IMG/VR virus record: IMGVR_UViG_3300043540_000272 | Location: 1 to 29,039 of that record | Source of the DNA: a virus | DNA length: 29,039 bases | Direction: 5' to 3' (one strand) | Part shown: piece by piece, positions 1-29,039 of the stretch | Layout of the letters: each line of letters opens with the position of its first letter | Numbering within the stretch: position 1 is the stretch's first letter | Notes under the pieces: generated by a model | The model's database searches: none | Seen by the model: only the letters and a program-made list of their open reading frames with translations | Told to the model about the DNA's origin: nothing | Position numbers and translations under genes: made by a program

Positions 1-133
1 TTGGCGCTAGGCACTTTTCTACCTTCCCCCCTGGTGACGATATTACGTACATGTTAATAGTTCGCTGAGCGTCAATTTTTGGCTCTAATTGCGCACTATA
101 TCCATTTACGATATTTATTAATGCTTTCGTCAT
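1..133 (-). CDS. gp10-like tail stabilisation protein, 5' part (duplicate across contig join)
   Basis: On the minus strand an ATG at 133 opens the same frame as the complete gp10-like gene at 27535-28965 and runs off the left contig end after 44 codons. Its residues match the start of the full copy (MTKALINIVNGYSAQ). Its ATG overlaps the TAA of the gp4-like gene by one base. In the closed genome this and the right-end copy are one gene, so it should be counted once. Certainty is high because the whole 207-bp end repeat is shared. Confidence 0.9.
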   Translation of the reverse strand, partial: MTKALINIVNGYSAQLEPKIDAQRTINMYVISSPGGKVEKCLAP

Positions 134-207
134 TATCCGGCCATTATATTGCCTTTAGTTAAACCTATATATCTACGTCTTAAAACTGTAGATACGTTTA
201 AGCTCCA
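1..207. repeat. Terminal direct repeat, left copy
   Basis: These 207 bases recur at 28833-29039 with one mismatch (C at 128, T at 28960). An end repeat of this kind is what an assembler leaves when it reads round a circular or circularly permuted molecule. The unit length is 28,832 bp. The repeat contains the 5' end of the gp10-like gene and the 3' end of the gp4-like gene, so it is ordinary coding sequence and not a dedicated terminal repeat. The mismatch is synonymous (Thr ACG versus ACA in codon 2 of the gp10-like gene). Confidence 0.95.
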
Positions 208-861
208 ATCAGTATCAGAAACTGATTTTATTTCTGATAATAATTTTTGATATTCTGATTCTTTAATATCATTCCAAGAATTAGTTTCAAATACTAAACA
301 TAATTCTCTTGCCAATGCATATCGCAAAAATCTCATATAATGTTTTGGAACATTCGTTATTTCGGTAAATAACTGTATATTATTGAAAATTTGTTTTGCT
401 CTCAAAACAATGTCGTAAACGGTATCTGGAGTACAAAATAATGTTATTTGCGATTCATCGTTAGTGTTTTGTAAAAATAATTGTGTTGGCCGTGTCTGCG
501 CTTGTGGATATCTAACTATTTGAAAGGCTTCATCATGTTGTATTTCCATTAATGGGTAATTTATACCTTGATATTTGACGTAAGCATCATTAATGTCAAT
601 AAATTTATTAGTTTTAACATCTGATGTTGCTAATTGTCCAAAACTATATGTTGCTTTTCCACCTATTGTATAAAATTCTATGTCATTATTATATGGAATA
701 TAAAAATCATCAGTAGCGAAGCTGTCTAACATTTCATTTAGATAATCTAATGCCTCGTGAATTTCAGCACTAGTTGGTTGTTCGCTAGGAGCATATTCAT
801 TTGCCAATAAAAAAGCTTTTAATATTAAATCATTTACTGTTTTTGGTTGAGGTATTGCCAC
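133..861 (-). CDS. Head-tail adaptor / packaged-DNA stabilisation protein, P22 gp4-like
   Basis: This 242-aa protein sits exactly where P22 places gp4, between coat and gp10. The first 70 residues carry the pattern of that family: an N-terminal helix (NDLILKAFLLANEYAP), a second helix with LNEMLDSFATDDF, then a strand segment ending in YTIGGKATYSFG. In P22, gp4 is the first protein added to the portal after packaging; it plugs the channel and connects the portal to gp10 and the tailspike. The protein here is longer than P22 gp4 (about 166 aa), with an extra C-terminal helical part. The start is GTG at 861, with GAGGG seven bases upstream. The gene overlaps the preceding 71-aa gene by 32 bases and the following gp10-like gene by one base (TAATG), suggesting coupled translation. 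Function rests on order plus the N-terminal pattern. Confidence 0.75.
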   Translation of the reverse strand: MAIPQPKTVNDLILKAFLLANEYAPSEQPTSAEIHEALDYLNEMLDSFATDDFYIPYNNDIEFYTIGGKATYSFGQLATSDVKTNKFIDINDAYVKYQGINYPLMEIQHDEAFQIVRYPQAQTRPTQLFLQNTNDESQITLFCTPDTVYDIVLRAKQIFNNIQLFTEITNVPKHYMRFLRYALARELCLVFETNSWNDIKESEYQKLLSEIKSVSDTDWSLNVSTVLRRRYIGLTKGNIMAG

Positions 862-1045
862 TTGGTCGCCCTCGTTTTACCGTTGTAGGAATTTCTATTT
901 TTTCTTTATTAAGAGAATCATTTGCATCCTTTAAAGAACTAAACCATTCTTTCGTTTGCAATTTCTCTTCTCGTATTGTTTCGTTTTCAGCAATATAAAA
1001 TTTACCAGTCTCGCTATATGTTTGATGAAAAAGAAAATAACTCAT
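830..1045 (-). CDS. Small protein with AT-hook-like tail, between coat and gp4
   Basis: A 71-aa protein of unknown family. I start it at ATG 1045 because AGAGGAAT lies just upstream; an in-frame TTG at 1108 would begin inside the coat gene and read through a terminator hairpin. The N-terminus (MSYFLFHQTY) is hydrophobic and aromatic, the middle is charged and helical, and the end contains VKRGRPSGN, which resembles the GRP core of an AT-hook DNA-binding motif. P22 has no gene here. It could be a minor head or DNA-associated protein, but position and the AT-hook-like stretch are the only hints. It is separated from coat by a terminator and overlaps the gp4-like gene by 32 bases, so its expression is probably tied to gp4 rather than coat. 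Confidence 0.65.
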   Translation of the reverse strand: MSYFLFHQTYSETGKFYIAENETIREEKLQTKEWFSSLKDANDSLNKEKIEIPTTVKRGRPSGNTSTKNSK

Positions 1046-1058
1046 AGTAATTCCTCTT

Positions 1059-1090
1059 AAAAAAGGAGGACAACAATTGTCATCCTCCTT
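1059..1090 (-). terminator. Intrinsic terminator after the coat gene
   Basis: Read on the minus strand, AAGGAG (1090-1085) pairs with CTCCTT (1068-1063), an inner stem GACAA/TTGTC continues it across a three-base bulge, and six T residues follow (1064-1059). It lies directly after the coat stop and only a few bases before the ribosome site of the 71-aa gene. It should reduce, not abolish, transcription into the gp4/gp10/tail genes, so coat is made in excess over the tail parts. Confidence 0.8.
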
Positions 1091-1097
1091 ATATAGA

Positions 1098-2336
1098 CTA
1101 ACTTGCAATTACAAAACCATATTCTGGCCAGAATCTTGCTCCAACAAGAACGTCCCAGCGCATAATATTTTGATCATTCGTAATATCTGCACCTTTTGAC
1201 AATCTTAAGGAAATTCCAGTACCAAATTCTGTATCAGTTACAGTAGTGGAGTAAGGAAGCCACATTTTCTGCATTTTTGGCATTGCATAACTAAAGCCAC
1301 CTTTTGTAAAGGCAACGTTTGAATTATGAGTTGCTAATACAGTAACAGGTGCATCAGCTGCTAATTGTGCGCTAAAATTGCGGAATGGATTTGTAGCATC
1401 AATAATAATCTCGGGGCTTACAGTAATTGTAGCTTCGCCACTTGCATTTGAATCAGCGTCAGCAGTTACAACAAATTGTGCTTTTTGATTAGTTACAGCG
1501 TAAGTAACGGGGGCTAGTTTGTAAGAACCATCGATTGTAATTTTATCTCCTTTCTTAAACACTTTAGTAGCAGCTCCAGAAAATCCTTTTATCACTATTG
1601 TATTGCCACTTGAAACCGCAGTTTTAACCGCCAATCCAGTTGCACCACCAGCGCTACCAGCAATATGACGATCAACAGTAGAAGTGGAATGATAAGTAAA
1701 CTCGGCAATTGAATTTAAAAAATATTTATTAACAACTCTTTCGTTAGTTGTTGGAATAAATAAATTTGGTAATGAGCTCTTTAATGCTGCATCATCATCA
1801 GGAGTCACAATCATATAGGATTCTTCCGAGTCAATAGGCATATTTAAATTTGCCATTTTGGCACGAACATTTGCTAAGGTAGCAAAAGAATTGATTGGAG
1901 TACCAACGCTACCAGTATGATTATACAAATCAGTTGATGCTTTTTGGGCTAGATAGCTATTGATTTGAGCAGTTAGACGCAAAATAGATGGTTTAATATA
2001 TCTTTCTGCGTAAATCTCCATTCCCTCTTCGCCAGACATGAATAATGCCTGTTCTTTAGTACTGAAAACCAAACCATCATTGAATTGTCTTTCAATGGTC
2101 AAGTTTTCAGTCTTCTCAACAACGCCATCTAGGCTAATAGTAGTTCCTTCGCCACCAATTCGACGATTTGAGCGTCTTATTTGAATGTTATCACCTTTTG
2201 CATATTCTCTATTATCAAATTCTGGTCCATAAGTTTCACTTTGACCGCATTCGATAAATGCAAAATTAGGAACTAAAAAAGAAAGTCCTCGGTTAGCAAT
2301 CCACGTTAGGACCTTGAAATCATTTGATAAAGCCAT
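1098..2336 (-). CDS. Major capsid (coat) protein, P22 coat-like
   Basis: A 412-aa protein, close to the 430 aa of P22 coat, lying directly after the scaffold gene as in P22. The N-terminal third has the family-like pattern GTTISLDGVVEKTENLTIER. Residues about 235-310 form an inserted beta domain with a KKGDKITIDG turn, followed by QFVVTAD and ATITVSPEIIID. This is the arrangement of the coat insertion domain in P22-like capsids, where an IAG/IDG turn precedes FVVTA and ITVSP strands. The C-terminus (DVLVGARFWPEYGFVIAS) matches typical coat ends. The start is ATG 2336 with GAGGT upstream. A perfect 11-bp stem lies in its 5' leader and a terminator follows the gene, both suiting a highly expressed product. 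It forms the icosahedral shell around the scaffold. Confidence 0.88.
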   Translation of the reverse strand: MALSNDFKVLTWIANRGLSFLVPNFAFIECGQSETYGPEFDNREYAKGDNIQIRRSNRRIGGEGTTISLDGVVEKTENLTIERQFNDGLVFSTKEQALFMSGEEGMEIYAERYIKPSILRLTAQINSYLAQKASTDLYNHTGSVGTPINSFATLANVRAKMANLNMPIDSEESYMIVTPDDDAALKSSLPNLFIPTTNERVVNKYFLNSIAEFTYHSTSTVDRHIAGSAGGATGLAVKTAVSSGNTIVIKGFSGAATKVFKKGDKITIDGSYKLAPVTYAVTNQKAQFVVTADADSNASGEATITVSPEIIIDATNPFRNFSAQLAADAPVTVLATHNSNVAFTKGGFSYAMPKMQKMWLPYSTTVTDTEFGTGISLRLSKGADITNDQNIMRWDVLVGARFWPEYGFVIAS

Positions 2337-2354
2337 AAATACCTCATAATTAAA

Positions 2355-2386
2355 TTTGTATCTATGTCTTTATTTATAGATACAAA
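2355..2386 (-). promoter_or_regulatory. Perfect 11-bp stem-loop in the coat gene leader
   Basis: TTTGTATCTAT (2355-2365) and its exact complement ATAGATACAAA (2376-2386) flank a 10-base loop. The hairpin sits between the scaffold stop (2389) and the coat ribosome site. It has no T run after it, so it is not a terminator. By analogy with leader stems in other operons it may protect or process the coat mRNA. That role is inference. Confidence 0.6.
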
Positions 2387-2388
2387 CG

Positions 2389-3213
2389 TTATTTTCTTAT
2401 GTGCTTTTTAACCATTTGTGAAAAACTCATATCAAGAGCACTGGTTAAATTAGCACCGCCTGGTTTTAGCGGAGATATTATTTTTTTATCCGAAGGATTT
2501 TGTTGAACTTTTGGAATAACTTTATATTTAATAGAAGCTTCAGCATCAAGTCTGGCCATTTCTAACGCTTGCTTTTGAGGAGAAAGTCTTGAAATTTTTT
2601 TTATAAGATCTGGATTTGTTTTCCAATTTTTATAAAAATTCTCAACCGCTCCATTGGGCAGCTCTTTTAAAACAGCAAGCATTGTTTCCGTTAAATAAGG
2701 TTGTGCTTGCTCCATTACATCCTCATAATCACTATACTTATCCATAGCAGCCAAAGCTTGTTCATTAAGTTGTTCTAACTTAATTCTCTCTTCTTCAGCT
2801 TGTTTCTGCGCCTCACGTTCTGCCTCAATCTTTTTGGCTGCTTCTAATATTTTATAATCCAAACTATTAGGATCATTTTTATATGCTCCGGAATTTGGAT
2901 TGCCACCAATCAAATTTTGCAATTGAGCTGCAAATTGTTGTTGCATATTAGCAGCAAAACTTTCCATTTCGCGTCTATGAACCTTTTCTTGTTGTCTTAA
3001 TCTTCTTTTAACCCATTCAAGTTGTTCAAAGTTCTTATCATCTGGCTTTTCTTCTTTAGGTGCAGAAGATTCTTTTATTTCTTCTTCACTATTCTGAACA
3101 TCTTCATTTACTTTTCCATCAATTACCGGTGATGTTGCCGTTTGCTCTTCAATTACTTGCTCAGAAATGACATTTTCGTCAGCCAATGATTCATTTAAAA
3201 ATTCTTCAGACAT
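2389..3213 (-). CDS. Scaffolding protein, P22 gp8-like
   Basis: A 274-aa, strongly acidic, helical protein between portal and coat, the position of P22 scaffold (303 aa). Residues 1-55 are Glu-rich and probably disordered. Residues 65-150 are a long charged coiled coil (for example AEREAQKQAEEERIKLEQL). The C-terminus is basic (SFSQMVKKHIRK), as expected for the coat-binding helix-turn-helix at the end of P22-type scaffolds. It would guide coat assembly into a procapsid and then leave. The start is ATG 3213 with GGAG upstream. Scaffolds diverge fast, so the call rests on composition, size, basic tail and order. Confidence 0.8.
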   Translation of the reverse strand: MSEEFLNESLADENVISEQVIEEQTATSPVIDGKVNEDVQNSEEEIKESSAPKEEKPDDKNFEQLEWVKRRLRQQEKVHRREMESFAANMQQQFAAQLQNLIGGNPNSGAYKNDPNSLDYKILEAAKKIEAEREAQKQAEEERIKLEQLNEQALAAMDKYSDYEDVMEQAQPYLTETMLAVLKELPNGAVENFYKNWKTNPDLIKKISRLSPQKQALEMARLDAEASIKYKVIPKVQQNPSDKKIISPLKPGGANLTSALDMSFSQMVKKHIRK

Positions 3214-3320
3214 TTATATCTCCAAACTATGTATTTAAGGTCTGCATATTCGACGCCGTTTTAACCGCGAACGTAACGTAAAATAAAGTATAATACTTTT
3301 TTGTTTATTTACAATATAAA
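3214..3320. other. Portal-scaffold intergenic spacer with short dyad
   Basis: A 107-base gap in an otherwise tightly packed operon. It holds a dyad AAAGTAT-A-ATACTTT (3285-3299) and a short tandem ACGTA repeat (3271-3280). I see no convincing -35/-10 pair and no open frame. It may be a processing site or weak terminator; the sequence does not decide. Confidence 0.4.
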
Positions 3321-5420
3321 TTATTTATTATTAAGTAAAGATTGGTTTCCTCTCAACATGTTAATCATACTGTTATGAATATTTGACTGATGCTTTAAAA
3401 CTTCATTTTCAAGACGCAATTTATTATTGTTATGACTATTTATTATGTCCATCATTTTAGCCTTTAAATTCATTTCGGCTTCTTGCAATCCAATGTCTGC
3501 TTTATGTATTTCTGCTTGAGCTTTTGCTTGAGAAGCTTGTACTTCTGGGGACGGTGGAGGTGGAGGCATTTGTTGCACCGGGTCTCCCTTTTCGGTAGCA
3601 ATGACATTCGGTGGTACAACAAAATTCTTAAATCTATCGACTATTTGTGGAGTATTATCTAAATTCGTATTTGCTGCAATTAAATCAGCTATTATCGGGA
3701 ATACTTGTGGATTAAGTGAAGCCATCGCAATTAATTGATTATAAGCATCAAGCTTTTGCAATTCAAAACTTGCACCAATGCTTACCTCTACATCCACCGA
3801 CATTTGTTTCAATTGTTCTATGCGTGAATTATTTAATTGTTCTACCATTCGATTTTTTTCTTTATCATATCCTTCAATAATTCTATTTTCTTCGAAATAT
3901 GTTTCAGGGATTAAATCTAACAATATCTTATTGGTTTTATCAATACATATATTCAAATTATTTAAATAAGTAAATACTGAATTATTTCCTTGTAATGCGC
4001 GATTAGCTACCATTCTTCCCGACGTATCGTTTCCATCAGCCCCCTGATTAGCAGTATATCTTCCCAAAATGTTTTCAATCATTACCATTAATTCACTTGT
4101 GGCATTATTTAATGATGCAGGAAATTCAGGCGGTGGTAAAAAATCTGGTTTCTGTCCGGGAACTCTTACATCTGGATCATACATCATGAAAACTTGACTT
4201 TTTTCTGGGTTTCTCCATTGCTCTTTGTAATTAGAAATCATTTGAGCAGTAACTAAAAACTGGCCTTTATGTCTTGTCTTTAGCCATTCCGCTTTTTCGC
4301 TCATACAGAAGTTCATTAATCGTTGAGCATCTTTAGCAAATCTAATAAAACTTTTAGTTCGTTGTCGACCGCCAACAAAAGTACTATCTCCATCTAAAAA
4401 TATAATTGGTAAGTTTGTTCCAGGGAATGTTGTTTCTTCTAAAATATGTCCCTTTATAACCAAATAATGTTTAATTTCACATTTTTGGGTATATCTTTCA
4501 TCGACTACCTTTATTTCTTCACTTTCCGGGGGCGGTGGCATTTGTGATCCATTTTGAATAGCTTGAGAATATAAAGTAAACAATCTTAAATCTAATTCTT
4601 TTTTTGAATCCGTAAGTTCTTTTAATCGTTCTTTTAATTTGTCTTCTGGAACAGATTCGCCATTGCTTAATTTATATAATTTAGAACTTTTATAAATTTT
4701 ATGAAAATGTTCACAGATAGTAATACTATCTTTATCAAACCATTGAAAGTCTAAATTTTGTTGATTTAATGGATTTTGAATTGATTTTATTTGCTCAATA
4801 TCTCCATATTTGTTTCCATATTTTTCAAAGAACTCCTCCCAACTCATTTTGGTATAAATACCGCAAAACTCACCATCAAGCTTTCCTGGCTTAGTTGCCC
4901 TTGGATCAAAATAACATTTTTGCGTATCTGGAATTGCTATTATTGATAATACTTTATTAAATGATAAATCATTTTCGTAATCTCGACCAATCCGCCACGC
5001 TCCATATCCACCCATTAAAGCATTGCGAAAAGCAGTTTGAAAAGCCACGTCAGAATCAGAATTATAAGCAATTCCCCGTAATATTCCTTCATATAAATTT
5101 ATTCCGGCTTGATCGCTTGTAGCATTTTTAGCTATTACTTTTATTTGCGGAGAATTCTTTTGCTGCTCTCCAACTATATTTAAAATATAAGAATATAAAC
5201 AATTAAATGTTAGATATATTTTTTGTCTTAATTCATATTCGCCAATATCTCTTGCTTCCCATTGGTTTCCTAATGCAAAATTTACATCATCATTATAATT
5301 TTCAATATTATCTTGAAAGTAATTGAACCATGACTTAATAGAAAATTCTATTTTTTGAATAACATCGTCTTGCGTTGTTAAATCACTAATAAGAGTCTTT
5401 TGTATGTTTTTTTTATCCAT
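3321..5420 (-). CDS. Portal protein, P22 gp1-like
   Basis: A 699-aa protein, close to P22 portal (725 aa), between the large terminase and scaffold. The N-terminus carries SWFNYFQDNIENYNDD and FALGNQW, the usual opening of this family (helical stretch, then a tryptophan after a Gly). The central part has FDPRATKPGKLDGEFCG, a pattern common in P22-type portals. Pro-rich QMPPPPPSPE at about residue 617 separates the body from a long, charged, heptad-like C-terminal helix (about 630-690). That helix is what forms the coiled-coil barrel inside the P22 capsid. Twelve copies would form the DNA entry and exit ring and the docking site for terminase. It is followed by a 107-base spacer before scaffold, and begins one base after the large terminase stop. 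Confidence 0.88.
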   Translation of the reverse strand: MDKKNIQKTLISDLTTQDDVIQKIEFSIKSWFNYFQDNIENYNDDVNFALGNQWEARDIGEYELRQKIYLTFNCLYSYILNIVGEQQKNSPQIKVIAKNATSDQAGINLYEGILRGIAYNSDSDVAFQTAFRNALMGGYGAWRIGRDYENDLSFNKVLSIIAIPDTQKCYFDPRATKPGKLDGEFCGIYTKMSWEEFFEKYGNKYGDIEQIKSIQNPLNQQNLDFQWFDKDSITICEHFHKIYKSSKLYKLSNGESVPEDKLKERLKELTDSKKELDLRLFTLYSQAIQNGSQMPPPPESEEIKVVDERYTQKCEIKHYLVIKGHILEETTFPGTNLPIIFLDGDSTFVGGRQRTKSFIRFAKDAQRLMNFCMSEKAEWLKTRHKGQFLVTAQMISNYKEQWRNPEKSQVFMMYDPDVRVPGQKPDFLPPPEFPASLNNATSELMVMIENILGRYTANQGADGNDTSGRMVANRALQGNNSVFTYLNNLNICIDKTNKILLDLIPETYFEENRIIEGYDKEKNRMVEQLNNSRIEQLKQMSVDVEVSIGASFELQKLDAYNQLIAMASLNPQVFPIIADLIAANTNLDNTPQIVDRFKNFVVPPNVIATEKGDPVQQMPPPPPSPEVQASQAKAQAEIHKADIGLQEAEMNLKAKMMDIINSHNNNKLRLENEVLKHQSNIHNSMINMLRGNQSLLNNK

Positions 5421-5421
5421 G

Positions 5422-6969
5422 TTATACCCACATTGATGATGATTGGTTAAAATATTCTTTTTTATCTATTTTTGGATGATTATTTAAACAATTATAATAT
5501 AATGCCGCATATTGTAAACAATCCTGTATATCAGAGAATGGATGTGACTTAATTGGCACATCTTTATATTCTTCTTTGTTTAAGATGCGTAATCGTTCGT
5601 AAACGTACGAATTCATAAATCCTTTGCGTAATACAGGACATTCCGAACGTAGTAATACAAATGCCGGGTGACCCATACTCATTTTATTTAACCAAAAGTT
5701 TACTGCATCTATGCGTGGAACAATATCATTCGTTGATGCAGGCACAGTTGGTAATCCGGCACGATTTAGTTCTTCTATTGCGCTTGTAGTTGCTGTAATT
5801 TGACTTGCTTGCATGCCTGCTGGGTCACAAGTTGAATAAACTGGATTAGTTGGGAAATGCTTACGAATATATGGTAAAACAATTTGTATAAACTCAATTA
5901 TCCCCATTCTATCGGTTACAAATTCCTTTAGACATCGTAATTGGCCATCTACTAATTGAACAATTAAAGCAGCCGGAGTTAAACCAAAATCCCATGCAAC
6001 TACAATCGTTTCATTGTCTATTACTTTTAATGAATCTACTGCATGGTAATTATCATTATAACTTGGAAACACAACTTTGCCAGTTTTCAGTATTCCATAT
6101 TCGCCAAGACAATAAACTTTAATAAATTCTTTATCTGCTCCTGAAGCTATCTCTAAATAATAATTTGGATTTGATAAGTGTTCATAATTGTCGGCATTTT
6201 TATTGATTATGTAATTACCATCCTCATTCTTTAATAACCCAGGTGGTTGATGAAAAATTTCATGATCATCTGGTATATTTACTTCAAAAAGTTTATATAT
6301 CCAATGCTCAGTATCTGGGGGGTTTGTAGCACTAAAGACGGTCCCATGATATGGTTCTTTGCACAATATCTCTGGAGGATATCTGTTTATTCTTCCCTTA
6401 ATTACCATTAAGGCAACTTCTGGAAGCTCGCTAATTTCATCTAGCATTGCTGATGTTATTTCTAAAGATTTAAAACGCCCTATGTCTTTTGGTCTATCTA
6501 ACGCTAAAAATAATATCTCCATTTCAATAGGACCGTGTCCATCATTAAATTTATGTTCACATCTGAAAACATTGCTAGTAGTCTCCTTTACTTCTCCTAA
6601 TTCTGAAAACCAATCACACCATGTTTTGTAAGTAGTAGTTTTAAGTTGAGAATATGTATTGCGTATAATGGCTGCTCTATATCTACGAATGCCATCAATA
6701 CATCGCGGCATGCTACACGCTTGCCTGACTATTTCGGCACAAGACATTACGGTTTTACCACTTCCAAACGGCCCCATCACTATCTTGACATTGGCGTTGC
6801 TTTTATGAAATTTGATGCCTGTTTCGGAGGGAATATAACTTAATTGCTTATTATCCCCATAAATTTGAATTATACAATTATCTGCATCAATCTTAACATG
6901 TTGCTTATCTAGTTTTGTATAATTTAATACACGCTCTAAATCTTTTTTAATCGCGCTTAGTAAGTTCAT
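5422..6969 (-). CDS. Terminase large subunit (ATPase and nuclease)
   Basis: A 515-aa packaging motor. Walker A is GPFGSGKTV at about residue 67, a slightly unusual P-loop with Phe. Walker B is SAMLDEISEL at about 175, with a coupling-motif candidate VFSATNPPD at about 212. The C-terminal RNase H-fold nuclease shows its acidic residues in VVAWDFG (about 329), STCDPAG (about 383) and PFSDIQDCLQYAAL (about 480). It would cut the concatemer and drive DNA through the portal; headful use fits the circularly permuted contig. The gene overlaps the small terminase by 23 bases and ends one base before the portal start. Confidence 0.93.
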   Translation of the reverse strand: MNLLSAIKKDLERVLNYTKLDKQHVKIDADNCIIQIYGDNKQLSYIPSETGIKFHKSNANVKIVMGPFGSGKTVMSCAEIVRQACSMPRCIDGIRRYRAAIIRNTYSQLKTTTYKTWCDWFSELGEVKETTSNVFRCEHKFNDGHGPIEMEILFLALDRPKDIGRFKSLEITSAMLDEISELPEVALMVIKGRINRYPPEILCKEPYHGTVFSATNPPDTEHWIYKLFEVNIPDDHEIFHQPPGLLKNEDGNYIINKNADNYEHLSNPNYYLEIASGADKEFIKVYCLGEYGILKTGKVVFPSYNDNYHAVDSLKVIDNETIVVAWDFGLTPAALIVQLVDGQLRCLKEFVTDRMGIIEFIQIVLPYIRKHFPTNPVYSTCDPAGMQASQITATTSAIEELNRAGLPTVPASTNDIVPRIDAVNFWLNKMSMGHPAFVLLRSECPVLRKGFMNSYVYERLRILNKEEYKDVPIKSHPFSDIQDCLQYAALYYNCLNNHPKIDKKEYFNQSSSMWV

Positions 6970-7483
6970 CTACTTTTTTATGTAGTTCAGCAAATTTTGT
7001 CTTTAGTTCATCAAGTTCGGCAAGACGTAAAACATTTACATGCTTTTCTAAGGCTGTAGAAATGTTTTTAAGGGCTTCATCACTTATCTCGCCGCAATCA
7101 TAAGCCGTCCACATGTTTTCGAATTTTTCTGCAATAGGAGTCCTATAACCAAGGTGTCCACTTGGTCTATCTCCAAACCAACGCCACCATTTTTCTATTG
7201 CAAGCCATTTATTTCTATCGTCAGACAAGGCAACTTGATAATGATGTTGTTTAATTAATTGTTTTCCCAGTTGAATTCCTTGCTCGTATAGATCATGTGC
7301 CAATTCATTAGAAAAAAATAAATCAGGTTTTTTATTAAATAAAACACGCGCAATTATTGTTTGGCTACATCCAATTTTAGCTAATTCGATAATATCATTT
7401 GCTTTGCTTTTAACTAACTGTTGTATTTTATATTGAACCCGTTCTTTTGTTGGAAAATTAATTATTTCTTTCTCTTTTGTCAT
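6947..7483 (-). CDS. Terminase small subunit (probable)
   Basis: A 178-aa protein directly upstream of, and overlapping, the large terminase. Residues about 20-50 form a probable helix-turn-helix (IIELAKIGCSQTIIARVLF) and the C-terminal 40 residues are a charged coiled coil (LDELKTKFAELHKKVDELTK). That is the usual plan of small terminases: DNA recognition at the N-terminus, ring assembly in the middle, motor contact at the C-terminus. The middle holds an aromatic-rich segment (WLAIEKWWRWFGDRP). It would recognise the pac site and start headful packaging. The ATG at 7483 shares one base with the stop of the 135-aa gene upstream. The call is by structure plan and neighbour, not by a diagnostic motif. 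Confidence 0.8.
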   Translation of the reverse strand: MTKEKEIINFPTKERVQYKIQQLVKSKANDIIELAKIGCSQTIIARVLFNKKPDLFFSNELAHDLYEQGIQLGKQLIKQHHYQVALSDDRNKWLAIEKWWRWFGDRPSGHLGYRTPIAEKFENMWTAYDCGEISDEALKNISTALEKHVNVLRLAELDELKTKFAELHKKVDELTKRD

Positions 7484-7890
7484 TATTTTTTCTTTCTTCC
7501 GGTTAATACATTCCTTCTAAACATTTCTTGTTTTTTCGCTTTTTTGCCATATTTTCCTTCAGCAGCTTCTTTATGTTTACTTTCGGGAATTTTTTTACCT
7601 GCTGGAACTCCTAAAGACTCATGTTCGCCACCTTCTTTAAATTTAATTGGCTTTTTACCAGCTTTATGCAATGTAACCATTTTAGTTTTTTTAACCATCG
7701 ATTTCACTTTTGCTTTTGGTTTATTACCTTTTCCAGCCTTACTATAAGCAATGGCAACCGCTTGCTTAATAGCTTTGGCTTTAGATGCTGGTTTAGAAGT
7801 ACCAATTTTACCTTTGGTTTTATATGCATCTACAAGTTCTTTGATATTAAAACTTATAACCTTATTGGATTTACCTTTTTTAAGTGGCAT
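7483..7890 (-). CDS. Lys-rich phage protein, DUF6496-like N-terminus fused to a GVPAGKKIP domain
   Basis: A 135-aa, very basic protein. The start MPLKKGKSNKVISFNIK and the later KAIKQAVAIAYSKAGK match the pattern of a small protein family common beside phage structural genes (the DUF6496 type). The C-terminal half has a second recognisable phage motif, HESLGVPAGKKIPESKHKEA, ending FRRNVLTGRKKK. In many phages I know these two patterns occur in separate or differently joined proteins. The role is unknown; the charge suggests DNA or capsid contact. It is in the late operon between the DUF5661-like gene and the small terminase. The start is ATG 7890 with GGAGG upstream. Confidence 0.7.
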   Translation of the reverse strand: MPLKKGKSNKVISFNIKELVDAYKTKGKIGTSKPASKAKAIKQAVAIAYSKAGKGNKPKAKVKSMVKKTKMVTLHKAGKKPIKFKEGGEHESLGVPAGKKIPESKHKEAAEGKYGKKAKKQEMFRRNVLTGRKKK

Positions 7891-7899
7891 ATATTCCTC

Positions 7900-8100
7900 C
7901 TAATATTTAGTTTTAGAAAATAATTTCGTGTAATAAGACGGGTCTTCATCAAGATGATTTTTGGCAATCAACCCCGCAAGTCTTCGGCTTGGAGTATGTT
8001 CCATTTCGTGACTAATTCCCATTGTTAGTTGTTTTGAGTCATAAGATTTAGCTTTTGGAGCATAAACTTTTGTGGTGAGGGTGATTATTTTTTTAGCCAT
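7900..8100 (-). CDS. DUF5661-like small phage protein, first gene of the late operon
   Basis: A 66-aa protein. The pattern GISHEMEHTPSRRLAGLIAKNHLDEDPSYYTKL, given here in parts as EMEHT, AGLIAKNHL and EDPSYYTKL, is characteristic of the DUF5661 family found in phages, viruses and some bacteria. Function is unknown. I start it at ATG 8100: the frame is open to 8142, but the first 14 codons are hydrophobic leader-like residues lying over a probable promoter, and GGGAG precedes 8100. It heads the leftward late gene series. Confidence 0.7.
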   Translation of the reverse strand: MAKKIITLTTKVYAPKAKSYDSKQLTMGISHEMEHTPSRRLAGLIAKNHLDEDPSYYTKLFSKTKY

Positions 8101-8132
8101 TTTTTCAAAACTCCCGAATATTATTTCAATAT

Positions 8133-8160
8133 ATATTATCACATAATAGATATATTTAAA
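8133..8160 (-). promoter_or_regulatory. Candidate late promoter
   Basis: On the minus strand TTTAAA (8160-8155), a 16-base spacer and TGA-TAATAT (extended -10, 8141-8133) precede the first late gene by about 26 bases. The extended -10 is identical to that of the rightward early promoter at 8393. The -35 is weak (4 of 6), as expected if a phage or host factor helps late transcription. Confidence 0.45.
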
Positions 8161-8234
8161 TGTTTTTAATCATTGAAATACAAAAAAACGCTAAAACCCT
8201 TCGCGCGCGTGTATTTCACAATCATTTTGAGACA

Positions 8235-8338
8235 TTACTTACAAAAAATATAGCTAATATCTCACAATTTTGTGAGACATATCTCACAAAATTTGTAAGC
8301 AATATCTCACAAATTTATAAGCAATATCTCACAAAATA
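8235..8338. repeat. Iteron-like array, 22-bp period
   Basis: ATATCTCACAA occurs at 8257, 8279, 8302 and 8324, spaced 22, 23 and 22 bp. A degraded fifth unit starts at 8235 (8 of 11 matches). The repeats extend beyond the core: units three and four also share a TAAGCA tail. The first full unit includes a dyad CTCACAA-TT-TTGTGAG (8261-8276). Spacing close to two helical turns puts every copy on one DNA face, as in replication-origin iterons or cooperative repressor sites. It lies between divergent late and early transcription units, so it is either a regulator array or an origin. Confidence 0.8.
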
Positions 8339-8354
8339 GTTATTTTTTTACATC

Positions 8355-8398
8355 TTGTCAAATATTTTGTTTGACAAATAAAAAAGAACTGATAATAT
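8355..8398 (+). promoter_or_regulatory. Early rightward promoter with TGTCAA-N9-TTGACA operator
   Basis: TTGACA (8371-8376), a 16-base spacer and TAATAT (8393-8398, preceded by TGA, so extended) form a strong sigma70-type promoter. The -35 is one arm of a dyad, TTGTCAAA (8355-8362) with TTTGACAA (8370-8377). The core TGTCAA-N9-TTGACA recurs with identical spacing at 11042 and 11749, which suggests one regulator binds all three. Confidence 0.85.
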
Positions 8399-8401
8399 TT
8401 G

Positions 8402-8427
8402 CATATCAACAATAAAAGATTGATATG
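8402..8427 (+). promoter_or_regulatory. 8-bp dyad in the early leader
   Basis: CATATCAA (8402-8409) and TTGATATG (8420-8427) flank a 10-base loop around the predicted start of the early transcript. It could be an operator or an RNA stem at the 5' end of the message. There is no T run. Confidence 0.55.
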
Positions 8428-8466
8428 AAAAAAGAATGTTTTATTAACAAAATAAGGAGAAAATAT

Positions 8467-8763
8467 ATGATATCACTAAATCAATTAAAAAAGATTAATG
8501 CTTTGCGTGATCTGAGAAACACTATTGTTTCAAAAAAAATACGCGATAAAAAATTACAAGAAAAGATTATGATTTACACAAAAAAAATAGGGGAAGAAAA
8601 TTGTTTAAAATATCATAGATTACGAAATCATTTGTTGAGTGCTAGCTTAAAGACAAGAAACGAAATACGCTTATTACAAGCCAAATTAGAATTAGAGTTA
8701 TTAAGTGAGCCATGGGTTTACACCGATGCCAACATTTACAATTATTTAACAAGTTTGAAATAA
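8467..8763 (+). CDS. Basic helical early protein, unknown
   Basis: A 98-aa protein, the first gene of the rightward early unit. I start it at ATG 8467 because AAGGAG lies seven bases upstream; an earlier in-frame ATG at 8425 lies within the leader dyad and lacks a ribosome site. The sequence is Lys/Arg-rich and almost entirely helical, with leucine-rich stretches (RLLQAKLELELL) and the ending PWVYTDANIYNYL. A similar PW(I/V)(H/Y)T(N/D) piece occurs in the small protein at 11899. I do not recognise a family. Early position and small size suit a host-takeover or regulatory protein, which is inference. Confidence 0.65.
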   Translation: MISLNQLKKINALRDLRNTIVSKKIRDKKLQEKIMIYTKKIGEENCLKYHRLRNHLLSASLKTRNEIRLLQAKLELELLSEPWVYTDANIYNYLTSLK

Positions 8764-8779
8764 AAAAAAGAGGTAAAAA

Positions 8780-9129
8780 ATGAAAACTAAATATTTATTA
8801 TTAGGTGCGGTAATTTTGATGCCGCGTTGGGCGGTTACGTATCGCGCATTCTCTGGGATGATTCGGGAACGGATGAAGTGCGTGTTCAACCGCGCATGCA
8901 GGCGCAGGGCGGGGCCTTCCGGGCTTACTGCTTGAGGCGCACGTTGCCGATTCCACAAGGGCCGGAGGACCGGATATTTCATGTCTTGCACTTGGCGGCG
9001 CTCGCCTATTGCGGCGATTAATGGGCAGACCACGGATGGTTGCCGGGACTCCGATTGAAGTCTCCATGAACAAAAAAAGAAGAATATGCATTTAAAGTAA
9101 CTTATGAAAACAATATTAACATCGAATGA
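8780..9129 (+). pseudogene. Small secreted-type gene interrupted by a GC-rich patch
   Basis: An ATG at 8780 with AGAGGT just upstream begins MKTKYLLLGAVILM, a typical start of a signal peptide or lipoprotein in AT-rich codons. After codon 14 the base composition changes abruptly and the frame runs into a TGA at 8933-8935. Beyond the patch an AT-rich open stretch resumes and reads KKEEYAFKVTYENNINIE to a TGA at 9127-9129, overlapping the next gene's start at 9104. The simplest reading is one small exported protein whose middle has been replaced or split. Small phage lipoproteins often block superinfection, but nothing here proves that. That the two ends were one gene is inference. Confidence 0.45.
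8816..9068. other. GC-rich foreign patch
   Basis: About 250 bases of markedly GC-rich DNA (rich in CGCG, GGCGC, CCGG words) sit inside an AT-rich genome, with sharp edges after TAATTTTGAT on the left and before ACAAAAAAAG on the right. One plus frame reads as convincing protein from 8818 to a TAA at 9019-9021 (DAALGGYVSRILWDDS near the start, HVLHLAALAYCGD at the end), and an ATG overlaps that stop (TAATG) to start MGRPRMVAGTPIEV. That looks like the junction of two bacterial genes. No inverted repeats, target duplication or transposase are visible. It is either a captured fragment or a chimeric join in the assembly. Confidence 0.75.
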
Positions 9130-9349
9130 AATTTTAGAGTTAATTAAAGCTAAACAGAAAGAAGAAGACGAAAAAGAAAATAGTGATGATGACCCATATT
9201 TTTATTACACTAGAAATATAGAAAGCAAAAATATTTCAATTGTTTCCAATACTTCCGACGGTAATTTAGTTTCTATTATTGGTATTATTTTAGCAAATAA
9301 TTCTTTTGCCAAAGAATTTATAAAAATGAAGTTTTTGGACGACAAGTAA
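9104..9349 (+). CDS. Small acidic early protein, unknown
   Basis: An 81-aa protein, first half charged and helical (LELIKAKQKEEDEKENSDDD), second half with a short hydrophobic strand-helix (LVSIIGIILANNSFAKEF). No family is recognised. Its ATG lies within the 3' remnant of the interrupted gene, so it was probably translationally coupled to that gene before the GC-rich patch appeared. The ribosome site is weak (AAAGTAA). It ends the rightward early unit, 150 bases before the terminator at 9506. Confidence 0.55.
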   Translation: MKTILTSNEILELIKAKQKEEDEKENSDDDPYFYYTRNIESKNISIVSNTSDGNLVSIIGIILANNSFAKEFIKMKFLDDK

Positions 9350-9583
9350 CCCCAAGGTAAGGAATGATAAAAAAAATGCGTTTAAACGAACGCTAACTAC
9401 CCATGGTTAAATTTTATCTCACCTACCTATGCATACCTACAGGGTATCATCCCAAAACCTCAAGAAGGCCGTTTATTTCTTCTTGCTGTTTGATAATAAT
9501 GCTATAAAGCCCTGATTCATAATTATTTTTATGAATTTTCCGTTAAAAAGGGCTTTTTCAAGTTCTTTATCTTCCATAAAACC
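9350..9583. other. Convergent intergenic region
   Basis: It separates the rightward early unit from the leftward replication genes. Apart from the terminator at 9506-9558 and a 10-bp palindrome CGTTTAAACG, I see no gene, tRNA or repeat here. Confidence 0.5.
9506..9558 (+). terminator. Nested hairpin terminator
   Basis: AAAGCCCT (9506-9513) pairs with AGGGCTTT (9549-9556), followed on the plus strand by a T run to 9558. The loop contains a second perfect stem, ATTCATAA (9515-9522) with TTATGAAT (9529-9536). It closes the early unit and may also slow the converging replication transcript, where the trailing sequence is less T-rich. Confidence 0.75.
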
Positions 9584-10054
9584 TTAAGGTATTTCTGTTT
9601 CATTAACTCCAGAGTTTCGCAATTGCACATGCATAGTTGCCAATTGCTCATCAATTGCCCGGGAAAAAGTATACATCGTTTTTGCGTTCAAATCTTGTCT
9701 TTTTATTAGCTTTAATCGTTTTTCGGCTAAATCATGCATTTGGTTTTTAATAACTTCAACATCACTTGCCGTTAGATTATTGCATAATTTTTCCTCTGAA
9801 TGCTGGGGGATAAATTTTATAAATTCAGCGATAGTTGGAAAAAAATTTAATTCAGAACGGACTTTCTGGACAGCGCTTTTGAATTGATAATCCGAAAAAT
9901 GAGATGTTGCTTGGTCCCATTCTTTGGCAAGCCTATTAACATGATCATCTGTTTTACATTCTGCTGCCAGTTTATGAGACCAAAGCATTGTAGCTTGTCG
10001 AATAAAATAATGGCATCGTTTAAGAGTTGAAGTATGCATTGTATTCCTCTTCAT
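9584..10054 (-). CDS. Probable replicative helicase loader
   Basis: A 156-aa protein overlapping the end of the replisome organizer by 35 bases, the place where phages often encode the helicase loader (lambda P, G39P types). It begins with a helical segment (FIRQATMLWSHKLAAEC). Residues about 55-82 read FSDYQFKSAVQKVRSEL then FFPTIAEFIKFIP. That last piece is a hallmark shared by loader families, where a short helix with (F/W)PP(T/S)IxEF ends the N-terminal domain. The C-terminal half is helical and charged. It would recruit a host DnaB-type helicase to origin-bound organizer. No helicase gene is seen in the genome, which fits use of the host helicase. The family is inferred from the motif and context. 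Confidence 0.6.
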   Translation of the reverse strand: MKRNTMHTSTLKRCHYFIRQATMLWSHKLAAECKTDDHVNRLAKEWDQATSHFSDYQFKSAVQKVRSELNFFPTIAEFIKFIPQHSEEKLCNNLTASDVEVIKNQMHDLAEKRLKLIKRQDLNAKTMYTFSRAIDEQLATMHVQLRNSGVNETEIP

Positions 10055-10829
10055 CTTGTGGGGTAAATCCTAATTTCTCATCTAGTGTTTGTTTTTGAGA
10101 AAGCCTAATAAACAATTCGATATGGTGACTATCACGCAATATAAGTTCTATCTGATCGTAAATCATATTGTTTTTATTTTTACCCATATGGAAATCGCTT
10201 TTTTTACAACCATCGATAGCTTTTTTTAGATCTTCTGGAGAGTAATTACTCAATGCCAACTTGATTAATCGTTTGCGTTTATTATCTAGCTTGGCTTGCT
10301 GGTGATTATGTACAGATTTCCAGTACTCAAAAATATCAAAAACCAAAGAACTTTTTCTTTGGTTATTTTCTTTTTTATATTTCTCTTTCTCTCTCTCTCT
10401 CTCTTTCTCTGTGTTACATGTTGTTACAGCAGTGTTACATTGTAACATTTTTCTCTCTTTTTCCTTGTTTTCTCGATGCCTTCTAACCCTTTCTGCACTT
10501 CGCGTTTCACTACCTATACATTCCAAAACGTATGGTAGCACGTATTCATCGCCGTTTACTTCTAATAACCCTTTGGAAAATAAGTAATTTAATGTTATTT
10601 CTATATTTTCTGGTGTTTCGTCTATTATAAGGGATAATTCCTTAGGAAGAGTTTCGTCAACATGTTCAAAATAAAATTTTCCTTCGGTTTGTAGTGTCAA
10701 AAGTTGTAACTTTAAATAAATTATTGTAAACGTTTCTCCGCCTGCTATTGTCCTAATTTTTTTCATTTCTTTTGATTTAAAAAAATCTTCTTTTAATCTA
10801 AGCCAATAAAATCTTTTATTTTCAGTCAT
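10020..10829 (-). CDS. Replisome organizer (phage_rep_org_N-type initiator)
   Basis: A 269-aa initiator. Residues 6-92 carry a clear phage replisome organizer N-terminal pattern: FYWLRLKEDFFKSKEMKKIR, AGGETFTIIYLKLQLL, GKFYF, then LNYLFSKGLLE, a winged-helix DNA-binding fold. Residues about 112-160 are a low-complexity Lys/Glu/Arg linker. The C-terminal 100 residues are a helical domain with FDIFEYWKSVHN and LKKAIDGCKKSDFHMGKNK, typical of replication proteins that recruit the loader. The linker DNA holds clustered TGTTACA repeats and a (CT)8 tract, so the origin may lie inside the gene, as in lambda O. The leader contains a strong terminator hairpin. This domain is best known from Firmicutes phages; here it is paired with a Gram-negative lysis set. 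Confidence 0.85.
   Translation of the reverse strand: MTENKRFYWLRLKEDFFKSKEMKKIRTIAGGETFTIIYLKLQLLTLQTEGKFYFEHVDETLPKELSLIIDETPENIEITLNYLFSKGLLEVNGDEYVLPYVLECIGSETRSAERVRRHRENKEKERKMLQCNTAVTTCNTEKEREREKEKYKKENNQRKSSLVFDIFEYWKSVHNHQQAKLDNKRKRLIKLALSNYSPEDLKKAIDGCKKSDFHMGKNKNNMIYDQIELILRDSHHIELFIRLSQKQTLDEKLGFTPQDEEEYNAYFNS
10388..10403. repeat. (TC)8 microsatellite in the organizer gene
   Basis: Eight TC units (GA on the coding strand), embedded in a longer polypyrimidine tract of about 30 bases. It encodes the EREREKEK part of the linker. The tract is next to the TGTTACA cluster. Confidence 0.85.
10412..10447. repeat. TGTTACA cluster, candidate replication origin
   Basis: TGTTACA occurs at 10412, 10422 and 10433, and its reverse complement TGTAACA at 10441-10447. 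The spacing is 10, 11 and 8 bp, with the last pair forming a 15-bp dyad. The cluster encodes repeated CNT residues in the linker of the replisome organizer. Phage origins of the lambda O type lie exactly there, between the DNA-binding and protein-interaction domains. Confidence 0.6.
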
Positions 10830-10847
10830 CTTATTTTCTCCTCTTTT

Positions 10848-10918
10848 AAAAAAAAGCCCTTAACTGGCCGGGCTTAGCGATGGGAAATGAAAAACCCAGC
10901 CCGCGCCAGTTAAAGGCT
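10848..10918 (-). terminator. Leader terminator (attenuator) of the replication operon
   Basis: On the minus strand a 14-bp stem (10918-10905 with 10868-10855, one mismatch) is extended by a 6-bp GC stem (10903-10898 with 10874-10869) after a one-base bulge. Eight T residues follow (10855-10848). This is a textbook intrinsic terminator, yet it ends only about 20 bases before the organizer ATG at 10829 and just upstream of its GAGGAG ribosome site. Transcripts from the promoter at 11020-11047 must pass it, so expression is probably conditional. Confidence 0.8.
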
Positions 10919-11019
10919 CTTATTTCATTTTTTTTAGCTCGCTAAAGCTAAAGAGGGCCGCTGATTTTGGTAACATGACATAGGATTTATAAACCAATCA
11001 ATCTTCACGGCACATAAAT

Positions 11020-11084
11020 ATAGTAACAAAACCTTAAACAATGTCAAATATTTTTATTGACAACAAATATTATTATAATATTAT
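11020..11084. promoter_or_regulatory. Divergent promoter pair with TGTCAA-N9-TTGACA operator
   Basis: The dyad TGTCAA (11042-11047) N9 TTGACA (11057-11062) supplies a perfect -35 in each direction. Rightwards, a 16-base spacer leads to TATTAT (11079-11084), serving SSB. Leftwards, a 16-base spacer leads to TACTAT (minus strand, 11025-11020), serving the replication operon. One bound regulator would control both. Confidence 0.82.
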
Positions 11085-11124
11085 ATTAATCATTATTAAC
11101 ATCATTAACATCGAGGAAAACAAC

Positions 11125-11550
11125 ATGAGCGGATTAAATAAAATAATTTTAATTGGTTATATTGGTATAAAAGGCGAGTTAAAAGTTTCAGCAAAAAATG
11201 ATGAAAAATTTAAAGTTATTTCTTTTTCATTAGCAGTTCAAAATGGTTTCGGTGAAAATAAATATACCGAATGGTATAATATAACCGCCTTTAATAAACT
11301 TGCAGATATTGTTAATCAATATACAACAAAAGGCTCGAAAATATACATAGAAGGATCGGGAAAAACTGAGAAGTGGATTGCTAGTGATAACTCAAAAAAA
11401 GAAAAATTTAAAGTAATTGCAGAAGAAATAGTTTTACTTGACTCAGAAATAGTTTCACTTGACTCAGAAATAGTTTCACTTGACTCAAAAAAAAAGGCAA
11501 AACCAAAAACTCAAGATGCTGAGATTAAAGACGATGAATTACCGTTCTAA
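11125..11550 (+). CDS. ssb: Single-stranded DNA-binding protein
   Basis: A 141-aa SSB. The N-terminal OB fold shows the usual landmarks: LNKIILIGYIG, VISFSLAVQNGFG, TEWYNITAFNKLADIV and KGSKIYIEGSGKTEKW. The C-terminus ends DDELPF, the acidic tip that docks repair and replication partners (DDDIPF in Escherichia coli). The linker is short and contains three LDSEIVS-type repeats from a 21-bp tandem repeat. I start it at ATG 11125 with GAGGAAAA upstream. An in-frame ATG at 11041 would lie inside the operator and add a leader of AT-rich codons. It would coat single strands during replication and recombination with the Sak4-like ATPase downstream. It overlaps the next gene by 17 bases. Confidence 0.92.
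   Translation: MSGLNKIILIGYIGIKGELKVSAKNDEKFKVISFSLAVQNGFGENKYTEWYNITAFNKLADIVNQYTTKGSKIYIEGSGKTEKWIASDNSKKEKFKVIAEEIVLLDSEIVSLDSEIVSLDSKKKAKPKTQDAEIKDDELPF
11425..11487 (+). repeat. 21-bp tandem repeat, three copies, in the SSB linker
   Basis: Three adjoining 21-base units (11425-11445, 11446-11466, 11467-11487). The second and third are identical and the first differs at one base. The length is a multiple of three, so copy-number change keeps the DDELPF tip in frame. Confidence 0.95.
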
Positions 11551-11767
11551 CCCATTACGCCGCAGATATAAACATAATGAGGATTTTGTTCTTTTTTTAA
11601 AAAAATATAATTTGCCTGCCGCAAAAATAGCTGAAATATGCGGTATTAAACCTTATTCATTATGGGCTATACAGTGTGGATTCCAACGCGACACAAAAGA
11701 AATTCGTGAAAAGATTAGACAAGGCATGATTTCTTACGCAAAAAAAATTGTCAAACAAAAACATTGA
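11534..11767 (+). CDS. Small helix-turn-helix protein, candidate regulator
   Basis: A 77-aa basic protein starting at ATG 11534, inside the 3' end of ssb. The frame is open further upstream, but that part only shadows the ssb linker. After a basic arm (NPLRRRYK) comes a probable helix-turn-helix: FVLFLKKYNLPAAKIAEICG, then IKPYSLWAIQCG. A helical basic tail follows (EIREKIRQGMISYAKKIVKQ). It is the only small DNA-binding protein in the early region, and the operator-promoter at 11748 overlaps its last codons. It is a reasonable candidate for the protein that binds the TGTCAA-N9-TTGACA dyads, but there is no direct evidence. Confidence 0.65.
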   Translation: MNYRSNPLRRRYKHNEDFVLFLKKYNLPAAKIAEICGIKPYSLWAIQCGFQRDTKEIREKIRQGMISYAKKIVKQKH

Positions 11768-11791
11768 CAGAGTGTTTTTTTATGTTATAAT
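11748..11791 (+). promoter_or_regulatory. Rightward promoter with TGTCAA-N9-TTGACA operator
   Basis: TTGACA (11764-11769), a 16-base spacer and a perfect TATAAT (11786-11791) give a near-consensus promoter for the genes from 11899 on. The dyad TGTCAA (11749-11754) N9 TTGACA is the third copy of the operator seen at 8356 and 11042. It overlaps the end of the helix-turn-helix gene. The transcript would have a leader of about 100 bases with a small dyad AGATT-ATA-AATCT. Confidence 0.88.
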
Positions 11792-11898
11792 AGTTTCATA
11801 ATCAAATCTAAAACAAGAAACACATTGAATTGTAGTTGAGTAAATAGATAGATTATAAATCTTAAAGAAAAACATTATTAACAATATAAGGAGCTTAT

Positions 11899-12213
11899 AT
11901 GGAAAAAACAAACTTTATTAATTCTTTGTTAACTGCTTTGCAGTATAGCGGAATAATAGACAAATGTATCTTAGAAAAAACTTCCGTTTACGAGCTATCT
12001 ATTAAAAAACAAAAATTTTTAGCCCGATCATTTAAAAAAATGCACCCATGGATTCACACCAATGATGATGCTATTTTATTTAAAATAAACATGCAAATTC
12101 TTTCGGCTATTTCAGATAGCAAAAATAACGTAAAACATTATATTTGCAATAATGAATTAGGCGATCCAAGAAATCATTTTGCAAAAAACGAGGTTATATA
12201 TGCGTATGAATGA
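11899..12213 (+). CDS. Early protein, unknown
   Basis: A 104-aa mixed-charge helical protein, first gene after the strong promoter at 11748-11791, with AAGGAG seven bases before its ATG. No family is recognised. It contains MHPWIHTNDD, which resembles PWVYTDAN in the early protein at 8467, the only similarity I can see. Its last 14 bases overlap the next gene. The promoter strength suggests it is made early and in quantity. A host-interaction role is possible but not shown. Confidence 0.65.
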   Translation: MEKTNFINSLLTALQYSGIIDKCILEKTSVYELSIKKQKFLARSFKKMHPWIHTNDDAILFKINMQILSAISDSKNNVKHYICNNELGDPRNHFAKNEVIYAYE

Positions 12214-12448
12214 AATAGATTTGAATGATTGGGAACATCATTTTAAGTTTGAACACATGATGAAGGAATATATAGAACGAGAATTATTTATTGATGAACT
12301 AAACGATGATGAGAAAAATAAATTAATTAATTTGTATAAAAAAATTAATAAAGATAACGATTGTTTAGAAGATGAAATTATTCTTAGCACGATAAATAAC
12401 TATCTCAGCGGAGCAATACATTGCAATCAATCAGAAGATTTTAACTAG
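12200..12448 (+). CDS. Acidic helical early protein, unknown
   Basis: An 82-aa protein rich in Glu, Asp and Asn, with helices FKFEHMMKEYIERELFIDEL and KNKLINLYKKIN. I start it at ATG 12200, where GAGGTTATAT gives a ribosome site; the frame opens earlier at a TTG with no such site. It overlaps the preceding gene and is followed by an AGGAG for the next one. No family recognised. Confidence 0.6.
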   Translation: MRMNEIDLNDWEHHFKFEHMMKEYIERELFIDELNDDEKNKLINLYKKINKDNDCLEDEIILSTINNYLSGAIHCNQSEDFN

Positions 12449-12458
12449 GAGCTTTTTT

Positions 12459-12692
12459 ATGATAACGAAGACACAAAAAAATAAAAAACCAAAAAAAGAT
12501 AAAAACATAGAAAAAATACGAGAATATCAACATAAGAAATATAACGAATATAAAACACTTGAGGCCAACGGATATGAGCTTGAAAAAACGAAAAAACTTT
12601 ATTCTATGTTTTTTAATCTAATCAAAGGAATAAAGAAAGCTCAAGGACATGATTTGTATGAAATGAATAAATGTTATGGAATTAAAATATGA
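12459..12692 (+). CDS. Lys-rich early protein, unknown
   Basis: A 77-aa very basic protein. The N-terminus is a lysine run (KTQKNKKPKKDKNIEKI), followed by helices around YQHKKYNEYKTLEANGYELEKTKK. A good AGGAG precedes the ATG. Its TGA overlaps the start of the recombination ATPase (ATGA), so the two are translationally coupled. It may be a nucleic-acid-binding partner of that enzyme. No family is recognised. Confidence 0.6.
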   Translation: MITKTQKNKKPKKDKNIEKIREYQHKKYNEYKTLEANGYELEKTKKLYSMFFNLIKGIKKAQGHDLYEMNKCYGIKI

Positions 12693-13801
12693 ATAATAAC
12701 AATTTTTTTACAAAACTTGAAAACACAAAACCATTTTTAAAAATGGCCCTAGAAGGATTTGCAGGCAGTGGAAAAACCTTCACTGCCGCGCAAATTGCAA
12801 TTGGTCTACACAAATACATCAATTCCACCCTTCCGATCGTTTGGTACGACACAGAGCGTGCGTTAAAAGCTTTGAAACCATATTTTGACAAAGTTAGTAT
12901 AGAGATTTTAACGCGGGAAAGCCGATCATTGGCTGATCTTAATAGAACGATTGATCTATGTTGTCAAGGGGCCTCCCAAATATTAGTAATAGATTCTATT
13001 ACTCACGTTTGGGAAGCATTTATTGAGGCATATAAAGCAGAAAAAAGAAGGTCTTTTATTCAATTTCAAGATTGGGGTGTAATTAAACCAAAATGGAAAA
13101 AAGAATTTTCAGATCGTATTGTGATGTCAAATTTACACATAATATTTACTGGGCGTGCTGGTTATGAATATGAAAACGAAATAAATGAAACAACTGGAAA
13201 AATGGAATTAATAAAAAGCGGGATAAAAATGAAAGTAGAAAATGAAACGGAATATGAACCTGATATAGTTGTTTTGCTGACAAAATCAAAAGAATTAAAA
13301 GGAAATAAATTACAAATTTTTAGAACAGCAGAAATACTAAAGGATCGGACAAATACAATTGATAGTAAAACATTTCCAAATCCTAAATTTAATGATTTCT
13401 TTCCAGCAATAGAAATTCTTTTAAATGGTTGCGCAAGAGAATCTATTATAGAAGAAAATAAAGATGAATTTGCGACTTTTGAAGAAAATCATCACAAAAG
13501 CAAGCAGCAACGAGAAATTTTGTTAGAAGAAATAAAAGGTATTTTTAATGAATTGTTTCCCGGAAAGTCAAGTAATTTTGTTTCAATTAAAACAGAAGTT
13601 TCATACGAAATATTTAGAACAAGAAGTTGGACAGCAATTGAAAACATGTCTTTAAATGAACTGGAAATGGGATTTTCAAGATTATCTTTATCCAAACCAT
13701 TAATTGAAAAATATATGCAATCTTGTGCCAGCGAAGAATTAGAGTTTGATAATTCTAAAATTATTAATATTTTAAAAGAATCTGTAACAAAAATAAACTA
13801 A
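12689..13801 (+). CDS. Sak4-like RecA-family recombination ATPase
   Basis: A 370-aa ATPase. Walker A is EGFAGSGKTFTAAQIA at about residue 22, followed by VWYDTERALKALKPYF (about 50-65), a pattern typical of phage AAA_24/Sak4 proteins. Walker B is ILVIDSITHVWEAF at about 98. A further conserved piece is HIIFTGRAGYEYE at about 150. The C-terminal 100 residues are helical and divergent, and longer than the shortest Sak4 proteins. Members are RecA-core single-strand annealing or exchange proteins that work with a phage SSB, which is encoded 1.1 kb upstream in the same direction. It is coupled to the Lys-rich gene upstream and followed nine bases later by csrA. Confidence 0.8.
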   Translation: MNNNNFFTKLENTKPFLKMALEGFAGSGKTFTAAQIAIGLHKYINSTLPIVWYDTERALKALKPYFDKVSIEILTRESRSLADLNRTIDLCCQGASQILVIDSITHVWEAFIEAYKAEKRRSFIQFQDWGVIKPKWKKEFSDRIVMSNLHIIFTGRAGYEYENEINETTGKMELIKSGIKMKVENETEYEPDIVVLLTKSKELKGNKLQIFRTAEILKDRTNTIDSKTFPNPKFNDFFPAIEILLNGCARESIIEENKDEFATFEENHHKSKQQREILLEEIKGIFNELFPGKSSNFVSIKTEVSYEIFRTRSWTAIENMSLNELEMGFSRLSLSKPLIEKYMQSCASEELEFDNSKIINILKESVTKIN

Positions 13802-13810
13802 GGGGGAATT

Positions 13811-14032
13811 ATGTTAGTTTTATCGAGAAAAGCAGGGGAAAAAATATTTATAGGAGATAATATTGCTGTAACTGTTCTATCAATTCAGAACGGACAAGTT
13901 AAATTGGGGTTTGATGCTCCATTAGATATAAAAATATTACGAGATAATATAAAAAACAAATTATCAGAAGATAATATTAAATTCCCAATCGATCAGCTCG
14001 TCAACGATAATAATTATTATAATAATAGGTGA
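13811..14032 (+). CDS. csrA: CsrA/RsmA-type translational regulator
   Basis: A 73-aa protein with the full CsrA signature: MLVLSRKAGEKIFIGDNIAVTVL (five beta strands begin here; key residues are Leu4, Arg6 and the GEKI turn), then GQVKLGFDAPLDIKILRDNI, which aligns with the family GxVRLGIxAPxxVxVxRxEI. Arg44, the key RNA-contact residue of CsrA, appears as the Arg of LRDNI. The C-terminal tail is longer than usual and Asn/Asp-rich. CsrA dimers bind GGA in hairpin loops over ribosome sites and control metabolism, motility and virulence in Gram-negative bacteria. A phage copy could reset host translation or regulate its own AAGGAG-led messages. GGGGG precedes the ATG. Confidence 0.92.
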   Translation: MLVLSRKAGEKIFIGDNIAVTVLSIQNGQVKLGFDAPLDIKILRDNIKNKLSEDNIKFPIDQLVNDNNYYNNR

Positions 14033-14036
14033 TAAG

Positions 14037-14276
14037 ATGAAATTTTTTCAAACCTTACCAACTATACAAGAAGAAACAGATATAGATGTTGCTGCCGAAA
14101 ACAATTTGTTACGTCCAATTTCTCTTTATGAAGAATGTTTATTGGCCGTTGCTGCTAAATATCTATTTTTTACTCAAAATGAAAAAACAAAATTTAAACT
14201 TCTTCCTAAAGAAATCCAAGAAGAAGTTAAATATTTAGCTAATGAATTGGCTAATATTTATTTTAATAGTAAATGA
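14037..14276 (+). CDS. Small helical protein downstream of csrA, unknown
   Basis: A 79-aa acidic protein with helices LYEECLLAVAAKYLFF and PKEIQEEVKYLANELANIYF. Its ATG is four bases after the csrA stop, and TAGGTGA at the csrA stop serves as ribosome site, so the two are likely co-translated. No family is recognised. It could modulate CsrA or be unrelated cargo; the sequence does not say. Confidence 0.6.
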   Translation: MKFFQTLPTIQEETDIDVAAENNLLRPISLYEECLLAVAAKYLFFTQNEKTKFKLLPKEIQEEVKYLANELANIYFNSK

Positions 14277-14333
14277 GTAGGTCCAAAAGATGATATACTT
14301 GAGTTTATAGAATCAAATAAGGTGGGAGAAAAA

Positions 14334-14504
14334 ATGCGAAAAAATATTTTTAATGATTTATTCTTCTGGATTATTGTAATCCTTTGTTTATGTATAGCCA
14401 TTCTTTTAAATTTTTATTTGCCTAAAATAATAATACGAATATTAGGTGGCGCGGCTATTGGATATGTATGTATGAGCATAGGATTGTTTCTTTATACTTT
14501 ATAA
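14334..14504 (+). CDS. Small membrane protein, two TM segments
   Basis: A 56-aa protein with two hydrophobic helices (LFFWIIVILCLCIAILL, then IIIRILGGAAIGYVCM) joined by NFYLPK. I start it at ATG 14334, four bases after a strong AAGGTGGGAG; the frame also opens at a GTG at 14322 inside that site. The region FWIIVI to GAAIGY is duplicated in the next gene. The short two-helix hairpin resembles holin-like or superinfection-exclusion proteins. With a separate holin in the lysis cassette, a membrane-blocking role is a guess. Confidence 0.55.
   Translation: MRKNIFNDLFFWIIVILCLCIAILLNFYLPKIIIRILGGAAIGYVCMSIGLFLYTL
14364..14476 (+). repeat. Duplicated two-helix unit, first copy
   Basis: From TTCTGGATTATTGT to about 14476 the DNA closely matches 14742-14849; the second copy lacks a few codons in the first helix. 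Both encode FWIIVI-C-LLNFY and KIII(R/Q)IL(G/A)GAAIGY in the same frame. Confidence 0.85.
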
Positions 14505-14519
14505 CTAGTTTCCCGAGGC

Positions 14520-14549
14520 TTGCCACGGGGAAATTTAACAAAGTATAAT
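14520..14549 (+). promoter_or_regulatory. Candidate promoter before the second membrane gene
   Basis: TTGCCA (14520-14525), an 18-base spacer and a perfect TATAAT (14544-14549). The predicted start point nearly coincides with the ATG at 14556, so the transcript would be leaderless or serve later genes. A weak stem TTTCCC/GGGAAA overlaps the -35. Confidence 0.35.
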
Positions 14550-14555
14550 ATATTT

Positions 14556-14888
14556 ATGAGCATTAAATTGAATATTGTAACAGGATTGCCAATAACTTTA
14601 TTTGTTGCTTTTCTTGTATTGAAACTCAATCATGTAATAAATTGGCCATGGATTTGGATAACGTCTCCAATCTGGATTACTGTAACTCTTTGTGTTATAA
14701 TCTTTTTATCTGCATTATTACTATATTTAGGAATATATATGTTCTGGATTATTGTGATCTTTTGTTCATATCTTTTAAATTTTTATTTTTCTAAAATAAT
14801 AATACAAATATTAGCTGGCGCGGCTATTGGGTATATATGTATCTGCATTATTACTATTTTTAGGAATATACATGTATGGGGGAATTAA
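14556..14888 (+). CDS. Membrane protein with duplicated two-helix unit
   Basis: A 110-aa protein with about four hydrophobic segments: residues about 9-24 (LPITLFVAFLVL), about 40-63 (WITVTLCVIIFLSALLLYLG), about 65-78 (FWIIVIFCSYLL) and about 85-103 (IIIQILAGAAIGYICICIITI). The last two are a copy of the preceding gene. I start it at ATG 14556; the open frame begins with a TTG at 14520 that lies in the promoter -35. No ribosome site is visible, so the start is uncertain. A 35-bp direct repeat flanks the copied unit. No family is recognised. Confidence 0.45.
   Translation: MSIKLNIVTGLPITLFVAFLVLKLNHVINWPWIWITSPIWITVTLCVIIFLSALLLYLGIYMFWIIVIFCSYLLNFYFSKIIIQILAGAAIGYICICIITIFRNIHVWGN
14708..14875 (+). 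repeat. 35-bp direct repeats flanking the second two-helix copy
   Basis: 14708-14742 and 14841-14875 agree at 33 of 35 bases (shared core ATCTGCATTATTACTAT). The offset is 133 bp, so the two copies are read in different frames. Between them lies the second copy of the FWIIVI unit, marking a recombination-made duplication. Confidence 0.88.
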
Positions 14889-14929
14889 TAATTAAATTTG
14901 ATTTACCATAAAGTTTTTAAATTTATTTA

Positions 14930-15235
14930 GTGTCAGATTATTTTACACGTATTTGTAAATCTATTGGATTGCCTGAACCAATAGCAGAATATAAATTCCA
15001 TCCTAAAAGACGATGGAGAATAGATTATGCCTTTCCAGATGTTTTTCTTGCCTGTGAACTTGAGGGTGGAGCATGGAAAAATGGAAGACATAATCGTCCT
15101 TTTGGCTTTATAAACGATATTGAAAAATATAATAATTTAACTGAAAATGGTTGGCATTTATTGCGATATATTCCCCAAAAAATAGACTATGATCAAATCA
15201 AAAAAGTTTATGAAATATTGAAAACAAAATCTTAG
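14930..15235 (+). CDS. PD-(D/E)XK-type endonuclease
   Basis: A 101-aa nuclease of the VSR/DUF559-like small phage endonuclease type. Landmarks: GLPEPIAEYKFHPKRRWR, then RIDYAFPD (first catalytic Asp), ACELEGG (the ExE/ExK-like centre), a conserved GRHNRPFGF segment, EKYN, and NGWHLLRYIP (last strand). The same order occurs in phage proteins beside replication and recombination genes. It could trim recombination or packaging intermediates or act against host DNA. The start is a GTG at 14930, with no strong ribosome site; a later start would remove the conserved N-terminal GLPEP segment. Confidence 0.75.
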   Translation: MSDYFTRICKSIGLPEPIAEYKFHPKRRWRIDYAFPDVFLACELEGGAWKNGRHNRPFGFINDIEKYNNLTENGWHLLRYIPQKIDYDQIKKVYEILKTKS

Positions 15236-15297
15236 CAAAATAAATTATTTTTAGTTAGAATGGTGTATATAAAAATAATTAAGATTATGTTAAGAAA

Positions 15298-15819
15298 ATG
15301 ACTACTCTACACGATAGCCTTATTAATTACATATCAAGCGCCGACTTATTGGCTTCTGGCGGCGTTTTCGCCTTTGTAACCTATTTAGTAAGCCGCCTTC
15401 ACAACCTTAACGAAAGATTAATTCAAATCGAAAATAATTCAAAAATTCAAACAAAAAATAAATCTTCATTTAATAAGATTTCACAAATATTGATCGTTTT
15501 TCTTGCTACTATATTATTTTTATGTATTGGTTATTTTTTAAATGCTGTATCTAAAGATCAATTATTGGATATAAGTCATTTTATAGACGATATTTCACTA
15601 ATAACTTTATTTGCCTCTCCATTCATCTTTAACGTTATGTTTAAGATTAAAAATTTTATACTTACATATATCTCTTTTAGCTTTTTAATAATTATGTTTA
15701 TAAGTTATAATATATTTAAAATAGATTACTTAAATCAACCGCTGGCAAATATAGGATGGGATATTTCTATAGTTTTTACAGTATTAGTAATGTTTTTAAA
15801 TTCAATAACGGATTTATAA
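15298..15819 (+). CDS. Multi-pass membrane protein with coiled-coil segment, unknown
   Basis: A 173-aa protein. A first weak hydrophobic helix (about 16-33) leads into a short coiled coil (SRLHNLNERLIQIENN), followed by four clear membrane helices: about 65-83 (ILIVFLATILFLCIGYFL), 100-115, 122-143 (LTYISFSFLIIMFISY) and 151-170. No family is recognised. The start has no clear ribosome site. It is followed 12 bases later by a soluble coiled-coil protein with a good site, suggesting a two-gene module near the end of the early unit. A role in superinfection exclusion or host membrane sensing is possible; I cannot show it. Confidence 0.6.
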   Translation: MTTLHDSLINYISSADLLASGGVFAFVTYLVSRLHNLNERLIQIENNSKIQTKNKSSFNKISQILIVFLATILFLCIGYFLNAVSKDQLLDISHFIDDISLITLFASPFIFNVMFKIKNFILTYISFSFLIIMFISYNIFKIDYLNQPLANIGWDISIVFTVLVMFLNSITDL

Positions 15820-15831
15820 TAGCGAGGACAC

Positions 15832-16089
15832 ATGTTCGGAACGAGAAAATTTGTAACAAAGCAAGAATTAAATGAATCTTTTGCTAATTTTGAAATAAAA
15901 GTGCAAGAAATGATAACGGCATCTTTAGATGAAAAAACCGATAAAATGTTAGATCAATTATTTAAATTTATAGAAGCATCTTTTAAAACTAAAACTGATG
16001 CCATACATTTGCGATGTTCTCATATAGAAAAATCAATGGGTGGTATTTTAGAAGAACTTAAGTTAATAAATGCGAAAATAAACATATAA
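15832..16089 (+). CDS. Coiled-coil protein, partner of the membrane protein upstream
   Basis: An 85-aa protein, almost all amphipathic helix with heptad spacing (ELNESFANFEIKVQEMI, then MLDQLFKFIEASF, then IHLRCSHIEKSMGGILEELKLI). GCGAGG precedes the ATG. It is the last gene of the rightward unit, and its TAA lies within the left arm of the terminator. No family is recognised; oligomerisation is likely. Confidence 0.6.
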   Translation: MFGTRKFVTKQELNESFANFEIKVQEMITASLDEKTDKMLDQLFKFIEASFKTKTDAIHLRCSHIEKSMGGILEELKLINAKINI

Positions 16090-16182
16090 ACGCTTGTGGT
16101 TCAATTTTATTTCTTTAATAATAAAATCTATTGGGTTTGGATAAAATAACGTCCTATAAATCAATTGTGAAAGCGTTTTTTT
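16088..16182 (+). terminator. Long nested terminator at the convergent end
   Basis: AAACGCTT (16088-16095) pairs with AAGCGTTT (16171-16178), followed by a T run to 16182. The 75-base loop contains a second stem, ATTTTATT (16104-16111) with AATAAAAT (16120-16127). It closes the early unit and lies one base from the endolysin stop on the other strand. Confidence 0.65.
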
Positions 16183-16183
16183 G

Positions 16184-16675
16184 TTATAAGCAAAATTTCT
16201 TATAATTTTTTACAAAATCCTCAACTGTTCCTTTTCCTTTTTCTGTATTATAATATTTTTTCCAATATTTTGCCAAACCTTCAATATCATATTCGTCTGG
16301 CAAAGATTTTGCGATTTCTAAATATTTCCCTCTACAAATAGCTGTTGAAAATTTATGATTATTCATCAATTCGTCTTGTAATGATGCTCCATCTTTTTTT
16401 AATGACAAACAATATTCATGTAAATCGGGGCGGTGTTGAGGAAAATATCGGAATAATACGTCTTTACACGTTAATAATTCTATTTGGTAAATTCCAAAGC
16501 CACCATTTAATGTTTTATTATCAAAACCAATTTGCCTAATATAAGTTCCAAAATGGCTTTCCTGTGCTGCCGTTCCTAGCAATAAATTAACAGCTGAACC
16601 ACTATTTAAATCCATATCATTTAACACCGGTATTATTATTTCATATTTTAAATAATTAAAATCCAATTGTTTCAT
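16184..16675 (-). CDS. Endolysin, lysozyme/transglycosylase-like
   Basis: A 163-aa cell-wall hydrolase. Residues about 34-60 read LLGTAAQESHFGTYIRQIG, then NGGFGIYQIE. The Glu of QESHFG followed by GxGIYQIE is the lysozyme-superfamily (SLT-like) active-site pattern. The C-terminal part has GLAKYWKKYYNTEKG, common in phage members of this group. It has no signal peptide, so it needs the holin two genes upstream. I start it at ATG 16675, which overlaps the Rz1-like stop (ATGA); a GTG at 16687 is the alternative. Lysis genes lie in the order holin, Rz, Rz1, endolysin, an uncommon order, since spanins usually come last. Confidence 0.78.
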   Translation of the reverse strand: MKQLDFNYLKYEIIIPVLNDMDLNSGSAVNLLLGTAAQESHFGTYIRQIGFDNKTLNGGFGIYQIELLTCKDVLFRYFPQHRPDLHEYCLSLKKDGASLQDELMNNHKFSTAICRGKYLEIAKSLPDEYDIEGLAKYWKKYYNTEKGKGTVEDFVKNYKKFCL

Positions 16676-16887
16676 TGACTTAGACACCGTTGTTTATATA
16701 TAACATTGTATGAATAAATTTGTTGAAGAGTTCCAATGCTTAATGTTTGTCTCTCCTTTTCAGTAATGAGAATTGATCCTGGCAAAGCTAAGCATAGTGA
16801 ATCAGTCTTTACGGGTGAACTCGCGCATCCGATCACGAATTGTGTCACCATCAGTAATCCTAATAGTTTCAATAGTTTTTTTAGCAT
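16672..16887 (-). CDS. Rz1-like outer-membrane spanin (lipoprotein)
   Basis: A 71-aa protein with a signal peptide (LKKLLKLLGLLMVTQFVIGC) ending in the lipobox VIGC, so it should be lipidated at Cys21. The mature part has two later cysteines and the pattern CLALPGSILITEKERQTLS, then IYSYNVIYKQRC, which fits the Rz1 type with C..(P)I..(T)...L....(T)..QI...N......C. It overlaps the Rz-like gene by 86 bases in another frame, as in lambda and many other spanin pairs, and overlaps the endolysin start by four bases. It would bind Rz across the periplasm and fuse the membranes in the last step of lysis. Confidence 0.82.
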   Translation of the reverse strand: MLKKLLKLLGLLMVTQFVIGCASSPVKTDSLCLALPGSILITEKERQTLSIGTLQQIYSYNVIYKQRCLSQ

Positions 16888-17023
16888 TAGATGCCTCTTT
16901 TACAGTTTCTTTTAATTGCTGCTGCTCAAGTTCTATTTTTATTTTACGCTTAAACCATAGATAACCTACAAAAATAAAGGAAATTCCTCCGCATCCTATT
17001 ATCAAATGCAATAAGCTAAACAT
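16802..17023 (-). CDS. Rz-like inner-membrane spanin
   Basis: A 73-aa protein with an N-terminal membrane helix (LHLIIGCGGISFIFVGYLWF), then a long charged coiled coil (KIKIELEQQQLKETVKEAS) and a basic end. This is the plan of an i-spanin: an anchor in the inner membrane and a periplasmic rod that reaches Rz1. It is short compared with lambda Rz (153 aa). Overlap with the lipoprotein gene in a different frame makes the call firm. Confidence 0.78.
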   Translation of the reverse strand: MFSLLHLIIGCGGISFIFVGYLWFKRKIKIELEQQQLKETVKEASNAKKTIETIRITDGDTIRDRMREFTRKD

Positions 17024-17025
17024 AT

Positions 17026-17280
17026 TTATTTTCTTTTGAAAAACTTTTCAGCGCCATTAATCGCACCTAAAGAACCGCTAGCAATAAACAAATATTCAAT
17101 AATTGGCATTACATTTTGAAAATTTATTTGTCTATTCATTATTGCAAAAACAAATAGCGACCAACACATTATTATTCCAGATAATCCCGAAATAATCATT
17201 ATTAACCGCTTAGAACTTTTATTTCCAAAATCATCTTTTAAATAACCAAAATTATTTTGATTATCGCTATTTTGTTTCAT
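17026..17280 (-). CDS. Holin, two TM segments
   Basis: An 84-aa protein with two membrane helices, about 26-47 (LIMIISGLSGIIMCWSLFVF) and about 58-77 (IIEYLFIASGSLGAINGAE), a polar N-terminus and a basic end (KFFKRK). Size, topology and position, two bases upstream of Rz, fit a class II-type holin that times release of the endolysin. Its start overlaps the 59-aa gene by 14 bases. Confidence 0.75.
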   Translation of the reverse strand: MKQNSDNQNNFGYLKDDFGNKSSKRLIMIISGLSGIIMCWSLFVFAIMNRQINFQNVMPIIEYLFIASGSLGAINGAEKFFKRK

Positions 17281-17446
17281 GAGCTTTAGCTTCTTCTTGA
17301 ATTGGTAATTGCTGATGTTCTGGCAAATTCTTTAATTTTTCAATTAATTGTACACATTCTTCCGTAGTAGCATGCCGTGGGACTGAATGAGCTATATGTA
17401 CAATAATGCTATGTAATACATTTTCAGGAATAATGTAATTTTTCAT
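17267..17446 (-). CDS. 59-aa first gene of the lysis cassette
   Basis: A short frame from ATG 17446 to TAG 17267, with GAGG seven bases before the start. The protein begins MKNYIIPENVLHSIIVHIAH and continues with TTEECVQLIEKLKNLPEHQQ. The helix-loop-helix plan with a Val/Leu-Ile-rich first part and an EECVQLIEKL-like middle resembles small proteins placed before holins in many phages. Its function is unknown. It overlaps the holin start by 14 bases and is the first gene after the palindromic promoter region at 17459-17489. Confidence 0.7.
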   Translation of the reverse strand: MKNYIIPENVLHSIIVHIAHSVPRHATTEECVQLIEKLKNLPEHQQLPIQEEAKAHETK

Positions 17447-17458
17447 TAAAAATCCTCG

Positions 17459-17489
17459 CTATTAATTAATAGGTTAATTAACATGTCAA
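17459..17489 (-). promoter_or_regulatory. Candidate lysis promoter with two adjacent palindromes
   Basis: On the minus strand TTGACA (17489-17484), a 17-base spacer and ATTAAT (17466-17461). Two perfect palindromes overlap it: CTATTAATTAATAG (17459-17472) and GTTAATTAAC (17473-17482). The first gene starts at 17446. The -10 is only 4 of 6, so activation or repression through the palindromes is plausible. Confidence 0.5.
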
Positions 17490-17624
17490 TCAAAATATTA
17501 TATTGAAAATAATTATTTTTAAATTATTTCCCTGCAATATATTAATAATATTTTCCAATATAATCAAATTTTGTCCAATAAAATAGAAAATTCGGCGTTG
17601 ATGGCGTGTAGTTTGCTGTATGTT
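17490..17624. other. Gap between lysis and tail fibre genes
   Basis: Very AT-rich, with no open frame or clear terminator. A short direct repeat GGCGT occurs twice near 17593-17606. The tail transcript may simply run into the lysis genes. Confidence 0.4.
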
Positions 17625-19853
17625 TTACACTTTATTAATTTGATACCAATATGAACCATTATATACAAGAAGACAACCACCATAGGGAGTTAGGTCTTGT
17701 TCAGCCGCGTTCCATGTAGTAATTTTTTGAGTTCCAATAGCGCTCCTATTTTCTATAAAAACATGATTCGCGGTTACAGGCTTAACAAGCACTATTTCTT
17801 GCCCTGATACACCGTTAGCAAATCCATATATGGTTATATTTCCATTAGTGGTGTCGCAATATATAATTCTTATACCGGTTACACTTAGAGAATTATAAGA
17901 ACCGGCTGTTATAGTAACGCTTGAGCTATAAACCTGTGAACTTTTAACAGTAAACGAACCTGCAGATGGCGAAAGCGACACATTATATGTTGCTGTACCA
18001 AAACTAGTTAATCCATTATCATAACAACTAAAAACATCTTGCTCATCATTAGATATAATTAACCCAGAATAACTACCAGCATGAGCCGTTGTTTTAATAG
18101 ATAATCCATTTGTACTTGCTCCAGAATAAATAACTAATTTAGCACTAGACCCATCAGTTGTCCCTACGCAAAAATGGCCTAAATCGTCAATTCTAAATGC
18201 TTCAGTTAACGTGCCATTTAGCATTGAACTAACGATAATTTCCCCATTTTCAGCTCCATTCGTTACCGTAGTGTTATTTATACTTATTTTTCCAAATTCT
18301 CTTTCTACGCCAGTATTACTAAGGCTGTTAAATGTCAAAGAAATTGGGCAGTTAGCAGTAGTCGTGGAATTAATTAATGTCGCTAAAATTGCTTCTCCAG
18401 CTACTGAAGCAGAAACCGCTAAATATGATTCAACAGAAGTTGCACCGACATAATTACCAATATGTAATTTAGCCAAATTATCAGTAGTAGAAGTTATAGT
18501 AGATATGCCATTTGGATTTAATACTATTTTGGAATTTCCAGCAGAATCGTATATGTTCAATAACGAAGTTGATTCTTCGAAATCTAATACTTTAGTTCCA
18601 GCCAAATTGTAGATTTGCAAACCTCCTACAAATCTAGCTCCATCTAAATTATTAATTTTTGTGTATATTGTGTCTAATGTATAACCAGGAGTATAATTGG
18701 AAGTATGCTGAATACTGTTAAATACTATTACGTTTTTAACTTTAAAATTAGACCTATAAGTCCCTGTTCGATCAGAACCGATTCGTAGTTTGGTCACTAC
18801 AGATGTTCGAGTACCTGTGCCGGCCATTGAACCAAATAAAATTCCATTAATACGTAATTCATTTACCCCTGTATTTATATCTTGTGTTAACTCAAATTCA
18901 TAATCAGTACCATTTGTTGGAAACCAATCACCTAAGGATGCTGCGTATATCATTACGCCTGCGCTATTATAAATTGAATAGCCTAATGCAGCATTACTTG
19001 CTAGGTGATACAAAAGGATTCTATTTTTATCATTTGCAGTCGATTCAAACAAATCAATTAAATATTGATCGGTATTGGGGGCATTATTGTAATTCGGTTT
19101 AATAATCCATTTAATTGTTCCAAGCTGAGTAAAATCAGCGTTTTTCGGAGCGGATATATCAACATATCTAACATCATTATGCGCTAAGTCTAAATATCCT
19201 CCAACCACTGCTGCCCCACCAGTAGCTACGGTAACTAAAGAACCATAACCAAAATCACCGTTAATACTTGTAGCAAAAGACGCGAAATATGTAGCACCGA
19301 TGACAGTAGGCACTACAAATTCCGATGCGTGAACATATCCAGACCCTATCGCTAAATTGTCACCAGGAATGGCTGGATATATCACCGTGCCGTTTCTATC
19401 CCATAAGTTTTCTTTAGCTATTGAATTATCAACATAAGCAGTAGTAGCAAGTTTAGTTGAATTATCCCCAGATGGTTGAGTGGTGGCAGTAGTACCATTA
19501 GGAAGAGCAGTAATACTTACAAGTGTTTTATTTGCGTTCGTTCCCAAAATTGATGTTTCCGTTAATCCAGATAATGTAAAAGTATTTGATGATTCATCAA
19601 AATACGATGTAGCAGCGCTTCCGAAGTTAATTAATCCTTTAGTAGCATTAGAAGTTGACTCAAGGGTTAAATTTTCAGAAGCTTGAGAACCTCCGGTAAA
19701 TGTTCTTCCCAAAGGTTTACCCGTCATTACAAAAGAGTCTATTTGAAGTGCAGTTACTTTATTTGCTGTAGTACCAGATAAATCTGTTTCAAATTGCATG
19801 TTAGCACTAATATTACTAGCTGCAGTTAAATCATTAATTTTTTTATTAGCCAT
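17625..19853 (-). CDS. Long tail fibre with LamG-like section
   Basis: A 742-aa tail fibre. The N-terminus MANKKINDLTAASNI with LQIDSFV at about 42 is the usual start of phage fibre proteins that dock on a baseplate or head-binding partner. GDNSTKLATTAYVDN (about 128-143) is a very common fibre motif. Residues about 250-375 look like a concanavalin A/LamG-type jelly roll (FESTANDKNRILLYHL, then LRINGILFGSMAGTG, then LRIGSDR), probably a sugar-binding domain. The C-terminal 300 residues are beta-rich and end LVYNGSYWYQINKV. No intramolecular chaperone is visible. It probably helps decide host range together with the collar fibre upstream. Receptor identity is unknown. Confidence 0.78.
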   Translation of the reverse strand: MANKKINDLTAASNISANMQFETDLSGTTANKVTALQIDSFVMTGKPLGRTFTGGSQASENLTLESTSNATKGLINFGSAATSYFDESSNTFTLSGLTETSILGTNANKTLVSITALPNGTTATTQPSGDNSTKLATTAYVDNSIAKENLWDRNGTVIYPAIPGDNLAIGSGYVHASEFVVPTVIGATYFASFATSINGDFGYGSLVTVATGGAAVVGGYLDLAHNDVRYVDISAPKNADFTQLGTIKWIIKPNYNNAPNTDQYLIDLFESTANDKNRILLYHLASNAALGYSIYNSAGVMIYAASLGDWFPTNGTDYEFELTQDINTGVNELRINGILFGSMAGTGTRTSVVTKLRIGSDRTGTYRSNFKVKNVIVFNSIQHTSNYTPGYTLDTIYTKINNLDGARFVGGLQIYNLAGTKVLDFEESTSLLNIYDSAGNSKIVLNPNGISTITSTTDNLAKLHIGNYVGATSVESYLAVSASVAGEAILATLINSTTTANCPISLTFNSLSNTGVEREFGKISINNTTVTNGAENGEIIVSSMLNGTLTEAFRIDDLGHFCVGTTDGSSAKLVIYSGASTNGLSIKTTAHAGSYSGLIISNDEQDVFSCYDNGLTSFGTATYNVSLSPSAGSFTVKSSQVYSSSVTITAGSYNSLSVTGIRIIYCDTTNGNITIYGFANGVSGQEIVLVKPVTANHVFIENRSAIGTQKITTWNAAEQDLTPYGGCLLVYNGSYWYQINKV

Positions 19854-19864
19854 GTTAATTACCC

Positions 19865-20032
19865 TTAGTGTTGACTATCTGCTGTTATTCGCTCATCACC
19901 ATTAGCTGTTATTCTATTGTTTCCCCCTGCATCTTCTCTAAAAAATAAAGAAAATATTTGTTGAAAAGCTCGATGTATATAATAAAAAGACTTCCTTGTT
20001 GCTATTGGGATTTTTTTAAATCTTTTATGCAT
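19865..20032 (-). CDS. Small protein with RITA repeats, unknown
   Basis: A 55-aa basic protein. The start is ATG 20032, one base after the stop of the previous gene (TGATATG) with GGAAAG upstream; an in-frame TTG at 20047 is less likely. It has a helical basic first half (MHKRFKKIPIATRKSFYYIH) and ends NNRITANGDERITADSQ, a repeat type (RITA.GD) met in phage structural proteins. It lies between the two fibre genes and may be a fibre accessory or virion protein. This is by position only. Confidence 0.5.
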   Translation of the reverse strand: MHKRFKKIPIATRKSFYYIHRAFQQIFSLFFREDAGGNNRITANGDERITADSQH

Positions 20033-20033
20033 A

Positions 20034-20348
20034 TCACTTTCCGCCAATGCGAGCTGAAGAAGTTGCCCAAAATATGTTTGATGCCGTTGTTGTTTCTAAA
20101 TTGCCATCAATTGTCGCAGTAGCAACAATTTTAGTACATGCTACAGGCACTGTTTCGCCGGCTTCTAAATTCCATATACCATATTCGTCAAGCTCACTAT
20201 TATACCACACAATATCCCCAGCATTTCCAGCTTTTATCCATGTTGCCATTTCTCCAAAATCATTTCCTATAATTACTCTTCTCGTTTTTGTAAACGTTAA
20301 TCCAACTTCATTGTTTGGTGTTTGTGAATTAAATTTATCTGCGCTCAT
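20034..20348 (-). CDS. Small beta-rich structural protein between fibres
   Basis: A 104-aa protein with strands such as VGLTFTKTRRVIIGND and AGDIVWYNSELDEYGIWNL, and ending ATSSARIGGK. The small beta-rich design is common in decoration or fibre-attachment proteins. GGGG precedes the ATG. It lies 11 bases after the collar fibre and is coupled to the 55-aa gene downstream. The function is not recognised. Confidence 0.55.
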   Translation of the reverse strand: MSADKFNSQTPNNEVGLTFTKTRRVIIGNDFGEMATWIKAGNAGDIVWYNSELDEYGIWNLEAGETVPVACTKIVATATIDGNLETTTASNIFWATSSARIGGK

Positions 20349-20359
20349 AAAAACCCCTT

Positions 20360-22270
20360 TTAACTTACTTTAATAATAAAATTTGTTGCTATATTTAAAC
20401 CACGAGTTTCATTACCCCCAGTATTACTAACATTTTCCGGTACAGTATACGCAAGAAATGGTTCGCTTCCATTTGTATTTACGCCATGATCAGAAGCAAT
20501 TGGAGATGAGTACGAATGTGTATGCGACCTAATTTGATCAGCTTGTGTTGACCCAACAACATTTCCTCCTGTGCGGCTTGCTGCATCTGGATCTCTTCCA
20601 GTATATGGGTAATCTAATCCTCTTATAAAAAATCCTCTATAATCTGGTACTAATGCAAATAATTGCCCCAATCCTGCACTACAAGTTTTTGCTGCTACAT
20701 CTGAGGCCGTATCGCTAGAACTTATATAAATAAGGATCGGACTTCTTCCAGAAGATACATAAAACGTATTTCCATCTTTTAAGTAATATACAGAATATGT
20801 ATTGCCGCTTGGCATTCCAAAATTAAAATATGATCCATGTGCTATTAAACTGGCATCAGTAAACTTAATTTTTCTAATCTCATTGTGAGAAGCATCACCA
20901 TTTTGAAGAATGGTAAATGTAAATGCAGTGCTTACATTTGCCATATGTTCACATGCTCCGTTTGCCGAATTATTAATAGTTGCTGTATCTCCAGATAAAT
21001 TGGATGTATATAAATTTCCTGCCGCATAAACTCCGTATGGATTACCCTGTTCCACACATAATTTAACATATTCCGGACAAGCCCATTCATAAACACCCTG
21101 ACCATTACACAGAACAAATCCATCAGGAATAACAGATAATGAAAAAGGCCATATTAAAGATGCTCCAATAGGAACAGGATATTCCCAAGATGTAGATATT
21201 CCATTTAAACCAGTGTTTGCTCGAGGATCAATATTATTAACTTTTAAATATTTATTTTTATAAGAAGCAGGTTTTGGACTAGTAGATAATGGGAAAAATG
21301 TTGGAATCGTCTGAATTATAGCAGATGCTTGTGCTTTTTCTGGAATACAATATTGAAATTCTAATATTTTATTTCCTAAATTTAATTGTACATTAGTTAT
21401 GTCATATTGCATCGTTGCATTAAGTGGTGCGCGACAGATCAAATTAAATGATGTATTGCTGCCGATTATTTTTCCAACAGTAGTAGGAACGGTAAAAGAA
21501 ACACTATATTTCGTCCATGTTGGAGTTAATATTTGTGATCCAATTATCGTATAAACTAAACCAGAACCATCACTGCCAAAATCCTGAAGCAAAACTAATT
21601 CTACAGTAGAATTACTAGAACTTTTACCAACAAACGATAAAATTACTTCTTTGTTTGCTAAGGTTCGAACATCTTCAAATCGCTTAGTTAATCTTTTTTC
21701 AGATTCACCAGTTCCTGCCACCGTACATTCATGATGAAAATACCATATAGGATTTCCTTCTAGTGCTTCTGAATCACTTTGATCTAATTTTAAAAATTGT
21801 ATTTTATCTGTTGCTGTTGTATTGGATTTTTGGAAATACCATCTAGTCGCAACTTCTATATCAGTATTAGCAGTAAAATTTTCTACTATATCGATAAAAC
21901 GTGCATTAAATTGACCATCTTCTATTAAATTATCGTAATCAACCTCAGTTGTAATTGGTCCTGGACTTCCACCATTATTAGGAGCATTAAAATGCTCAAC
22001 AGTCCATATTACTTGCGTATCTGTAGGGTCTTTTAATACTAAAAAATAATTCTCATCACTAGCCCAATATATTGGCCCAACAGAGCCTATTCCATCTAAT
22101 ATTATGGGATTGGGATAAGGTATTGTGCCACCAATATCTTGATAACAAATCTTTTCTTCTTGGCGATTAGTATCACGATATGTATGTAAATTACCATATA
22201 CATTATATTGTCCATTGTCATTAGTAAATTGCCAAATTGGTATTGGCGCTAAATTATAAGTTACTGTCAT
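20360..22270 (-). CDS. Tail fibre/spike with head-binding-like N-terminus and tail-collar C-terminus
   Basis: A 636-aa protein. Residues 1-105 resemble the head-binding domain of podovirus tailspikes: GQYNVYGNLHTYRDTNRQEEK, then YPNPIILDGIGSVGPIYW and a strand YFLVLKDPTDT. Residues about 125-310 are a carbohydrate-binding-like beta module. The C-terminus is a phage tail-collar domain: IPDGFVLCNGQGVYEWACPE (about 382-400), FALVPDYRGFFIRGLDYPYT (about 540), then GSTQADQIRSHTHSY, a metal-type HTH end. It probably fixes to the tail through the N-terminus and reads the receptor with the C-terminus. Its ATG overlaps the 614-aa gene stop (ATGA). It replaces the P22 tailspike; no endorhamnosidase is visible. 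Confidence 0.8.
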   Translation of the reverse strand: MTVTYNLAPIPIWQFTNDNGQYNVYGNLHTYRDTNRQEEKICYQDIGGTIPYPNPIILDGIGSVGPIYWASDENYFLVLKDPTDTQVIWTVEHFNAPNNGGSPGPITTEVDYDNLIEDGQFNARFIDIVENFTANTDIEVATRWYFQKSNTTATDKIQFLKLDQSDSEALEGNPIWYFHHECTVAGTGESEKRLTKRFEDVRTLANKEVILSFVGKSSSNSTVELVLLQDFGSDGSGLVYTIIGSQILTPTWTKYSVSFTVPTTVGKIIGSNTSFNLICRAPLNATMQYDITNVQLNLGNKILEFQYCIPEKAQASAIIQTIPTFFPLSTSPKPASYKNKYLKVNNIDPRANTGLNGISTSWEYPVPIGASLIWPFSLSVIPDGFVLCNGQGVYEWACPEYVKLCVEQGNPYGVYAAGNLYTSNLSGDTATINNSANGACEHMANVSTAFTFTILQNGDASHNEIRKIKFTDASLIAHGSYFNFGMPSGNTYSVYYLKDGNTFYVSSGRSPILIYISSSDTASDVAAKTCSAGLGQLFALVPDYRGFFIRGLDYPYTGRDPDAASRTGGNVVGSTQADQIRSHTHSYSSPIASDHGVNTNGSEPFLAYTVPENVSNTGGNETRGLNIATNFIIKVS

Positions 22271-24111
22271 TTATTACCCCCTTTTCCCATTAAATTATTA
22301 AATAAATCACTAAGTCCATAAATTGATAATCTAGTAGGAAGTCCTATATTAGGATTTGTATTAAGATTTCCTGCTATATATTTCGGTATTAATGATGGAT
22401 TAATTGCTGTAGATGCCCTAGATAATGCTAATCCAGCCGGTTCAGCAGCAAGACCTAAACCAATTAATGGATGTCCCATTGCTGTTGCTCCAGCAGCGGC
22501 AATAGTTTCACCAATTCTTCTTGCAACTGTAAACGGAGCAGCTTTTTCATTTTGCGTAAATAAATCTTTGTTTTTATTGTATAATCTATTTAAAACTTCT
22601 AATTTATTATAAGTATCAGGATTGCCACTAAATAATAATTGCCGCTGATTTTGTCCAAGAGAATTATATTTTGCCATAAATTGATTAGGGGTATTGGCAT
22701 CTTTAAAATACCATCCTACAACTTTATTCCACCCTTCTTGATTTGGAATCATGTTTTTTAAATTTTGCATTGCATTAACTTGGTCTTTTGTTTGTCCTGG
22801 ACTAATATATTTTGACATGAATTTATCCATTAACTCATCGGAGTGTGGATCGGATTTTTGTAATAATTGAAATATTGTTGTTGGTTTATTTGCAGAAGTT
22901 TGATCAAATGTTTTTTTAATAAAAGAATATTGGTTGTCAGCTTGCTGTAGTGTTTTTCCAGCTTCTGGAGATGTTCCAAAAGAATCTTTAATAGAATCTC
23001 TAACGCCATCCTTTAACTCACCTATAACATTTTGTAACTTTTTATCTTTATCTTGTAATGCTTGCATCCATTTATAATTAAGAACTCTTTTTAAATAATC
23101 GGCATCATTATAATTTTCTAATTTTAATTTACTTAAATCGTTAGAATTTTCTCTTGGGGTAAAATCTGATTCTATAAGATTAAGTATTTTTTTATTTTCA
23201 TCTGCAGTTGTGCTTCCGCTGCCCGCTTGATTAATTTGTTGTTTTAAATCATCTTTCACATCTTCAATTTTATCTAAATATGATTGAGGATCGTATATTG
23301 CACCGGCAGAATGTCCCAATGCCGCAGCTTTATCATATAAAGCACTTGCGCTTTGAGATGGATTAATATAATTATACATTTCATTTTCTGGCTTATTCCC
23401 CAATAATTCATCTCTATAATCACTAATTAAATCAAATATATCATGATGTATATTTGATAAATCTCCACCAGCTTTATTAACAATATCATCAGAAATTCCT
23501 TGTAATGTTTTTTGTATATTGTCCTTAACTTGAGGAACAATACTTGTTGGCAAACTTTTACTGGCTAATAATTTAGGAAACATTCCAGTTAAAGCCGCAA
23601 ATGGGCCTCCTGTAGCAGCACCAATAGCAGAAGACCCTAAAACAGATTGGCCTGGTTTTGTTAATAATGGAGAAAGAATAGCTCCTTGCGCAGCCCCGGA
23701 TAATGTTCTTGTTAATAGGGGGCGTGCTGCGGCTAATTCAGGGGCTAATTCTGGTGCGACTTCTCCTAACGGAGCAAGCGCTGCCATTTGTCCGGTAAAA
23801 CCACCAATTTTTGCTGCAGTATTTTGTGGAGCAAAATTTAATTGATAATTATTTGGAATAAATCTAGCGTTTTCTGGAATTGGATTAAGTTTTTCAAATC
23901 CAGGAATATCAGAAATAAGTTCACCGCCGCGTAACAAGACATTTCCGGCCCCTTGAGCTGCCCCCTTTAAAAAATCCTTTATAGATTGTTCTGTCTGCTC
24001 TCTTCTATATGCTAATTGCTGTTGTGGAGTAACATTTTGAGGAACTTCATCAAATTGTAAATCAGGAAGTTTATTATCATCAAATTGTAAATCAGGAAGT
24101 TGATCTGCCAT
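22267..24111 (-). CDS. DNA ejection protein, P22 gp16-like
   Basis: A 614-aa protein; P22 gp16 has 609 aa and is the third of the three ejection proteins, exactly the position here. It begins with a 10-residue repeat (LPDLQFDDNK, LPDLQFDEVP), then AYRREQTEQSIKDFLKGAAQGAG. Hydrophobic, Gly/Ala-rich stretches (about 90-180, including LLTRTLSGAAQGAILSPLL and SSAIGAATGGPFAALTG) could insert in the host membrane. The rest is helical. In P22, gp16 forms part of the channel that moves DNA through the cell envelope. The end has another Ala-rich segment (VARRIGETIAAAGATAMGH). The identity rests on order, size and composition. Confidence 0.7.
   Translation of the reverse strand: MADQLPDLQFDDNKLPDLQFDEVPQNVTPQQQLAYRREQTEQSIKDFLKGAAQGAGNVLLRGGELISDIPGFEKLNPIPENARFIPNNYQLNFAPQNTAAKIGGFTGQMAALAPLGEVAPELAPELAAARPLLTRTLSGAAQGAILSPLLTKPGQSVLGSSAIGAATGGPFAALTGMFPKLLASKSLPTSIVPQVKDNIQKTLQGISDDIVNKAGGDLSNIHHDIFDLISDYRDELLGNKPENEMYNYINPSQSASALYDKAAALGHSAGAIYDPQSYLDKIEDVKDDLKQQINQAGSGSTTADENKKILNLIESDFTPRENSNDLSKLKLENYNDADYLKRVLNYKWMQALQDKDKKLQNVIGELKDGVRDSIKDSFGTSPEAGKTLQQADNQYSFIKKTFDQTSANKPTTIFQLLQKSDPHSDELMDKFMSKYISPGQTKDQVNAMQNLKNMIPNQEGWNKVVGWYFKDANTPNQFMAKYNSLGQNQRQLLFSGNPDTYNKLEVLNRLYNKNKDLFTQNEKAAPFTVARRIGETIAAAGATAMGHPLIGLGLAAEPAGLALSRASTAINPSLIPKYIAGNLNTNPNIGLPTRLSIYGLSDLFNNLMGKGGNK
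24047..24101 (-). repeat. 25-bp direct repeat in the gp16-like gene start
   Basis: 24047-24071 and 24077-24101 are identical over 25 bases and 30 bp apart. They encode the doubled LPDLQFD motif at the N-terminus. Confidence 0.9.
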
Positions 24112-24112
24112 T

Positions 24113-25579
24113 TTATGACCCTCGTTTTCTCCAAGCAGTTAATATTTCTTGCTCACTTCTTGTTGGATATTTTTGTTTTAATTTATTTAATATATCTGTC
24201 GTTAATCCAGAAGGCAATCCATTACTATTAGTATAAACGCTTGGAGTATAAGATTTATTCCCAACAGCACTAAATAATGCAGGAAGATTTGAATAATTTC
24301 TTATTTTATCTAAATCTATATTTTTATAGTTTAAATTACCATCAGAAGCCATTGTCGGATTATCTTTTTTATAATTACTAAACATACTATCAATATAAGA
24401 TGTTGGGGGAGCAATTCCATAACCAGCATTTGAATAAGTGTTTTTTCCTTCTCTAAATATCTGCCCATATTCCTTTGTTTCTAGCGCTCTGGCTCTAATG
24501 TTATTAATTGCATTTTGATATGCTTGGTCCATTTGTGCAGTTGTTGGTTTTGCTCCAACTAATAAACTTAATGCCGCATTAGTAACTCTTCCCATTCCTT
24601 TTAATCCTGGAATTTCTAATTGAACTAACGTATTGTAATCAGAGCGTATTTTTTGACCCGCATCAGTATATCTTTCCGCAACTACTGCCGCCTCAGGAGT
24701 TCCCTTCACAATAGATAATTGTTTTCTTTCTTCTTCCATTTTATCTAATAATGATAAAATTTCATCTGCCGCTTGAGAACTAGCTTGCACTGAACTAGCT
24801 TGCTTATTGTAATCACTTAAATTTTGTAATTGCGACTTAAGATATAATTCATTTGGCTTAACTCCTCCCTTTGTTACCATAGATAATCTATTAGTTAAAT
24901 TATCTATTCTATCCTGTTTTAATTCTGCAGGTTCATCAAAAGTTTGTGATTGTTGTTGCGGAGATTGTAACTGTTGTACTTGTGGAGCATTTGGCATTCC
25001 AGCCATTTGTGTAGGGCTACTTGGCAACATAGAAGACGATTGTTGATATGCGTCTCCAGAAGGAGTTTTAGCCTGCTGGCCAGCCCTTCCAACAGGATTT
25101 CCGTTTTCATCAATTTTTAATCCAGTGGGATTGTTTAACTCATCCATAATCTGTTTTGTCATTTTAGCAGCTTGAGCCATTTGACCAATTTCATATTGTC
25201 CTTTATTTGCATTTACATTAGCTAAATTTGTTTGAGCAGAAAATAATCTCTCTTGATATGGAATCTGTCCTATTCTGGCTTGATTTAACGCAATATCAGA
25301 TGGAACTTTTGCAGTCAATGCGCTCCAAAGACCAGCATGTGCGGGTATTGCTACCGTTGCCTCTTGATTAGCTTTTAATGCATCTTGAAGATTTTGAATA
25401 GATTTAGTTCTTGCTTGATTTGCTTGCTGTCCTTGCAATGCCATAAGAGTTTGTTGTAATGGTGTATATAATTCAGCCTGCTGTTGTGCTAAACTACTTT
25501 TAGATGCTTGATTAGCAAAATCATACATCCTGCTTAATATATTCGCATCTGGATTAATTGTTGGTAACATATCTGCCAT
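24113..25579 (-). CDS. DNA ejection protein, P22 gp20-like
   Basis: A 488-aa, Gln/Ala-rich helical protein; P22 gp20 has 471 aa and sits between gp7 and gp16, as here. The N-terminal 140 residues are coiled coil (SSLAQQQAELYTPLQQTLMA). The middle (about 140-215) is low-complexity and Gln/Pro-rich (VQQLQSPQQQSQTF). The C-terminal half is mixed helical and ends LKQKYPTRSEQEILTAWRKR. In P22 gp20 is packaged inside the head and moves out with the DNA. The call is by order, size and composition. Confidence 0.68.
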   Translation of the reverse strand: MADMLPTINPDANILSRMYDFANQASKSSLAQQQAELYTPLQQTLMALQGQQANQARTKSIQNLQDALKANQEATVAIPAHAGLWSALTAKVPSDIALNQARIGQIPYQERLFSAQTNLANVNANKGQYEIGQMAQAAKMTKQIMDELNNPTGLKIDENGNPVGRAGQQAKTPSGDAYQQSSSMLPSSPTQMAGMPNAPQVQQLQSPQQQSQTFDEPAELKQDRIDNLTNRLSMVTKGGVKPNELYLKSQLQNLSDYNKQASSVQASSQAADEILSLLDKMEEERKQLSIVKGTPEAAVVAERYTDAGQKIRSDYNTLVQLEIPGLKGMGRVTNAALSLLVGAKPTTAQMDQAYQNAINNIRARALETKEYGQIFREGKNTYSNAGYGIAPPTSYIDSMFSNYKKDNPTMASDGNLNYKNIDLDKIRNYSNLPALFSAVGNKSYTPSVYTNSNGLPSGLTTDILNKLKQKYPTRSEQEILTAWRKRGS

Positions 25580-25592
25580 ATTTCACCTTTTC

Positions 25593-26282
25593 TTATTTAA
25601 ATGGAAATAGCGCATGTAATCCGCCACCCCAAAATCCTTCAGTTGGAATTTTTCCTAACCCATTACTACCCAATCCTCCTCTTAAAAAATTTCCGCCCAT
25701 CCCTAAAATATTTTGCAATATTGATGAATTCGATAAATCCATACCAGCCTGAGCCTGCCCCCTTCCTTCTAATAATTTAGAAAGATCTTCTCCAGATTGC
25801 ATTGACCAATCACCCATTTGTCTTCCTGCTGCAAATCCTAATTGCCCTAAATCCGCCTCACCACTTAAATATTTATTATTAATTCCCAACATGTTTTCTA
25901 GCCATTGCTGTTGATCTCTGTTAACAAGTTGTTGTGTATAATCGGCCATTGCTTTTTGTTCTTGTCCACTACCAAGCATACCACTTGCTGCAGCAGCTTG
26001 ATTGGCCGCCGTCATTGCCTGTTGTTGCTGGAATTGTGCTTGTGGTGATATGGAGTACCCAGACATTAGTTGTTGATAATATTGTTGTGGATTAGCCATC
26101 GCACTTAATGCATTTTGATAATTTGTTAGCCCACTTTGTCCAGCATTTAAAAATGGCTGCATATATCCAGTTGATCGATTAAATGCTCCCTGATTTGCTG
26201 CCATAGCTTGATTATATGCATTTACCATATCACGATATGCCCGTGACTGACCACCCCCAAATAATGTATCAAATATACCCAT
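25593..26282 (-). CDS. DNA ejection protein, P22 gp7-like
   Basis: A 229-aa protein, the same length as P22 gp7, and first of the ejection trio. It starts MGIFDTLFGGGQSRAYRDMV and is Gly/Ala/Gln/Asn-rich with short helical repeats (AYNQAMAANQGAFNR). LLEGRGQAQAGMDLSN and MGGNFLRGGLGSNGLG end the chain with a probable flexible, membrane-seeking tail. It is probably a virion protein that leaves with the DNA to help cross the envelope. Confidence 0.68.
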   Translation of the reverse strand: MGIFDTLFGGGQSRAYRDMVNAYNQAMAANQGAFNRSTGYMQPFLNAGQSGLTNYQNALSAMANPQQYYQQLMSGYSISPQAQFQQQQAMTAANQAAAASGMLGSGQEQKAMADYTQQLVNRDQQQWLENMLGINNKYLSGEADLGQLGFAAGRQMGDWSMQSGEDLSKLLEGRGQAQAGMDLSNSSILQNILGMGGNFLRGGLGSNGLGKIPTEGFWGGGLHALFPFK

Positions 26283-26294
26283 AATCTACCTCAC

Positions 26295-26519
26295 TTATTC
26301 CCAAATAATTTGTTCTAAAGATTGTTTGCTATTTGAAATTATAACCTCTAAAGAAGAAATGGCGTTTTTTTCTAATTCTGAAGAACATTGTTCATAATTA
26401 TTTATATTTGTAATAGATATTATTTTATTATCTACGCTATTACAAATCTCTTTTTGTTTTTGTAGTAATAATTTTAATTCGGCTAATTTTATAGAATATT
26501 CATCATTTCTTTCCAGCAT
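26295..26519 (-). CDS. Small coiled-coil protein, unknown
   Basis: A 74-aa protein, mostly heptad-like helix (YSIKLAELKLLLQKQKEI, then LEVIISNSKQSLEQIIW). It lies between the tail-needle-position gene and the ejection genes. P22 gp14 (172 aa) is found at this place, but I see no sequence likeness. AGAGG-type ribosome site (AGGTTG). Confidence 0.5.
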   Translation of the reverse strand: MLERNDEYSIKLAELKLLLQKQKEICNSVDNKIISITNINNYEQCSSELEKNAISSLEVIISNSKQSLEQIIWE

Positions 26520-26526
26520 ACAACCT

Positions 26527-26772
26527 CTAAATATTATTTTTATGATTAGATATACATGTATCTAACAAATTTTTTTCATTAATTGTCAATTTATTATCAA
26601 AACAAATACAAACATCTTCATTATTGCAATATAATTTAAACATATATGTTGGAAATAAATTTTCTATTTCGCTAGAAAGAAAAATTTGATTTCCACTTTC
26701 ATCCCTTCTATTGGGATTATTTATATTCCATTGATCATTAACAATTTCTCTTGTATAAAAATATGTGTTCAT
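26527..26772 (-). CDS. Small protein in the gp14 position, unknown
   Basis: An 81-aa protein with an aromatic N-terminus (MNTYFYTREIVNDQW) and a Cys-bearing end (YCNNEDVCICFDNKL). It follows the tail-needle-position gene with a shared base between stop and start (TAATG). It is too short for P22 gp14, and no family is recognised. A virion or assembly role is likely only from its neighbours. Confidence 0.5.
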   Translation of the reverse strand: MNTYFYTREIVNDQWNINNPNRRDESGNQIFLSSEIENLFPTYMFKLYCNNEDVCICFDNKLTINEKNLLDTCISNHKNNI

Positions 26773-27533
26773 TAATTATACACCACCAATACACCAATAT
26801 AATCTATATCTCCTCCTATGGCATTATGTGTTACCAAGATTCCTCCCTCTGTACTTGGAGCTAAATTTATTAACAAATTAGTTATAGGTAATCTAAATTG
26901 TCTATTAGTTAATCCTGTCAAATCATAAATAGACGTAGTATCAGATGCAGAAAATTGGTTAAATAATGATCCTGCTGTTGTCGTATATTCAACATTTATA
27001 TCTATATTTTTACCTGGTCCGGCAGCACCAGCAGTTGGATATCCTATTACATAAGCAGAAACCAATAAATTAAAGTCATTGGGAACGAAAAAATTAAACC
27101 TAAACGATCCGCTTCCGGAAACAGTACGGCTTCTTCTGTTATTAAAATTTGCCGCGGTCTCTGCTGGAGAAAAAAAGCTTCTAGTTTGATAGCTTATTAT
27201 TCCAGTAGTATTGTCATAATTAACTGGCAACGTTGCTGAAATAGAATCCCTTGCCCTTGCTGTAGTAAAATAAAGATTAGTATTTTCAGGAACAACACTA
27301 GTATCTAAAGTATGAAAAGTTTTATCTCCGCGCCAATATTGTGTGGTTAAACCATTAGTTATCGATGGTTCTTTTCCGTTTAATTGTGTTTGGATGTCAC
27401 CTGTAACGCCATGTACGTACGATAACTCAATATCAATAGAATTAATCCATGACTGCCACGGTGTAGTTAATTTGTTAGCTGCAGTTAAAACGCTATCATA
27501 CACTGGAGCTGGATTTAATTTTGGTGCGGCCAT
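26772..27533 (-). CDS. Tail needle/fibre-position structural protein
   Basis: A 253-aa protein located where P22 has gp26 (233 aa), the needle that plugs gp10. The start MAAPKLNPAPVYDS and the P22 needle start (MADPSLN) share an MA-P-LN pattern. The central repeats, GDIQTQLNGKEPSI, TNGLTTQYWRGDKTF and LYFTTARARDSIS, are classic phage fibre motifs (YWRGDKT, YFTxARAR). The C-terminal 110 residues are a compact beta domain. It may close the tail or be a fibre. Needles are usually coiled-coil rods, which is not obvious here, so the needle role is inferred from position. Confidence 0.6.
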   Translation of the reverse strand: MAAPKLNPAPVYDSVLTAANKLTTPWQSWINSIDIELSYVHGVTGDIQTQLNGKEPSITNGLTTQYWRGDKTFHTLDTSVVPENTNLYFTTARARDSISATLPVNYDNTTGIISYQTRSFFSPAETAANFNNRRSRTVSGSGSFRFNFFVPNDFNLLVSAYVIGYPTAGAAGPGKNIDINVEYTTTAGSLFNQFSASDTTSIYDLTGLTNRQFRLPITNLLINLAPSTEGGILVTHNAIGGDIDYIGVLVVYN

Positions 27534-27534
27534 A

Positions 27535-28965
27535 TTATCTACCCGTCACCTCATAATCAATTGATGCATTTAAAATATAAAATGGATTTTTTCCATAAAA
27601 TCTAATTCTAAATATCCAGTCTCTAGCGACTCCAAGTCTTCGCCAAATTATTCTTTTTAATCTTTCTCCTATTCTACCCATTGATTGAGGAATTTCATTT
27701 GAATATGTTTTTCCGCCGTCTTTTGAAAAACTTAACCATATAGTTGGGTCTTCATATTCGCTATTAATTATATTTGCAATTCCAGGAATAACATCTAAGT
27801 TAAATCTAGTTATTCTAATTAATCGCATATGCGGATCAGCAAAATGACCGCAAATTCTTTCTCTTAATATAGCTTCTCCATCATCATCATAATAACTTGC
27901 TGATAATTCATATATTTTTGCAGAATTTCGCGAGCCAATATAATGCTTATTGTTAAAAAATGTATGACAAGAAGCTATTTTACGATCACCAGATAATGTC
28001 GATCCTTCATGCCACAGATTAGCTGTAGCATCATAAATCCATGTATGATTGTCCTGTTGGAAACTTAATTCATAAAATATGTGCCCATTTATTTTATAAA
28101 TTAGCGAAACCGCATCAGATGGATTTGAATATTTTTGAATAACATAATCTACTTCTGGCGTACTAATTGGCATGGGTTGTGTTCCATCGGTCATCATTAC
28201 TGAACCCACTCCATTTTCATCACCTGCCAACCAAAATAGTTTTTGATATCCTACCGCCACACTTCCTCTAGCCGCGCAACCATATTCTAATAATAAATTA
28301 TTATCTCTACTTAATGGAAAATCTGTTCCTCCGGCATCGTACCATATTTCAGTTCCAGTAGTTCCAAATAAGAATAATCTTCTATGTAAAATAGCAGATG
28401 CAATAATATTATTTGGTTTACTAACAAATTCAGCAAATTTTAATGCGTCCCATGTATTTCCATCATTTAAACCAGATATATGAAATTTGTTTGATGCGTT
28501 TACCGTTATAATAAAATAACCGTCAAGAAATGTCACAGTTTCTGGTTTGTCTGGAAATCCGGCTGCTGTTATTTGGGAAAACGTTGTTGTGGGTAAATCA
28601 TATAGATATCCTTTATCGCCATCTATAAATATAATTTGTCTAGCAGAATTTGCGGTTATTCCTACATACCCAGAAGATGTTCCAATAGTACCAAGCAAAC
28701 TAACCGCTAATGTTTTATCTACTGAATATATTTTATTATTACAAACAACATACATATTATCTTCAAATGAAAATGTTTGTCGTGTATTAGTGCCAAAATT
28801 ATTAATAACTGCCGCTAATTTAATGCCAGGCATTGGCGCTAGGCACTTTTCTACCTTCCCCCCTGGTGACGATATTACGTACATGTTAATAGTTCGCTGA
28901 GCGTCAATTTTTGGCTCTAATTGCGCACTATATCCATTTACGATATTTATTAATGCTTTTGTCAT
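27535..28965 (-). CDS. Packaged-DNA stabilisation / tail hub protein, P22 gp10-like
   Basis: A 476-aa protein; P22 gp10 has 472 aa. Recognisable family features are RTINMYVISSPGGKVEKCLA (N-terminal, before a PGIK turn), GSVAVGYQKLFWLAGDENG at about 240, MTDGTQPMPISTPEVDYVI, and an Arg-rich end around GERLKRIIWRRLGVARDWIF with DYEVTGR as last residues. Six copies would bind the gp4 ring and the needle, keeping the packaged DNA in and carrying the fibre contacts. The gene spans the contig join; positions 1-133 are the other copy of its start. Its ATG shares one base with the gp4 stop. The next gene starts two bases after its stop. Confidence 0.83.
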   Translation of the reverse strand: MTKALINIVNGYSAQLEPKIDAQRTINMYVISSPGGKVEKCLAPMPGIKLAAVINNFGTNTRQTFSFEDNMYVVCNNKIYSVDKTLAVSLLGTIGTSSGYVGITANSARQIIFIDGDKGYLYDLPTTTFSQITAAGFPDKPETVTFLDGYFIITVNASNKFHISGLNDGNTWDALKFAEFVSKPNNIIASAILHRRLFLFGTTGTEIWYDAGGTDFPLSRDNNLLLEYGCAARGSVAVGYQKLFWLAGDENGVGSVMMTDGTQPMPISTPEVDYVIQKYSNPSDAVSLIYKINGHIFYELSFQQDNHTWIYDATANLWHEGSTLSGDRKIASCHTFFNNKHYIGSRNSAKIYELSASYYDDDGEAILRERICGHFADPHMRLIRITRFNLDVIPGIANIINSEYEDPTIWLSFSKDGGKTYSNEIPQSMGRIGERLKRIIWRRLGVARDWIFRIRFYGKNPFYILNASIDYEVTGR

Positions 28966-29039
28966 TATCCGGCCATTATATTGCCTTTAGTTAAACCTAT
29001 ATATCTACGTCTTAAAACTGTAGATACGTTTAAGCTCCA
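28833..29039. repeat. Terminal direct repeat, right copy
   Basis: The match to 1-207, offset 28,832 bp, with one mismatch at 28960 (T here, C at 128). See the left copy. It closes the circle. Confidence 0.95.
28965..29039 (-). CDS. gp4-like gene, 3' end (duplicate across contig join)
   Basis: The last 75 bases repeat 133-207 and encode the end of the gp4-like adaptor (RRRYIGLTKGNIMAG), cut at the window edge. It is the same gene as 133-861 in the closed genome. Confidence 0.9.
   Translation of the reverse strand, partial: WSLNVSTVLRRRYIGLTKGNIMAG

What the first reader, a model, noticed from the sequence alone, without database searches (positions are those of the whole stretch)
8780..9129. 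GC-rich patch of about 250 bp splitting a small secreted-protein gene
Composition flips sharply at about 8816 and 9068. The patch reads like the end of one bacterial gene coupled (TAATG) to the start of another, and the flanks look like the start (MKTKYLLLGAVILM) and end (KKEEYAFKVTYE) of a native small protein. If real, it is a very recent non-transposon capture from a GC-rich genome. If not, it is a chimera artefact. Either answer matters for the annotation.
Basis: partly seen in the sequence, partly recalled or inferred. Interest (0 to 1): 0.65.

Follow-up and report, generated by a model that had tools for sequence, protein, structure and literature searches.

The report
Scrambled defence-gene scrap in a phage
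A 253-base GC-rich patch in an AT-rich phage contig is a dead mosaic of pieces from another bacterium's two-gene anti-phage defence operon; it is either a recently captured, deletion-riddled scrap or a sequencing/assembly chimera, and read data are needed to decide.

Summary
The composition break is real: 8816-9068 is 60% GC, against 22-24% in the 100 bp on either side, and is by far the strongest GC segment of the window. The window is an IMG/VR virus record, an AT-rich podovirus-like phage. The patch is not the end of one gene coupled to the start of another. It is a mosaic of a defence operon: 8816-8872 matches the HamA-like gene PDC-M23A and 8872-9031 the HamB-like helicase gene PDC-M23B of contig L002 (86% and 83% DNA identity), with about 0.9 kb missing between them. 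The 'TAATG' is a nonsense codon inside the still-homologous helicase frame. The last 37 bp may be a further helicase piece (weak). No nuclease or helicase motif survives, so it is dead as a defence gene. In the closest phage relative found, the same slot between replication genes and terminase carries unrelated cargo, including a transposase, which favours a real landing site. No relative shows an intact small gene, and read depth cannot be checked, so a chimera is not excluded. Interest is modest.

The parts
8780..8815 (+). Phage-side left flank: ribosome-binding-like AGAGGT just upstream, ATG and 12 codons of a native-looking ORF (MKTKYLLLGAVI...) that now runs out of frame into the patch
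   Evidence: Sequence; 24% GC to the left of 8816; no relative found by tblastn in phage-relative loci
8816..8872 (+). Foreign piece 1: PDC-M23A (HamA-like) codons for DAALGGYVSRILWDDSGT, about residues 30-47 of the 270-aa L002 protein
   Evidence: blastn 49/57 (86%) to L002 4026-4082, 6 of 8 differences at third codon positions; L002 protein is PDC-M23A at 4.6e-103
8862..8872 (+). Internal junction 1, TTCGGGAACGG: joins piece 1 to piece 2 in frame; probable short direct repeat shared by the donor's two genes (inferred)
   Evidence: L002 HamA side reads GCCGGTACGG, L002 HamB side reads TTCGGGC-GATGAAG; the patch reads TTCGGGAACGGATGAAG
8872..9031 (+). Foreign piece 2: PDC-M23B (HamB-like helicase) N-terminal codons, residues about 88-140, before the DEAD motor domain
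   Evidence: blastn 133/160 (83%) to L002 5001-5160; PDC-M23B profile E=5.9e-7 from the patch alone; 57-60% aa identity to L003 and L008
9019..9021 (+).
   Evidence: Codon comparison
9032..9068 (+). Foreign piece 3, GC-rich, origin uncertain; possibly PDC-M23B around residues 284-294 (RMVAG motif), out of frame
   Evidence: 13/14 match to L002 5589-5602; such a match is found for about 3% of random GC-rich 37-mers
9069..9129 (+). Phage-side right flank: open frame without start (KKEEYAFKVTYENNINIE*) overlapping the start of the next ORF
   Evidence: Sequence; 22% GC; no relative in viral contigs by degenerate pattern
8425..9349 (+). Accessory slot of the phage, opposite in strand to the terminase and replication genes on either side; holds ORFs 8425-8763 and 9104-9349 and the patch
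   Evidence: Same gene order in relative L019, whose slot carries an ankyrin gene, a DDE transposase and a small ORF

Best explanation
The patch is foreign bacterial DNA, a dead remnant of a Hachiman-like two-gene anti-phage operon (PDC-M23A nuclease-like gene plus PDC-M23B helicase). It sits in the accessory-gene slot of this AT-rich phage. Most likely it came in by illegitimate recombination at short matches from a GC-rich genome, plausibly another phage or prophage. Deletions between short repeats, before or after arrival, then cut a roughly 4-kb operon to about 250 bp. A phage with a small capsid would be under pressure to delete such cargo. Shown: the identity of pieces 1 and 2, their order, the missing 0.9 kb, the nonsense codon, and different cargo in the same slot of one relative. 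Inferred: the microhomology mechanism, the order of events, the identity of piece 3, and that the junctions exist in the phage rather than only in the assembly.
For: Origin: L002, 86% and 83% DNA identity, PDC-M23A and PDC-M23B profiles; Planctomicrobium MAG relative L008. Collinear pieces from one operon suggest deletions, not random joining. Differences from L002 lie mostly at third codon positions (6 of 8 and 17 of 27), so decay is recent relative to that divergence. Retained 60% GC also argues for youth. The same slot holds unrelated cargo, including a transposase and an ankyrin gene, in the closest relative found, L019. The donor family rides on phage-like elements: in L002 and L003 the operon follows phage structural genes.
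Against: The window is a single metagenomic virus contig without reads. No second contig shows the fused HamA-HamB junction. No empty-site relative was found. The 253-bp size is close to one short library fragment. Phage and donor differ widely in GC content, which makes a real meeting less expected, though not impossible.
Confidence: 0.55

Rival explanations
1. Artefact: the foreign scrap was joined to phage DNA only in the laboratory or in the assembly (library ligation chimera, template switching in amplification, or a wrong join across a coverage gap). The donor operon, perhaps already decayed, exists in a different organism of the same sample.
For: Single contig, virus record from a metagenome collection; abrupt edges at both sides; no second copy of the junction; no relative of the flanks or of the patch in this setting. 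Amplification chimeras commonly join at 2-21 nt matches (PMC1855051), as the junctions here might.
Against: It needs two phage junctions plus at least one internal deletion junction within 253 bp, returning to the same phage. In the MDA study more than 85% of chimeras were inversions (PMC1855051), whereas the two assigned pieces here keep order and strand. The patch falls in a slot that holds other cargo in a relative.
Confidence: 0.37
2. Two or more coupled bacterial genes captured intact, as the first reader suggested (end of one gene, TAATG, start of another).
For: An ATG does follow the TAA at 9019-9021, and the downstream frame is open for 24 codons.
Against: The helicase homology runs through the TAA in the original frame (QWAD in L002, *WAD here). 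The short downstream frame has no Pfam family.
Confidence: 0.02
3. The scrap is retained because it does something for the phage, for example a small RNA or short peptide that interferes with the matching defence system of a host or of a rival prophage.
For: It derives from an anti-phage system, sits in the accessory block in sense direction behind a promoter-like region, and is little decayed in sequence.
Against: The phage start codon reads it out of frame, the defence frame has no good start and a stop, the conserved motifs are absent, and the phage and donor differ strongly in base composition. No second phage shows it. The promoter-like site count in the region is no more than chance.
Confidence: 0.03

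Closest known systems
PDC-M23 (PADLOC phage defence candidate, proteins PDC-M23A and PDC-M23B)
   Same: Both assigned pieces are recognisable fragments of its two genes, in operon order; the helicase piece alone hits the PDC-M23B profile
   Different: Only about 18 and 53 codons survive, fused, with a stop codon; no functional unit remains
Hachiman (HamA DUF1837 nuclease and HamB helicase; PMC12278908)
   Same: The donor's second protein matches HamB profiles (best 5.4e-56). The donor's first protein shows a GEVKTS stretch that fits the D-ExK motif described for HamA
   Different: The donor's first protein has no Pfam hit, so no DUF1837 match, and hits PDC-M23A rather than HamA profiles; the patch lacks the nuclease and motor regions
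Accessory 'moron' slots of tailed phages
   Same: Opposite-strand, variable cargo between replication and packaging genes, as in L019
   Different: Morons are normally intact expressed genes; this is a non-coding scrap
Amplification or assembly chimeras (for example MDA chimeras, PMC1855051)
   Same: Abrupt joins, possibly at short matches, between unrelated templates
   Different: The two assigned pieces keep the order and strand of one operon; MDA chimeras are mostly inversions

Membership tests
PDC-M23 / Hachiman-like defence operon (functional member) | HamA-like gene with nuclease motif | tested here: not met
   Only about residues 30-47 of the HamA-like protein are present; the GEVKTS stretch of L002 is absent
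PDC-M23 / Hachiman-like defence operon (functional member) | HamB-like helicase with DEAD/SF2 motor domain | tested here: not met
   Only residues about 88-140 are present; the DEAD domain of L002 lies at residues 334-475
PDC-M23 / Hachiman-like defence operon (remnant) | Sequence descent from the two genes, in operon order | tested here: met
   86% and 83% DNA identity to L002, same strand and order; PDC-M23B profile E=5.9e-7
Transposon insertion | Transposase, terminal inverted repeats or target-site duplication | tested here: not met
   No inverted repeat of 14 bp or more brackets the patch; no transposase homology in it
Phage accessory (moron) slot | Variable cargo at a fixed place among conserved phage genes | tested here: met
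   L019 has replisome organizer, small gene, opposite-strand cargo, terS-like gene, terL in the same order with unrelated cargo; one clear case
Assembly or library chimera | Lack of spanning reads or a depth step at the edges | not testable with these tools
   Only the contig is held

The most novel reading that the evidence does not exclude
The phage keeps a recombined scrap of an anti-phage defence operon because its transcript or a short product blocks that defence system, for example as antisense or decoy RNA or as a dominant-negative fragment.
Probability: 0.03. Interest if true: 0.7.

Novelty: new member of a known kind. Interest (0 to 1): 0.27.

Why it matters
For annotation: the ORFs called in or across 8746-9091 should not be treated as genes, and the contig should be flagged at 8816-9068 until reads are checked. 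If real, it catches a phage soon after an illegitimate capture of defence DNA from a distant genome and shows how fast such cargo is whittled down. It also points to PDC-M23 operons riding on phage-like elements (L002, L003).

Tried and rejected
Patch DNA against phage and plasmid records: no match; patch protein against both: no match. Patch elsewhere in the same record: no second copy. DNA scan of 392 Planctomycetota genomes for a closer donor: only the known weak relative. Degenerate pattern for the HamA-HamB fusion in viral contigs: none. Relatives of the flanking ORFs and of the C-terminal flank peptide: none. The match of L019 to window 8760-8802 is A/T low complexity and was discarded. 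Rfam and tRNA scans: nothing. Two long antisense ORFs over the patch (8746-9033 and 8801-9091, minus strand) were rejected as composition effects, since homology is on the plus strand. PDC-M23 is not named in the open literature searched.

Full report
What the window is. The window is a whole record of the IMG/VR collection, 29,039 bases, a virus record. Its genes are those of an AT-rich podovirus-like phage: portal 3321-5420 and major head protein 1098-2336 (PHROG hits), terminase large subunit 5422-6969 (relatives), a replisome organizer 10020-10829 and a Sak4-like protein 12689-13801. Whole-window GC is about 32%.

Observation. The patch 8816-9068 is 60% GC and its flanks are 24% and 22%. 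With a simple GC log-odds score it reaches 44.5; the next segment of the window reaches 14.3, and the maximum over 100 simulated sequences is 16.9. The feature is not chance.

What the patch is. A search with the patch peptide returned two viral contigs, L002 and L003, and one bacterial contig, L008, from a Planctomicrobium MAG. In L002, 8816-8872 aligns to 4026-4082 (49 of 57) and 8872-9031 aligns to 5001-5160 (133 of 160), both on the same strand. L002 4026 lies in a 270-aa gene that is PDC-M23A (4.6e-103). L002 5001 lies in the next gene, 1088 aa, which is PDC-M23B and also matches HamB helicase profiles (5.4e-56). Pfam sees a DEAD helicase domain at residues 334-475 of the latter and nothing in the former. 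The patch therefore holds about 18 codons of the first gene and 53 codons of the second, in operon order, with about 0.9 kb absent between them. The two are fused in the same reading frame.

The 'coupled genes' are an illusion. TAA at 9019-9021 corresponds to CAA in L002, and the reading GD*WAD against GDQWAD continues beyond it. It is a nonsense codon inside a helicase fragment, not a gene boundary.

Third piece. The last 37 bp are also GC-rich. They match L002 5589-5602 at 13 of 14 bases, and their peptide RMVAGT resembles RMVAGS of the helicase. A match as good is found for about 3% of random GC-rich 37-mers, so this is a lead only. If right, a second deletion of about 430 bp, this time out of frame, lies at 9031/9032.

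Mechanism of the joins. At the first internal junction the patch reads TTCGGGAACGGATGAAG. L002 reads GCCGGTACGG on the first-gene side and TTCGGGC-GATGAAG on the second-gene side. A donor with Ser-Gly-Thr in both places could carry an 11-bp direct repeat there, and a deletion between such repeats would give exactly this in-frame fusion. This is an inference, because the exact donor was not found. Differences from L002 fall mostly on third codon positions (6 of 8 and 17 of 27), so most of the divergence arose while the genes were still under selection; the stop and the deletions are probably later.

Setting in the phage. The closest relative found, L019 (terminase 49%, portal 46%, head protein 57% identity), has the same order: replisome organizer, a small gene, a block on the opposite strand, a terminase-small-subunit-like gene, terminase large subunit. 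Its block holds an ankyrin gene, a DDE transposase and a small ORF. The window's block at this place is 8425-9349 and includes the patch. So the patch lies in a slot where this lineage carries cargo. This is one clear comparison, not a survey. The closest donor relatives are also on phage-like elements: in L002 and L003 the defence genes lie downstream of major-tail and tape-measure genes.

Native small gene. The left flank has a good ribosome-binding-like sequence and start; the right flank is an open frame without a start. No relative of either was found. If exactly 8816-9068 were an insertion, the gene would have only about 30 codons, so either the native gene is that small or part of it was replaced.

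Real or artefact. For real: two assigned pieces of one operon in order and on one strand, which random chimeras do not favour; in the MDA study more than 85% of chimeras were inversions (PMC1855051). Also for real: location in a variable slot. For artefact: a single contig, no second example, a length near one library fragment, and no reads to inspect. I put a real insertion at about 0.6 (0.55 for the full explanation, 0.03 for a selected function, 0.02 for two intact genes) and a chimera at 0.37.

Function. Neither the HamA-like GEVKTS motif nor the helicase motor domain is present, the phage start codon reads the patch out of frame, and the defence frame carries a stop. As a defence gene it is dead. 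A retained regulatory role is not excluded but has no positive evidence.

Noticed in passing
window 8356-8377 and 11042-11063: A 22-bp near-palindrome TGTCAAATATTTTNNTTGACAA is shared (91%) by two divergent intergenic regions and supplies TTGACA boxes on both strands: probable shared operator or early promoters of the phage.
   Followed up: no
window 8225-8340: Cluster of imperfect tandem and inverted TCTCACAA repeats just upstream of the slot's promoter-like region; looks like repressor binding sites.
   Followed up: no
L002 (contig IMGVR_UViG_3300022554_000206) and L003 (IMGVR_UViG_3300036766_001824): Two viral contigs carry PDC-M23AB downstream of phage tail genes (L002 next to a type I restriction-modification pair), so this candidate defence system seems to ride on prophages.
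   Followed up: partly
L019 3986-6440: The phage relative carries an ankyrin-repeat gene and a DDE transposase in the slot, and a second ankyrin gene at 1092-1715; this might hint at a host living inside eukaryotic cells.
   Followed up: partly
window 10848-10925: GC-rich inverted repeat (arms 10848-10868 and 10905-10925, 86% complementary) in the intergenic region upstream of the replisome organizer; a terminator or replication element.
   Followed up: no
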